From Ignavibacteriales bacterium (GTDB lineage: Bacteria > Bacteroidota > Ignavibacteria > Ignavibacteriales > Ignavibacteriaceae): a DNA stretch of 64,000 nucleotides. The notes below the pieces were generated by a model, which saw only the letters and a program-made list of their open reading frames with translations, ran no database searches and had not been told where the DNA came from. The position numbers were made by a program, and so were the translations under genes. Position 1 is the first letter of the stretch. The number at the start of each line of letters is the position of its first letter. The stretch covers positions 1,963,448 to 2,027,447 of the forward strand of contig CP054182.1 of the NCBI GenBank assembly GCA_015709675.1, in the 5' to 3' direction. This document shows positions 1 to 64,000 of the stretch, piece after piece.

Positions 1-379
1 GACCTCCGCCGATGGCGTATCCCGCAACCAGCGCGATGACGGGTATAGGCATGCTTCTGATGAGTTTCTGAAGATCAAGAACATTAAGGCGGGGTACACC
101 GTCACCCCCCATATAACCTTTGTCAACGCGGATTCTCTGATCTCCCCCCGAACAGAATGCATATTTGCCGTCTTTGGATGGTCCTGCTCCGGTGAAGAGC
201 ACTGCCCCGATTCTCAGGTCTTCGCGGGCATCTGCAAATGCATCATAAAGTTCTTTTACGGTTTCCGGACGGAAGGCGTTTCTTACTTCCGGGCGATTGA
301 TAGTGATTTTTGCGATGCCATCCATTTTTTCATAGATGATATCGGTATAGTCTTTTACTTTAGTCCAGTTATAGCTCAT
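1..379 (-). CDS. menB: 1,4-dihydroxy-2-naphthoyl-CoA synthase (MenB), 5' part only
   Basis: The first 126 residues of a crotonase-fold enzyme are visible; the rest runs off the left edge. MenB closes the second ring of the naphthoquinone by converting O-succinylbenzoyl-CoA to 1,4-dihydroxy-2-naphthoyl-CoA in menaquinone synthesis, in the cytosol. The translation starts [18 protein letters not shown], followed by [15 protein letters not shown] and the CSGGDQ motif that is diagnostic for MenB within the enoyl-CoA hydratase superfamily. The visible part ends in an AIGGG oxyanion-hole segment. The ATG lies 14 bases after the menH stop on the same strand, so the two menaquinone genes are almost certainly co-transcribed. 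It would be the last gene visible in a long minus-strand run beginning at purM. Confidence 0.95.
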
Positions 380-393
380 AATCGTCTGATTTT

Positions 394-1218
394 TTACAAA
401 TTTTCTGAAAAATTAAACAACAAATTTACGAAATCGGCAGGTTTCTCCAGATGAGTGTTATGCCCTGCACCGGGGATGATGGCGTGACGTCCATCCGGAA
501 CAAGGCCGCACATCTCCGTGCCTATACGGGTAAATTTCTCATCTTTTTCACCGGTGATTATTATAACAGGAACAGAAATCCTGCCCAGATCATTCCGCAT
601 ACCTGGCATAACTCCGGTGCCGAAGTGACGGAGATATTCAGCCATCACAGCCGGATTTGCTCTCCTCCTCCGCTCCTTCAGACGTTCAGCGGTTCCCGGA
701 GGAAGGGCTGCCTGCGAGGAAAAAATTTCCCGGCTTTTCCAGAGTGCTTCAAAATCCTCACCGCTAAGGCGCTCAATGGTATCAGCAAGAGCGTTATCCT
801 CCTCAATTCTTTTTATTTTTTCAGCGGGGTTGTGTATACCGGGAGTGCCTGATTCAAGCACAAGGCCGGAAATTCCGGGGTTCTGATAGAGGGCAGTATA
901 TAACGCAAGCCGGGCACCCATTGAGTAACCGCAGAGAATCTTTTTTTGATACGGCAGCTGCGTTAGAAATTCTTTAAGCAGAGCAGCAAGCGCATCCGCG
1001 TCTGGGGTGAAATCTTCGGGAAAATGAGAGTGCCCGCAGCCGGGGAGACTGAGCATATAACAGGTATGGCGCGGTGCAATTGCATAACAGAGCTGTTCCC
1101 ACTCAGCCGCATCGGAGGCAAAACCATGTATAAAGACAAAACAGGTGCCGGAGCCGCTTTCCGATTCATATTCAATGTAGTGCAGATTATGAACGGGCTC
1201 TTGTTCAGAGGTGCTCAA
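394..1218 (-). CDS. menH: Alpha/beta hydrolase, probable SHCHC synthase (MenH)
   Basis: This 274-residue alpha/beta hydrolase probably eliminates pyruvate from SEPHCHC to give SHCHC in menaquinone synthesis. Visible features are the FVFIHGF strand-loop near residue 27, the nucleophile elbow GYSMGAR around residue 97 with Ser as nucleophile, a late Asp (ITGEKDEKF) and a final His ([11 protein letters not shown]), which together make a normal catalytic triad. The GYSMGxR elbow and the position directly upstream of menB favour MenH over a generic esterase. The start codon lies inside the end of the HDAC-like gene (14-base overlap), indicating translational coupling. Family membership is certain; the MenH assignment rests partly on context. 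Confidence 0.85.
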
Positions 1219-2128
1219 GATGACGCTTCACGCTGTTTGCAAGTGCGGTTAAATTATATCCTCCTTCAAGCATCGAGATAACCGGGATTCCAAGTGAATC
1301 TGCACAGGATTTCAGCAGCTTTGTCATTTCTGCATAGTCCTGCTCATTCAGTGCAACCTGCGCAAGGGGATCATCTTCATGGGCATCAAATCCGGCGGAG
1401 ATGAAAAGGCAGTCCGGCTTAAATTCGTTTATACGGGGGATGATCTGCTCGCGGAGGAGAGCAGTATATACATCACCGGTGGTGTGCGGTTTTACGGGGA
1501 GATTTACCGTATATCCTTTTCCTTCCCCCTCCCCCTGCTCAGAAGCATATCCGGTTCCCGGCCAGAGGGGCATCTGATGGATACTGAAAAAAAGCACTGA
1601 ACTGTCGCTGTAAAAAATATCCTGCGTTCCGTTGCCGTGATGCACATCCCAGTCCACAATGGCTGCCCGCTTTATATATCCTTTACTCTGAGCATAACGG
1701 ACCGCGGCCGCGACATTGCCAAAGTAGCAGAAACCCATCACCCTGTTTTTTTCAGCATGATGCCCGGGAGGCCTGACCGCGCAGAATACTGAATTATATC
1801 CTTCAGTAAAAACTTTGTCAACCGCGGTAATGCCCGCGCCCGCTGCCATGTATGCCGCATCAAGCGAACCGGGGGAAGAGTAGGTATCCCCTTCATCGAG
1901 CAGCTTCGCGCCGGAGATCACGCTGCTGCGTATATACTCAAGATGCGCACGGTCATGGATCTGCAATAACTGCTCATCCGTAACCCGGGGGTAATCATCA
2001 ATCCGGTCATACCCTTCAGGTAATTGAATCGCAAGAAGGGACTGCAGCCGCTCAGGCCTCTCAGCATGGGTGAAAGGCGGTATGTGGCCAAGCATTTTTT
2101 CTGAACTGATGAACAGCCGTTTACTCAT
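1205..2128 (-). CDS. Histone deacetylase-family (class II HDAC/AcuC-like) zinc deacetylase
   Basis: A 307-residue single-domain arginase/deacetylase-fold enzyme. It shows the paired active-site histidines in RPPGHHAE, the zinc ligands in DWDVHHGNG and in GFDAHEDDPLA, and the transition-state Tyr in EGGYNL near the C terminus. Bacterial members deacetylate small acetylated substrates (polyamines, acetoin-type compounds) or acetyl-lysine; the substrate cannot be read from the sequence. It sits between a PBP4-type peptidase and menH with 5-base spacing and a 14-base overlap, so it is expressed with them, but this does not identify its role. All catalytic residues appear present. Confidence 0.92.
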   Translation of the reverse strand: MSKRLFISSEKMLGHIPPFTHAERPERLQSLLAIQLPEGYDRIDDYPRVTDEQLLQIHDRAHLEYIRSSVISGAKLLDEGDTYSSPGSLDAAYMAAGAGITAVDKVFTEGYNSVFCAVRPPGHHAEKNRVMGFCYFGNVAAAVRYAQSKGYIKRAAIVDWDVHHGNGTQDIFYSDSSVLFFSIHQMPLWPGTGYASEQGEGEGKGYTVNLPVKPHTTGDVYTALLREQIIPRINEFKPDCLFISAGFDAHEDDPLAQVALNEQDYAEMTKLLKSCADSLGIPVISMLEGGYNLTALANSVKRHLEHL

Positions 2129-2133
2129 GCAGC

Positions 2134-3540
2134 TTACTCCGAAATAATGGTACAGATGGCATTCTGAAAATCAAGCACGCGCCGGATATTGCGGTAGTGG
2201 TTCTGCATCATGATGGAAAATACCAGCGTTTCATTTTTGCTGTTTACGGTATATCCTGAAAGACAGCTCACTCCGCTCAGGGTGCCGGTTTTAGCATATA
2301 CTTTTTCAAACGCTGCGCCGGTTTTCATACGGTTCTCAAGTGTGCCGTCAACCCCGGCAATGGGGAAGGAATTCCTGAGTATCTGGTAAAGCCCCGACTC
2401 CTGCTCGTTGCGGTAAAAATGCGCAAGTATCGTATGCAGCAGCTCCGCGGTAACCAGATTGTAATGGGAAACTCCTGAGCCATCAACAATGCGGTAAACT
2501 GAGGGGTTCATGTCCAGAAGCACAATCATGCTGTCAATCATTTTTACGCCGTTCCTGGCGCTTGCCGGAGACCCGGAATATTTGTGAGCGAGAGCGCGGA
2601 GCACCATTTCCGTGCTCAGATTATCGCTGGTTTTGTTCAGATTAACAATCAGTGAATCAAATCTTCTGCTCTCGGTATATATAGTGTCATTGTTGCCGTA
2701 TTCGTAATTGCGTGTTATCTCCGGCGCCGGAACATTCCTGAAACCGGCTTCAATCAGCTTTTCCCGGAAAAGGGTCATGAAATAGAGGGGAGGATTGCTT
2801 ACGTTCAGGAACTCACTCTGCTCCCTCCCCGGACGTATATCGCCCTCAATAATTATTTCATCCTTATTTTCGAGGTAGTTACGGTTTATACGAAGAGGCT
2901 GCTCCGGATTTGCGGTAACTCTTGCGCGATTTTTCACAGGCATATATCCCGTTTCCGGTTCGAGCGTAACCGCGGGAACGGAATCACCTTCTGCTGCGGT
3001 GACGGTAACATAAAGTCCGTTATCATTGATATTTAGTGCCGAAAGATACGGCGCGTCAAATGAAGGGTCATCATCCCACATCCAGCCGTTGCCCCAGTAA
3101 AGACTATCCACCATGGAAACATCACCGATCAGCCTCCCCTTAATCCGTGTAATTCCTTTCTTCTTCAGTGCAGCAGCCATTTCAGTTAAGAGGGAGTCGG
3201 TAAAGTCAGGGTCAGCGCCCCCCCTGATGATAAGATCTCCGGTAAATGTACCCTTCGAAACTTTACCCTGCGCAATGAGCGCGGTATGGAATGTATATTC
3301 AGGCCCGAGAAAAAGCAGCCCTGCAGCCGAGGTTATGATTTTCATATTCGAGGCGGGATGAAGCAGCATTTTACTGTTCCGGCTGAAAACCGTCTCTCCC
3401 GTGGATTCGTTGGTGATGTGAACGGCAATCAGGCAGGTGTCAAAAAAAGAACTGTTCAGCAGTTCTTCTATACGCTGTGACGGGGTCTGGCTGAATAACG
3501 CAGATGATATCGCAAAAAGTATATATAGTAACTTTTTCAA
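2134..3540 (-). CDS. dacB: D-alanyl-D-alanine carboxypeptidase/endopeptidase, PBP4 (S13) family
   Basis: A 468-residue exported penicillin-binding protein that trims or opens peptidoglycan cross-bridges in the periplasm. The N terminus is a signal peptide (MKKLLYILFAISSALFSQ). The serine-peptidase motifs are in order: SNMK (SxxK, in HPASNMKI), SDN (SxN, in NKTSDNLS) and KTG (in YAKTGTLSGV). The long stretch between SxxK and SxN is the inserted domain typical of S13 enzymes. The start is TTG, overlapping the stop of the upstream TatD-radical SAM gene by four bases. The length matches the family and no key residue is missing. Confidence 0.93.
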   Translation of the reverse strand: MKKLLYILFAISSALFSQTPSQRIEELLNSSFFDTCLIAVHITNESTGETVFSRNSKMLLHPASNMKIITSAAGLLFLGPEYTFHTALIAQGKVSKGTFTGDLIIRGGADPDFTDSLLTEMAAALKKKGITRIKGRLIGDVSMVDSLYWGNGWMWDDDPSFDAPYLSALNINDNGLYVTVTAAEGDSVPAVTLEPETGYMPVKNRARVTANPEQPLRINRNYLENKDEIIIEGDIRPGREQSEFLNVSNPPLYFMTLFREKLIEAGFRNVPAPEITRNYEYGNNDTIYTESRRFDSLIVNLNKTSDNLSTEMVLRALAHKYSGSPASARNGVKMIDSMIVLLDMNPSVYRIVDGSGVSHYNLVTAELLHTILAHFYRNEQESGLYQILRNSFPIAGVDGTLENRMKTGAAFEKVYAKTGTLSGVSCLSGYTVNSKNETLVFSIMMQNHYRNIRRVLDFQNAICTIISE

Positions 3541-4898
3541 AAGAATTCTCTTACTCTGAATTTTACTTTGCCGAGGGACTCACTGAATTTTTCCGACTCA
3601 GCTTCATTTTCCATGCCCGAGACCACTGAAACCACAACCTCCGGAACATATTCCTGAGCTTTCTGTACGAAAGAAAGCATTTCACCGAAGAGGGACTTGT
3701 TCACCTGCATAATCTCAGTGTATTTCTCCGGATTATAACTGTTCAGACTCACCGAAACGGAGTCCAGCACACCCTGCATCTCAGGAGTAATATCCCTTTT
3801 ATTAATAAAGGATCCGTGCCCGTTGGTATTCATCCGGGTTTTGCCGCCGGAGGATTTAACATACCGAGCCACTTCTTTCACCACATCCCACCGGATGGTA
3901 GGCTCGCCGTAACCGCAGAAGACGATTTCAGAATACTGCTTCGGGTCGCCTATCTGACGTATATATTCAGAAGCAGGAGGTTCCTCCGATCTTTTCATTC
4001 CGAGATTATAGCCGCTGATAACCGGCTCCGACCCGCGCGTGCAGAAGACACAATCCGCATTGCAGCGGTTGGTGACGTTGATATATAACGCTTTTCCTAT
4101 TTTATAGGTAAAGGAAACCCCCGGCGTTGATCCGATGCCAAAGAACCGGAAGACATTATATTCGGTAATTCTTGAGATATCCTCAGGGGTGAGGTGGTGC
4201 AGTTCCGCCAGTTTTTCAGCGACCAGACGCGTATGCATCGGTTCATTCCGTTTGCCGCGGAATGGGACCGGGGTCATATAAGGAGAATCGGTTTCGAGCA
4301 GAAGATGCTCAGGAGAGACTCCCGCTGCAATCTGCCGCAGCTCATCCATTTTCTTAAAAGTGATATTGCCGGTGAAGGAGATATAATGATGCAGCCGCAC
4401 CAGCTCACGCGCTTCTTCAAGACCGGCGTTAAAGCAGTGGAACTGCGCCTTCAGACCGGTGCCGGCATAACTTCTTATTATATTCATCATATCTTCAGTG
4501 GAATCACGGTTATGGATGATAACCGGTTTGCCGAGCTCAAGCGAAAGGTCAAGCTGCTCACGGAAGATTTTATGCTGTATATCCTTGGGTGAAAAATCGT
4601 AAAAATAATCAAGACCGATTTCACCAATAGCCGCAATTTTCGGGTGTGAGGCAATCTCCCGTATCTGCTTCAGGTAATCATCCGGAGCTTTGGCAGCATC
4701 GTGGGGGTGAATGCCTGCCGCTCCGTATATCATTTCGTATTTGTCGCAAAGGGCTGTAACTTCCTTTGCAGTGGCTATATCCGTTGCGGGTATAATTACC
4801 CGGTGAACCCCCGCCTGGCGGGCGCGTTCAAGTACCGCGTCTATATCCTCCTTAAACTCCGGAGAATAGAGGTGCGCGTGAGAATCCGTTAGTGTCAT
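3537..4898 (-). CDS. Fusion: TatD-family metal-dependent hydrolase + radical SAM domain
   Basis: The 453-residue protein joins two enzymes. Residues 1-255 form a TatD-type amidohydrolase with SHAHLY (residues 6-11), Glu93 in EIGLD, His129 in PVIIHN, His154 in AQFHCF and Asp204 in LETDSPYM, the normal metal ligands; TatD proteins act as nucleases or phosphodiesterases. Residues 262-453 are a radical SAM domain with the CX3CX2C iron-sulfur motif at Cys279, Cys283 and Cys286 (NRCNADCVFC) and a GYGEPT SAM-binding loop. From memory, a TatD-associated radical SAM family (separate or fused) is recognised in protein-family databases, but its reaction is not known to me. One base separates it from the TonB receptor stop and it overlaps dacB by four bases. 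Confidence 0.93.
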   Translation of the reverse strand: MTLTDSHAHLYSPEFKEDIDAVLERARQAGVHRVIIPATDIATAKEVTALCDKYEMIYGAAGIHPHDAAKAPDDYLKQIREIASHPKIAAIGEIGLDYFYDFSPKDIQHKIFREQLDLSLELGKPVIIHNRDSTEDMMNIIRSYAGTGLKAQFHCFNAGLEEARELVRLHHYISFTGNITFKKMDELRQIAAGVSPEHLLLETDSPYMTPVPFRGKRNEPMHTRLVAEKLAELHHLTPEDISRITEYNVFRFFGIGSTPGVSFTYKIGKALYINVTNRCNADCVFCTRGSEPVISGYNLGMKRSEEPPASEYIRQIGDPKQYSEIVFCGYGEPTIRWDVVKEVARYVKSSGGKTRMNTNGHGSFINKRDITPEMQGVLDSVSVSLNSYNPEKYTEIMQVNKSLFGEMLSFVQKAQEYVPEVVVSVVSGMENEAESEKFSESLGKVKFRVREFF

Positions 4899-4899
4899 G

Positions 4900-7059
4900 T
4901 CAGAAATAGGATTCTATGTTGAGTGAGAAATTCCTGATCGGAGCGATATTGCCGATCATTTCAACATAGCTGTAATTAAAAAGATTTTTTACTGAAAAAC
5001 TTACCTTTACCGGCAGATTCAGTCCGCCGAGCAGATATCCTGCTGTTATATCGCTTACAAAAACTTCCGTCCGCTTATTGCCGTCTTTAACCAGCCCAAG
5101 CAGCACCAGTTCATCATCAATCTCATCAACCCGGCTCCAGTATCTGAAATCATATACCAGTGAGAAATACTGCCAGGAAAAAAGCCAGGATGAAGTAAAG
5201 GTAAACTTCGGGCGGTATTTCATGGCTTTGTCTCTTCCTTTATCCTCAGTGTTCAGATACATCAGATTGTTTGAAAGCTGCAGTGAAAGCGCGCTGATGC
5301 TGTTGACCAGATTAACTTCATACCCTGATATGAGCGCGTCGGTAAGATTGGTAAAGCGTATCTGGCCGTCTGATATATCCACCGCCGGCTCAATAAAGTT
5401 TTTATATTCATTGTAGAAAAGGGATACATCAGCGGAGTGCCCCGGAGCAAAGAGATAATTGCCGCCTATTTCAAGATTGCTCACCGTTTCCGATTTCAGC
5501 GATGGATTCGGCTTAATCACAATACCGCTCAGATTGGTCTGCGTAAAGGTCTCAGCGAGTGAGGGAGCCCGGAATCCGGTACCGGCGGAAAGCCGAAGAG
5601 TGAGGCGGGGATTCAATTTGTAATTCAAACCAAGTTTGGGCGAAAGGGCATTTTCCGCTTCAAGAGAATCAAGCTTTGTATAGTCATATCTGATGCCGCC
5701 GCTCAGACGCAGTTCCGGTGTGAGCGCGTATTCAGCCTGTATATATGTACCGGTTCCGAAGGAAGTCCGGTCGCCGAAGATATTGGCATCGGTGGTGCCG
5801 GAGGTTACCTCAAAGCCCGCGATGGTGTGCAGCTTGTCAGTAATCTGATAATCAGCGGAAAAGTCATTGCGTATCAGCCCGGACTGAGAAAAATTGGCCG
5901 CAGCGGACTGATCATCCCACTTGTTGCGGTAGTAGGAAAGACGGTTGGTGAGAAAGAGTGAGTTACCCAGCGAGTGTTTATACGCAGCGCCGTAAAACTG
6001 CCGGTTTGAATTCACCCGCTGTCCCGCGTCTTCAGTACGGGGAACCAGCGCGTTGCGTGAATCTCTCCAGTAAAGGAAATCACCCCGCTCCATGATATAT
6101 ACATTGCCGTACAGGGAAAGTGCGGAGACTTCCGTGAGGGGAAGATCCGACTTAAAGAAAAGGGAATACCGCTTGTAAAAATCATCACTCCGGTAACCGT
6201 CACTTTCAGCGCGGTTAAGGGAAAGCATCATGCCTGCCTCGCCGCCGAGTGCAAGTTTCTGCGTGACGTGCAGACCGTTAAAATAGCGAGTGCTGCTGTT
6301 CCACTTCCACAGATCATGCGGAGGATCACTGTAAGCACCGCCGTACATCCGCAGATAGGTTTCATTCTTCTTTGGTTCTTCGGTAATCAGGTTAATCACG
6401 CCGCCAATGGCATTGCTTCCGTAGATTGAGCTTGCCGCTCCCTTAATCACTTCAATCCGCTGCAGCGCGTTAAAAGGGAAAATCTCCCAGATAATCTCGC
6501 CGGTATCGCCTGTATATAAGGGGAATCCGTCCAGCGCGGTGATTACTCTGGTGCCCGCACCTCTGGAGTATCCGCTTGAGCCGCGGATGCTGACCTGATC
6601 AAGCGTGACCGTTACCCCCGGTATATACCGGAGCGCCTGGTCCAGTGAGGCAAGAGCTTTGTTTCTTATATTGCTACCCTGAAGCACCTGCGCGCTCACC
6701 GGGAGTGACTGTATCTGCTGCTCATATTTTGAGGCGGTAACTATCACCTGATCCGTAAGAATAACCTCTTCCTTCAGGAGGATGTTGATCTTCCGGGTTT
6801 CGTTAAAGAGAATGATTTTGCCTGACTCATAAGGAGTATATCCGATGGCTGAAACCCGCAGACGGTATTCACCGCTTGGCAGACCGGTGATGCGGAACTC
6901 TCCCTTCTGATCGCTTGCCGTGCCGAAGTCAGTGCCGGTCAGAATTATATTCGCTCCGGGGAGGGGGTTCAGTTTGTCATCGGTAATTTTACCCTCAATG
7001 ACCGACTGCCCCGCGAGGCGAAGCGTGAATGCTAAACATAGTATCCAGATATATCTCAT
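4900..7059 (-). CDS. TonB-dependent outer-membrane receptor
   Basis: A 719-residue outer-membrane receptor. After a signal peptide it has a carboxypeptidase-regulatory-like beta-sandwich (residues about 20-105, GKITDDKLNPLPGANIILTG), then the plug domain (about 110-235; SIRGSSGYSRGAGTRV, RIEVIKGAASSIYGSNAIGG) and a 22-strand-type barrel ending in an aromatic residue (NIESYF). The plug signatures resemble BtuB/colicin-receptor types rather than SusC proteins, and no SusD partner is present. The gene lies two bases after a small lipoprotein gene, which could be its surface partner. The ligand cannot be assigned. Confidence 0.94.
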   Translation of the reverse strand: MRYIWILCLAFTLRLAGQSVIEGKITDDKLNPLPGANIILTGTDFGTASDQKGEFRITGLPSGEYRLRVSAIGYTPYESGKIILFNETRKINILLKEEVILTDQVIVTASKYEQQIQSLPVSAQVLQGSNIRNKALASLDQALRYIPGVTVTLDQVSIRGSSGYSRGAGTRVITALDGFPLYTGDTGEIIWEIFPFNALQRIEVIKGAASSIYGSNAIGGVINLITEEPKKNETYLRMYGGAYSDPPHDLWKWNSSTRYFNGLHVTQKLALGGEAGMMLSLNRAESDGYRSDDFYKRYSLFFKSDLPLTEVSALSLYGNVYIMERGDFLYWRDSRNALVPRTEDAGQRVNSNRQFYGAAYKHSLGNSLFLTNRLSYYRNKWDDQSAAANFSQSGLIRNDFSADYQITDKLHTIAGFEVTSGTTDANIFGDRTSFGTGTYIQAEYALTPELRLSGGIRYDYTKLDSLEAENALSPKLGLNYKLNPRLTLRLSAGTGFRAPSLAETFTQTNLSGIVIKPNPSLKSETVSNLEIGGNYLFAPGHSADVSLFYNEYKNFIEPAVDISDGQIRFTNLTDALISGYEVNLVNSISALSLQLSNNLMYLNTEDKGRDKAMKYRPKFTFTSSWLFSWQYFSLVYDFRYWSRVDEIDDELVLLGLVKDGNKRTEVFVSDITAGYLLGGLNLPVKVSFSVKNLFNYSYVEMIGNIAPIRNFSLNIESYF

Positions 7060-7061
7060 AC

Positions 7062-7574
7062 TTATTCCGGTGGTTGTGGAGGCGGATTATCAAAATCACA
7101 GTATATATTAACTCCGGAGACAAACTGCCCTTCCGGAATCACGACGGGGGAAACAACGGCGGTATCACCGGGAGCGCGGTAAAGGCCTACCACAAACCAG
7201 GCGCCGCGGTCAAGAGCAAGTTCAGGCGTGGTTGAGAAGGCAATTGCCGTATAGGCATAGCTTCCCGCCGTCAGGTTAAAAATATCGCTTATCCTGTTGT
7301 CGTTGGTGTTGTAGGTCCAGGTGCTTGCTCCGATGGGAATGGAGTCACTCACAAACGCCAGATTAAACGGGTTAAAATCTGCCACGCTGTTCAGCGGTGA
7401 GCGGAAGACCACCAGATGCACGCGGGTGATATCAGGGTTCCAGGTGCCGGAAAAGGTAACCGTACCGCCGAAGCCCATCTGTATGGGTTTCTCCGGTTCC
7501 GGCTCAATGCCTCCCGAGCATCCGGCCGCAAAGAGCACACCGGCCAGAAGTATATATAACGCGAATTTTTTCAA
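7062..7574 (-). CDS. Small predicted lipoprotein
   Basis: A 170-residue secreted protein with a clear lipobox (LFAAGC at about residues 14-19), followed by a short Glu/Pro linker and a beta-rich domain of about 140 residues with a Pro-rich C-terminal tail. No family is recognised. The start is TTG, which gives a textbook lipoprotein signal peptide (MKKFALYILLAGVLFAAGC). It is two bases upstream of the TonB-dependent receptor on the same strand, so it may act with that receptor at the cell surface or in the periplasm; this is inferred from position only. Confidence 0.85.
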   Translation of the reverse strand: MKKFALYILLAGVLFAAGCSGGIEPEPEKPIQMGFGGTVTFSGTWNPDITRVHLVVFRSPLNSVADFNPFNLAFVSDSIPIGASTWTYNTNDNRISDIFNLTAGSYAYTAIAFSTTPELALDRGAWFVVGLYRAPGDTAVVSPVVIPEGQFVSGVNIYCDFDNPPPQPPE

Positions 7575-7641
7575 ACAGTTGTTTCTCCTTTTAATGAGAG
7601 TTCACTTTTTATAAATCTGCTTTGTGATTCCGCCCCTCAGT

Positions 7642-8628
7642 TTAATAAACACCGGGAAAGCGAAAATCATTCCTGAAATCATCACTGCCGAGTATTTCAG
7701 TGCTCCCTTTCTTTTTATCATACACGGCAATTTTTCCGAAGCCAAATTCATCCAGATGCGTGTAGTAAAGCAGGCCTGTTTTGCCGCTGACCGTAAACTG
7801 CGGATAAACGTTATCCGTAAACGCTGCTGATGAATCTATAACCCGGTACTCCTTTGTGCCCAGCAGATATTCCGTCAGATACCCTTTGAGCAGTGAGCCG
7901 GGAGAATCCTGCAGCGAATCGGGGAGCAGTTCGATAAAATAAAACGATTCTCCACCACGGTCCCAGACCGGAATCAGTGAATTTCTTGCCGGATCAGAAA
8001 GCAGCGTATCCTGATCACCGGCGGTATATCCGCTTCCGTAAAAAATGCCGAATGCTGCATCATCAAGCGGAGCGTTATATAAAAACCTGCTGCCTGAGGG
8101 GTTCCACACCGGCTGTATGACATCTTTGCCTACCACAAAGATGCTGTCATCTTCCAGGTGAAAGCCGTATGAAATCTGTTTATCAGCGTTAAAAAATGTT
8201 ATTCCCTTTTCATCAGGGAGCCAGGTGATGCTCACATCATCCCAGAAATCAACCTCAATCAGCTTAACCGGTTTTCCCCCCGACTCCCGTATCTGAATTC
8301 CCCCCGGAGCATAATAAGCAAAATATCTTCCGGATGGGGAGGGGCTTGGCTTATATCCGTTACCTACCTTCTGTAGGTTTTCTCCTTCGCGGTCGGTTCT
8401 CCAGATAAAATTCTCTCCGCAGAAAACCACACCGCTGTCAGTCCAAACCGGCAGAAAGGTGTTGCGCGAGCCAAGGTCATGCACCGTGGCCAGATTATCA
8501 TCCGTATATCCGGCCCGCAGCTCCGTGTGCTTCATGCTGAAATAGGTGAACACAATCCGCTCCTGCGGCAGCATCTGCTGAGTATATATCAGCATCAGGA
8601 ACAGGGCACAGCAAAGCGGGCCCCTCAC
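7642..8628 (-). CDS. Exported WD40/TolB-like beta-propeller protein
   Basis: A 328-residue protein with a hydrophobic N-terminal signal and repeated blades of TolB/WD40-like type (for example KPSPSPSGRYFAYYA, QPVWNPSGSRFLYNA, PVWDRGGESFYFIE, YPQFTVSGKTGLLYY), each following the pattern of a Pro/Trp-containing strand then an SGxxFxY turn. Such propellers usually mediate protein contacts in the periplasm; no catalytic site is seen. The start is GTG and overlaps the purM stop (GTGA), so it is translationally coupled to purM even though the functions look unrelated. Confidence 0.8.
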   Translation of the reverse strand: MRGPLCCALFLMLIYTQQMLPQERIVFTYFSMKHTELRAGYTDDNLATVHDLGSRNTFLPVWTDSGVVFCGENFIWRTDREGENLQKVGNGYKPSPSPSGRYFAYYAPGGIQIRESGGKPVKLIEVDFWDDVSITWLPDEKGITFFNADKQISYGFHLEDDSIFVVGKDVIQPVWNPSGSRFLYNAPLDDAAFGIFYGSGYTAGDQDTLLSDPARNSLIPVWDRGGESFYFIELLPDSLQDSPGSLLKGYLTEYLLGTKEYRVIDSSAAFTDNVYPQFTVSGKTGLLYYTHLDEFGFGKIAVYDKKKGSTEILGSDDFRNDFRFPGVY

Positions 8629-9812
8629 TGGTTATTACTGCCTGTCTTTTCCTCCGGCTGCTCAGACCAGGGCTGTATCTCATCAGGGACTTTCACCACC
8701 GAAATAATTGAATGCTTTTCGGGCTCTTCATCCGGCTCCGGTTTAGCTGCTTCGGGGAGGGGAGGCATAATCACTTTTTTTGAAGAGCTGCCATTCTTCT
8801 GCTTGATTACCGTACCGATTTTTTTCGGGTGAAGCCGGAACTTATTCCCCGCGGTCATCAGAGTTGCGGCGTTATCAGGGGAGCAGACGGCAACCAGCCC
8901 GATGCCAAGATTAAACGCGCTGCGCATCTCTTCATCCGGTATATCTCCGAGCTCCTGAATCATCTTAAATACCGGAAGATGGGGCCATGCATCCCAGTTA
9001 ATATCAAGCGCAAGACCCTCCGGCAGAATCCGCTTTGTGTTTCCTTCTATGCCGCCGCCGGTAATGTGGGCAAGCCCTTTAACCGCGTCAAGCAGCTTCA
9101 GTTCAGTAACAAGAGGGAGATAGGATATATGCAGTTTCAGCAGTTCTTCAGCCATGGAGCAGCGGAAATCCGGTATATACTCCTCAAGCCGGAACTCAGC
9201 CAGCAGCACTTTTCTCGCGAGGGAGTAGCCGTTGGTATGCAGTCCGTTAGAGCGGAACCCGATAAGCACATCCCCCTCCTGAATACCGCTTCCGTCAATA
9301 ATCTTCGAGCGGTCAACAATGCCTACAATGGTGCCGGAGAGATCATAATCCCTTTTCTGATAGAGGCCCGGCATCTCCGCGGTTTCACCTCCTATAAGAG
9401 CCACACCGTTTTCGCGGCAGGCCTTGGCAAATCCTGCAACTATCTCTTCAGCCACACGGGGATTCAGTTTTCCGAATGCCATATAATCCATAAAGTACAG
9501 AGGTACGGCACCGCAGACGGCTATATCATTAACGCAGTGATTCACCAGGCACTGCCCTATGGTGGAGTGAATTCCGGTATTTATAGCAATACGGAGCTTG
9601 GTTCCCACACCGTCCACACTGGAGACCAGCACCGGCTCCTTATACGCTGAAAAATCGGGCTTAAAAAAGGCGCCAAAATGACCTATCCCCGATAAAACCG
9701 ATGAATTAAACGTGCTCTTCGCGTGGTTTTTTATCCGGTCAACCGTTTCTTCCCCTGCCCGGATATCCACACCGGCAGACTTATAAGTGGCGGAGTCAGA
9801 TCCTGATTGCAT
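8625..9812 (-). CDS. purM: Phosphoribosylformylglycinamidine cyclo-ligase (AIR synthase) with C-terminal extension
   Basis: PurM converts FGAM to AIR with ATP in purine synthesis. The catalytic core spans residues 1-340, with YKSAGVDIRAGEE, the DGVGTK motif at 67-72, the metal/ATP segment HCVNDIAVCGA, GGETAEMPG at 141-149, SNGLHTNGYSLAR at 188-200 and HITGGGIEGN. The family normally ends soon after the motif seen here as PKKIGTV. This protein carries about 55 extra residues, acidic and Pro-rich (PPLPEAAKPEPDEEPEK), probably disordered. It is the first gene of the minus-strand run and faces a long repeat block upstream. Confidence 0.95.
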   Translation of the reverse strand: MQSGSDSATYKSAGVDIRAGEETVDRIKNHAKSTFNSSVLSGIGHFGAFFKPDFSAYKEPVLVSSVDGVGTKLRIAINTGIHSTIGQCLVNHCVNDIAVCGAVPLYFMDYMAFGKLNPRVAEEIVAGFAKACRENGVALIGGETAEMPGLYQKRDYDLSGTIVGIVDRSKIIDGSGIQEGDVLIGFRSNGLHTNGYSLARKVLLAEFRLEEYIPDFRCSMAEELLKLHISYLPLVTELKLLDAVKGLAHITGGGIEGNTKRILPEGLALDINWDAWPHLPVFKMIQELGDIPDEEMRSAFNLGIGLVAVCSPDNAATLMTAGNKFRLHPKKIGTVIKQKNGSSSKKVIMPPLPEAAKPEPDEEPEKHSIISVVKVPDEIQPWSEQPEEKTGSNNQ

Positions 9813-9960
9813 ACAATTTTTCCGGTTGTTGGTGAAAAGTAAGAATGCAAAATGCTAAAAACAGGGGAAATATAACAGACCATAACGCTCTAATTTTCCG
9901 GAGGGAAAAAGGAAGGAAGTTGAGGATTGAAAGTTGAAAGTTGAGAATTACCTACGGAGG
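9813..9960. other. Gene-free upstream region of purM
   Basis: No gene is seen. The part next to purM must contain its promoter; a weak TAnnTTTG-like candidate on the minus strand is too degenerate to call. At about 9,918-9,950 there is a short run of near-identical words (GATTGAAAGTTGAAAGTTGAG), the same style of degenerate word repeat that recurs at other gene-cluster edges in this window. Confidence 0.5.
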
Positions 9961-10860
9961 AAGAAACTCACCCCCCAACCAGGTGAGGAAAGAGGGGGCT
10001 TCCGGAAGATTGTGGAATGTTCTGATTCCGGAGGAAGAAACTCACCCCCCAACCCCCTCTCTTTCCAAAAATTTTGCTTCCGTTTATTCTCCGCGTCTCT
10101 TCAGATTTACAATTCGAAACCTATTCCGCTCTGATGGAAAAAGAGGGGGCTTCCGGAAGATTGTAGATTGTACTGATTCCAAGCTGCGAAAGAGACTCAC
10201 CCCCCAACCCCCTCTCTTTCCTAAAATTTTGCTTCCGTTTATGATCCTGGTCTCTGCAGATTTAATATTCCGAATCTATTCTGCTCTGAAGGAAAAAGAG
10301 GGGGCTTCCGGAAGATTGTTGATTGTACTGATTCCGGAGGAAGAAACTCACCCCCCAACCCCCTCTCTTTCCAAAAATTTTGCTTCCGTTTATTAACCGG
10401 GTCTGTGGGAATTTAACATTCCGACTCTATTCTGCTCTGATGGAAAAAGAGGGGGCTTCCGGAAGATTGTAGATTGTACTGATTCCAAGCTGCGAAAGAG
10501 ACTCACCTTCCGACACGTCGGAACAAGCCCAATTCCCCCTCTCTTTCCTAAAATTTAGCTTCCGATTATTCTCCGGGTCTGTGGGAATTTAACATTCCGA
10601 ATCTATTCTGCTCTGAAGGAAAAAGAGGGGGCTTCCGGAAGATTGTAGATTGTACTGATTCCGGAGGAATCACATGCTGGTAGAAAATGAGACCGATACA
10701 CAACCCGCTCCCTTATTCTGCGTCCGAGGAAAAACTCACCTTCCAACAAGGCTAGATAAGAGGGGGCTTCCGGAAGATTGTAGATTGTACTGATTCCGGA
10801 GGAAGAAACTCACCTTCCAACTAAGCGAGGAAAAAAGGGGGCTTACGGAAAATTGTTCAT
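9961..10860 (+). repeat. Block of seven dispersed-repeat units (GAGGGGGCTTCCGGAAG family)
   Basis: Seven copies of the word GAGGGGGCTTCCGGAAGATT (the last one degenerate) begin near 9,991, 10,142, 10,294, 10,447, 10,622, 10,759 and 10,831. Most are followed by a CTCACC(CCCCAACCCC) segment ending in CTCTCTTTCC and about 75-90 bases of less conserved linker. CCCCCTCTCTTTCC and the following GGAAAAAGAGGGGG are complementary, so each unit can fold as a long stem with a large loop. One unit (about 10,495-10,550) has an inserted palindrome TTCCGACACGTCGGAA. Open frames running through this block are by-products of the repeats. The same family occurs in inverted orientation at 18.3-18.8 kb. Confidence 0.9.
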
Positions 10861-10903
10861 TGTACATTGTAAATTGTACATTGCTTTTATTCCGGCGGAC
10901 GCC

Positions 10904-11905
10904 TCACTCATTATCGTAAGGGAAGTCGTAAAAATCATTATCGGAGAGCTCCAGCACATAGTCAGGCACCGGCACTCTTTTATCATCAAACAGCGGGTCA
11001 CCCATCAGCCGGCGCATGCTGGCAATCTGGTCAATAAAGCCCAGACCATCCCGCCCGGCGTAGGTATTCCTGATGGTAAATACCTCATCGGTCATCGCAT
11101 CTTCGGCTGAAATAAACTTATACTTCTTTTTCTTAAAGAGGAGGATAAGCCGCTCCATGTGGTCAATATTCAGCTCATTCATGTGGAGCAGCATCACATG
11201 CTTTATCTGACGCTTAAAGAGAAACTCCGTCTGCTTTTCAACCAGGTCAATAAATTTTGAAAGATAGGCGATATAATCATCCGCAATCTTTTTCTTATAC
11301 TTTTCATTTTTGGAGTAATAGGCCTTGCTGTAGGCGATGGCAAACTTATATTCCGCCGCACTGATGGTTACCGGAAGTATTTTATAGTTATTTTCTTCCA
11401 GGAAACGCTCAACCTCCCTTTTTATCTCAAGCGTATTCCCAACTTCAAGCTGCGGAAAACGGTAAAATTTCTGCTTTCCCTTAATCATCGGCGCAAAAAT
11501 CTTCTCTCCGTTCAGCACATCTTCCTTAAACTCCTCCGCTGTGTGAAAGGAAAGATCTACGTGCCTGAAGCCGTGATTTCCCATGGTAAAGCCGGCATCA
11601 ATCCACATCTGCACCAGTTCAACCCTTCTGGGGTCAATGGTGCTTTCATCCTTATAGAGCTGAATTTCATTAATAAAGGCGGCGGGTTTTGCGTCATATT
11701 TTTCCAGCACTTTAATCAGCCGGGTCAGCTTATCCTTAATGAGACTCACCGGATAGCGCCCCATCTGCACATAGGGGAAGTCATCAAAGGTGAGACAGAC
11801 CTCCTTCTTCTGCGGAAGCAGGGGAGAGGCCAGAAATAGAAAAAGCAGGCCTGAAAGAGCAACGACTCTTAAACCTGTAACGAGCTGCGTGAGTTTGCTT
11901 TGCAT
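10904..11905 (-). CDS. Polysaccharide deacetylase (NodB-like) family protein
   Basis: A 333-residue exported protein with an N-terminal hydrophobic signal (VVALSGLLFLFLASPLLPQ). The NodB fold is marked by TFDDFP (motif 1, with the catalytic and metal-binding Asp pair) at about residues 39-44 and by GNHGFRHVDLSFH (motif 2, the zinc His pair) at about 109-121. Family members remove acetyl groups from sugars in peptidoglycan, chitin or exopolysaccharide; the substrate here is not known. The C-terminal 120 residues are Lys-rich and less typical. It stands alone, flanked by a repeat block downstream and about 580 gene-free bases upstream. Confidence 0.9.
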   Translation of the reverse strand: MQSKLTQLVTGLRVVALSGLLFLFLASPLLPQKKEVCLTFDDFPYVQMGRYPVSLIKDKLTRLIKVLEKYDAKPAAFINEIQLYKDESTIDPRRVELVQMWIDAGFTMGNHGFRHVDLSFHTAEEFKEDVLNGEKIFAPMIKGKQKFYRFPQLEVGNTLEIKREVERFLEENNYKILPVTISAAEYKFAIAYSKAYYSKNEKYKKKIADDYIAYLSKFIDLVEKQTEFLFKRQIKHVMLLHMNELNIDHMERLILLFKKKKYKFISAEDAMTDEVFTIRNTYAGRDGLGFIDQIASMRRLMGDPLFDDKRVPVPDYVLELSDNDFYDFPYDNE

Positions 11906-12310
11906 AACCCTTTGAGATGAAAAAAATGAACCGCTAAAATTAAGCCAATAACATTCTTAAGATAGGAAAAATTCCGGGCAGATGAAAGGCGGAGGAAATT
12001 GAGTGCTGAGTATGGAAAATGAGATTAATTAATGAAGAATGAAAAATGAAGAATGAAGAATGAAAAAATGGTCCGAAGCTTTTACGCTCTTATGGCTGCC
12101 ATATGGCACTATCGGGGAGGATCGTGATAATAAAAGGCCCGGGGCTGTCAGCGGGATTCATTTGCAGCGGGGGCAGTTTTTGCTCATATTCAGGGGGAAC
12201 TCAGTCTTATGAAAGATCCGGCTTTGTGTAAGGAGCAGTTACAAATGCGGACTTCCCGGAAGGGGAATTAACCCCTCTGACCGGTATTCAGACTTTGAAT
12301 TCATAATTAT
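11906..12310. other. Gene-free stretch upstream of the polysaccharide deacetylase
   Basis: No supported gene. About 12,028-12,068 is a degenerate word repeat (GAATGAAAAATGAAGAATG). The minus-strand promoter of the deacetylase should lie near 11,930-11,950, where a TAATTTTA box resembles the Bacteroidetes -7 element with one mismatch. The stretch from about 12,070 to 12,300 has normal genome composition but no frame of useful length; it may be a gene remnant, which I cannot show. Confidence 0.4.
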
Positions 12311-12388
12311 AAAAAAACCCCTCTCCGCTGGGTACTGCAGAGAGGGGAACATTTTGTTCAACCCGATTCACTGGTGAAGAATCTGGTT
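12311..12388 (-). ncRNA. Candidate small RNA with own promoter and intrinsic terminator
   Basis: Read on the minus strand, a predicted transcript of about 78 nt starts near 12,388. A first hairpin spans 12,358-12,390: TCAACC and GATTC arms pair with GAATC and GGTTGA around a nine-base loop. A second spans 12,318-12,347 (CCCCTCTCTGC / GCGGAGAGGGG, 11 pairs with one wobble, eight-base loop) and is followed directly by seven U residues (12,311-12,317). The next minus-strand gene begins 400 bases further on, so it is more like a free small RNA than a leader, although a terminator for the restriction operon cannot be excluded. It matches no known family that I recognise. Confidence 0.55.
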
Positions 12389-12391
12389 GAT

Positions 12392-12422
12392 CAAAATTAT
12401 AAAATTATGAGAAATTTGTCAA
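12392..12422 (-). promoter_or_regulatory. Promoter of the candidate small RNA
   Basis: On the minus strand TTGACA (12,417-12,422) is followed after exactly 17 bases by TAATTTTG (12,392-12,399), which fits the Bacteroidetes -7 consensus TAnnTTTG. It is the best-formed promoter in the window. It lies between the stop of the DUF2357 nuclease gene and the paired hairpins, about 4 bases from the first hairpin. Confidence 0.6.
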
Positions 12423-12486
12423 GGGGGGGGATTAGTTAAGATTAATAAGGATTGTGGGTATGTTTTTGCCTTCCCTAAAATTCGAA

Positions 12487-14838
12487 CTAATACTTTTTTA
12501 CCTGTGCCTTCATCAGTTCAGCAAAACTTACCGCAAAAGGGTAACCGGACTGCCTCTTTGGCCGGTAGTTCTCAAGCTTTCTGATATCCCACTCAATTCC
12601 GATGGTAACCGGCTGAACAGGATTACCCGTCAGTGTATATACAAGGTACAGTTCCTGAGATGGTTCTTTCGGATATTCCGTCTTTTTTAGATCCTGTTTA
12701 GTATAAATTTCCGGTCCTTCAGCGGACAAGCGGTAAAGATATCCTGTCCTTAATTGCCCCGGGCCGTGGAGCAAAAGATAGCGGGCGGATGCTTCGGCTG
12801 ATTTTATCCGAAGCAAACCTGCTCCGGTAAGTCTTGCGTTATACTTCCCCTTTTCAACAATCCAGTTGTAATGAGCCACACCTTTGCAATAGCCAATGAG
12901 CACGTATTCATCTTCAGGCACAGGTGCCCGTTTTTTGTCAATCAACTCAGGGTAATAGTGGACATCACGGTCGCTTACCGTTTCAGCGGGTTCATCCTTA
13001 TATATATTCCACGCACTGTAGGAAGACCGTTCTCTCTGTGATGTCCTGTCGGCGAAATTATTCACCACGGCTTTTATAAACTTTGCCAGCTCACCGGTTC
13101 CGTCTTTATCACCGGCAGGTTTGATGTTAAAAGCACCCAGCCCGGGAATAATTTCATGAAATCCCTGTAAAGTTTTCGGGCTGTCTCCGGGATAGAGTAT
13201 ATATGCTCCTGCTGTTCTCCGGATTGCATCTTTATAGGCATGCATCTTAAGCAAGTCTTCATGTTTATACTTTCTCTGGTTTTCCTCCTTCTTTGTTATC
13301 TCTTTGGTGAATTCAGTGTCGCCGTCAGAGTTAGGAGATTTTTTTTCCATCCCCATCTTTTCGTTCATATCCTCTAAAAGAGATACGAAATTGTCAATTT
13401 TATATTTTGCATCAAAATGTATATGAAGCATTAATTCCATCTCCTCTGCAATTTCAGCACTCATTCCGTGTGGCCATAAACTTAACGTAAAATCAGGATT
13501 CAAGTTTACTGTCCAACTCCCCTCCTTAAAATGCTTTTCCTCATGTTGAAATTTTCTATTATATGAGAATTGCACGTTAAGATTTCTGCCGGCGTTCTTA
13601 TAATAACCTTGCAAATTGAAATTTTTGCCTTTTTTAAGATTTATATCGAGTTTATTAGGTGAATACTCAAATAGTAAATCTATACTGCTATTGGGAATAC
13701 TAAATATTTCACAAATAATATTGAGCAATTTGAAGAATATCCAATATTCATATAATACGGATAAATTTTTCTTCCCAGCATCATAAACATCTGGTCCCCC
13801 GCTCCATACAAGTTTTGCAGCTACGAAAAACAAGATCCATGCTCTCAGAATTTCTCGGTATCCATCTTTCTTTTGTAAAGTCGGGCTGTTTAGCGGAAGA
13901 AAACTTGGAGCCGATATCTCACGAAATATGGGATTATTTAGCCATTCAGAAATAATGTCTGTAGCTTTGATCACTTCTCTTTCAAATACACTATCCCCCT
14001 TCGAGTATTTACTTATGCTTGTTACAAAATCAAGAAATGTCTGAAGAACATGCTTTACGAATCTGTTTTCAGGAGAATCAACAGTCTCTGTATTCTTGAA
14101 GGTACTTATTTTCAAGGGCAAACTGGGGATTCTGTCGGCCAGATAATGTTCCTCTGGAACTTTTATTCTATTTCTCACTATTGAAATCTGACGGATTCCA
14201 TGTCTTCCGAATTTCGTTGTGGAGCGGACATCTTTTAATATCTCAATCTCTTTCCATCTGGTCACTGGAGAATATATGATTCTATGTACAGCTTCGCTGA
14301 AATCCCTTGATCTTATCGTCGAATAAATAAATGCAAATTTCTGATAATTTGTTTTAGCATCATTTTCTAATCTTGGTTCAATATTCTGTTTAACAGAACT
14401 TGAGTGCTGGAATATAAGGTCACTGCAAATGTTTGCTATATCTTCAAGCATTTTTCTGTAATCTTCGCGGTAGCCTGTTTTAACAGAACAAACCTCTATT
14501 TCTGCTTTGCCACAATCACCTCCGCTTTGATCTAAAACTTCTAGCACAAGCTTGCCAACGTTTGTATTAGGCCTTATTCTGCCTCTGTGCGGCTCAATTT
14601 TGGAAACAACAATTATACCTGTCTCTCTAAGCCTAAGTTGCTCTTTACTCAGTTTATATTCATAAAAATTGCCCTCGTATATTTGATATGGGGACTCACC
14701 GTTTTCCCCGGCGTCATTTTTATAACACAGAATATCATTTTCTGTTTCAGCTCTTATTAAAATGGTTCCAACATCTTTGCCATCTTTAGTAATTGGAACC
14801 ACTAACTCTTTAGTTTTCAGCGTAGCTTGTGAATCCAT
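12487..14838 (-). CDS. DUF2357 / McrC-like PD-(D/E)XK restriction nuclease subunit
   Basis: A 783-residue protein, the nuclease partner of the adjacent McrB-like ATPase. The DUF2357-type N-terminal half includes VLYEYW with Glu364. The nuclease core shows Asp449 in LNPDF and Asp476-Ala-Lys478 in HFDAKYK, the PD...DxK metal site, then a helix with KMHAYKDAI (531-539) corresponding to the QxxxY-type motif. LlaJI.R2 and BsuMI YdjA belong to similar McrC-like partners. Residues after about 500 form a second region of unrecognised fold and are encoded by clearly GC-richer DNA than the first part. Its start lies 29 bases inside the McrB-like gene. Confidence 0.85.
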   Translation of the reverse strand: MDSQATLKTKELVVPITKDGKDVGTILIRAETENDILCYKNDAGENGESPYQIYEGNFYEYKLSKEQLRLRETGIIVVSKIEPHRGRIRPNTNVGKLVLEVLDQSGGDCGKAEIEVCSVKTGYREDYRKMLEDIANICSDLIFQHSSSVKQNIEPRLENDAKTNYQKFAFIYSTIRSRDFSEAVHRIIYSPVTRWKEIEILKDVRSTTKFGRHGIRQISIVRNRIKVPEEHYLADRIPSLPLKISTFKNTETVDSPENRFVKHVLQTFLDFVTSISKYSKGDSVFEREVIKATDIISEWLNNPIFREISAPSFLPLNSPTLQKKDGYREILRAWILFFVAAKLVWSGGPDVYDAGKKNLSVLYEYWIFFKLLNIICEIFSIPNSSIDLLFEYSPNKLDINLKKGKNFNLQGYYKNAGRNLNVQFSYNRKFQHEEKHFKEGSWTVNLNPDFTLSLWPHGMSAEIAEEMELMLHIHFDAKYKIDNFVSLLEDMNEKMGMEKKSPNSDGDTEFTKEITKKEENQRKYKHEDLLKMHAYKDAIRRTAGAYILYPGDSPKTLQGFHEIIPGLGAFNIKPAGDKDGTGELAKFIKAVVNNFADRTSQRERSSYSAWNIYKDEPAETVSDRDVHYYPELIDKKRAPVPEDEYVLIGYCKGVAHYNWIVEKGKYNARLTGAGLLRIKSAEASARYLLLHGPGQLRTGYLYRLSAEGPEIYTKQDLKKTEYPKEPSQELYLVYTLTGNPVQPVTIGIEWDIRKLENYRPKRQSGYPFAVSFAELMKAQVKKY

Positions 14839-16528
14839 TGTGCAAAAGGTTATGGTACATGCGAACTATTTTTTCCAGAGTTACTGGATATCGTACATCA
14901 TTGATATTATCATTAGTTTCAAGATCTAATTTTGCTTCTTTATTAAGAAAATTTTCAGGCGATTTGTTGTCTTTCATGCAAAATTCTGCCATTTTCTTTA
15001 GCGGATCTTTTAGTTTTCTTTGTGAACCATGAACTTTTGGTAGTAATTTCTGCATAATTGCATAATCAAATATTTTCTCATCTGACCATTCGTTGTTCAA
15101 CATTTTAGCAAAAGCTGTAAATCTTTTTATTTCAGTGGCAGTGCGATATCCAAACTCAGCGCCCACCTTCTTAAGTTCATCAAAGAAAAGCACCAACTCA
15201 CCTATTATCGTCGTGTTTCCATATTTAAGATCCTTTTTTTGTGCAAGATCCAGAAAATCGCCAGCCATCCCTGCTTCAAGTCCTTCAATCCCATCATCGT
15301 TAATAATTGTATTGTTGCTAAGAAATTTGCTCATATCGGATTTGCTAACTCTGAATTCAATTACATTTGCCCTGTCAAGAACTTTTGGACTAAACATATA
15401 TGTTGTTTCATCTATATTCACCGTACCAATAATAAATAGATTTTTTGGGAATCTTATAAATGGTGCAATATCATCTTTGCCTTCAGTATCGTCATGCAAA
15501 TAAATTTTATCACCACTTTCCATTGCACTTAAGAAGTCCGCAAAATATCTTTCTACATGACTCAAATTCATCTCGTCCAATATTAAAAAAAATGGCTTGT
15601 CTTGGTTCTTCGCTTTATTAGCTTCAATTATTAATTGAAGTACGCCACTTTCCGGTTTTATATATCTGTTTTTTTCTATGGAATCCGGAAATCCAAGCAT
15701 GGGTTCTCTACTCGTCCAATCTGCACCAACCGGAACCAATTTATATTGTTCGCTTGAGGAACAAAACAACTTTACTATACTATGTGCGAGTTTGGTTTTT
15801 CCTGATCCCGACAATCCAGTTAGAATTATAAATGGCTTGGTTAGTAAAGCTGCAATAAAACGAGTTATAATCTCTGGAGAATAAATTAAGTTTGTTGCTG
15901 TTATACTTTCAATAATCTTTGGTATACTTAATGGTGTTTTTTTAATATTTCCCTGAAGCTTATTTTCAACAAGATTATTCCATTCAATTTTCCTGATTGC
16001 ACTCGAATCATACTCTGTGTGTGTATCCGATACAACAATCGCTGAAAAATGTAATTCCTCCTGGTTCCTTACGTTAATTTCAAAAGCGAACCAACAACCA
16101 TTAGGACAACCCAATGCTTCTCCCATTTTCCTGTACACCTCTGCATTGTTCAACGCTTTCTCTTCAGTAGCATACTCTGCATAGGGAGGATAAGAAATTA
16201 TTATTCTCCCGTTATGACTTTCAGTGTGTTCTTTTACAAGTAAAAATATTAAGGACTCTTCTTTTAACTCTATTCCATTAACAAAAACTTTACTAAAAAT
16301 AGAACAATATAATAACTCCCTATTTTCACTCATCTCTGTCGCCTTCAAAGAATCAGCAGGTTTGATGTTATATGTCATCCCATAAATAACATCTTTCAAT
16401 CCTTCTTTGTCTGTATCCAGTTTGTAACCATTTTTTTTACTTTGACCAACGGACGTTCCCCATGCGGCTGTTGCAGTAGCATCTTTAATACTTGAATTAA
16501 AGAATAATGACGTGTTATCTATCTTCAT
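14810..16528 (-). CDS. McrB-like AAA+ (GTPase-type) restriction subunit
   Basis: A 572-residue motor subunit. Residues 1-200 are an unrecognised N-terminal domain that probably reads DNA. Residues 205-570 are the AAA+ module, with Walker A GLSGSGKT at 238-245, Walker B FFLILDEMN at 313-321 and the McrB-clade sensor segment GTVNIDETTYMFSPKVLDRA at 368-387. McrB-type motors assemble as hexamers and drive a McrC-type nuclease. Overlaps on both sides (14 bases with the methyltransferase, 29 with the nuclease) argue for one translationally coupled operon. The gene is strongly AT-rich compared with the rest of the window. Confidence 0.9.
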   Translation of the reverse strand: MKIDNTSLFFNSSIKDATATAAWGTSVGQSKKNGYKLDTDKEGLKDVIYGMTYNIKPADSLKATEMSENRELLYCSIFSKVFVNGIELKEESLIFLLVKEHTESHNGRIIISYPPYAEYATEEKALNNAEVYRKMGEALGCPNGCWFAFEINVRNQEELHFSAIVVSDTHTEYDSSAIRKIEWNNLVENKLQGNIKKTPLSIPKIIESITATNLIYSPEIITRFIAALLTKPFIILTGLSGSGKTKLAHSIVKLFCSSSEQYKLVPVGADWTSREPMLGFPDSIEKNRYIKPESGVLQLIIEANKAKNQDKPFFLILDEMNLSHVERYFADFLSAMESGDKIYLHDDTEGKDDIAPFIRFPKNLFIIGTVNIDETTYMFSPKVLDRANVIEFRVSKSDMSKFLSNNTIINDDGIEGLEAGMAGDFLDLAQKKDLKYGNTTIIGELVLFFDELKKVGAEFGYRTATEIKRFTAFAKMLNNEWSDEKIFDYAIMQKLLPKVHGSQRKLKDPLKKMAEFCMKDNKSPENFLNKEAKLDLETNDNINDVRYPVTLEKIVRMYHNLLHNGFTSYAEN

Positions 16529-17498
16529 ATATTTGCTTGAATATGTGACTAAAAAGCTTGCCGACCAAGTTCACATCCCATCCGTTTCCTGCACATCTGC
16601 CTAATTTTGTGTAACTTGGGTTTTCAGGATATCTAATTTCTCTTTCTTTATTATTAATTTTGAATCCCATTAATCGGAAATGTTCATCCAGCGAAAGCTT
16701 TCTTACTCTTTCTTTTCCCTCATGAATGGGTTCCACTATTCTAACTACATTGTGCTCTGGTGGTGTTACCGTCATGCATAAGCCATCTAATCTTATCTTT
16801 CGATTATAGTAATCATAACATAAAGGTTCATTTACATCAAACAAATCAATGTCATGCAGATGTTTAATTCTTGCAATTTGTGCTTCACTTCTATAAAGGT
16901 CGATTTCAACCCTTTTGTCTAAAAAATCTTTTAATCTATGTTTTAATGGTATTTTCGGTGGTGCTAATTTAAAGTTAGCTGGGAGTTTTCCCATGAACCC
17001 AAATATCCATAATCGCTCTCTGTTTTGCGGTACACCATAATCTTTCGAATTCAATAGCGCATATTCAACATCATATCCAATTTTCTCAAGTTCAGTAATT
17101 ATCTTTAGAAAGGTTGGTTTTAGCCTTCCCATTGTCAATCCCTTTACATTTTCCAATAAGATATATTTTGGCTTTTTACTGCTACAAATTCGTATTATAT
17201 CTTCAAATAGAGTTCCTCTTATGTCTAATTCACCAAGTCTTTTACCAACTGTAGAAAATGGCTGACATGGAAACCCGCCTGTAAATAAATCAAAATTAGG
17301 TAGATTTGACGGTTTAACTCTTGTTATATCGCCATAGTTTTGAATCTCTGGAAAATTTGCTTCATATAATCGTATAGCGTCTTCATCAATTTCGGAATAA
17401 CCAACCACTTTATGGCGTATACCAGACTTCTTTAGTCCAAATGATGCTCCACCATAACCCGCAAAAGCTTCAAATACTCTAATAATTTTTTCAGACAT
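16515..17498 (-). CDS. DNA (cytosine-5) methyltransferase
   Basis: A 327-residue m5C methyltransferase. Motif I is FEAFAGYGGASFG (9-21), motif IV GGFPCQPFS with the catalytic Cys78, motif VI LLENVKG (114-120), motif VIII QNRERLW (158-164) and motif X GNGWDVNLV near the C terminus. The spacer between VIII and IX, which holds the target recognition domain, is about 110 residues; the target cannot be read from it. As part of this operon it should protect host DNA from the McrBC-like nuclease. AT-rich codon use and the short overlap with vsr indicate that the whole cassette moved together. Confidence 0.95.
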   Translation of the reverse strand: MSEKIIRVFEAFAGYGGASFGLKKSGIRHKVVGYSEIDEDAIRLYEANFPEIQNYGDITRVKPSNLPNFDLFTGGFPCQPFSTVGKRLGELDIRGTLFEDIIRICSSKKPKYILLENVKGLTMGRLKPTFLKIITELEKIGYDVEYALLNSKDYGVPQNRERLWIFGFMGKLPANFKLAPPKIPLKHRLKDFLDKRVEIDLYRSEAQIARIKHLHDIDLFDVNEPLCYDYYNRKIRLDGLCMTVTPPEHNVVRIVEPIHEGKERVRKLSLDEHFRLMGFKINNKEREIRYPENPSYTKLGRCAGNGWDVNLVGKLFSHIFKQIYEDR

Positions 17499-17922
17499 TT
17501 TTTATTTCGTTCATCTTAATCAAGGAGATAACCTTTTTTAGTTTTTTTTGAGTTTTATTTTTCAGTTCACATTCCCAAATCACAATTACCTTATAATCCA
17601 ACTTTCCAAGTTCATATTTTTTCTTTTTATCACGTTTTATAGTTAGAGTTATTTTGTTATTCCAATAATCTATTTTGGTTTTTGGAAAGCTGAAGTATTT
17701 ACAATTCTTATGCCCGTGCCAAAAACATCCGTTTACAAAAATAACAGTTTTATATTTTTTCAGTACAATATCTGGTTTACCGGGAAGCGAGGCAACATTC
17801 ACCCTATAGCGGAACCCCTGCGAAAAAAGGTACTTCCTCACGATGAGCTCCGGCTTGGAATCCCGGCTTTTTATCCGGCTCATATTATAACTGCGGGTTG
17901 CTTTGTCGTGAACGTCTGCCAC
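17491..17922 (-). CDS. vsr: Very short patch repair endonuclease (Vsr)
   Basis: A 143-residue mismatch endonuclease that nicks next to T:G mismatches arising from deamination of 5-methylcytosine, so limiting mutation caused by the neighbouring methyltransferase. It has the family N terminus DVHDKATRSYNMSRIKSRDSKPE, the catalytic Asp51 in LPGKPDIV, and the zinc and active-site segment VNGCFWHGHKNC (64-75). The start is GTG. It is the first gene of the operon, overlapping the methyltransferase start by eight bases. The C terminus is Lys-rich. Confidence 0.95.
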   Translation of the reverse strand: MADVHDKATRSYNMSRIKSRDSKPELIVRKYLFSQGFRYRVNVASLPGKPDIVLKKYKTVIFVNGCFWHGHKNCKYFSFPKTKIDYWNNKITLTIKRDKKKKYELGKLDYKVIVIWECELKNKTQKKLKKVISLIKMNEIKNV

Positions 17923-17970
17923 GAGAGTATAAATATTCCGTTACTTAATAGATGGTTCAGTCAAATATCG

Positions 17971-17978
17971 CAAAAATA
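17971..17978 (-). promoter_or_regulatory. Candidate -7 box for the restriction-modification operon
   Basis: Minus-strand TATTTTTG, an exact match to TAnnTTTG, lies 48 bases upstream of the vsr GTG. No convincing -33 TTTG element is seen at the right distance, so the call is tentative. Confidence 0.4.
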
Positions 17979-18168
17979 TTTTTACGAAATTACCTAAAGT
18001 TTCGGAATTCTCCATTTTTGGTTGTCAATTCTCAACTTTCAATTCTCAATTTATTTTATCCTTTTCATCCTTAAATCGTGTTCCGGTACTTCATGTCATC
18101 CCTCCGGGATTTTTGGGGTTATGATTATAATCAGGGTGTTATTAATATGTCACCCCGACGAGTCGGGG

Positions 18169-18330
18169 TTCAGGAAACGACTATGGGGGGATTTTCTTTT
18201 GCTGCCAATCTGTGATTCCTCCGGAATCAGTTCAACTTTCCGGCTCCCTTCCCTTTTTTGGGATTGAAAACTCCGACTTGCCGGAGGAAGGGCTGGGGCC
18301 TGCCCCGACGAAGTCGGGGATGAGGTTTTT
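18169..18330 (+). repeat. Direct repeat, copy 1 (about 162 bp)
   Basis: This stretch, starting TTCAGGAAACGACTAT and ending in GTCGGGGATGAGG, recurs at 18,975-19,136 with an offset of exactly 806 bases, no gaps and only a handful of substitutions. It contains the palindrome CCCCGACGAAGTCGGGG. It is not coding in any consistent way. Confidence 0.9.
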
Positions 18331-18974
18331 CCTCCGGAATCAAATCAATGTACAATGAACAATGTACAATTTTCCGGAAGCCCCCTCTTTTTCCTTCAGG
18401 GCTGATTAGATGCAAAGTGATATATTCCCACATACATGGACTAAAAATTGAAGCTAAATCTTAGGAAAGAGAGGGGGTTGGGGGGTGAGTTTCTTCCTCG
18501 GGTATAAGATAAGGCAAAGGGAAACAAAGGTCGTCATTTTCTACTGGGAGCAGAAAAGGTGAGCGGGTTGTGCATCGGTCATCGTTTTCTGCCAGATCAA
18601 TTTACAATGTACAATGAACAATGTACAATGTACAATTTTCCGGAAGTCCCCTCTTTTTCCTTCAGGGTTGACATGGATGCAAAATGATAAATCCCCACAT
18701 ATCCGTACTAAAAACGGAAGCCATATTTTAGGAAAGAGAGGGGGAATTGGGCTTGTTCCGACGTGTCGGAAGGTGAGTTTCTTCCTCCGGAATCAGAACA
18801 ATGTACAATTTATAATGAACAATGTACGATTTCCGGCTTCTTTTCACGGACAGGTCGGGGGTTTGAGGAGATTGTTGTGTATCAGTATTTTATTAACGGG
18901 TCATCCCGACTCGTCGGGAGTTCAGGGGGAGGTCTTGAAGCGTTTTATTATTAACAGGCCACCCCCTCCGGGGG

Positions 18975-19136
18975 TTCAGGAAACGACTATTGGTGGATTT
19001 TCTTTTGCTGCCAATTTGTGATTCCTTCGGAATCAGTTCAACTTTCCGGCTCCCTTCTCTTTTTTGGGATTGAAAACTCCGACTTGCCGGAGGAAGGGCT
19101 GGGGCCTGCCCCGACGAAGTCGGGGATGAGGTTTTC
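18975..19136 (+). repeat. Direct repeat, copy 2 (about 162 bp), next to the hrcA promoter
   Basis: Second copy of the element at 18,169. It ends only 56 bases before the hrcA start codon and about 26 bases before the hrcA -7 box, so it forms the immediate upstream boundary of the heat-shock operon. A long in-frame extension of hrcA reads through it; that extension is not part of the protein. Confidence 0.9.
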
Positions 19137-19161
19137 TCCCCTGAAAAAACGGCAATTTTGC

Positions 19162-19169
19162 TATATTTG
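19162..19169 (+). promoter_or_regulatory. -7 box of the hrcA-grpE-dnaJ operon
   Basis: TATATTTG is an exact TAnnTTTG match, 22 bases upstream of the hrcA GTG, implying a very short leader. No CIRCE inverted repeat (TTAGCACTC...GAGTGCTAA) is seen in the interval from 19,137 to 19,192. Confidence 0.5.
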
Positions 19170-19191
19170 CACAGTAAAAATTAAAAATTTT

Positions 19192-20235
19192 GTGAACAGG
19201 GATCAGCTTAACGACCGCGAACAGAGTATTCTCCGTTACATTGTGCAGCAGTTCATCCTGACTGCCGTTCCTGTTGGTTCGAGGAACATAACGAAGAGGT
19301 ATGATATCGGATATTCTCCGGCGACGGTGAGGAATATCATGTCCGATCTGGAGGAGTCCGGCTTTATTGGTCATCCCCACACTTCCGCGGGAAGGGTGCC
19401 GACCGATAAGGGGTACCGCTTTTATGTGGACCTGCTGATGAACCGGGATGAAATTGATGACCTGGCCCGCAGAACCATTAACAGCAGTCTGGAGAAGGTG
19501 AAGAATGAGCCGGAAGAGCTGCTCACCACGGTCTCCCGCATCCTCAGCTCCATTACCAATCAGCTTGCCTGCGTGGTTTACCCGAAGCTGGATACCGGTG
19601 TTCTGGAAAAAATCCAGCTGGTAAAGATTACCTCCAGCCGCATTATGGCTGTGATTACCATAAAGCTTGGCCTGGTTAAGACCATCACTCTGGAGGTCTC
19701 GGGCGAGATTAAGGATGAGCAGCTTGCTGTAATACAGTCCCTGCTGAATGAACGCCTGGCGGGACTTTCACTGGCTGAGATACGTTCCACCTTCAGGGAA
19801 AGAATGCGCGATGTGCCGCAGCAGGAAAGTGAAATTTACACCGTCTTTTTTGATTCGGTTGACCGCATCTTCAGCGACGGAGTGCAGGGGGATAAGATAT
19901 ATATATCCGGAACGAGGCATCTGATCCGCCAGCCGGAGTTTGAGTCGCCGGAAAAAATCCAGAATGTGGTTGACCTGATTGAGGATAAGGATATCCTGCT
20001 GCATGTGTTTGAAAAATCCAACGAAGGAAGCGGCGATCAGGTGATTGTTTCCATCGGCAAGGAAAATGAACTCCCGCGGCTGGATGATTATAGCCTGGTC
20101 ACCAAGGAGTATCTCATCGGAGACGTGAAAGGGCGGCTCGGTATTATCGGGCCCAAGAGGATGGAGTATGCCAAAATTGTGGCGATGGTTGATTATATAT
20201 CCCTGGTCTTAACCGACTCACTGAAAAAAACGTAA
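19192..20235 (+). CDS. hrcA: Heat-inducible transcription repressor HrcA
   Basis: HrcA represses chaperone operons by binding the CIRCE operator. From the GTG at 19,192 the protein is 347 residues, the normal family length. It begins VNRDQLNDREQSILRYIVQQFI and contains the winged-helix segment SPATVRNIMSDLEESGFI with the following HPHTSAGRVPTDKGYRFYVD, which is characteristic of HrcA. An upstream ATG at 19,018 would add 58 residues encoded by the direct repeat and can be rejected. It is the first gene of hrcA-grpE-dnaJ. The absence of a visible CIRCE upstream is notable. Confidence 0.95.
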   Translation: MNRDQLNDREQSILRYIVQQFILTAVPVGSRNITKRYDIGYSPATVRNIMSDLEESGFIGHPHTSAGRVPTDKGYRFYVDLLMNRDEIDDLARRTINSSLEKVKNEPEELLTTVSRILSSITNQLACVVYPKLDTGVLEKIQLVKITSSRIMAVITIKLGLVKTITLEVSGEIKDEQLAVIQSLLNERLAGLSLAEIRSTFRERMRDVPQQESEIYTVFFDSVDRIFSDGVQGDKIYISGTRHLIRQPEFESPEKIQNVVDLIEDKDILLHVFEKSNEGSGDQVIVSIGKENELPRLDDYSLVTKEYLIGDVKGRLGIIGPKRMEYAKIVAMVDYISLVLTDSLKKT

Positions 20236-20247
20236 AAAGAAATTTTT

Positions 20248-20964
20248 GTGACAGTAAATGATTCCATGAAAGAGATGAACGAAAAGGAAAAACCAGAAGA
20301 GCAGAACAGCGAAGCGGCCGGGGCTGAAACCCCGCTGCAGGAGGAGGGCATTCCTTCCTTAAACACTGAACTGATTGATGAGATTGCTTACAGGGATACC
20401 CTGAAGCAGGATTTTGACGCGCTCACGGCTAAATATAATGAGCTGGCAGAACGCACTGAGCTTGCTGAAAAAAACTATGAAGAAGCTAACGGCAAGTATA
20501 TGCGGCTTCGCGCTGAGTTTGATAATTATAAGAGAAGAACACAGCAGGAGAAGGAAAAGGATTTTAAGTACGCGGCCGAGTCGTTCCTCCGCAAACTGAT
20601 ACCCGTGGTGGATGATTTTGACCGTTCGATGCAGTTTGTTGAGTCGGGCGCCGACCCTGCAAAACTGGCCGAAGGTATTAAGCTTGTATATGACAAGCTG
20701 CAGAAAACCCTGGCTGAGGAGCAGGTGAAAAAATTTGAATCGCTGCATAAGCCCTTTGATGTGGAGTATCACATCGCGCTGATGAAGCAGCCGAGCGCGG
20801 AGCATCCGACCGATACGGTTGTGCAGGAGTTCCTCCCCGGATATATGTATAAGGATAAAATTCTGCGTCACGCGCAGGTGGTGGTCTCAGAGCATCCTGA
20901 AGAGGCGGAAGCACAGGGCTCCGGTAATGCTGAAAACGGAACATCTTCTGAGGGAAGCAACTGA
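20248..20964 (+). CDS. grpE: Nucleotide exchange factor GrpE
   Basis: A 238-residue co-chaperone that releases ADP from DnaK. An acidic, disordered N-terminal tail (residues 1-45) leads into a long coiled coil (about 50-110, containing [25 protein letters not shown]) and the beta-wing domain with [22 protein letters not shown] and [25 protein letters not shown]. The start is GTG at 20,248 (an ATG six codons later is an alternative). It lies 12 bases after hrcA and 2 bases before dnaJ. dnaK itself is not in the window. Confidence 0.95.
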
Positions 20965-20966
20965 CC

Positions 20967-22112
20967 ATGCAGAAAAGAGATTATTATGAAATACTTGGCA
21001 TCGGGCGGGATGCTTCCAAGGATGATATAAAGAAGGCGTACCGCAAGCTGGCCATGCAGTATCATCCGGACCGCAATCCTGATGATAAATCAGCAGAAGA
21101 AAAATTCAAGGAAGCCACCGAGGCCTATGAAGTGCTGAGCGATGATGAAAAGCGCCAGCGCTATAATCAGTTCGGTCACGCTGGCCTGAAGGGGGGGCAG
21201 GATTTCCACGGCTTCTCGAACATGAACGATATCTTCAGCCGCTTTTCCGATATTTTTGGTTCCTCCTCCATCTTTGATGAATTCTTCGGGCAGGGGGGCG
21301 GCGCTCAGCGGCAGGGGAGAAGAAGAGGGCAGGGGGTACCCGGGAGCGACCTCCGCGTTACTCTTAAACTCACCCTTGAAGAAATTGCAACCGGCGTAAC
21401 CAAAAAAATTAAGTTGAAGAAATTTATCCGCTGCGGCAAATGCAGCGGTAAGGGCTCAGACGGCGGCTCAAGCGCCAAAACCTGTCCGGCTTGTAACGGT
21501 CAGGGGGAGGTGCGCCAGGTCTCCCGTTCGGTCTTCGGGCAGTTTGTGAATATTACCACCTGCGCCAACTGTAACGGCGAGGGTACCGTGATTGACAAGC
21601 CATGCGTTACCTGCAAAGGGGACGGCCGTGTGCAGTCGGAAGAAACGCTGGAGATTCAGGTGCCGGCCGGTGTCAGCAATGACAGTTACATGACCCTGCG
21701 GGGCCAGGGGAATGCCGGTATCCGCGGCGGGCAGAATGGTGATGTGATTGTGGTATTTCAGGAGATACGCCATGAGCATTTTGAGCGTGACGGCGATGAT
21801 GTGATTTATAATCTCCTCCTCAGCTTCCCTGATCTGGTGATGGGCACCGAGGTGGAGGTACCTACCCTTAAAGGGAAGGTAAAGCTGACCATTGATCCGG
21901 GCTCTCAGCCAGGCAAGTTCCTCAGGATGAAGGATAAGGGAATTCCGCACGTTAACCGAGGCGGCACGGGGGATCAGCTGGTCCGGCTGAATGTGGTTGT
22001 CCCGAAAAAAGTGAATTCAAAAGAGAAGGATCTGCTGAGGGAGCTTGCTGATATGCCGAACATAAAGGCGCCGGGAAGCGGAGAGAGTGAAAAAAAATCG
22101 AAGTGGTTCTGA
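20967..22112 (+). CDS. dnaJ: Chaperone DnaJ
   Basis: A 381-residue class A J-protein that delivers substrates to DnaK and stimulates its ATPase. The J domain occupies residues 1-70 with the essential HPD motif in [10 protein letters not shown] Gly/Phe-rich stretch with an Arg/Gly/Gln-rich run ([14 protein letters not shown]) follows. Then come four CxxCxGxG zinc-binding repeats ([32 protein letters not shown]) and the substrate-binding C-terminal domains. Length and motifs are complete. Confidence 0.97.
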
Positions 22113-22134
22113 TCTGAGGGGGTAGAGGCCGGGC

Positions 22135-22620
22135 GTGATCAGAAAACTGAGCCGTAAATTCAGTCTCACAGGGCATGAGACAGCCGCTCTGCTGATTATG
22201 CTTGGTTTTGTGCTGGGGGGTATGCTGCTAAGCGGCTTTAAGGAGAGGGGTGATTCCCCCTCTTTTGATTATTCAGGGGAGGAGGAGCTCTTCCGGCAGC
22301 TTGCTGAAGGAGATTATCCGCAAAATAACAAAGAAATAATCGGCGGGGATATTGACTCTCTGTCCGTTGTTTCGGAATTTAACAAGGATAATCTTAAAAA
22401 AAATAAAACTGAGAAACTGGTCTCAGGTCAGAAGCTAAATATAAACACCGCTGATCTTGAGGAATTGTGCAGACTCCCCGGCATCGGGGAAAAAACGGCG
22501 CAAAAGATTATCCGGCTGCGCAGCCGTCTTGGTTCATTTTCGTCGGTTAATCAGCTCCTTTCCGTGCAAGGTATAGGAGAAAAAAAACTGGAACAGATAA
22601 AACCTTATTTAAGTTTTTAA
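22135..22620 (+). CDS. ComEA-like helix-hairpin-helix DNA-binding protein
   Basis: A 161-residue protein with one N-terminal membrane segment (about residues 17-35, LLIMLGFVLGGMLLSGF), a low-complexity linker, and a C-terminal helix-hairpin-helix pair beginning at KLNINTADLEELCRLPGIGEKTAQKI and repeating in LLSVQGIGEKKLEQI. This is the layout of ComEA, which binds incoming double-stranded DNA during natural transformation. The start is GTG. The genes after it encode a pilin-like protein and a PilM-like ATPase, in keeping with a DNA-uptake or type IV pilus setting. Confidence 0.85.
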   Translation: MIRKLSRKFSLTGHETAALLIMLGFVLGGMLLSGFKERGDSPSFDYSGEEELFRQLAEGDYPQNNKEIIGGDIDSLSVVSEFNKDNLKKNKTEKLVSGQKLNINTADLEELCRLPGIGEKTAQKIIRLRSRLGSFSSVNQLLSVQGIGEKKLEQIKPYLSF

Positions 22621-22632
22621 CACGGAGTAAAC

Positions 22633-23190
22633 ATGGCAGAAGTTAAAGATCCCTGGTATCTTCACCTGGGCTTGTATGTGATAATCATTCTGATGGTTGG
22701 TTATCTCGCTAAGATAGCAATTATTGACCCGCAGGAGATTGTCGCTTACGAAAAATACTGCAAGGATGAGTCCCGCCTGAGAATGAAGAACCTGAAAGAA
22801 GCTCAGGTGCTTTATTATATGAAAAACGGCAAATATACCAATGAGTTTGATTCTCTTTACAACTTCATTAAAAATGATCCGTTTGTTCAGGGTGTTATCA
22901 ACGGATTTGACACCATCATGCAGAGATCTACCAATCCTTTCCTGAAACTTACACATGGCGAGTTCACTCCGGAAAGTCTGCGCACTGCTCCCAAATCAGG
23001 CATTGCCTATACCATTGAAATTGATACCAGCATCACGTTTGATTCTGTTATCAATCAGAATAAAAAACTTCTCAGAATAGATACGGTGAAGAAAATCGGA
23101 ACCCGGTATGTTATTGAGGATCCGGACGGCTACGGCAGAATCGGCGATCTGAATAACGATGCTCTGAAAAACACCGCTTCCTGGGAATAA
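22633..23190 (+). CDS. Membrane-anchored protein of unknown family, pilin-like in layout
   Basis: A 185-residue protein with a single transmembrane segment near the N terminus (HLGLYVIIILMVGYLAKIAI) and an extracytoplasmic domain containing RMKNLKEAQVLYYMKNGKYTNEFDSLYNFIK, a pattern (residue pairs typical of pseudopilin helix alpha-1 followed by NGKYT) often seen in pilin-like proteins. There is no classical prepilin peptidase site before the membrane helix. It lies 12 bases after the comEA-like gene and 9 bases before the pilM-like gene. No firm family recognition. Confidence 0.75.
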   Translation: MAEVKDPWYLHLGLYVIIILMVGYLAKIAIIDPQEIVAYEKYCKDESRLRMKNLKEAQVLYYMKNGKYTNEFDSLYNFIKNDPFVQGVINGFDTIMQRSTNPFLKLTHGEFTPESLRTAPKSGIAYTIEIDTSITFDSVINQNKKLLRIDTVKKIGTRYVIEDPDGYGRIGDLNNDALKNTASWE

Positions 23191-23199
23191 CAGCTCCGG

Positions 23200-24129
23200 A
23201 TGCCCTCCTTGGATGACCGGATAGGAATTTCTGTTTCTTCCCAGAAGATTCAGGTTGTTGAGGTAGGGTTTCAGGATGGCGGAAGGCTTCTTAATCATAT
23301 TGATGAAGCTCTTCTTCCCGCTCCGCTGAATTTTTTAACAGACAAAGAGGCCGTTCTGATGAGCGGCCTTCAGTCTGCCTTTAACCTCCTTGCCGAACGC
23401 ACAAACCTGAAAAACCGTCAGGTATATATTTCGCTCCCTCCCGAGTTTTTCTACAGTTTTACCGTACCGGCTGATCAGACCATTGTCCGTCAGGATTTAA
23501 TTGATAACTTCCGTTGGGAGTTCGCAGTGCTCTACCCGTTCCTCACCGCGGAGGATTATTCCCTTAATTACTACGAAATTGACCGCCCCGGTTCCCTGAG
23601 CAAGGAGCGCCGTGTGATTGTATTTGCCCTTTCACGGAAGATAATCAATCTGCTTATCATGGTCTGCCGCAGGAATAATCTTGAAATAAAACTGATTGAC
23701 CACTCTCACTTCTCCGCCGATAAATCTATTCTGATGAACCGCCCCGAGCTGCTGAGCAGTTCTCTTATTAGTGTATGTGTAAGCACCGGTTTCTTCAGTG
23801 TTGAATATCTTGAAGAGGGGAAGCCGCAGTATTTCAGCGGCAGGGCGTTTGATTCTATGCATAATTTCCTGCAGCTGCTTTCAGAAGAACTGCAGATGAT
23901 GAGTGACTCAGGCCGTCAGCTGAACAAGCTCGAAAACTTTTTCCTCACCGGTGACTCTCTTGCCGAGCCGATGCTCACCGCGGTAAGAAATGCAACGCGG
24001 TTTCCGTTTCAGATGATTAACCCGTTCTCTGCTTTAATCCTCGGCGGTGCCGGTCTGAATAAGGAACTGCTCCACTCCCGGAACTATAATTTTAACGCGG
24101 CTGCCGGGCTCTGCTACCGTCTTATATAA
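23200..24129 (+). CDS. PilM-like actin-fold protein
   Basis: A 309-residue protein with the actin-like nucleotide-binding layout of PilM/FtsA relatives: an N-terminal phosphate-1 strand (RIGISVSSQKIQVVEVG), a central pair (SSSLISVCVSTGFFSVEYLEEGKP), an adenosine-type strand (LENFFLTGDSLAEP) and a final FNAAAGLCYR helix that closely resembles the PilM ending (AAGLALR). PilM is the cytoplasmic platform of the type IV pilus inner-membrane complex. The usual PilN, PilO and PilQ partners are not next to it here, so the function is suggested rather than shown. Confidence 0.75.
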   Translation: MPSLDDRIGISVSSQKIQVVEVGFQDGGRLLNHIDEALLPAPLNFLTDKEAVLMSGLQSAFNLLAERTNLKNRQVYISLPPEFFYSFTVPADQTIVRQDLIDNFRWEFAVLYPFLTAEDYSLNYYEIDRPGSLSKERRVIVFALSRKIINLLIMVCRRNNLEIKLIDHSHFSADKSILMNRPELLSSSLISVCVSTGFFSVEYLEEGKPQYFSGRAFDSMHNFLQLLSEELQMMSDSGRQLNKLENFFLTGDSLAEPMLTAVRNATRFPFQMINPFSALILGGAGLNKELLHSRNYNFNAAAGLCYRLI

Positions 24130-24142
24130 GAGTTCCGCCGCC

Positions 24143-24700
24143 ATGCGCCTGAGAATCATCACCGGAAAATACGGCGGCAGGTTTATTGAAGCCCCCGCCA
24201 CCAACGACACACGCCCCACTACCGAAAAGAACCGCGGAGCAATATATAACATCCTTTCCAACATGATTGATTTTGAGGATATCACCGGTGCTGATCTTTA
24301 CGCAGGCTCCGGCGCTCTCGGCTTTGAGATGGTAAGCCGCGGTGCAGCTCTGGTGCACTTTGTTGAAAAGAGCGCAAAGGTGGCGCGGAATCTGGAAAGG
24401 AATATCGAAACCCTTAAAGCTGAAATCCACTGCGCGGTTCATCTGCGGGCCTGCACCGATTTTATCAGAGGATACTCCGGCACGCCTCTTTCGCTGATTG
24501 TGGCTGACCCTCCCTTTTTTCAGTATGATATATATCAGGTATTTGAGGCGGTCCGGTCTTCAAACGTTCTGGCTCCTGAAGGAATCTTTCTTGTTGAGCG
24601 CTCTGTGCAGACTGCTGAAAAAGACCAGGAGCACTTCCGGCTTGAACCGTACCGCAGGATGGGGGATTCTCTTATTTATATATACCGCAATGAAGCGTAA
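24143..24700 (+). CDS. rsmD: 16S rRNA (guanine(966)-N2)-methyltransferase RsmD
   Basis: A 185-residue SAM-dependent methyltransferase acting on 16S rRNA in the assembled 30S subunit. It begins [18 protein letters not shown] and has the RsmD signature TRPTTEKNRGAIYNIL, the SAM motif DLYAGSGALGFE at about residues 51-62 and the catalytic DPPF at about 121-124 (equivalent to NPPY). Its last 11 bases overlap the start of the next gene in another frame. Confidence 0.95.
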   Translation: MRLRIITGKYGGRFIEAPATNDTRPTTEKNRGAIYNILSNMIDFEDITGADLYAGSGALGFEMVSRGAALVHFVEKSAKVARNLERNIETLKAEIHCAVHLRACTDFIRGYSGTPLSLIVADPPFFQYDIYQVFEAVRSSNVLAPEGIFLVERSVQTAEKDQEHFRLEPYRRMGDSLIYIYRNEA

Positions 24701-26777
24701 GAGCTTCCTTTTCTTCTTCCTTCTTTTCTGCGCCACGGCTTACCCACAGCAGTTTACCCGCTCGGTTGATTACGCTCAGTTTACTGATTCACTCACTCTG
24801 CTGCAGAATGTCTTTTCCGGCGGGCAGAATAACATCAGAACCCAGTTTGCCGATATTGACGGAGACGGCGACCCTGACATGATTTTCCTTGACGGAGACG
24901 GCACTTTCGGGTGGTATAAGAACGCCGGCACTCCGGCTCAGGCGGTATATATACTTCAGACGGAGTTCTTTGAGGGGGGCGATATGCTCAACTGGTTCCG
25001 CCTTGCCGATACCGACGGTGACGGCGACCTTGACCTGTTCACCGGAGCGAGTGATAATCAGGTGCGCTATTTTCAGAATACCGGCTCCGCCGCGGTGCCC
25101 AGATATACGCTTACTGCTGATCCTCTCCTCACTGCATCCGGGCAGCCGGTTATCAGCGAGAGCGGCTGCCATCCCGCATTCACTGACGCTGACGGTGACG
25201 GTGATCTTGATTTTGTAACCGGCAACTCCACCGGCACTCTTACCTTTTATAAAAACATCGGAACTCCTCAGCAGTTTGCGTTTGAGTTTATAACCGATAC
25301 CTGGCTGAATATCATCATTATCGGAGGCGGTGGTACGCAGCGCCACGGAGCGAGTTCCATAGAGTTCGGCGATATAGACGGCGACGGCGACCGAGATATG
25401 CTCTGGGGGGATTTCTTTGGCAAGAGTATTTACTTTCTGGAGAATACCGGCTCGGCGGTTAATCCTGTATATATTGTACGCTCTGAAGCATTCCCCGTGA
25501 ATCAGGACAGCGTTATCACATCCGGCTTTAATATGCCGCGCCTTGCTGATATGGACGCGGATGGTGATCTTGATCTTTTCGTCTCAGTGCTCTATGACCC
25601 CACAGTTCCTCAGGCGCTGATGTTTTTTGAGAATATGGGTACTCCCGCTTCGCATGATTTCCGCCTGCGTAACCCGGATTACCTCAGTACGGTGGATGCA
25701 GGTATTCAGAGTTTTATCAGCATGGCGGATATAGATAACGACGGCAGGGAAGATATATTTCTCTCGAACGCGCAGAATCCGGAAGGCTCGGTATGGTATT
25801 TCAGGAATATATCCTCCTCCGGTAACACCCGGTTTGAACTGGTTACAAAGGAGTTTGCCGGAATCCGCGGTGAACTTTCCCTTGCCGCGGAGTTTGGCGA
25901 CCTGAACGGAGACGGCCTGAAGGATATCCTGGTTGGAAATTTTAACGGCACAGTTTCTTTTTTTCAGAATACCGGAACCCTAACATTACCACAGTTTGCC
26001 CCTCCGGTGCTTCTGACTGATAGTTCCGGTCAGGTTATTGATATTGGTATATACGCCCGCCCCCGGCTGTGTGATATAGACGGTGATCTTGACCCTGATC
26101 TGGTCATCGGGGCATTTAACGGCAGAATCCGGATTTTCCGCAATACCGGCACCCTGCAGCAGTTTCGCTTCACCATCGCTGACGATCAGTTTGCTCTCCC
26201 TGATATCGGTGATAACTCTTCTCCCTTTCTTTATGACTTTGACCGGGACGGCAGGACTGACCTTTTTGCCGGAAACAAAAACGGCAATATCTGGTATTTC
26301 AGAAACACCGGCACTGCCTCTTCTCCGGTCTGGCAGCAGGTGACACAGGATTTTCTCCCCGCGCTCAGCGGCATTGACGTAACTCCCTTCCTGACTGATT
26401 TTGACCTGGATGGCGACCCTGACCTGCTGGCTGGCAATTACCGGGGCGGCATTCTCCTCTGGCTGAACGATGAAATTACTTCCGTTAAAAATGAATCCGC
26501 CATTGCCGGGGATTATGGCATTCTGAGGACCTGGCCCAATCCGTTTAATCCGGCATTCTTTATTGAGTACCAAGCCCCTGCTCAGGAGGAGATAACCATT
26601 ACGCTCTTTACCCCCGCCGGAGAAATGGTAAAAACACTCTATTCCGGAGGTGCAGAGCAGGGAAAAAACCGGTTTTCAGTGAATTTTACCGGTCTGGGGC
26701 TTTCCTCGGGTGCTTATTTCCTTCAAATCCGGGGTAAATCAGGCCTCACCACCGCCAAAATTACTTTTCTTAAATGA
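24690..26777 (+). CDS. Secreted FG-GAP/VCBS repeat protein with type IX sorting domain
   Basis: From the ATG at 24,690 this is a 695-residue exported protein with signal peptide MKRKSFLFFFLLFCATAYPQ. The body has ten FG-GAP-type calcium loops (for example DIDGDGDPDMIF, DTDGDGDLDLFT, DADGDGDLDFVT, DMDADGDLDLFV, DFDRDGRTDLFA), each followed by a WYKN/YFRNTGT strand, forming one or two propellers. The last 80 residues are a T9SS type A domain (TWPNPFNPAF ... SSGAYFLQI). A longer frame starting at 24,498 reads through rsmD and would hide the signal peptide, so the internal ATG is chosen. It is probably a surface or secreted binding protein; the ligand is unknown. Confidence 0.92.
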   Translation: MKRKSFLFFFLLFCATAYPQQFTRSVDYAQFTDSLTLLQNVFSGGQNNIRTQFADIDGDGDPDMIFLDGDGTFGWYKNAGTPAQAVYILQTEFFEGGDMLNWFRLADTDGDGDLDLFTGASDNQVRYFQNTGSAAVPRYTLTADPLLTASGQPVISESGCHPAFTDADGDGDLDFVTGNSTGTLTFYKNIGTPQQFAFEFITDTWLNIIIIGGGGTQRHGASSIEFGDIDGDGDRDMLWGDFFGKSIYFLENTGSAVNPVYIVRSEAFPVNQDSVITSGFNMPRLADMDADGDLDLFVSVLYDPTVPQALMFFENMGTPASHDFRLRNPDYLSTVDAGIQSFISMADIDNDGREDIFLSNAQNPEGSVWYFRNISSSGNTRFELVTKEFAGIRGELSLAAEFGDLNGDGLKDILVGNFNGTVSFFQNTGTLTLPQFAPPVLLTDSSGQVIDIGIYARPRLCDIDGDLDPDLVIGAFNGRIRIFRNTGTLQQFRFTIADDQFALPDIGDNSSPFLYDFDRDGRTDLFAGNKNGNIWYFRNTGTASSPVWQQVTQDFLPALSGIDVTPFLTDFDLDGDPDLLAGNYRGGILLWLNDEITSVKNESAIAGDYGILRTWPNPFNPAFFIEYQAPAQEEITITLFTPAGEMVKTLYSGGAEQGKNRFSVNFTGLGLSSGAYFLQIRGKSGLTTAKITFLK

Positions 26778-26799
26778 TGGAGAAGGAAGAAGAATGTAA

Positions 26800-26892
26800 A
26801 ATGAATAATTATCAAAATCTCCCGATTTTTCATGCCTCACACTTCATAATTCACGAATGAGAATTCATACTTCATAATTCATAATATTTTCC
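26800..26892 (+). repeat. Degenerate short-word repeat (TTCATAATTCA type)
   Basis: Between the two T9SS genes the sequence is built of near-identical words (CACTTCATAATTCACGAATG, then TTCATACTTCATAATTCATAA). It is the same word family as at 29,642 and 31,369. The stretch just after it, TATTTTCG near 26,893, resembles a -7 box for the next gene. Confidence 0.75.
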
Positions 26893-26937
26893 TATTTTCG
26901 CATTCTTCTTTCTTTCTATACCAAAAGGACAGCCCAG

Positions 26938-28554
26938 TTGAACCGTGTGTTTTTGCTTTTGCTTGTTTTGCCGTTTTTTGCCGCCGCCCAGATTCAGAAT
27001 GTGACTCTGCTCGGCCGCTTCCATCCTCAGCAGGGTCAGGGAACTGACTATAATGACTGCTGGGGCTACGTTGACTCCCAGGGGCGTGAATACGCCATAA
27101 TGGGGGCTCAGAACGGTACCTATTTTGTCAACATAACCAATCCCGCGCAGCCAGTGCAGGTTGGGTATATACCGGGACCAAGTTCCATCTGGCGTGATAT
27201 CAAAACTCACAGCCATTACGCGTATATCACCACCGAGGGTACCGGAACCGGACAGGGTCTGCAGATTGTTGACCTCTCCAATCTTCCTGCAAGTGTTACC
27301 CTGGTCAATACCCTTACCACATGGTTTACCCGTGCACATAACATTTATATAGATAACGGTTATGCCTATGTGATCGGCACCAATAACGGCGGCGGTATGC
27401 ACATCCTTGATCTGAGCAATCCGGCTAATCCCGTCAGAACGGCTCTTTACAATACCAGCGGATATATCCATGATGTGTATGTCTGGAATGATACCGTGTA
27501 TGCGGCAAGCGAAGATACCTACGATGTGGTTGATGTTACCAATAAATCCAATCCCCAGCGGGTCAGCCAGAGCGCGGCTCTCAGCGGCATCTATGCTCAC
27601 AGCGGCTGGATGACAGAGGATAAAAGATATTTCATCGGGGCAGAGGAGTTTAATGTCCGCGATATTACCGTATGGGATCTGCAGGACAGAACCTCATGGG
27701 ATCTGAAGGTAGGCCAGTGGCAGATGCCGGGGAACAGTCCCGTGCATAATATTTTTGTAAAGGGTCACTTTGCGCATATATCCTATTATAAGGATGGCTA
27801 TGTGGTGCTTGATGTCTCCAATCCGCTTAACCCGGTTAAAGTCGGGCAGTATGATACCTACTCCGGTACCTCCGGCACCTATGAAGGGGCGTGGGGTGCG
27901 TATCCTTATTTTCCGTCAGGAAACGTGATTATCTCCGATATCAGCACCGGTTTATATATTGTTGATTTCACGCTTGATAATGTAACTCCGGTTGAACTGG
28001 TTTCCTTCAGCGCCGTGCAGCAGGGTGCTTCAGTGCAGCTTGAATGGGCAACCGCTTCGGAAGTGAATAACCGCGGATTTGAAATCGAACGCTCTTCCGA
28101 CAACCAGAACTGGTCTGCTGTCGGGTTTGTCTCCGGAAACGGTACGATAACCGAAACCAGCAGATATACTTTCAGTGATGCATACCCAGCGGAAGGAAAA
28201 GCCTGGTACCGTCTGGTACAGCATGATTATGACGGGGCTAAAGCGATTCATACTCCTGTTGAAGTATTCTATGACCGCAATTTGGCTGTATCAGGATTCA
28301 GTCTGCAGCAGAACTACCCGAATCCGTTTAATCCGTCAACGCGCATCACCTTTTCAGTGACAGATGCAGCACAGGTCACGCTTAAGGTATATGATCTGTT
28401 GGGACGTGAGATAGCAGTCCTGGTAAACGGTGTGGTTGAACGCGGCACCCATACACAGGAGTTTTCTGCTTCCGGTTTAAGTTCAGGAATTTATATATAT
28501 GAGCTTCGTTCAGGTAATTTTGTTGAACGCAGGACGATGAATCTGCTTAAATAA
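26938..28554 (+). CDS. Secreted choice-of-anchor B (LVIVD-like) protein with type IX sorting domain
   Basis: A 538-residue exported protein with signal peptide (VFLLLLVLPFFAAAQ). Residues 20-345 form a beta-propeller of LVIVD/choice-of-anchor-B type with repeated V(D/N)(I/L)(T/S)NPxxPV blades (FVNITNPAQPVQVGYI, HILDLSNPANPVRTAL, DVTNKSNPQRVSQ, VVLDVSNPLNPVKVGQY). A fibronectin-like segment (SFSAVQQGASVQLEWATASEVNNRGFEIERS) follows, and the C-terminal T9SS type A domain has NYPNPFNPSTRITFSV and SSGIYIYELRSG. The start is TTG, which fits the signal peptide. The NYPNPFNPSTRI form of the sorting signal is typical of Ignavibacteria. Function unknown. Confidence 0.92.
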   Translation: MNRVFLLLLVLPFFAAAQIQNVTLLGRFHPQQGQGTDYNDCWGYVDSQGREYAIMGAQNGTYFVNITNPAQPVQVGYIPGPSSIWRDIKTHSHYAYITTEGTGTGQGLQIVDLSNLPASVTLVNTLTTWFTRAHNIYIDNGYAYVIGTNNGGGMHILDLSNPANPVRTALYNTSGYIHDVYVWNDTVYAASEDTYDVVDVTNKSNPQRVSQSAALSGIYAHSGWMTEDKRYFIGAEEFNVRDITVWDLQDRTSWDLKVGQWQMPGNSPVHNIFVKGHFAHISYYKDGYVVLDVSNPLNPVKVGQYDTYSGTSGTYEGAWGAYPYFPSGNVIISDISTGLYIVDFTLDNVTPVELVSFSAVQQGASVQLEWATASEVNNRGFEIERSSDNQNWSAVGFVSGNGTITETSRYTFSDAYPAEGKAWYRLVQHDYDGAKAIHTPVEVFYDRNLAVSGFSLQQNYPNPFNPSTRITFSVTDAAQVTLKVYDLLGREIAVLVNGVVERGTHTQEFSASGLSSGIYIYELRSGNFVERRTMNLLK

Positions 28555-28589
28555 GCCGGTCAGAAATTATAACGCAAAGTCAGCTATTC

Positions 28590-28628
28590 AAGGCGCAGAG
28601 GAACGGAAAGTCTTCTGCGCCTTTTTTT
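28590..28628 (+). terminator. Intrinsic terminator after the choice-of-anchor B gene
   Basis: AAGGCGCAGA (28,590-28,599) pairs perfectly with TCTGCGCCTT (28,614-28,623) around a 14-base loop and runs into a T tract to 28,628. It lies 36 bases after the stop codon. Confidence 0.85.
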
Positions 28629-28680
28629 ATGTTGAGGAATTCCGCTTGACAAAATCATTTGTGAGTATGCCCCATTCCGT

Positions 28681-28704
28681 AGAGACACGCCGCGGCGTGT
28701 ATCT
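28681..28704. repeat. Isolated GC palindrome (ACACGCCGCGGCGTGT)
   Basis: A 16-base perfect palindrome inside an imperfect GAGACACGCC...GGCGTGTATCT context, preceded by GTAG. The layout GTAG-R-GACA-palindrome is the same as in the tandem array at 42.7-43.6 kb, although the palindrome sequence is different. Confidence 0.6.
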
Positions 28705-28707
28705 CAG

Positions 28708-29640
28708 CAGTCAGATGTTTGCGGTAATGGTGTTCCATACATGCCGCGCCTGCGGCGCTTGAGGTTTTTTGGGTTATTACGTTTGCTATTAAGATGTCGC
28801 CGCTGCGCGGCTAATGAAGACCCGGAGAGTAGAAATATTAATTAAGGAAGACTAAGACAAGAATCAGAAGCCCCTGAAGGGCGATATGACAGCGGGTTGG
28901 AAGATTGCAGCTACCTGCAAGGTGTTTCCATCAATGGTGATCGATAAATGCCGCGCCTACGGCGCTAATGGTTTTTTAGGTTATGGGTTTTGTTATTAAT
29001 ATGCCGCCGCTGCGCGGCTAATGAAGACCCAGAGAGTTGAAATATTAATCAGGGATGACAAAGACAAGAATCAGAAGTCCCGGAAGGGCGATATGACAGC
29101 GGGTTGGAAGATTGCAGCGAACGGCCAAGTGTTTCCAGTAATGGTGATCCATATATGCCGCGCCTACGGCGCTAATGGTTTTTTGGGTTATGGTTTTTGT
29201 TATTAATATGCCGCCGCTGCGCGGCTAATGAAGACCCAGAGAGTTAAAATATTAATAAGGGATGACAAAGACAAGCATCAGAAGTTCCGGAGGGGCGATA
29301 TGACAGCGGGTTGGAAGATTGCAGCGAACGACCAGGTGTTTGCGGTAACAGTGAATAATATATGCCGCACCTATGGCGCTAAAGGTTTTTTGTGTTATGG
29401 GTTTTGTTATTAATATGCCGCCGCTGCGCGGCTCATGAAGACCCAGAGAGTTGAAATATTAATAAGGGATGACAAAGACAAGAATCAGAAGTTCCGGAGT
29501 GGTGACATGACAGCGGGTTGGAAGATTGCAGCAAACTGCCAGGTTTTTGCAGTAATGGTGATCCATATATGCCGCACCTGCGGCGCTAATGGTTTTTTGG
29601 GTTATGGTCTTTGTTATTAATATGCCGCCGCTATGCGGCT
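28708..29640 (+). repeat. 207-bp tandem repeat array (one partial and four full units)
   Basis: The period is exactly 207 bp, measured from the ATGAAGACCC words at 28,814, 29,021, 29,228 and 29,435; a partial unit precedes them from about 28,708. Each unit carries two small GC hairpins in matching frames, ATGCC-GCGCC-TAC-GGCGC-TAATG and ATGCCG-CCGC-TGC-GCGG-CTAATG, about 40 bases apart. Because 207 is a multiple of three, three units show identical-length 61-codon frames; the first unit has an in-frame TAA. I treat these frames as a by-product of the repeat, not as genes. Confidence 0.9.
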
Positions 29641-29641
29641 A

Positions 29642-29715
29642 ATTCTTTTATTCTTCATACTTCACAATTTACAATTCACAATTCACAATTCACAATTCAT
29701 AATTCATAATTCATA
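29642..29715 (+). repeat. Short-word repeat on the 5' side of the 506-residue gene
   Basis: A run of TTCACAATTCACAATTCATAATTCAT-style words with a 10-base step. Matching words in the same orientation stand just after the gene (31,369-31,407), so the gene is bracketed by two word-repeat patches. Confidence 0.75.
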
Positions 29716-29802
29716 CGCTGGCGTAGCCAGAACCAAAATGGTAAGCACGTAAATTCACGGTAATTTTCGTAATATAGAGAACTCAATTGCAAAAGGATTC
29801 TC

Positions 29803-31323
29803 ATGTTCTCGGCTTTTCTGGAAAAATATAAAGACAATATTCTCGGTGTTGTAAGTTGTTTTGACCGGATTATTATCAGTGGAACAATGCCAGGCTGGAG
29901 ATATCCGGGAGCAATGAAATTTTTTTTGCTCAAACACAAGATCAAGTTTGTGGACTATACGAAATTTGCTAAATCCGTCCGTGATAAAATTAATGCACAA
30001 ATGGAGACTCTTAGTGCAAAAACCCGGGTTCCTATTGTCTATATCAGGAGTCCGAGACTGGTCAACAAAGAAAATACAGTCAAAAAAATCATTTCTGAAA
30101 AGAACCTCAAGCAAGGCATTGTTGCGATTTTCTCAATTATGGAATCTTGCGACGGATATCAGACCACCTGGAACAAGATCACTCATACCGGAGATGTTCG
30201 TGCGCGATCCTCAAAATGCCTGCATTATTATTTGTATTTCTTAGATAAATATCTTGGACTTTGCTTTATTCGTATTCCTACCTGGCTGCCTTGCAAAGTT
30301 CAGTTGTATTTTAACGGTCATAATCTTCTGGCTTATAAACTCCGTAAGAACCGGATCATGTATATTCTTCAGGATAATGTCTTTACCTACCTAAGTGATT
30401 TTCAGAAAGCACAAAAACTCAGTGATAAAATCAGTGCAGGTAATTTACACTCCGGGCTGAAAGCATTTATGCGGCGATATCTCCCGGTTTTTGCCGAATA
30501 TCGCCAGTGGCCGGAGTGGACTTTTACTCAGGCAGAATATGCCACCGATATTGTCTTCAAGGACAAGCATCGAATGAAACATCTTTACGACGAATTAATC
30601 CTCAGATGTATTCATTTGGTCAAACCAGGTAACATAGCTACCTTTTTTAACCGGTCGCTTGCTGCTCATTATGAACAGGAAGTCACTACTCATTATAATA
30701 AAATGATTCATGGAACTCGCGTTAAGCACGCTATTGGTGCAAATAGTGTTAAAATGTATGATAAAGCTCCAGGAGTTCTCCGCATTGAGACGACGGTGAA
30801 TAATATCAAAGCATTTAGAATCTATCGCATGGTGAAAACCCGTCAGGGAACAATCACCTGGAAAAAAGCAGAGATGAAAAAGAGTATTTACAGTATCCAT
30901 CCGCTCAGGAAAGAGTGTACAGCGGTAAACAGCAGATACCTTGATTTTCTTGCCTCCTTCGATGATACCTCAGCCGGGAGAATGAATTTAGAACAACTCA
31001 GCAATCCCCTCAAAGATAATGGCCGCTCAGTTAAAGGGATAAACTTCTTTGACAAGCAGGAACAGGATGTGCTTATTGCTGTTCATTGTGGTAGTAATGC
31101 CCTCAATGGAATCAGAAACAAAACCTTGCGTGAGAATCTCGGTGATAACTACAGTTCTGCAAAAGTATCACGTATACTAACTCGTCTGAGAAAACACAAC
31201 CTTATAGAAAAAGTGCCGAATACCCATTGTTACCATATAACAAAACTGGGACTCAGCACGATTCCTTGTGGTCTTTATATACGGGAATTAGAGTTACCGG
31301 CTATTCTCAGTAAGGTTGCCTAA
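29803..31323 (+). CDS. Orphan 506-residue protein with C-terminal winged helix, possibly from a multicopy mobile family
   Basis: The start ATG follows AAAAGGA at a good distance. The N-terminal 200 residues contain GVVSCFDRIIISGTMPG, KCLHYYLYFLDKYLGLCFIRIPTW and KVQLYFNGHNLLAYKL, segments rich in aromatic and charged residues that look conserved. The centre has AEYATDIVF and KPGNIATFF. The C-terminal 100 residues look like a winged helix (LRENLGDNYSSAKVSRILTRLRKHNLIEKV), which would explain MarR-like labels. I recall similar proteins annotated only as hypothetical or MarR-like and present in several copies per genome, but could not verify this. No DDE, HUH, serine or tyrosine recombinase pattern is recognised. 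It stands alone between short-word repeats, next to a tandem array. Confidence 0.7.
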   Translation: MFSAFLEKYKDNILGVVSCFDRIIISGTMPGWRYPGAMKFFLLKHKIKFVDYTKFAKSVRDKINAQMETLSAKTRVPIVYIRSPRLVNKENTVKKIISEKNLKQGIVAIFSIMESCDGYQTTWNKITHTGDVRARSSKCLHYYLYFLDKYLGLCFIRIPTWLPCKVQLYFNGHNLLAYKLRKNRIMYILQDNVFTYLSDFQKAQKLSDKISAGNLHSGLKAFMRRYLPVFAEYRQWPEWTFTQAEYATDIVFKDKHRMKHLYDELILRCIHLVKPGNIATFFNRSLAAHYEQEVTTHYNKMIHGTRVKHAIGANSVKMYDKAPGVLRIETTVNNIKAFRIYRMVKTRQGTITWKKAEMKKSIYSIHPLRKECTAVNSRYLDFLASFDDTSAGRMNLEQLSNPLKDNGRSVKGINFFDKQEQDVLIAVHCGSNALNGIRNKTLRENLGDNYSSAKVSRILTRLRKHNLIEKVPNTHCYHITKLGLSTIPCGLYIRELELPAILSKVA

Positions 31324-31368
31324 ACTCATATAATTTTTCTTTCACTTTTGCAAAGAATTTAACTCGTT

Positions 31369-31407
31369 ATCTAATACTTCATACTTCATACTTCATAATT
31401 CATAATT
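31369..31407 (+). repeat. Short-word repeat on the 3' side of the 506-residue gene
   Basis: TACTTCATACTTCATAATTC-type words directly after the gene and directly before the trpA stop codon on the other strand. No terminator hairpin is seen between the two convergent genes. Confidence 0.75.
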
Positions 31408-31408
31408 T

Positions 31409-32188
31409 TTAAAGCCCATTTTTTAAAGCCGACACAATTGAATAGACCGGCTCAAATTTACCCGGATGTTCCGCCAGTTTTTTGATGATCAGACTCCCCA
31501 CGATTACTCCGTCGCAGTGTTCGCGTATCTTTTTGACATCTTCAGGTCCTGATATACCAAAACCCACCAGCATTTTATTATTCCGGATCTGTGAATAGAC
31601 AGACCTGACTTTTTCGATCTGCTCATCTGAATAAGCGCCCGCCTGACCAGTGGTTCCCAGCATACCGACATAGTAGAGAAACGACCATCTGCGTGAATCT
31701 ATATATTGCAGTCTCTCCTGCGGAGTAGTGGGTGCTGCAAAGGCTGCAAGTTCCTCCGCGGGTATGCCAAACTCATCAAACTGCGGGAGTTCTTCGGGAA
31801 TAAGATCTGGTAGAATCAGCCCATCGGCATTGCACTTTTTGTAGTCTTCAAAAAATCTCCCGGCTCCGTAGTGGAACAGGGGATTAAGATACGACATGAT
31901 TACTACCGGCTTTTGTGTGCGCTTTTTAATTTCCGTGCAGAAAGCAAACACATCATTAAGCGTTACACCGTTTTTTATCGCCTGTGCGGATGAGGCCTGA
32001 ATCACCGGTCCGTCCGCCAGCGGATCACTGAAGGGGACTCCAAGTTCAAGCATATCAGCCCCGCTCTCAAGTACTCCCAGAGCAAGTTGTATGAAATTCT
32101 CCTTTTGCGGGTATCCGGCAGTGAGAAAAACTGAAAGGATTTTTTCTCCTTTTGCCTTCTTTTCTTCGAGATAGTTATATATACTCAT
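31409..32188 (-). CDS. trpA: Tryptophan synthase alpha subunit
   Basis: A 259-residue TIM barrel that splits indole-3-glycerol phosphate to indole and glyceraldehyde 3-phosphate and passes indole to TrpB. Visible are SVFLTAGYPQ, ELGVPFSDPLADGPVIQASS with the catalytic Glu and Asp, AAPTTPQERL and GFGISGPEDV (phosphate site). The ATG at 32,188, one base after the trpB stop, is preferred to a TTG three codons upstream. Last gene of the trp operon. Confidence 0.96.
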   Translation of the reverse strand: MSIYNYLEEKKAKGEKILSVFLTAGYPQKENFIQLALGVLESGADMLELGVPFSDPLADGPVIQASSAQAIKNGVTLNDVFAFCTEIKKRTQKPVVIMSYLNPLFHYGAGRFFEDYKKCNADGLILPDLIPEELPQFDEFGIPAEELAAFAAPTTPQERLQYIDSRRWSFLYYVGMLGTTGQAGAYSDEQIEKVRSVYSQIRNNKMLVGFGISGPEDVKKIREHCDGVIVGSLIIKKLAEHPGKFEPVYSIVSALKNGL

Positions 32189-32189
32189 C

Positions 32190-33395
32190 TTATTCAATGT
32201 GAAGCTGGTTCATGATGGTTGAGAGATCTTTGTCGCCGCGGCCGGACATATTTACCACAACTATTTCACCTGTTTTTGTTTCAGCCATAAATTTCTCTAA
32301 ATATGCAAGAGCATGGGCGGTCTCAAGAGCCGGAATTATTCCTTCTGTCCGGCTGATGGTTTTCACTGAGGCTAATGCCTCCTTATCGGTGACGCTGACA
32401 TATTGCACTCTTTTGATATCATACAGATAGGAATGCTCCGGCCCCACACCGGGATAGTCAAGCCCTGCCGAAACGGAATGGGGTTCCACAACCTGCCCCT
32501 TGTCATCCTGAATCAGATAGGTTCTCATACCGTGAAAGATGCCGTCGCTCCCTTTGCCGATGGTTGCGGCGTGTTTCTTTGTTTCGGTGCCTTCTCCGGC
32601 CGCTTCGACGCCAATCATGCGGACAGATTCATCTTTTATAAACGGATAAAAAATCCCGATTGCATTGCTTCCGCCCCCTACGCAGGCGAGTATATAATCG
32701 GGCAGTTTTCCTGTCATCTGCTGAAGCTGCTCTTTTGTTTCGGTGCCGATGACCGACTGGAAGTCCCTCACCATCATCGGATAGGGATGCGGCCCTACTG
32801 CTGAGCCAATGATATAATGAGTATCATCGGCGTGAGTGACCCAGTCGCGGATGGCTTCATTTGTTGCATCCTTCAGCGTTTTGCTTCCGGAGGTAACTGA
32901 AACCACTGAAGCACCAAGCAGTTTCATTCTTGCCACATTAGGTGCCTGACGCTGTATATCCTTTTCCCCCATATACACCGTACAGTGCAGTCCGAATTTT
33001 GCGCAGACGGTTGCAACAGCGGTGCCGTGTTGTCCGGCTCCGGTCTCTGCTATTATCCGTTTCTTTCCCATTTTCATGGCAATCAGCATCTGCCCGATTG
33101 CATTATTAATTTTATGCGCGCCGGTGTGGCAGAGATCCTCCCGCTTGAAATATATACCGGCTTTGCCATAGTGCTTTGTCAGATTTTCAGCAAAGGTCAA
33201 CGGTGTAGGCCTTCCGGTGAATTCTTTGTGGTAATACTCCAGTTCCGAAAGGAATTCCGGTGTATCCTTTATCTTCCGATAAAAGTTTTCAAGTTCTTTC
33301 AGCGGTGCATAAAGTGTTTCGGGGATGAATCTGCCGCCATACTTTCCGAAATGCCCGAGTTCATCCGGAAAGTTATAATTACTTATGCTGGACAT
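32190..33395 (-). CDS. trpB: Tryptophan synthase beta subunit
   Basis: A 401-residue PLP enzyme that condenses indole with serine. It shows [13 protein letters not shown] at the N terminus, the PLP lysine in [21 protein letters not shown], the phosphate-binding GGGSNAIG and the C-terminal SGRGDKD. Length is normal for the TrpB1 type, which works with TrpA. The start overlaps the aroF gene by 17 bases. Confidence 0.97.
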
Positions 33396-34413
33396 CTAAG
33401 TTAAGTTCTTTCTCCGCAATAGGGGCTAGTGCCTCTAATTTTCCGATTAGATGTTTAAAGTTTTTTGGTGTGAGAGACTGATATCCGTCAGAAAGTGCAT
33501 TACCCGGATCGCAGTGAACTTCTATCATTAAACCATCCGCACCGCAGGCAACCGAGGCCATGGACATCGGCTCAACTTTGTCCCAGATGCCGATGCCATG
33601 AGAAGGGTCAACAAACACCGGAAGGTGAGAAAGGCTTTTGATCATCGGCACAGCATTAAGATCAAGTGTGTTGCGTGTATAGGTTTCAAAGGTTCTGATA
33701 CCTCGTTCACAAAGGATAACATCAAAGTTCCCCTGGGCGAGGATATATTCGGCGCTCATCAGCAGATCTTCGATAGTGGCAGAAAGTCCCCGCTTAAGCA
33801 GTACGGGTTTCTGCACAGACCCCACCCGTTCAAGCAGGGAGAAATTCTGCATATTCCTTGCACCAATCTGCAGGATATCGGTTACTTCCGCTACCTGGGG
33901 GAGTGTTTCCGTATCCTTCACTTCGGTTACGATATACATACCGAAGGTGTCCTTGATTTCTTTTAGCAGCTCAAGACCTTTTTCCTTCAGTCCCTGGAAG
34001 GCATAAGGGCTGGTTCTGGGTTTATAAGCACCTGCTCTGAAGAATTTCACGCCCATCTCCTTAAGCGCGCCTGCCACATCAAACAGCTGGTCACGGCTTT
34101 CAATGGAGCAAGGGCCGGCAATGATATTAAGCGAACCGCCGCCTATCTTTTCCTCACCGATCTGGATAATTGTATCTTCAGTTTTTACTTCCCGTGATAC
34201 CAATTTGAATTTTTTGGATATACGTACCACATCCATTACCCCTTCCATAAACAGGAAGTCATCCGGCTGAAAGTTTGACACCTCACCTGTGACACCAATG
34301 CCGATGCGCGAAGTGCCGTAGATAACGTGCCCTTTGCAGTGGCGGGAGCTTATTTTTTGCAATACATCTTCTATCTGCTGCTGCTGGCTGTCCAGCTTCA
34401 TGAGAACCATCAT
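33379..34413 (-). CDS. aroF: 3-deoxy-7-phosphoheptulonate (DAHP) synthase, type I-beta with N-terminal regulatory domain
   Basis: A 344-residue enzyme that makes DAHP from PEP and erythrose 4-phosphate, the first step of the shikimate pathway. The first 75 residues form a ferredoxin-like regulatory domain as in Thermotoga-type enzymes, and the barrel contains [34 protein letters not shown] and VDPSHGIG. It sits between trpF and trpB, overlapping both (4 and 17 bases), so entry into the aromatic pathway is co-expressed with tryptophan synthesis and falls under the same attenuator. The aroF/aroG symbol choice is conventional. Confidence 0.93.
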
Positions 34414-35027
34414 TGTTGAACCTGATATTGATAAAGTTTAGTAAAAAATTGCTGTACTTTTAAAAAATCCTTTTTACCCGGAGTGCTTTCAAGACTGCTC
34501 ACCAGATCAACCCCCATCGGTTTAAGCTTTAACACCCCTTCGAAATTTTCCGCTGAGATGCCCCCTGCAATGATTGATCTGCTCCTAAGCTCTGACGGTA
34601 TATCTTCATGCCTGAAAGGAATTCCGGTTCCTCCGTAGGATATATCCGAGTGGGTATCAAAAAGGGGAGTGAGCCGCTGCGGATAATTCCATTTGCTGAA
34701 ATCAGATGCATCCTTAATCCGGTAGGCACGTATCAGGGGGAGGGGGGAGTCTTCCAGAAACCCCTCAACCTCATCACCATGCAGCTGAATGGCGGTTATT
34801 CCGGTAAGAGCGCTTATTCTCCTGATTTCATCTTCAGTATGATTAACAAAAACTCCTGCCTTAACTGTGAGCGGAGAAAGCCGTCTGATAATATCCCGGG
34901 CGTCACCCGGCTCTATATACCGTTTGCTCCGTTCAAAAAAGATGAAACCAAGCGCGTTTGCTCCTGCTCTTTCGCAGAAAAGTGCGTCTTCCTGATTTGT
35001 AATGCCGCAGATTTTCACCTTAACCAT
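34410..35027 (-). CDS. trpF: Phosphoribosylanthranilate isomerase
   Basis: A 205-residue TIM barrel catalysing the Amadori rearrangement of PRA to CdRP. It has VKICGITNQEDALF with the catalytic Cys, ANALGFIFFERSKRYI, QLHGDE, a DTHSD segment with the catalytic Asp, and GVDLVSSLESTPGKKD at the phosphate-binding end. It overlaps trpC by 8 bases and aroF by 4. Confidence 0.96.
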   Translation of the reverse strand: MVKVKICGITNQEDALFCERAGANALGFIFFERSKRYIEPGDARDIIRRLSPLTVKAGVFVNHTEDEIRRISALTGITAIQLHGDEVEGFLEDSPLPLIRAYRIKDASDFSKWNYPQRLTPLFDTHSDISYGGTGIPFRHEDIPSELRSRSIIAGGISAENFEGVLKLKPMGVDLVSSLESTPGKKDFLKVQQFFTKLYQYQVQQ

Positions 35028-35814
35028 TGCAATATTCCTTCATCCTTCTCACTTCTGAGCGGATATCCTTTGCACGCATAAAATGCTCTCCGACCAGCAC
35101 CCCTTTTGCTCCTGAATCCTGTATGAATGATATATCATCTTTTTTGCTGATACCGCTTTCACTGATGACGGTAACGGAGTCAGGTATCAGCTTTCTGATT
35201 TCTCTTGTTGCTTCAAGCGAAGTTTCGAACGTCTTAAGATTGCGGTTATTGATGCCGATAAGCGGGTTCTGTGAAAAACTGATTTTTTCAATCTGATCCC
35301 TGTCATGCATCTCAAGCAGGACCCCCATCCCGAGTTCATTCGCGGCATGTGTATATTCAGCGATTTGTGAAGCAGAAAGCAGTTCTGATATCAGCAGGAT
35401 GCAGTCAGCACCGATTGATGCACTTTCCGCAATCTGCAGTTCATGAATAATAAAATCCTTCCTGAGCAGCGGAATAATTTTCTCCTGCGCCAGTTCTTCA
35501 AGAAACGCCGGTGCACCCATAAAGTAGCTTTTCTCCGTCAGGACTGAGATTCCTGCCACAGCTTCTTCAATATATATGTCAGCGATTTTCCGGTGGTTAA
35601 AATCCTCACGGATGATACCTTTTGATGGGCTTGCCTTTTTGATCTCAGCGATAATGGCTGTCCCGGCGGTATTGCGGATACTTTCCTCAAGTGAAAGACG
35701 TCTGCTGAAGCGTGAACCCAGATCAGCCAGATTGTTCCAGGTGAAATCTCTTTTAAGTTTAGAGACTTCTTCCTTCTTTGCTTCTATGATATCTGAAAGA
35801 AAATCTTTTTTCAT
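35020..35814 (-). CDS. trpC: Indole-3-glycerol phosphate synthase
   Basis: A 264-residue TIM barrel that closes the indole ring from CdRP. Motifs seen are IAEIKKASPSKGIIRED, the catalytic Lys in LLRKDFIIHELQI, LIGINNRNLKTFE and the C-terminal VISESGISKKDDI and GVLVGEHFMRA. It overlaps trpD (4 bases) and trpF (8 bases) in the operon. Confidence 0.97.
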   Translation of the reverse strand: MKKDFLSDIIEAKKEEVSKLKRDFTWNNLADLGSRFSRRLSLEESIRNTAGTAIIAEIKKASPSKGIIREDFNHRKIADIYIEEAVAGISVLTEKSYFMGAPAFLEELAQEKIIPLLRKDFIIHELQIAESASIGADCILLISELLSASQIAEYTHAANELGMGVLLEMHDRDQIEKISFSQNPLIGINNRNLKTFETSLEATREIRKLIPDSVTVISESGISKKDDISFIQDSGAKGVLVGEHFMRAKDIRSEVRRMKEYCNG

Positions 35815-36833
35815 GATACCGGTATTTTGCTCAGTTTGAGATAATTCTGAAAAGCCCGGTAAGCATCACCGGAGCGGAGGGCATAAATACACTCCTCAAT
35901 CGCCTGATCCATACTGCCTGAATCGCGGGCGGTGGTAAGCGTCATTGCTGCATTGATTACCGCGGCTGAGAATGTGTAACTCTCCTTTGCCTCATCAATC
36001 ACTTCCAGAAAAGCCCGCTTGCTTTCCTCTTTAGTTGCTGCATAAAGCCCCTCCGGATTTTTTTTGCTCAGTGAAGGGTAATCAGGCGTAATAATCTGTT
36101 CCCGGATTTTTTTTCCTTCAACGGTTATTACTAATGCTTCTTTACCCGGGAGCAGTTCATCAACCGAGTTCTCTGTGCAAAGCAGTGCTATCTTTTCATA
36201 ATCAAGCAGCGCTGCTGCTCTTGCAAGCGATCTTGCAGCCTCATCGGTAAAGGTGCCGGTCATCTGTCTTTTAACTCCGGCAGGATTGGTAAGCGGGCCG
36301 AGCATATTAAACACCGTCCTGAAGCCGAGCTCCCGCCTGACCGGTGCTGCGTGCTTCATCGCGGTGTGGAAATTAGGTGCAAAGAAAAAAGCAAAACCGG
36401 ATTTGTTAAGGCACTCCGTAATCTGTTCATCATCAAGATCAATGGAGCAGCCAAGCTCCTCAAGTATATCCGCGCTGCCGCATTTGCCTGAGACAGCCCT
36501 GTTGCCATGCTTGGCTACTTTGATACCTGTTCCCGCCACAATGAATGAAGCTATGGTTGATATATTCACTGTTGATGAGTTATCTCCGCCGGTTCCGCAG
36601 AGATCAACCAGCGGTCCTCCTGAATAGGTGAACTGCCGGGAGTTACTCCGCATGGCAAGAGCAAATCCGGCTATCTCTTCAGGTGTTTCTCCCCGCATAC
36701 GCATCGCGGTTAACAGTGATGAAAGCAATGATGCCGATACCGCGCCTGAGAGCACCGAGTTCATTATTTCGTACGCTTCTTTCATTTCAGGACGGTGCCC
36801 CTCAATTAACTGTTTAAGATACATTGATGTCAT
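35811..36833 (-). CDS. trpD: Anthranilate phosphoribosyltransferase
   Basis: A 340-residue enzyme that joins anthranilate to PRPP. It carries the PRPP-binding DLCGTGGDNSSTVNIST (about residues 77-93), KHGNRAVSGKCGSADILEELG, and NMLGPLTNPA in the anthranilate-binding region. Start and stop overlap trpG and trpC by four bases each (ATGA type). Confidence 0.97.
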   Translation of the reverse strand: MTSMYLKQLIEGHRPEMKEAYEIMNSVLSGAVSASLLSSLLTAMRMRGETPEEIAGFALAMRSNSRQFTYSGGPLVDLCGTGGDNSSTVNISTIASFIVAGTGIKVAKHGNRAVSGKCGSADILEELGCSIDLDDEQITECLNKSGFAFFFAPNFHTAMKHAAPVRRELGFRTVFNMLGPLTNPAGVKRQMTGTFTDEAARSLARAAALLDYEKIALLCTENSVDELLPGKEALVITVEGKKIREQIITPDYPSLSKKNPEGLYAATKEESKRAFLEVIDEAKESYTFSAAVINAAMTLTTARDSGSMDQAIEECIYALRSGDAYRAFQNYLKLSKIPVS

Positions 36834-37399
36834 TGTTCAAGCCAGTTGTTTATCAGATGTTTTCCTTCGGTGGTGAGTATGGATTCCGGATGAAACTGAA
36901 TTCCTTCTACGGGCAGTGACTTATGCCGCACGCCCATGATAAGGTGATCTTCTGATTCAGCAGTGATCTCAAGTATATCCGGAAGCGATTCTTTTTCAAT
37001 TACCAATGAATGATACCGGGTTGCGGTAAATCCCTGCGGCAGATTTCTGAACACTCCTTTGTTATCATGCGTAATGCTTGAAGTTTTTCCGTGCATGATA
37101 TTCGGAGCCCGGCTCACTTTTGCGCCAAAGACAATCCCGATTGCCTGATGCCCGAGGCAGACACCAAGGGTGGGAATGGCTGCTGAAAGCCGGCGCAGTA
37201 TATCAAGCGTAATTTTTGAATCCTCCGGCTTGCCGGGACCGGGGGAGAGGAGTATTTTATCCGGTGCCATTGCGGTTATCTCCTCAATGGTAACCGCGTC
37301 ATTCCTTTTTACGATGATCGTATGACCTGAACTTCCGACCAGCTGCACCAGATTATAGGTAAAGGAATCGTAATTATCAATAACGAGTATGTTCATCAA
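36830..37399 (-). CDS. trpG: Anthranilate synthase, glutamine amidotransferase component
   Basis: A 189-residue class I amidotransferase supplying ammonia to TrpE. The nucleophile Cys lies in GVCLGHQA, the oxyanion region in SPGPGKPED, and the His/Glu pair in IQFHPESI. The N terminus ILVIDNYDSFTYNLVQ is characteristic of TrpG/PabA. It overlaps the trpE end by 23 bases. In organisms with one such protein it may also serve folate (PabA role). Confidence 0.96.
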   Translation of the reverse strand: MMNILVIDNYDSFTYNLVQLVGSSGHTIIVKRNDAVTIEEITAMAPDKILLSPGPGKPEDSKITLDILRRLSAAIPTLGVCLGHQAIGIVFGAKVSRAPNIMHGKTSSITHDNKGVFRNLPQGFTATRYHSLVIEKESLPDILEITAESEDHLIMGVRHKSLPVEGIQFHPESILTTEGKHLINNWLEQ

Positions 37400-38867
37400 T
37401 CCTCCCTGCTGCCTGAATGGCTTCGGTCATAACGCGTGCCTTGTTATATATCTCTTTCATTTCAAGCTCCGGCCGGCTGTCCAGCACTATTCCGGCGCCT
37501 GCCTGCCAGCTTATGATATTCCTGTGAATAAAAAAACTTCTGATGGCAATACACATATCCATATTTCCTGAGAAATCAAAGTAGCCGACAGCGCCTGCAT
37601 ACAGACCACGTTGTACGGCTTCAAGGTTCTTAATAATCTCCATTGCTCTCACCTTAGGAGCGCCGGTTACGGTTCCCGCCGGAAAACTTGCTGCAAGCAC
37701 ATCCACCGCTGATATATCTTCACGCACTTCCCCCTCAACCCGGGAGACAATGTGCATTACGTGAGAGTACATTTTTATTCTCCGGTCCTCTTTTAGTGAA
37801 ACCGTTCCATAAGCGCATACTCTGCCAAGATCATTCCGTGCAAGATCAACCAGCATGGTGTGTTCCGCGTTTTCTTTAGGATCATTCATCAGCTGTTCGG
37901 CAAGCCGGTTATCATCTGCTGCCGTGGTGCCCCTTCTTCTGGTTCCGGCGATGGGGAGTATGGCAGCTTTGCCATCCTTCACACGGACTAAATCTTCCGG
38001 TGAAGTTCCGATTACTTTCATATCCCCGGGCATTTCCAGTATATACATATAGGGGGAGGGATTTATCATCCGCAGAGCGCGGTACACATGAAACGGATCT
38101 CCATCAAACTCAGCACTGAATTTTTCCGAAAGCACCAGCTGAAACACATCACCATCAAGAATATGTTCTTTGATCCGGTTAAAAGATTCAGTAAACCGGG
38201 CGGAATCAATTGCCTGTTTTATATATGAAGTAATGCTGAAAGGGCCGGGATGCGGACGGGGAGCGGAAAGAAGTGTTTTAAGCGCGGAAAGCCGTTCCTG
38301 CGCCGGGGTGAATTGCTCAGCCCTGCTTTGATCCGGTTTGATGTGAACGTTGCAGATCAGTATAAGCTGATGTTTCAGATGATCAAAGGCAATCAGTTCC
38401 CGGAAGATTCCAAGGCAGGAGTCGGGCTGTTCTGAGGATTTCTCCGTAATTCCCAGAACCGGCTCAAGCAGTTCCGTGTTTTCATATCCGATGAATCCTG
38501 CCGCCCCTCCTTTGAAATAGGGGAGGCCCTCAATCTGCGGCTGTGAGATGCCCTCCAGCTCCTTTTTAAGAGCGGAGAAAATATCATCCGGCAGTGCTGA
38601 TTCCCTGCCCCCTTCACGGAGCAGAGTCCGTCCGCCAAAGTTCAGCAGTTCTTTTGCCGGATTGAGTCCGATAAAAGAATACCTGCCAAAGTTCAGAGAA
38701 TCCTCGACCGACTCCAGCAGGAAGGTGAACTTTCCGCTGCTCCGGATGCGCTGATAGGCCAGCACCGGGGTGATCATATCAGCGGGGATAAATTCATAAA
38801 CCGGGATAAGGTTATAATCCCTGCTGAGCCTGTTAAATTCTTCTAAGGTACTTTTTCTGAATAACAT
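37377..38867 (-). CDS. trpE: Anthranilate synthase component I
   Basis: A 496-residue chorismate-utilising enzyme that forms anthranilate. The N-terminal domain contains FLLESVEDSLNFGRYSFIG, where LLES corresponds to the tryptophan feedback site. The catalytic domain shows DGDVFQLVLSEKF, SPSPYMYILEMPGDMKVIGTSPE-like residues (MINPSPYMY), PIAGTRRRG, ENAEHTMLVDLARNDLGRV, PAGTVTGAPKVRAMEII and QAGAGIVLDSRPE. First structural gene of the trp operon; the start codon is 14 bases after the terminator U tract of the leader. Confidence 0.96.
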   Translation of the reverse strand: MLFRKSTLEEFNRLSRDYNLIPVYEFIPADMITPVLAYQRIRSSGKFTFLLESVEDSLNFGRYSFIGLNPAKELLNFGGRTLLREGGRESALPDDIFSALKKELEGISQPQIEGLPYFKGGAAGFIGYENTELLEPVLGITEKSSEQPDSCLGIFRELIAFDHLKHQLILICNVHIKPDQSRAEQFTPAQERLSALKTLLSAPRPHPGPFSITSYIKQAIDSARFTESFNRIKEHILDGDVFQLVLSEKFSAEFDGDPFHVYRALRMINPSPYMYILEMPGDMKVIGTSPEDLVRVKDGKAAILPIAGTRRRGTTAADDNRLAEQLMNDPKENAEHTMLVDLARNDLGRVCAYGTVSLKEDRRIKMYSHVMHIVSRVEGEVREDISAVDVLAASFPAGTVTGAPKVRAMEIIKNLEAVQRGLYAGAVGYFDFSGNMDMCIAIRSFFIHRNIISWQAGAGIVLDSRPELEMKEIYNKARVMTEAIQAAGRIDEHTRY

Positions 38868-38880
38868 AAGTAATGTGTAT

Positions 38881-38922
38881 AAAACAAAAAACCCTTCCAG
38901 GAGGGGTAATCCTGGAAGGGTT
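38881..38922 (-). terminator. trp operon attenuator (intrinsic terminator in the leader)
   Basis: On the minus strand AACCCTTCCAGGA (38,910-38,922) pairs perfectly with TCCTGGAAGGGTT (38,890-38,902) around the loop TTACCCC, followed by TTTTGTTTT (38,881-38,889). It lies between the leader peptide gene and trpE. The 5' arm/loop contains GATTACC (38,905-38,911), complementary to GGTAATC (38,941-38,947) just after the leader stop codon, which can act as an alternative antiterminator pairing. Confidence 0.9.
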
Positions 38923-38949
38923 CTTCCGTAAAAATATGTAGATTACCGC

Positions 38950-39039
38950 CTATGCATCAAAACAATATCCACCCCACCACCAGCTAAATCGGCCGGCGCA
39001 GTTCGGTGTTGAATGATGGTTGACAAATAATCTATTCAT
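38950..39039 (-). CDS. trpL: trp leader peptide (TrpL-type), 29 residues with three tandem Trp codons
   Basis: An ATG at 39,039 opens a 29-codon frame ending in TAG at 38,950. The peptide begins MNRLFVNHHS and has residues 19-24 SWWWGG, three consecutive TGG codons at 38,974-38,982. It is followed by the attenuator terminator and trpE. Its job is to sense charged tRNA-Trp: a ribosome stalled at the Trp run leaves the GGTAATC segment immediately after the stop free to pair with the terminator stem, whereas a ribosome that reaches the stop covers it. No strong ribosome binding site is visible; a TATTTTG box about 7 bases upstream (39,046-39,053) suggests a very short or absent 5' leader. Confidence 0.85.
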   Translation of the reverse strand: MNRLFVNHHSTPNCAGRFSWWWGGYCFDA

Positions 39040-39285
39040 GGCGGGCAAAATATCGGATTTCATTAAACGATGCAAGGGAAAAGTTAAGATTCCCAAAATT
39101 TCATCTTTTCATGCATTTTATTCCTATATTCGCGGCAGACTCCCTCCCAACCCACCATTCACCATTCTCCCGCAACATTTTCCCCCCACTTTCATCTAAT
39201 TACCATATCCCGGACGGGGATTATCCCGCCATTTTGGCTTATATTGCAAATTAGAATTTTTGTATTTTTGACGGATTGTGTGCTT
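39040..39285. promoter_or_regulatory. Divergent promoter region between trpL and panD
   Basis: About 245 gene-free bases. For the plus strand, TATTTTTG at 39,263-39,270 matches TAnnTTTG exactly and has a TTG at 39,244-39,246 at a plausible -33 distance; it lies 15 bases before the panD start. A second plus-strand box, TATATTCG, is at 39,125-39,132. For the minus strand the best box for the trp operon is TATTTTG just upstream of the leader peptide, with TTGC about 23 bases upstream of it. Nothing else is seen. Confidence 0.5.
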
Positions 39286-39645
39286 ATGACAAGGGAAATG
39301 TTCAAGTCTAAAATTCACAGGGCAACCATTACCGAAGCTGAGTTGTTCTATGAAGGTAGCATTACCATAGACAAAGAACTGATTGATGCCGCTGACTTTC
39401 TCCCGGGAGAAAAAGTTCAGGTAGTAAACCTGAGCAATGGCAGCCGGCTGGAAACGTATGTTCTGGAAGGTGCGCCCGGAAGCGGTACCATCTGCCTGAA
39501 CGGCCCCGCTGCCCGGTTAGGGTACAAGGGGGATGAAGTGGTGATTATTACCTATGCTCACATGAGCGAGGAAGAAGCCCGCAGCCATAAGCCAAGAATT
39601 GTTTTTGTTGATAAACAGAATAAGATTACATCTATAAAAAATTGA
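39286..39645 (+). CDS. panD: Aspartate 1-decarboxylase (proenzyme)
   Basis: PanD makes beta-alanine from aspartate for pantothenate and coenzyme A. It is translated as a pro-protein that cleaves itself between Gly and Ser to create a pyruvoyl cofactor. With the ATG at 39,286 the protein is 119 residues and the cleavage pair falls at Gly24-Ser25 in FYEGSITID, the same position as in the E. coli enzyme. The motif [17 protein letters not shown] and the later NGPAARLG loop confirm the family. An ATG further upstream (39,244) overlaps the promoter, and one at 39,298 is a possible alternative. Confidence 0.95.
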
Positions 39646-39659
39646 AAAACGGAGTAACC

Positions 39660-40184
39660 ATGAAAAAGAATCTTCTGACAGCACTCGCTCTCGTGATCGT
39701 GTTTTCATCCTCTGCACTCGGGCAGTTTAAGGATACTGAAATCCTGAAACCCGGCGTTAAGAGCTTTATTGTTGATGAGTCAGACAGCTTCCTTTTCGGA
39801 TTATTCGACCCTTCACGGTTCACCATGCATCATAGTTATTCCATGTCCTATTCTGCCGGGGGAGGTCACGGAGTCGCGCTTGGAGTATATACAAACAGCA
39901 TGTTTTTTAAGCTCGCGAGCAATCTGAATTTTCAGATTGATGCACAGCTTTCACATTCTCCGTACAATACTTTCGGCGGTACATTTGGTGAAGACCTGAG
40001 CGGTCTCCGCATTTCCCGCGCACAGTTAAATTATCAGCCATGGAAAAATTTTACCGTTAATCTTTCCTATCAGCAGCTTCCCCGCGGTTACTATGGTTAT
40101 GGAAACGGATACGGCAACGGATTTTATTATGGCAATCCCTTTTTTGATGCGATGTGGGATAACTCACTGAATCAGGGGAAGTAA
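39660..40184 (+). CDS. Small exported protein, beta-strand rich, unknown function
   Basis: A 174-residue protein with a clear signal peptide (MKKNLLTALALVIVFSSSALGQ). The mature part alternates hydrophobic and polar residues (FFKLASNLNFQIDAQLSH, FTVNLSYQQLP), suggesting outer-membrane or beta-sheet structure. The C terminus is rich in Gly and Tyr (YYGYGNGYGNGFYYG). No family is recognised. The ATG preceded by GGAGTAA is chosen over one six codons upstream. It follows panD by 14 bases. Confidence 0.8.
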   Translation: MKKNLLTALALVIVFSSSALGQFKDTEILKPGVKSFIVDESDSFLFGLFDPSRFTMHHSYSMSYSAGGGHGVALGVYTNSMFFKLASNLNFQIDAQLSHSPYNTFGGTFGEDLSGLRISRAQLNYQPWKNFTVNLSYQQLPRGYYGYGNGYGNGFYYGNPFFDAMWDNSLNQGK

Positions 40185-40196
40185 CGCCGCTGCGGC

Positions 40197-40661
40197 ATGG
40201 ATGAATTATCAGCCGGTTCTTCAGAAAAAGAAGAGCGGTTTAAAAAGCTACTTCTGATTTCTGCAATCCTGATAAATCTCCTTGTCAGCATCTACCTTTT
40301 TCTGCTCATTTTTCCCGCTGAAGAGGGGGACCGGAATAAACAAACCGTTGAGTCAGGCAAAGGGGATATCATAACGGTGGAGGTGCTGAATGGTTCCGGA
40401 ATCCCGAATGCCAGCGCCATGATCGCCGACTATCTCCGCGGTCCCGGCATTGACATTCTGCAGACCGGAAACTATGAAACTTTTGACATTGCTGAAACAA
40501 TTGTGGTGAATCTTTCCGGTGATTATCAGAAAGCGAAAATCATCAGCGCCAAGCTCGGGCTTGATTCTCTTCGTATTGTTACAATAACTAACCCTTCCCG
40601 CCTGCTGGATATATCAGTCATCGCCGGAAAGGACTTTAAACAACTAAAACTGGAAAACTGA
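40197..40661 (+). CDS. LytR C-terminal (LytR_C) domain membrane protein
   Basis: A 154-residue protein: a charged cytoplasmic N terminus, one membrane helix (residues about 19-41, LLLISAILINLLVSIYLFLLIF) and a LytR_C domain with the characteristic ITVEVLNGSGIPNASAMIADYLR and GNYETFDIAETIVVN, ending LRIVTITNPSRLLDISVIAGKDF. LytR_C domains occur in cell-envelope proteins, but this one lacks the LCP catalytic domain, so it is not a ligase. It stands 4 bases before rsfS, an association often seen in bacteria. Confidence 0.85.
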   Translation: MDELSAGSSEKEERFKKLLLISAILINLLVSIYLFLLIFPAEEGDRNKQTVESGKGDIITVEVLNGSGIPNASAMIADYLRGPGIDILQTGNYETFDIAETIVVNLSGDYQKAKIISAKLGLDSLRIVTITNPSRLLDISVIAGKDFKQLKLEN

Positions 40662-40665
40662 TCTT

Positions 40666-41019
40666 TTGAATTCAGAAGCACTTGCTGAAAAAGCAGCAGA
40701 GCTTATGCTCGAAAAGAAAGGATTTGACGTTAAGATCCTTGCCCTCAAAGAGGTGACCACATTAACGGACTATTTTGTTATCTGCTCCGCCGACTCCGAT
40801 ACCCAGGTGAAAGCCATTGCAGACAATGTTGAAAAAACACTGAGGGATGAATCCATCCGCGTTCTCGGTAAGGAAGGATATACATCGCTGAACTGGGTGC
40901 TGCTTGACTATGTTGATGTGGTGGTTCACGTTTTCAAGAAAGATGTGCGGGAGTTTTATAACCTTGAACGCCTCTGGGCTGATGTTCCCGTAAAAGAAGT
41001 AACCGATCCTGTAGCATAA
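40666..41019 (+). CDS. rsfS: Ribosomal silencing factor RsfS
   Basis: A 117-residue protein that binds L14 on the 50S subunit and blocks subunit joining in slow growth. Family segments are MLEKKGFDVKILALKEVTTLTDYFVICSADSDTQVKAIADNVEK and LNWVLLDYVDVVVHVFKKDVREFYNLERLWAD. The start is TTG, four bases after the preceding stop. Length is normal. Confidence 0.95.
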   Translation: MNSEALAEKAAELMLEKKGFDVKILALKEVTTLTDYFVICSADSDTQVKAIADNVEKTLRDESIRVLGKEGYTSLNWVLLDYVDVVVHVFKKDVREFYNLERLWADVPVKEVTDPVA

Positions 41020-41037
41020 CCCCGTATATACCGACCA

Positions 41038-42666
41038 GTGAGAACGTACGTAAAGCAACTGTTTGACGCGGCTGCCCAAAAGCTGCCCTATCTGAATGAA
41101 GTCCCCGTCTTTTTTGAAAGCCCTAAGCAGGAGTCTCATGGCGATCTTGCCTGCAGCGCTGCCATGATGCTTGCCAGATATCTGAAGCGCCGCCCGCTTG
41201 ATATTGCGAATGAAATAGTCGCGGAGCTGAAATATGACCCGGCAATTATTGAAAAAGTTGAAATAGCACCCCCGGGCTTTATAAACATCAGATTTACCCA
41301 TAATTATACCTCCGGCATCATTCCCGCCATCCTGAAAAAAGGAGAGAGTTTCGGCAAATCGGATATATACTCCGGTAAAAGAGCGATGGTGGAGTTTGTT
41401 TCTGCCAACCCGACCGGCCCGCTCACCGTAGGACACGGAAGAAACGCTGTCTCGGGTGATACCATTGCCTCGCTGCTGGAGTGGATCGGATATACGGTAG
41501 ACCGTGAGTATTATTTTAACAATGCCGGCCGCCAGATGCGTGTGCTGGGTGACTCCGTAAAATACCGCTATCTGCAGCTCCTCGGTGAGCAGATTGATTT
41601 CCCGGAAGACCATTATCAGGGGGAATATATCATTGATATCGCAAAAAAACTTCATGAACAGTACGGCGATTCCCTGCGCGAAAATGCCCCTGCTGATCTA
41701 TTTAAAGATACCGCGGAAAAGGAAATCTTTGCCGATATAGAAAAAACACTCCGTTCCATCGGTATTGTATTTCAGAACTATTATAACGAGAACAGCTTAT
41801 ATACCGACGGAAAAATTGATGACGTCATGAAGCTGTTTAAGGAAAAGAACCTTAGTTACGAGTCAGAGGGAGCTACCTGGCTGAAACTTTCAGAAATGGG
41901 ACAGGATGCGGATAAAGTAATCATCAAATCAACGGGAGAGCCGACCTACCGCCTGCCTGATATTGCCTATCACACAACCAAATTCAACCGGGGATACGAT
42001 CTGATGGTTGATCTTTTTGGGTCTGACCACAATGCAACTTATACCGATGTACTGGCCGGACTAAAAGCCCTTGGCTACGATACCGAAAAGGTTAAAGTTC
42101 TCATCCATCAGTTCGTAACCATTATGCAGGGGAAGGAAATCGTAAAGATGTCCACCCGAAAGGCAAACTTCATTACGCTTGATGAACTGATAGCCGAGAC
42201 GGGGAAAGATGCAGTCCGCTACTTTTTTAATATGCGCAGCATTACCACGCATCTGAATTTTGATTTGGAGATTGCAAAAAAACAGACGGATGAAAATCCC
42301 GTCTTTTATCTCCAGTATGCACATGCCCGTATCTGTTCGATCATGAGAATGGCTGAAGAACAGAAAATCGGACTGACGGATAACCCTGCAGGCGGTCTTT
42401 CACACGAAGATGAAATACGCCTTCTCAGAAAACTGTGGCAGTTTGAAAACGAAGTGCTGATAGCGGCAGAAAATTTTGAACCGCAGCGCATTACGGTATA
42501 TCTTGAAGATCTTGCGGGGCTGTTCCATCGTTTCTATACTTCCTGCAGAATAATCGGGAGTGAACAAACGGTTGCAGAGGCGCGGTTAACACTCTGTGCA
42601 GCAGTGCGTCAGACGATTAAAAACGGACTTCAGATACTCGGCGTTTCAGCACCCGAGCGGATGTAA
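41038..42666 (+). CDS. argS: Arginyl-tRNA synthetase
   Basis: A 542-residue class I synthetase charging tRNA-Arg. An N-terminal Add-1-type domain (residues 1-105) precedes the HIGH-type motif in SANPTGPLTVGHGRNAV (VGHG in place of HIGH). The KMSKS-equivalent is KMSTRKAN near residue 380, and a DALR anticodon-binding domain containing LQYAHARICSIMR ends in GVSAPERM. The start is GTG. Both atypical signature motifs are normal for ArgS. Confidence 0.96.
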   Translation: MRTYVKQLFDAAAQKLPYLNEVPVFFESPKQESHGDLACSAAMMLARYLKRRPLDIANEIVAELKYDPAIIEKVEIAPPGFINIRFTHNYTSGIIPAILKKGESFGKSDIYSGKRAMVEFVSANPTGPLTVGHGRNAVSGDTIASLLEWIGYTVDREYYFNNAGRQMRVLGDSVKYRYLQLLGEQIDFPEDHYQGEYIIDIAKKLHEQYGDSLRENAPADLFKDTAEKEIFADIEKTLRSIGIVFQNYYNENSLYTDGKIDDVMKLFKEKNLSYESEGATWLKLSEMGQDADKVIIKSTGEPTYRLPDIAYHTTKFNRGYDLMVDLFGSDHNATYTDVLAGLKALGYDTEKVKVLIHQFVTIMQGKEIVKMSTRKANFITLDELIAETGKDAVRYFFNMRSITTHLNFDLEIAKKQTDENPVFYLQYAHARICSIMRMAEEQKIGLTDNPAGGLSHEDEIRLLRKLWQFENEVLIAAENFEPQRITVYLEDLAGLFHRFYTSCRIIGSEQTVAEARLTLCAAVRQTIKNGLQILGVSAPERM

Positions 42667-42679
42667 TCAGACAAAAAAT

Positions 42680-43625
42680 CTGTAGGGACAGGTCGTGACC
42701 TGTCCTAATGTTGCCGGTTGGGAAAAACATATACACAATAGGACAACTCACGAGTTGTCCCAACGAATAATGAAATAATTGTAGGGACAGGTCGTGACCT
42801 GTCCTAACGTATGCCAGGTTGCGAAAAACATATACACATTAGGACAACTCTCGGATCGTTTCTAAGGATTGTGAAAAAATTGTAGGGACAGGTCGTGACC
42901 TGTCCTAATGAATGCCGGGTTGGGAAAAATATTTACACAATAGGACAACTCACGAGTTGTCCCTACGGATGATGAAAAATTTGTAAAGACAGGTCGTGAC
43001 CTATCCTAATGAATGCTGGGTTGGGAAAATTATATGCACAATAGGACAACTCACGAGGTATCCCAACAGAATGAAATGAAAATTGTCGGGACAGGTGTGA
43101 CCTGTCCTAATGGATGCCAGGTTTGGAAAAACATATACACGATAGGACAACTCACGAGTTGTCCCTACGGATGATGAATAAATTGTTGGGACAGGTGTGA
43201 CCTGTCCAAATTTATGTCGGATTGGGAAAAACATTTACACAATTGGACAACCCACGAGTTATCCTTACAGATTATGAAAAATTGTAGGGACAGGTCGCGA
43301 CCTGTCCTAATGAATGCTAGGTTGGGAAAAACATATACACAATAGGACAACTCACGAGTTGTCCCTACGGATGATGAATAAATTGTAGGGACAGGTCGTG
43401 ACCTGTCCTAATGAATGCCAGGTTTGGAAAAACATATACACAATAGGACAACTCACGAGGTATCCCAACAGAATGAAATGAAAATTGTCGGGACAGGTCG
43501 TGACCTGTCCTAATGCATGCTGGGTTTGGAAAAACATATACACAATAGGACAACTCACGAGTTATCCTTACGGATTATGAAAAAATTGTAGGGACAAGTC
43601 GTGACCTGTCCTAGTGTATGCCCGT
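42680..43625 (+). repeat. About 101-bp tandem array, ten units, two alternating palindromes
   Basis: Ten units start at GGGACA words near 42,685, 42,784, 42,885, 42,986, 43,088, 43,188, 43,287, 43,388, 43,490 and 43,591 (steps of 99-102). Each holds palindrome A, GGACAGGTC-GT-GACCTGTCC, and all but the last also hold palindrome B, GGACAACTC-AC-GAGTTGTCC, about 35-40 bases later; the linkers (AATGCYRGGTTGGGAAAAACAT and GATGATGAAAAAATTGTA-like) are also conserved. Several units have single mismatches in one arm of a palindrome. Minus-strand frames through the array are by-products. Confidence 0.95.
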
Positions 43626-43704
43626 CAGGAAGACCACGCCTACAATTAAAATCGGCAAAAACACGCAAACCAGATCCCGCGTTTCGTTACCTGAGCGGGT
43701 GTAA

Positions 43705-44385
43705 TCAGATTGTTAATGCAATAGTGGCTACCGCCACTTTTGCCGCACCGTTTTCCTTCAGCACTTTTGCGCACTCACTCACCGTTGCCCCGGTGGTCAG
43801 CACATCATCAGCGAGCAGCACCCACTTTCCCGTTATGTCAGCCCCCTGAACCGGTTCAAAGGTATTCCGGATATTCTTCCTTCGTTCAAATGCTGATTTG
43901 TGCGTCTGGGTTTCCGTATATACCGTTTTCTTCAGGCAGTTCTTAAAGGGAATGTTGCTTTCTGCCGAAATTCCGCGGGCAATCAGTTCGCTCTGGTTAT
44001 ATCCGCGTTCGAGCAGTTTCAGTTTGTGGAGGGGAACAGGTGAAACGAAGTCATAATCACAATAATCAGTAATCATTTTTGCGTGAAGCTGACCGAGCCA
44101 GTGCGCGAGCTTCTGCTTATTACGGTATTTTATCCGGTGGATAATCTCAATTTCGATGGAATCTCGCATCATCCCGAAAAGAGGGTAGATTTCATCAATC
44201 AGTTTTTCGGATTTATATCTTCCGTTGTATTCAGCCAGCCGCTCCCCGGGGGTCAGAATGGTGAGTGAGTTGTGGCATTCACCGCAGATATACAGTTCAT
44301 CTTCCCGCAAACGTTCCCTGCACCCGGCGCAGGTCTCGGGAAAGAAGAGCTGCACAAAGCTTTTAAGCACTCCCCCCGCTTGCAT
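43705..44385 (-). CDS. ComF family phosphoribosyltransferase-like protein
   Basis: From the ATG at 44,385 this is a 226-residue protein with an N-terminal zinc ribbon (CAGC ... CGEC) and a type I phosphoribosyltransferase-like domain whose PRPP motif is VLLADDVLTTGAT near residue 190. SPVPLHKLKLLERGYNQSELIARG is the ComF signature. ComF supports DNA uptake in some naturally transformable bacteria, but is also widespread outside them. The start codon overlaps the stop of the upstream VWA gene by one base (TGATG). Confidence 0.92.
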   Translation of the reverse strand: MQAGGVLKSFVQLFFPETCAGCRERLREDELYICGECHNSLTILTPGERLAEYNGRYKSEKLIDEIYPLFGMMRDSIEIEIIHRIKYRNKQKLAHWLGQLHAKMITDYCDYDFVSPVPLHKLKLLERGYNQSELIARGISAESNIPFKNCLKKTVYTETQTHKSAFERRKNIRNTFEPVQGADITGKWVLLADDVLTTGATVSECAKVLKENGAAKVAVATIALTI

Positions 44386-46535
44386 CAGAGCATCCCGGCT
44401 CTTTTTCGCATGAACCACTCTGCTGAAAGCAGCAGTATGATACATATCAGTATATATATATTTGACCAGATGCGGTGCTCGTCCACCGTGCTTTTGACAG
44501 GAGCTTTTTTCTGGTCGAGGCGGCTGTATTCATTAAAGATACCGGTAAAATTACTGCCGTCAAAATATTTCCCTCCTGAATAAAACGCCAGTGCCGCAAG
44601 AAAATTTGCATCCGCCGTCAGGTTAGAGCGCTCAAAATCAATCTCCCCGATATTGATCCGCCCTGAGTCAGCCGCATAAAGCCGTCCGTTCCGGGTAACC
44701 GAGCCCTTATACTTGTAATCCCCCGGCGGGAGCTGGTCCGTAACGATTTCATATAACCCCCGCCCCAGTTCATTCATTATATATTCTCTCTGCACATTTT
44801 GTGAACTCAGTGTCAGTGTGATCTCTTCCCCCTCAAGCGCGTTGCGGCTCTCATCCAGCAGTTCCGCTGAAATCTCCACCGCTTCATTCTCACTAAACAG
44901 TTTCTTTACCGGTTTAAGCGTGAGCAGTTTTCTTTCTTCCGCTGAAGCCAGCCAGCGGGCGATACCTATAATAAAATTGTCAAAATCAAAAGCTTCATTC
45001 GTGTTAAGTTTCCATCGCCACAGATTGGCTCCGTTAAAGGCAATAACCCGCAGTTTGCCAAGCGACATCGCCGTGAGCATCGGGTCATCCAGCGTAACAT
45101 TATTCTGCCTGATGGTTATAAGCGGCAGAGCACCGGCCTTATTCCTGAGCACCCAGCCCGGCTGCACAATGGGGGGAAGTCCGTTAATGCTCCCCGGCAC
45201 CGAACCCGCTCCTGCTCTGATAACCGGATGTAATTTAAAGGCCTCATTAAGATTTGGCAGTATACCCTCCTTATTTCCGCCATTTTGCGACATAATGACA
45301 TCAAACGGCAGATACGGGGCAAGTACGCGCAGTTTCTGTGCATCGGTGAAAGGAGGAAGCAATATATAGAAGGGAGTATTTTTGCCCGCAAGAATTGACC
45401 GTATATCCTCAAGCATCTGCGGTGAAGTTTCAGCAGCAGGAAAATTAATCAGAAACAGTATATCTGCTTTTTCTGCATCAGTCTTGCTGTAATTACCTTC
45501 AAGGAATTTCCCCTGAGCAATCTGAATAAGTGAAGTTACCTTCAAACTGGTATCAGTCTGCAGCGCCGCTCTGATGAACGAAACATCGGAAGAGGGGAAA
45601 CCCGCAATCAGATGAACCTTAAGTTTATCAGTGAGGATATTTATATACGCCACTTTCTTATTATTGCCCGGCTGCTCATCACCTTTGGGTGCGGTTACTT
45701 CCGCGGTGATTTTCTTTTCTCCCGGGGCTGACGGTTTGTAGGAAAAGAGTACACTGGTAATTCCGTCAGCTGTGAGAGTTAGAATCTCAGAACTGATGAG
45801 TTTGTTATCCTCATATAAACTTACGGTGAGTGCCTCACCGCTGAAGCCGAAGGAGCTGACGGTTACATTAATCTTTGTTTCCGTTCCGGCGTAAACGGTT
45901 TCATTGTGAATGATGCTTCTGATGCTGACATCTTTTTTCCGCGAAGTGTCGCCTGCTCCGATGGTATATACCGGATAGCCAAGCCGGTCGGCACGGGTGA
46001 GGGGATTCCCCCCTTTATTAATAATCCCGTCAGAGATAATGGTTAGTGATGCTGCAGGCACATCATCCGGTATGGCATTAATTACCGCTTCCATATCGGT
46101 AGCGTTACCGGTATAGGTGAGTGCCGCAAGCTGTTCATTTTCTGCAAACTCTGCGTGCCCGTCAAAGAGGATATACCGGAAGTTAACATCACCTGATTTT
46201 GAGCTGAACTGTCCGGTTATATCTTTCATCAGTGTGGCTTTATCGGCCGAATCTTTCCCGGAACCAAGAGACGCCGACCGGTCAATTGCAACATAGTGCA
46301 CCGGCTGCAGTCTGGTTTCATAAAACAGACTGAGTACCGGTTCAAACATAAGGAAGAGTATCAGCAGCACAACCACAGCCCTGATACCGAGTAAGAGGTA
46401 TCGTTTGGCTTTGGAAACCACGGGCAGGGTAAACCGGTAACTGAACCAGGCATATATACCAAGCAGCAAAAGCAGAAAGATAAGCCATGGCCAGCTTCCT
46501 GCTATATCAAGAGCAGCATCCCTCAATTCATTCAT
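44385..46535 (-). CDS. Membrane protein with von Willebrand A-like domain
   Basis: A 716-residue protein with two N-terminal membrane helices (residues about 14-32 and 43-70), a VWA-like fold with a MIDAS-type start AIDRSASLG at about 83-91 and LTIISDGIINKGGNPL, then beta-sandwich domains (residues 200-320, 560-680), a Rossmann-like stretch around PFYILLPPF, and a C-terminal membrane helix (IYILICIILLLSAEWF). The general layout resembles BatA-type or glutamine-amidotransferase-like membrane proteins. Function unknown. It lies 10 bases downstream of surE. Confidence 0.8.
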   Translation of the reverse strand: MNELRDAALDIAGSWPWLIFLLLLLGIYAWFSYRFTLPVVSKAKRYLLLGIRAVVVLLILFLMFEPVLSLFYETRLQPVHYVAIDRSASLGSGKDSADKATLMKDITGQFSSKSGDVNFRYILFDGHAEFAENEQLAALTYTGNATDMEAVINAIPDDVPAASLTIISDGIINKGGNPLTRADRLGYPVYTIGAGDTSRKKDVSIRSIIHNETVYAGTETKINVTVSSFGFSGEALTVSLYEDNKLISSEILTLTADGITSVLFSYKPSAPGEKKITAEVTAPKGDEQPGNNKKVAYINILTDKLKVHLIAGFPSSDVSFIRAALQTDTSLKVTSLIQIAQGKFLEGNYSKTDAEKADILFLINFPAAETSPQMLEDIRSILAGKNTPFYILLPPFTDAQKLRVLAPYLPFDVIMSQNGGNKEGILPNLNEAFKLHPVIRAGAGSVPGSINGLPPIVQPGWVLRNKAGALPLITIRQNNVTLDDPMLTAMSLGKLRVIAFNGANLWRWKLNTNEAFDFDNFIIGIARWLASAEERKLLTLKPVKKLFSENEAVEISAELLDESRNALEGEEITLTLSSQNVQREYIMNELGRGLYEIVTDQLPPGDYKYKGSVTRNGRLYAADSGRINIGEIDFERSNLTADANFLAALAFYSGGKYFDGSNFTGIFNEYSRLDQKKAPVKSTVDEHRIWSNIYILICIILLLSAEWFMRKRAGML

Positions 46536-46545
46536 ACGGGTCTGC

Positions 46546-47328
46546 TCAGAACTTTGAATCCCACTCAGCTATGCGGCTGAGTTCTTCATAATCGGTCAGA
46601 TCAAAATGAATAGGGGTTACTGAAGCGTAATTCTCTGAAATCGCTCTCTGATCAAATGCCGGCGTGGCATCCATTTCTACCAGATTGCCGGTGAGCCAGA
46701 AATAATCTCTTCCATAGGGGTCGGTGCGCTTTTCATAAATATCATCCCATTTGGATTTACCCTGACGGGTATAGAGCACACCTTTGATCTCTTCCCGGGG
46801 GAGATCTGGTACGTTAAGGTTCAGCAGCGTACCCGGGCGGAGTCCTTTTTTTACGATAATTTTTGCGTAATGAGCCGCAAGCTCGGCGGCGAAGTGAAAA
46901 TGTTTCGCGTGATGGCTGGTAACCGAAACCGCAATAGCCGGGATATCCATGATTGCCGCCTCACGGGCTGCTGATACGGTTCCTGAATATATCACATTGG
47001 TTGCGGTATTGGAGCCATGGTTAATGCCGCTGACCACGATATCGGGGTTGCTGTTCAGGATATTTCTCACTCCCATTTTAACACAGTCTGCCGGGGTGCC
47101 GTCAACTGCATATCCGAAAAAATCACTGTTTTTATGATAATGAATGACGCGAAGGGGTGTTTTCATGGTAATTGCGTGGCCGACGGCACTTTGCTCTCTG
47201 AGCGGTGCCACCACGGTAACATCTGCGAATTTTCTGAATTCCTCTGCAAGAGCGGCTATGCCGGTTGAATCTATGCCGTCATCGTTGCTGATAAGTACTT
47301 TCAAACCTTGATCCTCTTTTCCGTTCAC
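46546..47328 (-). CDS. surE: 5'/3'-nucleotidase SurE
   Basis: A 260-residue metal-dependent phosphatase acting on nucleoside monophosphates. It has the N-terminal SNDDGIDSTGIAAL with the metal-binding Asp pair, VVAPLREQSAVGHAIT, DGTPADCVKMG, VVSGINHGSNTATNVIYSGTVSAAREAA and the later NLNVPDLP. All expected residues are present. It diverges from pgeF across a 55-base gap. Confidence 0.96.
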   Translation of the reverse strand: MNGKEDQGLKVLISNDDGIDSTGIAALAEEFRKFADVTVVAPLREQSAVGHAITMKTPLRVIHYHKNSDFFGYAVDGTPADCVKMGVRNILNSNPDIVVSGINHGSNTATNVIYSGTVSAAREAAIMDIPAIAVSVTSHHAKHFHFAAELAAHYAKIIVKKGLRPGTLLNLNVPDLPREEIKGVLYTRQGKSKWDDIYEKRTDPYGRDYFWLTGNLVEMDATPAFDQRAISENYASVTPIHFDLTDYEELSRIAEWDSKF

Positions 47329-47383
47329 CGCCTGATTGAGTAGCGGTTTTTTGCTAAATTATGAATCTGAATCTGTAAAAATA

Positions 47384-48124
47384 ATGATAATAATAGAACC
47401 AGAGATATTTAACGTCTTTCCGGAAATAAAGTGCGGTTTCAGCACAAAAACTGACCCGGAAGCGCTCCCCCCCTACTATTTTAACCTTTCTGCCTCTGTG
47501 GGGGATGATCCTGCCGCGGTTATGGCACGAAAGGAGCGGTTTTATAACTGGTTCGGCATCACTTCATCAGACGTTGCAACCCAGTATCAGGTTCATGAGG
47601 ATACCATCACCTATGTGACAAAACCGGGACTAAGCCCCTCCTCAGATGTTCTTGTGACTGATGTAACCGGGCTCGGACTGGTGGTTTCCTCTGCTGACTG
47701 CCTTCCTGTGTTTATCTACGACAAAAAAAACCATGTAATAGCCGGGATTCACTCAGGCTGGAAAAGTTCTGAAAAACGGATTGTCAGAAAAGCTCTGGAA
47801 TTTCTGCAGGACAAATGGAATTCACATCCGGATGATTTGTATATTTATTTTGGACCTTCAATTTCCGGGGAGGTGTATGAGGTCGGCCCGGAAGTAGCGC
47901 AAAAATTTCCCTCCAAATATCTTATTCCGAAAAAGGAAAAATTTCTGCTGAATATCCCGCTATTTAATCTTGATATACTCACATCCTTCGGGATACCGGA
48001 TAAAAATATACAGGTAAGCAGGCTCTGCTCTTACAGCAGCAAGAAATTGCTCCACTCTTACCGTAGGGATGGACAGGTTTCCGGCCGCGCTGTGGGTATG
48101 ATACTGATGAAGGAGAAAAACTGA
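47384..48124 (+). CDS. pgeF: Laccase-domain (YfiH/PgeF) peptidoglycan editing factor
   Basis: From the ATG at 47,384 a 246-residue protein of the YfiH/DUF152 family, reported as a purine nucleoside phosphorylase-type enzyme and as a factor that removes wrongly built muropeptide precursors. Motifs seen are SSADCLPVFIYD with the metal-binding Cys, GIHSGWKSSEKRIVRKAL with the His ligand, and YFGPSISGEVYEVG. A TTG at 47,336 would add 16 residues and is less likely. It runs straight into the next gene (TGATG overlap). Confidence 0.88.
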   Translation: MIIIEPEIFNVFPEIKCGFSTKTDPEALPPYYFNLSASVGDDPAAVMARKERFYNWFGITSSDVATQYQVHEDTITYVTKPGLSPSSDVLVTDVTGLGLVVSSADCLPVFIYDKKNHVIAGIHSGWKSSEKRIVRKALEFLQDKWNSHPDDLYIYFGPSISGEVYEVGPEVAQKFPSKYLIPKKEKFLLNIPLFNLDILTSFGIPDKNIQVSRLCSYSSKKLLHSYRRDGQVSGRAVGMILMKEKN

Positions 48125-49011
48125 TGCTGCTGAAATATATATTACTCTATATTCTGCTCTGTCTTATCTGGGGAACAACCTGGCTTGCGATCCGGCTCGG
48201 TCTGGAGGATTTTGCCCCGTTCTTTTCTGCAGGGCTGCGGTTTGTGGTCGCGGCAGTGGTGCTAGGCGCCATTATTTACCTGAAAAAGATTCCGCTTCCC
48301 TTTGATAAAAAGTCCATGCTGATCTATATCATGCTCGGCATGTTCTCTTTCTTTGTTCCCTTTGGCATGGTTTACTGGGGAGAGCAGCATGTGAGCAGCG
48401 GACTTGCCGCGGTGCTTTTTGCGGTCTATCCGTTTGGTGTGACGGTTTTCTCCCACTTTATTCTGCGCAATGAAGAAATCACTCCGCGCAAGGTTGCAGG
48501 AATGGTTCTTTCATTTGCGGGGGTATATACGATTTTTCATAACAGTATCGGCGGCGGATCTGATCTTTATGTTATCGGAATGTTTATGATTCTGATAAGT
48601 GCTGTTATGCAGGCATATATTCTGGTGCTCTTTAAGAAGCATGGTTCGTATCTGAATGCACTTTCGGTGAATTTTATACCTGTTCTGATTGCCGGAGTAA
48701 GTTTTTTTATTTCTTCAGCGATTATTGAACCTGAGCCGGTAAAACAGATTACCGCTGCCGGTATCAGCACAACGCTCTATCTTGGTATATTCGGTACCGT
48801 AATAACTTTTACAACGTATTATTATCTTCTAAAACGGATTCCGCTGCTGCTTCTTTCCTTTATTGCGTTTATCACTCCGGTCATTGCGGTAATTGCGGGC
48901 TGGATTTTTGCGGCTGAAAAATTATCTGAAAAAGATCTCATCGGGAGCGCTCTTGTGGTAGCGGGGCTCGGAATCGCTAATCTCGTATTCAATAAGAAAA
49001 ATCAGACCTGA
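48124..49011 (+). CDS. EamA/DMT-family permease
   Basis: A 295-residue inner-membrane protein with ten predicted helices in two EamA repeats. The first starts LLCLIWGTTWLAIRLGLEDFAPFFSAGLRF and the second lies around VIGMFMILISAVMQAYILVLFKK, ending with GSALVVAGLGIANLVF. DMT exporters move metabolites or amino acids out of the cell; the substrate is not predictable. It follows pgeF with a one-base overlap and precedes folB by five bases. Confidence 0.92.
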   Translation: MLLKYILLYILLCLIWGTTWLAIRLGLEDFAPFFSAGLRFVVAAVVLGAIIYLKKIPLPFDKKSMLIYIMLGMFSFFVPFGMVYWGEQHVSSGLAAVLFAVYPFGVTVFSHFILRNEEITPRKVAGMVLSFAGVYTIFHNSIGGGSDLYVIGMFMILISAVMQAYILVLFKKHGSYLNALSVNFIPVLIAGVSFFISSAIIEPEPVKQITAAGISTTLYLGIFGTVITFTTYYYLLKRIPLLLLSFIAFITPVIAVIAGWIFAAEKLSEKDLIGSALVVAGLGIANLVFNKKNQT

Positions 49012-49016
49012 ACATT

Positions 49017-49403
49017 ATGAAAAATATCATCAGAATAAACAAAGCTTCGTTTTATGCCTATCATGGCGTGTTTCAGAGCGAACAGAATGTCGGCGGCAAA
49101 TTTGAGGCGGATATTGTCATCTATACGGACTTTTCTCTGGCCTCGGAAAAAGACCAGCTGAAAAATACCATTGACTACGAAAAGGTGTATCAGGTATTGC
49201 ATGAAACCGCCATAGCAAAAAAGTATTACTTAATTGAAGCGCTGGCGGCAAAAATAACCGATGATCTTTTCCGGAAGTTCGAGACTGTTGAAAAACTGGA
49301 AGTGCGGATACGGAAGAACAATCCTCCCATCGGCGGAGTTGTAGAATCGGTTGAAGTGGAAATCATTAAAGAACGGAATGAGTTTCTGAGAGAATGGAAG
49401 TAA
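49017..49403 (+). CDS. folB: Dihydroneopterin aldolase
   Basis: A 128-residue enzyme that cleaves 7,8-dihydroneopterin in folate synthesis. The N terminus RINKASFYAYHGVFQSEQNVGGKFEADI is diagnostic, with the active-site Tyr/Lys region at RIRKNNPPIGGVVESVEVEI near the C terminus. It overlaps folK by 10 bases, so the two consecutive folate steps are coupled. Confidence 0.95.
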   Translation: MKNIIRINKASFYAYHGVFQSEQNVGGKFEADIVIYTDFSLASEKDQLKNTIDYEKVYQVLHETAIAKKYYLIEALAAKITDDLFRKFETVEKLEVRIRKNNPPIGGVVESVEVEIIKERNEFLREWK

Positions 49404-49900
49404 CCGTTTATCTCGGGATTGGTTCCAATATTGAACCGCGCAAAGAATATATATTCAGAGCGATGCGGATTCTGGCAGATAACAGCAGAATACGGGTGGG
49501 GGGCAGATCATCGATTTACCGCACAAGACCCTTTGGGGTATCGGATCAGGGGGAGTTTCTGAATCTGGTATTGCAGGTTCAGACGGATTTACCGCCTGAG
49601 GAACTGTTTGCCGTCATAAAAAATGCAGAACGGCAGGCAGGAAGAATTGAGCGGCAGCGATGGGGAGCACGTGAAGTTGATATTGATATACTGCTTTACG
49701 GGGATCAGGTATATCATTCGGAGGTGCTGGACATTCCGCACAAGGGATTGATGAGCAGGGATTTTTTTGTGGTACCACTTCTGGAACTGATGCCGGATGC
49801 AGAAAATCCGGAGACAGGTCAAAAACTGAGTGATCTGGATTTTACAGGGGAAAACCGTTATGTGACCGGGGTATATGAACCGGAGGAGGAATCTGTATGA
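49394..49900 (+). CDS. folK: 2-amino-4-hydroxy-6-hydroxymethyldihydropteridine pyrophosphokinase
   Basis: A 168-residue HPPK that transfers pyrophosphate from ATP to the pterin. It has YLGIGSNIEPR, the RTRPFG and FLNLVLQVQT segments, and RWGAREVDIDILLYGD with the two magnesium-binding Asp residues, followed by IPHKGLMSRDFFVVPLLEL. The start lies within folB; the stop overlaps the deoxynucleoside kinase start by four bases. Confidence 0.96.
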   Translation: MEVTVYLGIGSNIEPRKEYIFRAMRILADNSRIRVGGRSSIYRTRPFGVSDQGEFLNLVLQVQTDLPPEELFAVIKNAERQAGRIERQRWGAREVDIDILLYGDQVYHSEVLDIPHKGLMSRDFFVVPLLELMPDAENPETGQKLSDLDFTGENRYVTGVYEPEEESV

Positions 49901-50550
49901 TGAATGAGATAAATTACATCGCCATCGAAGGGGTGATAGGGGTCGGAAAAACCTCGCTGGCAAGGCTGCTAGCCGAAAAAATGAGGGCCAGGCTGATTCT
50001 GGAAAAGTTTGAGGAAAATCCGTTTTTGGATAAATTTTATAAAAGCAAAGCGGATTTTGCGTTTCAGACGCAGATGTTCTTTCTGGTAAGCAGATATAAG
50101 CAGCTTGAGGGGCTGCATCAGAACTCGCTTTTTACCAATTATATCGTTTCTGATTATATATTTGAAAAAGACCGTATCTTCGCAAGCATTAATCTCTCTG
50201 ATGAGGAGTTCCGGCTGTATGATTCGATTTACCCGATGTTTTCGCAGAATATACGCAAGCCGGATCTGGTGATTTTTCTGGACAGTGATGTTGACCGACT
50301 CATGTATAATGTACAGCTAAGGAACCGGGAGATGGAAAAAGCAGTGACGGCTGATTATCTGACTGCTCTGAGCAATGCCTATAAGGAGTTTTTCTTTAAG
50401 TATTCGCACAGTCCGCTTCTGATAATTAATACAACCGGAATTGACTTTGTGAATAATGAGACGGAATTTAACGCCTTATATAAGGAGATATTCCGGGAAG
50501 ACCGAGCATTTATTGAGTATTTTAATCCTGAAGGGAAGGGGATATTTTGA
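49897..50550 (+). CDS. Deoxynucleoside kinase
   Basis: A 217-residue dNK-family kinase that phosphorylates deoxynucleosides for salvage. The P-loop is EGVIGVGKTSLA (residues 9-20), the substrate site includes EKFEENPFLDKFY, the DRS-type motif region is SDYIFEKDRIFA, and the lid is LRNREMEKAVTADYL. The folK-dNK order is common in the Bacteroidetes lineage. Specificity (dA/dG versus pyrimidines) is not readable. Confidence 0.93.
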   Translation: MMNEINYIAIEGVIGVGKTSLARLLAEKMRARLILEKFEENPFLDKFYKSKADFAFQTQMFFLVSRYKQLEGLHQNSLFTNYIVSDYIFEKDRIFASINLSDEEFRLYDSIYPMFSQNIRKPDLVIFLDSDVDRLMYNVQLRNREMEKAVTADYLTALSNAYKEFFFKYSHSPLLIINTTGIDFVNNETEFNALYKEIFREDRAFIEYFNPEGKGIF

Positions 50551-50747
50551 GATATATTCTGATTCTTCTGCTGATTTATATTTTTTACAGAATTGCCAAA
50601 GCGGTAGTGGTAAGACGATTCAGAGAAATGACCGGGGCTGATAATTCACGGGTCAGGGGAAATGACTCTGCTCAGAAGGAAAAGCGGAATATTGAAGATG
50701 CAAAGTTTACCGAGATTCATGAAGATGATGATAAAGGGAAAAAGTAG
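50547..50747 (+). CDS. Small membrane protein
   Basis: A 66-residue protein with one N-terminal membrane helix (ILILLLIYIFYRIAKAVVV) followed by a basic patch and an acidic tail (EDAKFTEIHEDDDKGKK). Similar short proteins of Bacteroidetes have been grouped as DUF4834-like. The start is TTG with AAGGGGATA upstream, overlapping the kinase stop by four bases, which supports translation. Function unknown. Confidence 0.7.
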   Translation: MRYILILLLIYIFYRIAKAVVVRRFREMTGADNSRVRGNDSAQKEKRNIEDAKFTEIHEDDDKGKK

Positions 50748-50752
50748 TCTTC

Positions 50753-51853
50753 ATGATGAACATAACTGAAATACTTCTCCATGCGATCTGCAGGGGGATA
50801 TGGGGTGTTCAGGAAAAAACGCTGCCGGAGGATTTTGTACCGAAGAAGATTCTGGTAATACGTCCTCATAATCAGCTAGGGGATATGATAGCCGGCACGG
50901 TACTCTTCCGCGCAATGAAGGAAAGCTGGCCGGATTCTGATATATATCTGATTGCCTCACCGCAGAATATCTCCGGAGCGGAGCATAATCCGTTTCTTGC
51001 CGCCATTTTTAATTTTGACAAAAAGAAACTTTTTGATGCTGAATTTCTGAGGGATTTATACCGGTTTCTTAAGCGGGACTATGATCTGGTGCTTACACCG
51101 GTTGTGGTATCAATTTCTTTTACGAGTAATCTGCTCGCGGGTATTGCAAACGGACGATTTAAGACTGGGCCAAAATCTCTTGACGGGATGGAGAATGATT
51201 CCGCTTATTTCTTTCATGAGCGGGTGGTGCTTGATTTCCGCGCGGATGAAAATCTGCATGTATGGGATAGAATGATGCGGAATCTGGGGAGCGTAAAGGT
51301 ACAGCACGGTGAACTGAAACCTGATATAAATTACACTGAAGAGGAAAGCGCCAATGCACTTGAAGCCCTGAAGTCAGCAGGGTGGCGTGAAGGACAGATA
51401 GTTCTTGGCATACATCCGGGAGCGGGAAAGCCGCCGAATATCTGGCCGGCGGAAAATTTCGCGGAAGTGATTAACCGTCTTACGGAACTTGCCGGACAAC
51501 ATCCGGAGAGGAAAGAGATTTTTATTGTTGCAACAGGGAGTAAGCAGGAGCAGGGGATTATTGATGAAATTAACAGCAGAATTCAGGGGGAAGTATTCTT
51601 TTTTACCAACCGCACTATAGCCGAAGTTGCAGCTCTTATGCAGTATACTGATCTCTTCATCGCCAATGATACAGGTATTATGCATGTGGCAGGGGCGGAG
51701 AGCGTCCCTCAGATATCTCTTTTTGGAATGACTAATCCGCATCAGTGGGCGCCGCGGGGAGAGAATAAATACTGGCTGCGGGAGTCGGATAACATCAGGG
51801 ATATATTGCCGGAACAGGTGATTTCCCTGGCGCGGCAGATTCTGCAGTTGTGA
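50753..51853 (+). CDS. Glycosyltransferase family 9 (heptosyltransferase-like)
   Basis: A 366-residue GT-B enzyme. The N-terminal domain contains KKILVIRPHNQLGDMIAGTVLFRAMKESWPDSDIYLI, typical of heptosyltransferases (RxxxxGDxxxxxP), and the C-terminal domain has LGIHPGAGKPPNIWPAENFAEVI and DLFIANDTGIMHVAGA. Such enzymes add heptose or similar sugars to the LPS core. Length is normal. Confidence 0.93.
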   Translation: MMNITEILLHAICRGIWGVQEKTLPEDFVPKKILVIRPHNQLGDMIAGTVLFRAMKESWPDSDIYLIASPQNISGAEHNPFLAAIFNFDKKKLFDAEFLRDLYRFLKRDYDLVLTPVVVSISFTSNLLAGIANGRFKTGPKSLDGMENDSAYFFHERVVLDFRADENLHVWDRMMRNLGSVKVQHGELKPDINYTEEESANALEALKSAGWREGQIVLGIHPGAGKPPNIWPAENFAEVINRLTELAGQHPERKEIFIVATGSKQEQGIIDEINSRIQGEVFFFTNRTIAEVAALMQYTDLFIANDTGIMHVAGAESVPQISLFGMTNPHQWAPRGENKYWLRESDNIRDILPEQVISLARQILQL

Positions 51854-51872
51854 AATTTTGAGTTATACCATA

Positions 51873-52796
51873 ATGAAAAACTATGCTGCCATAGATATTG
51901 GTTCGAATTCATTCCACCTGAAGATTATTTCGGTTGAGGAGGGGAGGTTCAGGGATGCACTTCTTGATAAAAGAATTGTCCACCGGCTGGCGGCAAAGGA
52001 TGCATCCGGGCGGACGTATATACCTGAAGAACGGATTGTAAGGGGGATTGCAATCATCGGAGAATTTGCGGATGATATATCATTTCATCAGGCATCGTAT
52101 CTTGGGATGGCAACAAGCGCGGTTAGGGAATCAGTCAACGGTGAAGAGTTTTTACAGAGGGTGAAAGATATGACGGGAATAACGGTTGAAAAAATCACCG
52201 GACACAGGGAAGCGGAGTTTATTTATGAAGGGGCAACCATGCTTTTCCCTCAGGAGAAAGGGGATATGACGGTTATTGATATCGGCGGGGGCAGCACGGA
52301 GATTATTAAGGGGAGGGGAACGGAGTATCTTCGTGCTGAAAGCATGCCGGTTGGTGCCGTACGGTGCAGTCAGATGTTCGCGCCGGAGTTTGATTATTCT
52401 GATGAGTCAATGCAGCAGATTCGTGAATATACATTGCATCAGCTTATTCTGCATTTTCCTGAAAAGGAAATGTATCTTTCACCGCTTGTGATCGGAACAT
52501 CGGGGACGTTTAATTCTCTTTCCATGATCAGACCGTTTCTGAGTGCGGAGGAGAAGCACATCAGTTATAATCTTATCCGGGAGACAGAGGCACTTTGCAG
52601 GGCAAACTATCTTCTGAAAGACCGCCTCTGGCTTACCTATTTAGAACAAAACAAACTTGAAATACTTCCTGCAAGTATTTCAATCGTCAGGGCAATCGCG
52701 GACTATTTCGGATTTGCCGGTTTTATTTACTCCCCTTATGCAATCCGGGAAGGGATGATACGGGAACTGATCAGAAAGGATGCAGCGGTTGGCTGA
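51873..52796 (+). CDS. Ppx/GppA-type exopolyphosphatase/pppGpp phosphatase
   Basis: A 307-residue member of the short Ppx/GppA branch in the ASKHA fold, acting on polyphosphate or pppGpp. Features are YAAIDIGSNSFHLKI (phosphate-1), ATSAVRESVNGEEFL, VEKITGHREAEFIYEGA with the catalytic Glu, VIDIGGGSTEIIKG (phosphate-2) and LVIGTSGTFNSLSMI. The ATG at 51,873 is preferred to a TTG five codons upstream. It lacks the extra C-terminal domains of long Ppx. The stop overlaps the next gene by 17 bases. Confidence 0.92.
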   Translation: MKNYAAIDIGSNSFHLKIISVEEGRFRDALLDKRIVHRLAAKDASGRTYIPEERIVRGIAIIGEFADDISFHQASYLGMATSAVRESVNGEEFLQRVKDMTGITVEKITGHREAEFIYEGATMLFPQEKGDMTVIDIGGGSTEIIKGRGTEYLRAESMPVGAVRCSQMFAPEFDYSDESMQQIREYTLHQLILHFPEKEMYLSPLVIGTSGTFNSLSMIRPFLSAEEKHISYNLIRETEALCRANYLLKDRLWLTYLEQNKLEILPASISIVRAIADYFGFAGFIYSPYAIREGMIRELIRKDAAVG

Positions 52797-53958
52797 TATA
52801 TATCTTAAAAAGAATGAGGAGAGAAGAATTGAAGCGGGGCATCTGTGGGTATTCAGTAATGAGGTGCTGAAGACGGAGGGGGAAGCGGTGAACGGAGACC
52901 TTTGTCAGGTTTATTCGTCATCGGGGAAGTTTCTTGGAACAGGCGTATGGAACAGGAATTCACTGATCTGTGTGCGCATTCTTTCACGGGAGAAGATAGA
53001 AGATATCAGGGAGTTTCTGCGTGAGCGTATACTTTCAGCAGCCGGGCTCCGGAGCAGGATATATACGGGGAGAAGCGCGTACCGGCTTTTGTTCGGCGAG
53101 AGTGACGGACTGCCCGGGCTGGTGGCTGACCGCTACAATGACAGCTATATTCTTCAGATACACAGCTCCGGGATGGAGGCGCTTAAAGATGTTATTACCG
53201 GAGTTCTGCGGGATGAACTGCAGGCGAAACATATTCTGACCCGTCATGATATGTACTTCAGAAAGCTGGAAGGGCTTTCGGAGGAGGATGAGATACTTCT
53301 GGGCACTCCGGAGAAAGAGGTGATAACGATTGAAGGGGTGAAGTATCAGATAGATTTCAGAGATTCTCAGAAAACAGGTTTTTTTCTTGACCAGGCAGCA
53401 AACCGTATTTACGCCTCACGGTTCACGGGGGGAGGATCAGTGCTTGATCTCTTCTGCAATTCGGGGGGATTCGGGCTGCACGCTCTTAAGGCGGGGGCCC
53501 GGGAGGCAGTGTTTAGTGATATATCTGAAACAGCACTTGCGGCAGTGCGCAGAAATTATGAACTAAACGGATTTTCAGCCGGGGCGGAGTATATACCGGG
53601 GGACGCTTTCATGGTGCTCAAGGAGTTGCATCAGAATGGGAGAAGTTTTGATCTGGTTGTGACGGATCCGCCGGCGTTTGTGAAAAGCAGAAAGAGGATT
53701 CAGGAGGGAGTTAAGGGGTACCTGACGATTAATGCTCTTGCACTCAAGTTAGTGAAGAAGGGTGGTTTTTACGCAACTGCATCCTGCTCACACCATATTA
53801 CCCGTGAGGTGTTTCTGGAGACTATTCATAAAGCAGCGCTGAAGGCAGGAAGAGAGCTGAAACTGCTTCATTTTGCCGGAGCAGGGGAGGATCACCCGGT
53901 ACTGCCTGCAATGCCGGAGACAGAGTATCTGAAGTTTGGAGTTTTCGCTGTTCTTTAA
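52780..53958 (+). CDS. Class I SAM-dependent rRNA methyltransferase (RlmI-like)
   Basis: A 392-residue enzyme with an N-terminal PUA domain (IEAGHLWVFSNEV, residues 17-75), a linking domain (RLLFGESDGLPGLVADRY) and a C-terminal Rossmann methyltransferase domain with QKTGFFLDQAANR, VLDLFCNSGGFGLHALKAGA, and the catalytic DPPAF preceding the ASCSHH segment. RlmI methylates C1962 of 23S rRNA (m5C) in E. coli; the exact target here is inferred from family. Confidence 0.92.
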   Translation: MQRLADIYLKKNEERRIEAGHLWVFSNEVLKTEGEAVNGDLCQVYSSSGKFLGTGVWNRNSLICVRILSREKIEDIREFLRERILSAAGLRSRIYTGRSAYRLLFGESDGLPGLVADRYNDSYILQIHSSGMEALKDVITGVLRDELQAKHILTRHDMYFRKLEGLSEEDEILLGTPEKEVITIEGVKYQIDFRDSQKTGFFLDQAANRIYASRFTGGGSVLDLFCNSGGFGLHALKAGAREAVFSDISETALAAVRRNYELNGFSAGAEYIPGDAFMVLKELHQNGRSFDLVVTDPPAFVKSRKRIQEGVKGYLTINALALKLVKKGGFYATASCSHHITREVFLETIHKAALKAGRELKLLHFAGAGEDHPVLPAMPETEYLKFGVFAVL

Positions 53959-54237
53959 ATGCCAGGTGCCTGGTTCTTAGTTCCTGGTTATTGGTGATAT
54001 AATTGATTTCTGTTTTCCGGGGGATGAATTTTATTGAGTTTCAGTTTTTGTCTTTTCTTTATTTAGGGGGCATCCTCCCGCTGCTTTAAAGTGAGAGCTC
54101 AGTTATCACTGATTCATATACCTTCACAGCACTGCAGGTTTAATACCTCTTCCTGTATTGACAGAATTATCCGGTCATCAGCATCCCGTAAATTTCAATA
54201 TTTCTTTGAATGCTCTGAGCGGGTAGTGATAATGTTT
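53959..54237. other. Gene-free gap between convergent genes
   Basis: About 280 bases between convergent genes. It starts with imperfect short words (CCTGGTTCTTAGTTCCTGG), then AT-rich sequence. No terminator hairpin with a T tract or RNA gene was recognised. Confidence 0.4.
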
Positions 54238-55764
54238 CTACTTTGTGTTATATCCGGAGTACAGTTTTTTAACAGCGGCTTTGAATTCAGGTTTGTCTGG
54301 GCAGGTGTAGTATTCATCTAAGAAAGCAAAGGCATCCGGCTCTCCGTTGAGAAGGTATATATCCGTTACAGCAGCGGCGATGAGGGCTTTGTAGTCAGCG
54401 CCCCAGCCAATTTCCTGCATGCTCTGGCAGGTATTGGGATGTTCGAGGCTGGTGAGAAAGTCAGCGATTTCTGCTTTGATTTCCTGCAGATGTTGTTTGA
54501 GCAAAGTGGTATATTTTACGGTGCTTTCGCGGAACTGATTATTGCTGTACTCAAAAACCATGGGCGGAAATACGGAGCCTGCGTGTGAGGTGAATGCGTA
54601 ATCGTAGCTGTAATTAACGGTGCTGAATTCTTTTTTACCATCCTGATCTATATCCTCAAAGCTGATGGTCATCCCGAAGATTTCGAGTCCGGGAGAGTAG
54701 AGGACGGGTTTTTCTTCCAGTTCCCAGACCGATAGTGTATAGCAGCAATGTGCACCGCCGGAGTAGGTTCTGACCATCAGTTCGAGTTGAGAGTCATTAT
54801 CATAATCATCGGCGAAGAACTCCGCCTGTGCCACGGTTTGTGTATATATGGGTTCACCGCTCTGTGTTTTCAGAATTACGGAGCTTTCCCAGTCATCCTC
54901 ATGTTTCTTTATGGTGAATGTATATCCTTTGTATGAGGCGGCCTCAGCGGTGACGTTCAGGATCGTTTCCCGGACTTCTTCACGGATGAGGCGGAATGTA
55001 TCTGCGGTCTGCTTTGCTTCAAAATATTTTCTGACCCATGCGGTGCCTTGGGACGGGTTATCATTATTTTCGGTAAATAGTTCTTCTTCAACCCGGATAG
55101 CCAATATGGAATTTCCAATTTCTGATATTGAAAGAAGCTTCATTTTATGCCGGATGGTTCTGAAGCTGCTGAAGAAGAGGGATTTTTCGGCCGTAATTTG
55201 CCTTCGCGGATTTTGGGTTTGACTGACTGCGGTATCAGCAAACAGACTGAGGTGATTAGCAAGATCATTCCTGAGAAGGGTATTGGTATATTCAAAAAAG
55301 AATGTGTTGAGTTTATCGGTTAATGCTGCGGTTTTTTCTAGCAGTTCGGTCTCCAGATTGTTCAGGGTGTTCTTAAGGTCAGAGGTTTTAATGAAGGTTT
55401 TTTGCACTGACCGGAGTCCCAAGAGAGCATTAAAATAGTGTTGGCTATCCCGCTGGGCAATGGCAGAAAGAATGAGCCGGTAAAAATCAGCTGACTGAGG
55501 AGGAAGTTCTAGGATGGCGAGTTCTTTTTCGGCTTCAATGATTTTGCCTGAGACGATAAGTGCCTCGATGCGGGTTTGGGGAGTCTCTTTGTTTAAAAAC
55601 CATACTACCGCTACAAGGAGCAAGAGAATGACCAGGCCGGCCGCAACTGCCAAAGGACTCTGTTTTTTGACCGGAGGCAGGTTACTCCCTGAGAGATTTT
55701 GAGCTGGATCGGAAAGGGAGGGTTCCTTTGGAATCTGGTTTTCCGGGGCGGAGTGGTCTGACAT
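54238..55764 (-). CDS. Single-pass membrane protein of unknown function
   Basis: A 508-residue protein with a Pro/Ser-rich N terminus, one membrane helix (residues about 37-62, LAVAAGLVILLLLVAVVWFL), a helical region with many Gln/Leu residues (60-175), and beta-rich C-terminal domains. Residues about 300-400 include DDYDNDSQLELMVRTYSGGAHCCYTL and SFEDIDQDGKKEFSTVNYSYDY, which look like FG-GAP-type Asp loops with the recurrent SGGAHCC motif. The protein is probably periplasmic. No family name can be given. It stands alone between two intergenic regions. Confidence 0.75.
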   Translation of the reverse strand: MSDHSAPENQIPKEPSLSDPAQNLSGSNLPPVKKQSPLAVAAGLVILLLLVAVVWFLNKETPQTRIEALIVSGKIIEAEKELAILELPPQSADFYRLILSAIAQRDSQHYFNALLGLRSVQKTFIKTSDLKNTLNNLETELLEKTAALTDKLNTFFFEYTNTLLRNDLANHLSLFADTAVSQTQNPRRQITAEKSLFFSSFRTIRHKMKLLSISEIGNSILAIRVEEELFTENNDNPSQGTAWVRKYFEAKQTADTFRLIREEVRETILNVTAEAASYKGYTFTIKKHEDDWESSVILKTQSGEPIYTQTVAQAEFFADDYDNDSQLELMVRTYSGGAHCCYTLSVWELEEKPVLYSPGLEIFGMTISFEDIDQDGKKEFSTVNYSYDYAFTSHAGSVFPPMVFEYSNNQFRESTVKYTTLLKQHLQEIKAEIADFLTSLEHPNTCQSMQEIGWGADYKALIAAAVTDIYLLNGEPDAFAFLDEYYTCPDKPEFKAAVKKLYSGYNTK

Positions 55765-56096
55765 GGTTCTGTTTTTACTGATTAAAAGTGATAAAAAAGG
55801 ATTGGGGCAATTTACAATAAAGAATTTTGCAGGATGAATTATTGCTCTGGATAGTGGCCGGAAAACCTGAGGGAATAAATGAACTTAAAAACCTCAAGCC
55901 CCTTCATCTCCACCCAGGGGCCGGCACTCAAAGTAGAGAAGAGGTGAACAGTAAACGGCCAGGAAAATTTAAAATTCTACTAATTATGAGGTAAAAAGGA
56001 GTGGTTTGTCATGGTTTTTTTCGCCGGGGGAGGTAAACTTTTTATTTTTGGGGTCGTCAAAAAAACAGGTTTTTTAATAATTTTTGAGGGTATCCC
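55765..56096. promoter_or_regulatory. Divergent intergenic region upstream of the MoxR-Bat operon
   Basis: No gene is seen in these 330 bases. A plus-strand TATTTTTG at 56,043-56,050 matches the TAnnTTTG -7 consensus 47 bases before the moxR start and is the likely operon promoter. A weaker TAATTTTTG stands at about 56,078. The left half contains an imperfect CCCCTTCATCTCCACCCAGGGG hairpin near 55,900 without a T tract. Confidence 0.45.
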
Positions 56097-57080
56097 TTGG
56101 ACATTTCAGCGTTAAATGAAAAAATCCGCAATGAGAGTGCATTTGTTGACCTGCTTTCCAATGAAATAAGCAAGGTAATTGTGGGGCAGAAGGTTATGGT
56201 GGAACGGCTCCTGATCGGGCTGCTTTCAAACGGGCATGTGCTGCTTGAGGGGGTGCCGGGTCTGGCCAAAACTCTGGCAATCAAGACTCTGGCTTCTTCG
56301 ATGAAGGCAAAGTTCCAGAGAATTCAGTTCACGCCTGATCTGCTTCCGGCTGATTTGGTCGGTACACAGATTTACAATCAGAAAGAAGGGAATTTCCTGA
56401 TAAAGAAGGGGCCTCTTTTTTCGAACTTTATTCTGGCGGATGAAATTAACCGCGCCCCAGCCAAGGTGCAGAGTGCATTGCTTGAAGCGATGCAGGAGCG
56501 ACAGGTGACTATAGGGGAGCAGACTTTTAAGCTGGAAGACCCATTTCTTGTTCTTGCTACCCAGAACCCTATTGAGCAGGAAGGCACCTATCCGCTTCCG
56601 GAAGCACAAGTTGACCGTTTTATGCTCAAGGTGAAGATTTCCTATCCAAGTAAAGAAGAAGAGTTAAAGATTCTCAGAAGCAATACCTCAACTGAGAGTG
56701 TTTCTGTTCAGCCGGTGATTACCGCTGAGGATATCATCAGAGGGAGAGAACTGGTGAAGGAGGTTTATCTTGATGAAAAGATTGAGCGGTATATACTGGA
56801 TATCGTATTCGCGACAAGAAATCCGGAGGAATATAAACTTGCCAAATTGAAGCCGCTGATACAATACGGATCATCCCCCCGCGCGAGCATCAGTCTTGCT
56901 CAGGCATCAAAAGCTCATGCATTCATCCGCAGAAGGGGATATGTGATCCCGGAGGATATCCGCTCGATTGCTTATGATGTGATGAGGCACAGGATAGGGG
57001 TTACTTATGAAGCTGAGGCGGAGGAGATTACTTCTGAGAATATCATACAGGATATCCTGAATACCGTTGAAGTTCCGTAA
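56097..57080 (+). CDS. MoxR family AAA+ ATPase
   Basis: A 327-residue AAA+ chaperone, the usual first gene of Bat operons, thought to assist maturation of the VWA proteins. Walker A is GVPGLAKT (residues about 54-61), Walker B LADEINRAPAKVQSALLEAMQE, and sensor ATQNPIEQEGTYPLPEAQVDRFML is diagnostic for MoxR. The C-terminal lid includes YGSSPRASISLAQASKAHAFI. The start is TTG. It is followed by the DUF58 gene after 18 bases. Confidence 0.95.
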   Translation: MDISALNEKIRNESAFVDLLSNEISKVIVGQKVMVERLLIGLLSNGHVLLEGVPGLAKTLAIKTLASSMKAKFQRIQFTPDLLPADLVGTQIYNQKEGNFLIKKGPLFSNFILADEINRAPAKVQSALLEAMQERQVTIGEQTFKLEDPFLVLATQNPIEQEGTYPLPEAQVDRFMLKVKISYPSKEEELKILRSNTSTESVSVQPVITAEDIIRGRELVKEVYLDEKIERYILDIVFATRNPEEYKLAKLKPLIQYGSSPRASISLAQASKAHAFIRRRGYVIPEDIRSIAYDVMRHRIGVTYEAEAEEITSENIIQDILNTVEVP

Positions 57081-57098
57081 TATATCTATCCTCAGGGC

Positions 57099-57974
57099 AT
57101 GATTACATCAGAGCTTCTTAAAAAAGTACGCCATATTGAGATAAAAACCAGAGGTCTGGTAAACCATCTCTTTTCAGGTGAATACCATTCGGTTTTCAAG
57201 GGAAAGGGTATGGATTTCAGCGAGGTGCGTGAGTACCAGTATGGCGATGATATACGGAACATAGACTGGAATGTAACGGCCAGGTTCGGGCATCCTTTTA
57301 TCAAGGTATTTGAAGAGGAGCGTGAACTGACGGTGCTTCTGGTAGTTGATCTATCAGGTTCGCAGTATTTCGGCTCCTATCAGCAGGCAAAGCAGCAGAT
57401 TGCCGCGGAGCTGAGCGCCATCCTTTCACTGAGTGCACTGAAGAATAATGACAAGGTAGGGCTGATTCTTTTCACTGATTCAGTTGAAAAGTATATACCG
57501 CCTCAGAAGAAGAAGACTAATGTGCTGCGCATTATCAGGGAGGTGCTTTCATTTGAACCAAAGAGCCGTGGAACGAATATTAAAAGTGCGCTTGAATTTG
57601 TGAACAAAGCGGTAAAAAAGCGGAGCATCTGTTTTCTGATTTCCGATTTTAATGATAAGGATTATGAGCAGGTGATCAGAATAACGGCAAGAAAGCATGA
57701 CCTGATTGCCGTAAAGGTCGAAGACCCGCGTGAAAACGACCTGCCCTCAGTCGGGCTGATGCGGCTTGCTGATCCGGAGACGGGCAAAGAGATGCTGGTA
57801 GATACCAGTTCTATTAAGATACGCTCGAAATTTTATGAAAAGGTGCAGGAGCGGAGGGAGCGTACAAAGAAGATATTCACTGCTGCCGGGGTTGATACCA
57901 TTCAGATTAATACGGCTCAGTCTTATATACCCCCATTAGTCAGTTTCTTTAAAAAGCGGGAGACACGCTTGTGA
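57099..57974 (+). CDS. DUF58 domain protein
   Basis: A 291-residue protein of the VWA-related DUF58 family. It contains the signature GEYHSVFKGKGMDFSEVREYQYGDDIRNIDWNVTAR (residues 23-58) and a VWA-like strand VLLVVDLSGSQYF with a MIDAS-type DxSxS. No membrane helix is seen. In Bat operons it lies between moxR and the VWA genes, as here, and is linked to envelope stress resistance. Its stop overlaps the next start by four bases. Confidence 0.93.
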   Translation: MITSELLKKVRHIEIKTRGLVNHLFSGEYHSVFKGKGMDFSEVREYQYGDDIRNIDWNVTARFGHPFIKVFEEERELTVLLVVDLSGSQYFGSYQQAKQQIAAELSAILSLSALKNNDKVGLILFTDSVEKYIPPQKKKTNVLRIIREVLSFEPKSRGTNIKSALEFVNKAVKKRSICFLISDFNDKDYEQVIRITARKHDLIAVKVEDPRENDLPSVGLMRLADPETGKEMLVDTSSIKIRSKFYEKVQERRERTKKIFTAAGVDTIQINTAQSYIPPLVSFFKKRETRL

Positions 57975-58882
57975 GTAAAAATCTGCTGCTCCTTCTTTTT
58001 CTTCTTCCTGTGATTCTCTCAGGACAGGAGATTCAGTTTAAAACAGGGATTGATTCGACATCTTATCTGGTAGGTGATCCGGTTTCGCTGAAGATAGAGG
58101 CAAAGTATCCGGCAGACCACCGGTTAGTGTTCCCCGCACGGTTTGATTCACTGGCGCCGCTTGAATATTTATATACCGATACACTTTCGCTTGAAGAGAG
58201 CGGGGGCATGCGGGAAGCGAAGTTTGCTTTTGTGATAGCGGGATATGACAGCGGGCTTTTTACCATCCCACGCATGCCTTTTCTGTTTGTAAAGGGGGAA
58301 GGTACAAAGACCTTTTACAGCGATTCCTTTCAGGTTCTGATTTCCACTGTAGCGGTTGACACTTCTCAGGATATACGTGATATAAAAGCCCCGGAGAGAA
58401 TTCCTTTTGATTACTCATTCCTCTGGTGGCTTCTGCCTCTGCTGATTGTGCTTGGTGCACTGGGTTACTGGCTCTATAAGACACTAAGCAGGCGGGAGAA
58501 ACCTGAGGCGAAGGTTCCGGTGGTGAAAGTGAGTCCTTATGAGGAAGCACTGAGCGCGCTGCAGCTGTTAGAAAAAAAGCAGCTCTGGCAGAGCGGCATG
58601 ATTAAAGAATTTCATTCTGAGATTACCGGTATTATCAGGAATTATTTTGAGCGGGCTTATTCACTCCCAGCGCTTGAGAGCACGTCTGCCGAAACGCTTG
58701 AAGCTCTGAGAAACAAGGGAATTTCGCAGGGTATTATCGCGAAAACGGAAACATTTTTTGAAAACGCGGATCTGGTAAAGTTTGCTAAATATATACCTGT
58801 CCCAGACCTGAATCAGCGTATGATGACAACCGCCTATGATATCCTGAAAGAGTCTGAATCAGTTAACGGGGAGAAGCGATAA
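57971..58882 (+). CDS. Membrane protein of the Bat operon (DUF4381-like)
   Basis: A 303-residue protein with a signal sequence (LLLLLFLLPVILSG), a periplasmic beta-sandwich (residues 20-140), one membrane helix (about 152-172, FLWWLLPLLIVLGALGYWLY) and a helical cytoplasmic domain containing SALQLLEKKQLWQSGMIKEFHSEITGIIRNYFERAY. This helical end resembles the cytoplasmic end of BatD (IsRALQKYLE) and of DUF4381 proteins. The start is GTG. Position and topology suggest a BatD-like partner of BatA and BatB. Confidence 0.8.
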   Translation: MSKNLLLLLFLLPVILSGQEIQFKTGIDSTSYLVGDPVSLKIEAKYPADHRLVFPARFDSLAPLEYLYTDTLSLEESGGMREAKFAFVIAGYDSGLFTIPRMPFLFVKGEGTKTFYSDSFQVLISTVAVDTSQDIRDIKAPERIPFDYSFLWWLLPLLIVLGALGYWLYKTLSRREKPEAKVPVVKVSPYEEALSALQLLEKKQLWQSGMIKEFHSEITGIIRNYFERAYSLPALESTSAETLEALRNKGISQGIIAKTETFFENADLVKFAKYIPVPDLNQRMMTTAYDILKESESVNGEKR

Positions 58883-59883
58883 TGAAGTTTTTCGCGAATT
58901 ATGAGTTTCTTCAGCCGGGATATCTCTGGTTTCTGCTGCTGATACCCGCGGTTCTGGCGTGGAAATATTTTATTGCGAAGCGGGATTCAGCCGCGGTTGT
59001 TTATCCGGGTACGGCAGATATTTTCGGTGGAATTAAGAGTCTGCGGATGAGACTTGCATTTTTGCCGGCGCTGCTGCGGTATCTTGCTATTACGGCAGTT
59101 ATTATTGCCATCGCACGTCCGGTTTCTTATACATCGGGAGAGAATATCAATACGGAGGGTATTGATATTGTCCTGGTACTGGATATATCAGGCAGTATGC
59201 TTGCTGAGGATTTTAAACCAAACCGGCTTGAGGCGGCAAAGAACCTGACAAAGGAATTTGTGATGGCACGCCAGACAGACAGAATCGGACTCGTGATATT
59301 TTCACGGGATGCTTTTACACAGTGTCCGCTTACGGTTGATTATAAGGTGCTTACCGATCAGCTCCGGGTTGTGAAGTCCGGAATGATTGAAGACGGCACA
59401 GCAATAGGCAATGCCATCACCAATGGTGTTAACCGCCTGAAGGACAGTGACGCAAAAAGCAAAGTGCTCATACTGCTGACCGACGGTGTGAACAACGCGG
59501 GAGAAGTTGACCCGATAACCGCCACAGAGATTGCAAAGACCTTTGGTGTGAGAATATATACCATCGGTGTCGGAACCATGGGTGAAGCGCCATATCCCTT
59601 TAACACTCCGTTTGGAAAGCAGTATCAGATGGTGCCCGTTCAGATTGATGACGCAATGCTGACCAAGATTGCCACACAGACCGGCGGGAAATATTTCAGG
59701 GCTACGGGGAATAAAAAGCTTGAGGGGGTATTTAGCGAAATTGATAAACTAGAGAGGTCAATTATAGAGGTGACTTCCTACAGAAACAAGACGGAGCACT
59801 TTTATCCTTTTGCCCTTGCTGCGCTGCTTCTGGTATTTTTTGAGTTCCTTCTTGCGCGAACCTATTTCAGGAGACTGGCGTAA
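58882..59883 (+). CDS. batA: Von Willebrand A membrane protein BatA
   Basis: A 333-residue protein with two N-terminal membrane helices (GYLWFLLLIPAVLAW and LAFLPALLRYLAITAVIIAIA), a VWA domain whose MIDAS is VLDISGSMLAEDF (about residues 95-107) with TDGVNNAGEV, and a C-terminal membrane helix (FYPFALAALLLVFFEFLLA). Bat proteins were named from a Bacteroides aerotolerance locus; the exact role is unresolved. Overlaps the preceding gene by one base and is two bases from batB. Confidence 0.92.
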   Translation: MKFFANYEFLQPGYLWFLLLIPAVLAWKYFIAKRDSAAVVYPGTADIFGGIKSLRMRLAFLPALLRYLAITAVIIAIARPVSYTSGENINTEGIDIVLVLDISGSMLAEDFKPNRLEAAKNLTKEFVMARQTDRIGLVIFSRDAFTQCPLTVDYKVLTDQLRVVKSGMIEDGTAIGNAITNGVNRLKDSDAKSKVLILLTDGVNNAGEVDPITATEIAKTFGVRIYTIGVGTMGEAPYPFNTPFGKQYQMVPVQIDDAMLTKIATQTGGKYFRATGNKKLEGVFSEIDKLERSIIEVTSYRNKTEHFYPFALAALLLVFFEFLLARTYFRRLA

Positions 59884-59885
59884 GT

Positions 59886-60905
59886 ATGAGATTCGCGAGA
59901 CCTGAATATCTTTACCTGCTCTATGCACTGCCGGTGCTTATTGCTTTTGCTGTTTATATCTATAAAAGACAGAAGAAGCAGATAAGCCGCTTTGCCGGTG
60001 CCGGGATTTTTTCTTCCCTCCTAAGCAATAAGAGCAGGGGTAAAGATTATCTGAAGCTGGGTATCATTCTACTTGCATTTCCTTTCCTGATACTTGGAAT
60101 TGCGAATCCGCAGATCGGGACCAGGATAGAAGAGGTGAAACAGAAGGGGATTGAAATCTATATCCTGTTGGATATTTCGCAGAGCATGCTTGCGCAGGAC
60201 TTGCTGCCTAACCGTCTTGATAAGGCAAAGAGTGAAATTAACGCACTGCTGCAGAAACTGAAGGGTGACAGGATAGGTCTGATTATTTTCGCGGGAGATG
60301 CGTATATACAATTCCCGCTGACCACTGATTACTCTGCCGCCGGGCTTTTCCTGAGCGCTGTGGATGTAAATTCGATTCCTAAACCGGGAACGGCTGTGGC
60401 TTCGGCGATCAATCTTGCCGTGGAGTCGTTTGATTATGACTCTCCTTCCCGCAAAGTGATTATTACTATAACCGATGGTGAGGATCATGAAGGAGACCTG
60501 GAATCTTCGCTCAGCAGCGCAAAGGATAAAGGGGTGAGCATTTATACGATTGGAATGGGTTCACCTGACGGAGCACCGATTCCCATACTTGATGCACGGG
60601 GTAACAATATCGGATTTAAGCAGGACGGAAGCGGCAATGCAGTAATCACCAGACTCGATGAACAGACTCTGCAAAAGATAGCCGCTGAAACCGGAGGAGA
60701 GTACTATCTTTCTTCACCGGGACGTAATAATCTGGATGAGATACACTCTGATCTGGAAAAGATAGAGAAAAGTGAATACGGCGCAAAGATGATAACAGAT
60801 TATGATGACAAATATTACTGGATGCTGATTCCGGCGCTTTTCCTGCTGATACTGGAACTTTTAATCTCTGAACGGGTAAAACTGAGGAAGGAGAAGAAAT
60901 CATGA
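59886..60905 (+). CDS. batB: Von Willebrand A membrane protein BatB
   Basis: A 339-residue paralogue of BatA with the same topology: N-terminal helices (YLYLLYALPVLIAFAVYIY and LKLGIILLAFPFLILGIA), MIDAS LLDISQSMLAQDL at about residues 93-105, TDGEDHEGDL, and a C-terminal membrane helix (WMLIPALFLLILELLI). The Ser-to-Gln substitution in the middle of DISQSM still leaves DxSxS-type spacing. Its stop overlaps batC by four bases. Confidence 0.92.
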   Translation: MRFARPEYLYLLYALPVLIAFAVYIYKRQKKQISRFAGAGIFSSLLSNKSRGKDYLKLGIILLAFPFLILGIANPQIGTRIEEVKQKGIEIYILLDISQSMLAQDLLPNRLDKAKSEINALLQKLKGDRIGLIIFAGDAYIQFPLTTDYSAAGLFLSAVDVNSIPKPGTAVASAINLAVESFDYDSPSRKVIITITDGEDHEGDLESSLSSAKDKGVSIYTIGMGSPDGAPIPILDARGNNIGFKQDGSGNAVITRLDEQTLQKIAAETGGEYYLSSPGRNNLDEIHSDLEKIEKSEYGAKMITDYDDKYYWMLIPALFLLILELLISERVKLRKEKKS

Positions 60906-61636
60906 AATATATTTATATACTGATGTTTGCCGCTATCCTGGCAGAAGCACAGGGGCAGAGCATACGCACACTGAACAATGACGGTGTGGAGGAGTTTGAG
61001 AAGAAAAATTTCTCCGAGGCGGAAATTAAGTTCAGAAAAGGGCTTGAGCAGGAGCCGGAAAACAAAACACTAAAACTGAACCTCGGCGGAAGTTATTATA
61101 AGCAGTCCAAGTTTGAAGACGCGCTGAAAAGTTATACCGAAAGTATTAACGCTCTGACTGATAAGAATGAAAAATCGAAGGCATATTACAATCTGGGGAA
61201 CTCACTGCTGAAGCAGGAGAAATATAAAGAAAGTATTGAAGCATATAAAAACGCACTGAAGTATAATCCGGGGGATGCTGATGCAAAATATAATTTGAGT
61301 TATGCCCTGAAGAAACTGCAGGATCAGCAGAATCAGCAAAATCAGGATCAGAATAAAGATCAAAACAAAGATCAGAACAAGGACCAGAATAAAGATCAGA
61401 ATAAGGATCAGAACAAAGACCAGAATAAGGATCAGGACAAACAGGATCAGCAGAATCAGCAAAACCAGCAGAATAAGCAGGATCAGAATCAACAGAAGCA
61501 GGGGCAGGATAAGCCAAAGATTTCTAAGGAGGATGCAGAGCGGATTCTGACCGCGATGAAGAACAATGAAAAAGAGATGCAGAAAAAACTGCGCAAGCAG
61601 GAAGGAGTCCGCGTTAAAGTTGAAAAAGACTGGTAA
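60902..61636 (+). CDS. batC: TPR protein BatC with a DQNK repeat tail
   Basis: A 244-residue protein with a signal peptide (YIYILMFAAILAEAQG), about three TPR units (residues 22-140, for example KAYYNLGNSLLKQEKYKESIEAYKNALKYNPGDADAKYNLSYAL) and a low-complexity tail of tandem DQNK tetrapeptides merging into QQNQ runs (residues about 140-205). It ends with a basic helix. BatC-type proteins bring BatA/BatB partners together through the TPRs. The tail is encoded by a 12-bp tandem repeat that may vary in length. Confidence 0.9.
   Translation: MKYIYILMFAAILAEAQGQSIRTLNNDGVEEFEKKNFSEAEIKFRKGLEQEPENKTLKLNLGGSYYKQSKFEDALKSYTESINALTDKNEKSKAYYNLGNSLLKQEKYKESIEAYKNALKYNPGDADAKYNLSYALKKLQDQQNQQNQDQNKDQNKDQNKDQNKDQNKDQNKDQNKDQDKQDQQNQQNQQNKQDQNQQKQGQDKPKISKEDAERILTAMKNNEKEMQKKLRKQEGVRVKVEKDW
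61318..61505 (+). repeat. Intragenic 12-bp tandem repeat in batC
   Basis: GATCAGAATAAA/GACCAGAACAAG-type 12-mers, each coding DQNK, occur about eight times in succession between 61,342 and 61,440, flanked by CAGCAGAATCAG-type QQNQ-coding repeats. Third-base differences between units show that the repeat is not a very recent expansion. Confidence 0.85.
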
Positions 61637-61664
61637 GCACGAAGCAGGATATTCCAATTAAGCG

Positions 61665-63476
61665 ATGATTACTTTGCAGAGACTTGCGGTTTTTATTTTT
61701 CTTGTGCTGGTGCAGCATGGATGGTCCCAGACATTTCAGGCAACGGTTAACAGGAACAGCGCTACAACGGATGATGTGATAGAGGTGAGCTTTACATATT
61801 CCGGCAAGGATATCAATGGTGTGGGGGGATTCCAGGCACCGACCTTTACGGATTTTAAGATAGTCTCAGGACCTAATCAGTCAACCAGTATGCAGTTTAT
61901 AAACGGAGCAGTCTCGGGGCAGAAATCCTTTTCTTATTATATACAGCCGCTCAAGACGGGAAAACTCACTATACCGGCTGCCACGGTTACAGTGGGGGGG
62001 ACCAAGATGAGTTCTAATACTATTACGGTTGATGTAACCAAAGGAACGGGGAAGCCGAAGAAGGAAGAATCAACCGATGTGGATATGAATGAGATCGCGG
62101 AGAATCTCTACATCCGGGCATTTGCTGATAAATCATCAGCTTACACCGGCGAGCAGGTGACTGTCACTTATAAGCTATATACACGCCTGAATATATCTAC
62201 ACCGCAGATAACCAAACTGCCGAATTATCAGGGATTCTGGGCGGAGGAAATTGACATGCCGCAGGTTATCAACTTCAGCCGGGAGACTATTGATGGTGTT
62301 GTTTACAATGTGGCAACGCTTAAAAAAGTTGCCCTTTTCCCGCAGCAGACGGGACAACTTTCGGTAACGCAGTATGAACTGAAAATACCAGTGGTCATAC
62401 AGCGGAAAAGAAAGTCAAACGACCCGTGGGGAGATTTCTTTAATGATCCTTTCTTCCGGACAACGGAGACTATCGAATATACCGCCAAATCCAATGTGCT
62501 GAAGATAGAGGCGAAAGAGCTTCCTCCTGCAGCATCCATCGTGAATTTCACCGGTGCAGTGGGGAGTTTTAAACTGCAAAGTAAGATTGATAAAAAGCAG
62601 GTGAAACAGGGAGATCCGGTAAGGCTCACTTACACCCTGAGCGGAACAGGCAATATATCTCTGCTCACCCTGCCGGAGTTTGATCTGGGGAGCGGGATTG
62701 AGAAATATGAGGATAAGTCGGATAACAGTATCAGCAGAGGCGGAGTGATCAGCGGAACCAAGACTGTTGAATATCTGCTGATTCCGCGCAATGCAGGTGA
62801 GACGGTGATTCCGCCTCTGGCATTCAGTTATTTTAACACTACTGCAAAGAAATATGAAACCGTTGAAGCTGAAGGATTTACTATTGAAGTAACACCTAAC
62901 GCAGATTTTGTTTCATCGCTTCCGGACAGAAGCAATAAAGGGGAAACTGATATCCGGTATATAAAGACCAGTTACACCAACGCGGAGATGAGCAAAGGCA
63001 GTCCGTTTGAAAGCCCCGTGTTCTGGGTTTTGTCATTACTGCCATTTATCGGATTTGGGGCGTTTGCGTATATATTCCGCAGAAAGCAGGAGATGCTTGC
63101 TGATCTTTCCGGTTACCGGGAGCTTCAGGCAAAGAAATTTGCCGCAAAACAGCTGAAACAGGCAAAAAAGCTCATGGAAGCGGGGAACAAGGAGGGCTTT
63201 TATCTTGAAATTTCTCGCGCGCTGCAGAAGTACCTTGAGAATAAACTCAGGATTGCCGCTGCTGACTTTTCCATCGAAACGGCTGAGGAACGGCTGAAAG
63301 CACTGCATCTTGAAGAAGATATTCTTCAGCGGCTGAAGGATACTTACAGCGGCATACAGTTTGTGCGCTTTGCACCGGCTTCAGGCGCGGGTGAGGCGAT
63401 GAGTTCGGTATTTGAGTCGGCTTCCGGACTGATAACCGGTCTTGAGAAAAGCATTGTAAAAGGGAGGAAGCGTTGA
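61665..63476 (+). CDS. batD: BatD (oxygen tolerance) protein
   Basis: A 603-residue protein with a signal peptide (LQRLAVFIFLVLVQHGWSQ), three or more beta-sandwich domains (residues 20-440) beginning TFQATVNRNSATTDDVIEVSFTYSG, the family GPNQSTSMQFINGAVSGQKSFSYYIQPLKTGKLTIPAATV segment, a membrane helix at about 443-463 (FWVLSLLPFIGFGAFAYIF) and a cytoplasmic helical domain (ISRALQKYLENKLRIAAADFSIETAEE). This is the standard BatD layout. It begins 28 bases after batC; its stop overlaps the batE start. Confidence 0.94.
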   Translation: MITLQRLAVFIFLVLVQHGWSQTFQATVNRNSATTDDVIEVSFTYSGKDINGVGGFQAPTFTDFKIVSGPNQSTSMQFINGAVSGQKSFSYYIQPLKTGKLTIPAATVTVGGTKMSSNTITVDVTKGTGKPKKEESTDVDMNEIAENLYIRAFADKSSAYTGEQVTVTYKLYTRLNISTPQITKLPNYQGFWAEEIDMPQVINFSRETIDGVVYNVATLKKVALFPQQTGQLSVTQYELKIPVVIQRKRKSNDPWGDFFNDPFFRTTETIEYTAKSNVLKIEAKELPPAASIVNFTGAVGSFKLQSKIDKKQVKQGDPVRLTYTLSGTGNISLLTLPEFDLGSGIEKYEDKSDNSISRGGVISGTKTVEYLLIPRNAGETVIPPLAFSYFNTTAKKYETVEAEGFTIEVTPNADFVSSLPDRSNKGETDIRYIKTSYTNAEMSKGSPFESPVFWVLSLLPFIGFGAFAYIFRRKQEMLADLSGYRELQAKKFAAKQLKQAKKLMEAGNKEGFYLEISRALQKYLENKLRIAAADFSIETAEERLKALHLEEDILQRLKDTYSGIQFVRFAPASGAGEAMSSVFESASGLITGLEKSIVKGRKR

Positions 63477-64000
63477 GGTACGGACTGATACTCTTCCTTC
63501 TGATGAGCATAACGGTATATGCGGACACGCAGAAGCTTTTTTCGGAGGGGTGTGAACTATATAATCAGAAAAAGTATGAAGAGGCGCTTGAGCGTTTCGG
63601 GGAGATTGAATCCTCAGGTGATATATCCGCAGAACTGTTTTACAATATCGGCAATGCGCATTTCAGAAGGGGACGGCTTGGCTTTGCGATTGCTTATTAC
63701 GAAAAAGCAGCTGTTCTCAATCCGTCTGATGAAGATATCCGGCAGAATATTTTGTTTACCAGAAGTCTGGTGAAAGAAAAGCAGGAGGAGGTACCGGTGA
63801 TTGCTCCCCTTGAGTGGTGGATAAGTGCCGCCGGGATGCTGAGTTTTTCAGGATGGATGTATGTACTGGTTTTTCTTCTTTATCCTTTGTCACTTTTACT
63901 GATTTTACGATACTTTTACGGTAAAGGGGGAGTGGTTCATTTGTCCGCGGTAATTGCCATTCTGGTAATGATGTTTTTAGCGGCTAATCTTGCTTACACC
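63473..64000 (+). CDS. batE: BatE-like TPR membrane protein, 3' end beyond the window
   Basis: A frame open to the right edge starts with TTG at 63,473, overlapping the batD stop (TTGA). The visible 176 residues have a signal peptide (YGLILFLLMSITVYADTQ), two TPR-like repeats (GCELYNQKKYEEALERFGEIE and ELFYNIGNAHFRRGRLGFAIAYYEKAAVLNP), and then two membrane helices after EVPVIAPLEWWI. This is the BatE pattern (TPR then two helices, with SH3-like domain expected further on). Confidence 0.85.
   Translation, partial: MRYGLILFLLMSITVYADTQKLFSEGCELYNQKKYEEALERFGEIESSGDISAELFYNIGNAHFRRGRLGFAIAYYEKAAVLNPSDEDIRQNILFTRSLVKEKQEEVPVIAPLEWWISAAGMLSFSGWMYVLVFLLYPLSLLLILRYFYGKGGVVHLSAVIAILVMMFLAANLAYT

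What the first reader, a model, noticed from the sequence alone, without database searches (positions are those of the whole stretch)
12487..17922. BsuMI/LlaJI-like restriction cassette: McrBC-type nuclease tied to a C5 methyltransferase and Vsr
Four overlapping genes encode Vsr, an m5C methyltransferase, a McrB-like motor and a DUF2357 PD-(D/E)XK nuclease. Classical McrBC attacks methylated DNA, so pairing a McrBC-type machine with a resident m5C methyltransferase means either that specificity has been reversed (cut unmethylated sites, as known for LlaJI and BsuMI) or that the methylation pattern is invisible to the reader domain. Only one methyltransferase is present, whereas LlaJI has two, which suggests a palindromic site. 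Vsr would correct the mutagenic cost.
Basis: partly seen in the sequence, partly recalled or inferred. Interest (0 to 1): 0.6.

Follow-up and report, generated by a model that had tools for sequence, protein, structure and literature searches.

The report
McrBC-engine restriction-modification cassette with Vsr
Four overlapping bacterial genes form a mobile anti-phage restriction cassette in which a motor-driven nuclease, usually used to cut methylated DNA, is paired with its own DNA-methylating enzyme and so probably cuts DNA that lacks the mark; the kind is already known, but its DNA-reading part has almost no recognisable relatives.

Summary
At 12487-17922 (- strand), vsr, an m5C methyltransferase (MTase), an McrB-like AAA+ motor and a DUF2357/PD-DxK nuclease overlap by 8, 14 and 29 bp, with catalytic motifs intact. 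The cassette is 34-37% GC in a ~47% GC genome and is absent from 59 relatives. It is a horizontally acquired insert.

It is best read as a Type II-like restriction-modification system with an McrBC-type nuclease that cuts unmethylated sites. The closest characterised match is PcaI of Pectobacterium (one MTase, CCNGG). LlaJI and BsuMI are more distant.

New evidence comes from 86 related loci. Motor and nuclease are conserved, but the McrB N-terminal reader is swapped. Readers in loci without an MTase are mostly MrcB_N, the methylcytosine reader. Loci with a co-oriented MTase carry other readers (Fisher p=6e-13; 9 of 10 phylogenetically independent pairs agree). MTase association changed at least 10 times on the motor tree.

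The window's own reader matches no Pfam or PDB entry. Its one detected relative lies directly downstream of an MTase 53% identical to the window's. The nuclease C-terminus models as a YTH/EVE-like fold.

The recognition site is unresolved; a genome motif-avoidance test was negative. Restriction of unmethylated DNA is inferred, not shown.

The parts
17491..17922 (-). vsr: very-short-patch mismatch endonuclease, GTG start (MADVHDKATRS...)
   Evidence: Pfam PF03852 E=2.7e-36, TIGR00632 above cut-off; PDB 1cw0 E=1.1e-33 with the catalytic E, D, H, H positions conserved
16515..17498 (-). m5C DNA methyltransferase, 327 aa, with PCQ, ENV and QNRER motifs
   Evidence: PF00145 E=3.9e-64; TIGR00675 above cut-off; M.HhaI 1fjx E=1.5e-31
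16704..16952 (-). putative target-recognition region of the MTase (residues 183-265)
   Evidence: No match among 72,556 plasmids; one match (55%) among phage records, L130; also present in phage-contig MTase L135, 54% identical over residues 6-325 of the MTase
14810..16528 (-). McrB-like AAA+ GTPase-type motor subunit, 572 aa
   Evidence: E. coli McrB by sequence; AlphaFold motor mostly at pLDDT 70-95, Foldseek to McrB chains
15944..16528 (-). N-terminal module of the McrB-like subunit (residues 1-195), putative sequence-specific DNA reader
   Evidence: No Pfam or PDB hit; unrelated to every other N-module tested in 86 loci by blastp and to representative groups by hhalign; one relative, L130 5715-6065, 34% over 121 columns, directly downstream of the closest MTase
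15791..15817 (-). Walker A motif GLSGSGKTK
   Evidence: Invariant G, K and T positions in the motor alignments
15410..15418 (-). [quoted passage not shown]
   Evidence: N371 and D373 invariant in 26 motors; NxD branch described in PMC11090510
12487..14838 (-). McrC-like nuclease subunit, 783 aa
   Evidence: DUF2357 and PDDEXK_7; AlphaFold model residues 119-592 align with McrC, Z 8.3
13837..14583 (-). DUF2357 domain (residues 86-334)
   Evidence: Pfam E=3.3e-33
13183..13755 (-). PD-(D/E)XK nuclease domain (residues 362-552), catalytic D449, D476, K478
   Evidence: Pfam E=4.5e-27; residues invariant in 20 homologs
12490..12921 (-). C-terminal domain (residues 640-783) with a predicted YTH/EVE/ASCH (PUA-superfamily) fold
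   Evidence: VIA-align: YTHDF2 7ywb Z 7.2, 120 aligned, rmsd 3.6; VcaM4I EVE 6yex Z 7.0; ASCH 5y6c Z 6.5; conserved in all homologs aligned; no Pfam hit
11950..18130 (.). approximate extent of the horizontally acquired insert between the polysaccharide-deacetylase gene and the intergenic repeats before hrcA
   Evidence: GC 34-37% against ~47%; the same-genus genome G001 has the deacetylase and the same repeats about 0.8 kb apart, no cassette; purM and hrcA directly adjacent in G002, G007, G013, G019

Best explanation
A mobile Type II-like restriction-modification cassette with an McrBC-type nuclease, of the same kind as PcaI and LlaJI. The MTase methylates a cytosine in its recognition site (site unknown). 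The N-terminal module of the McrB-like subunit binds the same site when it is unmethylated. The AAA+ motor assembles with the McrC-like subunit, translocates on DNA using NTP, and the PD-DxK nuclease cuts foreign DNA. Methylated host DNA is not engaged. Vsr repairs the T:G mismatches left when the 5-methylcytosine deaminates. Shown here: gene content, intact motifs, operon layout, horizontal acquisition, modular reader swapping, and association of non-MrcB_N readers with co-oriented MTases.
For: Overlapping four-gene operon with intact catalytic motifs. Motor and nuclease are conserved (51-56% and 39-45% identity) across the Bacteroidota relatives, while the N-module is unrelated in nearly all of them. 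Across 86 loci with an N-module of at least 50 aa, 1 of 61 in the main N-module cluster has a co-oriented m5C MTase just upstream, against 19 of 25 outside it, Fisher p=6e-13. Pfam MrcB_N is found in 41 of 64 scanned loci without a co-oriented MTase and 1 of 20 with one. Phylogeny-corrected: 9 of 10 independent pairs agree, sign-test p about 0.02. MTase association changes 17 times on the motor tree, at least 10 forced by supported branches, so the switch is recurrent. N-modules co-vary with MTases beyond motor similarity: partial Mantel r=0.20, 56 of 3000 permutations as high. The only detected relative of the window's N-module overlaps the end of an MTase 53% identical to the window's over its whole length; the next best phage or plasmid-record MTase hits are about 36%. 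Precedents: PcaI restricts unmethylated CCNGG sites with one MTase (PMC8989522); R1.LlaJI is the sole specificity subunit and binds LlaJI sites (PMC1459862).
Against: No activity, methylome or recognition site is known. The window's reader has no resolved fold (pLDDT under 50). Its single relative is on a 6.2-kb unverified contig that ends about 90 bp after the ORF, so fusion to a motor there is not seen. Some pairs break the co-variation (L074/L092: MTase 75% identical, readers unrelated), and one of the 20 MTase loci has an MrcB_N reader: L125, the only MTase locus inside the main N-module cluster. No motif is depleted specifically in this genome. Purified LlaJI subunits showed neither cleavage nor GTPase activity in vitro (PMC1459862).
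Confidence: 0.8

Rival explanations
1. The McrBC pair is a Type IV (modification-dependent) system that reads a different modification (for example hydroxymethylcytosine, N4mC or 6mA in phage DNA) through its N-module or the nuclease's YTH/EVE-like domain; the MTase and Vsr form a separate or merely co-transcribed function whose mark the reader does not see.
For: Most members of the same motor/nuclease clade lack a co-oriented MTase and many carry the methylcytosine reader MrcB_N. The nuclease C-terminus models as a YTH/EVE/ASCH-like fold, folds often used to sense modified bases.
Against: The window's reader has no detectable similarity to MrcB_N or EVE. Non-MrcB_N readers go with co-oriented MTases. 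The genes overlap. PcaI and LlaJI with the same anatomy restrict unmethylated DNA.
Confidence: 0.12
2. The MTase, with Vsr, acts as an addiction or regulatory module, and the McrBC pair punishes loss or competing methylation (host killing, as described for E. coli McrBC in PMC2614495) rather than serving mainly as anti-phage defence.
For: Restriction-modification systems can be addictive, and the cassette is horizontally acquired.
Against: This is not exclusive of the best explanation and there is no specific evidence for it here. Sporadic distribution (absent from the 58 other relatives searched) gives no sign of strong retention.
Confidence: 0.04
3. The cassette is a decaying or inactive insertion.
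For: Foreign composition and a single occurrence in the family; several relatives have split or broken nuclease frames (L029, L066, L081).
Against: All four frames are open, overlapping and carry intact catalytic residues.
Confidence: 0.04

Closest known systems
PcaI R-M system of Pectobacterium carotovorum RC5297 (PMC8989522)
   [quoted passage not shown] described as mobile
   Different: No Vsr is described in the passages read; its site is CCNGG, whereas the site here is unknown. Sequences were not compared because the PcaI proteins were not at hand
LlaJI of Lactococcus plasmid pNP40 (PMC1459862)
   Same: m5C methylation with an McrB-like specificity subunit and an McrC-like PD-(D/E)XK subunit; restricts unmethylated DNA
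   Different: LlaJI has two MTases for an asymmetric site (GACGC/GCGTC) and its motif III resembles that of McrB (with threonine); the window has one MTase, the NxD motif and Vsr
BsuMI of Bacillus subtilis (compared in PMC1459862)
   Same: m5C R-M with an McrB-like component; a PDB model of YdjA-YdiS (9a5m) is a weak Foldseek hit of the nuclease (E=0.012)
   Different: BsuMI has three R ORFs and a short McrB homolog (343 aa)
E. coli McrBC (Type IV)
   Same: AAA+ motor and a DUF2357/PD-DxK nuclease; the model aligns with McrC (Z 8.3)
   Different: The window lacks the MrcB_N methylcytosine reader, carries its own MTase and Vsr, and has the NxD motif and a C-terminal YTH/EVE-like domain
Methyltransferase-associated NxD branch of the McrBC census (PMC11090510)
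   Same: NxD GTPase motif, MTase association and extra domains on the McrC homolog
   Different: The paper defers that branch to a later publication; no HEPN or helicase genes of CoCoNuTs were seen beside the cassette

Membership tests
Type II-like R-M with McrBC-type nuclease (PcaI/LlaJI kind) | Resident m5C MTase with intact motifs in the same operon | tested here: met
Type II-like R-M with McrBC-type nuclease (PcaI/LlaJI kind) | McrB-like AAA+ motor with Walker A/B and Nx(x)D motif | tested here: met
   NxD variant
Type II-like R-M with McrBC-type nuclease (PcaI/LlaJI kind) | McrC-like subunit with intact PD-(D/E)XK | tested here: met
Type II-like R-M with McrBC-type nuclease (PcaI/LlaJI kind) | N-terminal specificity domain that is not the methylcytosine reader | tested here: met
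   No MrcB_N hit; hhalign probability under 1%. This is by sequence only; the fold itself is unresolved
Type II-like R-M with McrBC-type nuclease (PcaI/LlaJI kind) | MTase and nuclease recognise the same site | tested here: inconclusive
   Co-variation across the clade and L130 support it; exceptions exist
Type II-like R-M with McrBC-type nuclease (PcaI/LlaJI kind) | Restricts unmethylated DNA, blocked by its MTase | not testable with these tools
   Needs bench work
LlaJI in the strict sense | Two m5C MTases for an asymmetric site | tested here: not met
   One MTase in the operon
BsuMI | Three R ORFs with a short (about 343 aa) McrB homolog | tested here: not met
   Two R ORFs of 572 and 783 aa; definition from PMC1459862
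Type IV McrBC (E. coli type) | MrcB_N/DUF3578 methylcytosine reader at the McrB N-terminus | tested here: not met
   By sequence profile
Type IV McrBC (E. coli type) | Cleaves methylated DNA only | not testable with these tools
   Needs bench work
CoCoNuT | NxD GTPase motif | tested here: met
   NID
CoCoNuT | Extensive coiled-coils, tandem nucleases or RNA-targeting partners | tested here: inconclusive
   Flanking genes are a polysaccharide deacetylase and hrcA-grpE-dnaJ-like genes (assigned by inspection); coiled-coils were not computed
Vsr | Vsr family match with conserved catalytic E, D, H, H | tested here: met

The most novel reading that the evidence does not exclude
A dual-sensing restriction machine. 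A novel sequence-reading module on the motor directs cutting of unmethylated cognate sites, while a YTH/EVE-like domain on the nuclease, shared with Type IV-like relatives, also senses base modifications. One complex would then attack both unmethylated DNA and phage DNA hidden by modified bases.
Probability: 0.12. Interest if true: 0.7.

Novelty: new member of a known kind. Interest (0 to 1): 0.45.

Why it matters
The cassette and its clade suggest that one McrBC-type engine has repeatedly crossed between 'attack methylated DNA' and 'attack unmethylated DNA' (at least 10 supported changes of MTase association on the motor tree), with a swap of the N-terminal reader and gain or loss of an MTase. 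That makes a long-standing question testable in one family: how a Type IV enzyme becomes a Type II-like one, or the reverse.

Tried and rejected
Recognition site from genome motif avoidance: GGWCC, GGNCC and AGSCT looked depleted in 858 kb of the window's genome against family relatives. The same-genus genome G001, which lacks the cassette, shows the same or stronger depletion (GGWCC 0.52, AGSCT 0.06), so the signal is not the cassette's. The genome also has two other m5C MTases.

More reader relatives: none in plasmids or viral contigs. A weak hit in G335 (E=0.0012) was not reproduced in a direct tblastn and lies among unrelated household genes, so it was set aside as chance. MTases nearly as close as L130 in Bacteroidota genomes: none in a 395-genome sample at E<=1e-50.

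The pNP40 (LlaJI) record was not held under the accession tried; the PcaI record was not looked up. Sequence search of the nuclease against the PDB found nothing; only the structural comparison linked it to McrC and to YTH/EVE.

Full report
1. What is there. Four genes on the minus strand, 17922 down to 12487, overlap by 8, 14 and 29 bp: vsr, an m5C MTase, an McrB-like motor and a DUF2357/PD-(D/E)XK nuclease. Domain assignments are strong. The motor is recognised through E. coli McrB and a PADLOC candidate-defence model. Catalytic residues are intact in all four proteins. The motor carries the shortened NxD form of the McrB GTPase signature (NID), which the McrBC census describes as a branch in which many members are associated with MTases and carry extra McrC domains (PMC11090510).

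2. Where it came from. The cassette has 34-37% GC over most of its length in a ~47% GC neighbourhood. The nuclease has no match in the 58 other relatives searched. In four family members purM and hrcA are directly adjacent (gene names assigned from general knowledge). In the same-genus genome G001 the deacetylase gene and the intergenic repeats before hrcA are present about 0.8 kb apart, without the cassette; the contig breaks inside the repeat. The cassette is therefore most likely a recent insert of about 6 kb.

3. The wider clade. A phylum sample gave ten relatives in which motor (51-56%) and nuclease (39-45% over the whole length) are conserved, but the first ~200 residues of the motor subunit are unrelated to the window's. 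A genome-collection scan added 80 loci, a few of them the same genomes as the first ten. After removing recognised duplicates, 86 loci had an N-module of at least 50 aa. Of these, 61 form one single-linkage N-module cluster, in which only one has a co-oriented MTase just upstream; outside the cluster 19 of 25 do (Fisher p=6e-13). Pfam identifies MrcB_N, the methylcytosine reader of E. coli McrB, in 41 of the 64 scanned loci without a co-oriented MTase, and in 1 of 20 with one. On a tree of motors, MTase association changes 17 times, at least 10 of them forced by supported branches (quick tree, many branches weak). Using only independent pairs, 9 of 10 keep the rule (median p=0.02). The same engine has thus repeatedly been fitted either with a methyl-reader and no MTase (Type IV-like) or with another reader and an MTase (Type II-like).

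4. Within the 20 MTase loci, groups such as L035/L094/L126/L036 and L064/L080/L092 share both MTase and reader, while many pairs with equal motor similarity share neither. The partial Mantel correlation controlling for motor identity is 0.20 (56 of 3000 permutations as high). Exceptions exist (L074/L092, L093/L116). For the window itself, the only relative of its reader found is in L130 (MT837792, an unverified faecal 'phage' scaffold). There it overlaps the end of an MTase 53% identical to the window's over its whole length, against about 36% for the next hits in the plasmid and phage records.

5. Anatomy of the nuclease. An AlphaFold model (mean pLDDT 67.5) aligns with McrC over residues 119-592 (Z 8.3 to 6hz4_M and 6ut7_G). 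Its C-terminus, residues 640-783, aligns with YTH (Z 7.2, 120 residues, rmsd 3.6), the EVE domain of VcaM4I (Z 7.0) and ASCH domains (Z 6.5). Such Z values are middling, but nearly all rows for this region belong to one superfamily and cover most of the domain. The domain is conserved in all homologs aligned, including those without an MTase, so it cannot be the part that tells Type II-like from Type IV-like members. Whether it keeps a modified-base pocket was not tested.

6. Mechanism. The best-supported account is a PcaI-like system: the MTase marks a site, the N-module of the motor subunit recognises that site when unmarked, and the McrBC engine translocates and cuts. The experimental precedents are PcaI (one MTase, CCNGG, restriction of unmethylated plasmids and phage defence; PMC8989522) and LlaJI (R1 is the specificity subunit; PMC1459862). 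Vsr presumably repairs deaminated 5-methylcytosine. Vsr occurs in 12 of 87 loci of the clade; where it differs between independent pairs it almost always goes with the MTase, but the numbers are too small for significance.

7. What could not be settled. The recognition site is unknown. Motif avoidance gave a tempting GGWCC/GGNCC signal, but the same-genus genome without the cassette shows it too, so it is rejected. No methylome or activity data exist here.

8. Placement. The cassette is a new member of a known kind. What is less expected is the extent of switching in its clade, a reader with essentially no detected relatives, and a YTH/EVE-like domain on the nuclease of a Type II-like system.

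Noticed in passing
L301 5896-8807 (window's genome, C1 about 649.9-652.8 kb): A second vsr-m5C MTase-nuclease cassette in the same genome, with an MvaI/BcnI-family nuclease (PF15515 E=9.2e-47).
   Followed up: partly
L302 6267-8355 (window's genome, C1 about 88-90 kb): A third m5C MTase next to a 300-aa protein without Pfam hit and a UvrD-like helicase; a possible further restriction system.
   Followed up: no
L135 5995-6999; L136 6001-6954: Viral contigs (185 kb and 107 kb) carry lone MTases 53-54% identical to the window's, including the target-recognition region in L135; possibly protection against such cassettes.
   Followed up: partly
L303-L322, L232, L233 (G001, same genus): Very strong avoidance of AGSCT (15 observed, 233 expected) and GTATAC (2 of 40) in the sampled 196 kb; may point to other restriction systems in this genus.
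   Followed up: no
L125 6120-9104: Exception to the rule: the one locus of the main (methyl-reader) N-module cluster that has a co-oriented m5C MTase, 46 bp upstream (motif PCQDFT).
   Followed up: no
L113, L116, L093, L091: Two-MTase (LlaJI-like) versions inside the same motor clade.
   Followed up: partly
L032 and L034: An m5C MTase operon (with Vsr in L032) divergent from the McrB-like gene, followed by further large genes; adjacent defence systems of unclear relation.
   Followed up: no
9955-10880 and 18165-19135: Families of imperfect intergenic repeats flank the insert region; 18165-18329 and 18971-19135 are 97% identical, and the listed hrcA start (19018) falls inside a repeat, so the real start is probably further downstream.
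   Followed up: partly
L130 1-4695: Upstream of the L130 MTase lie an HTH protein, a 662-aa ATPase-like protein and an HNH-like protein (by inspection); the contig may be bacterial rather than phage.
   Followed up: no
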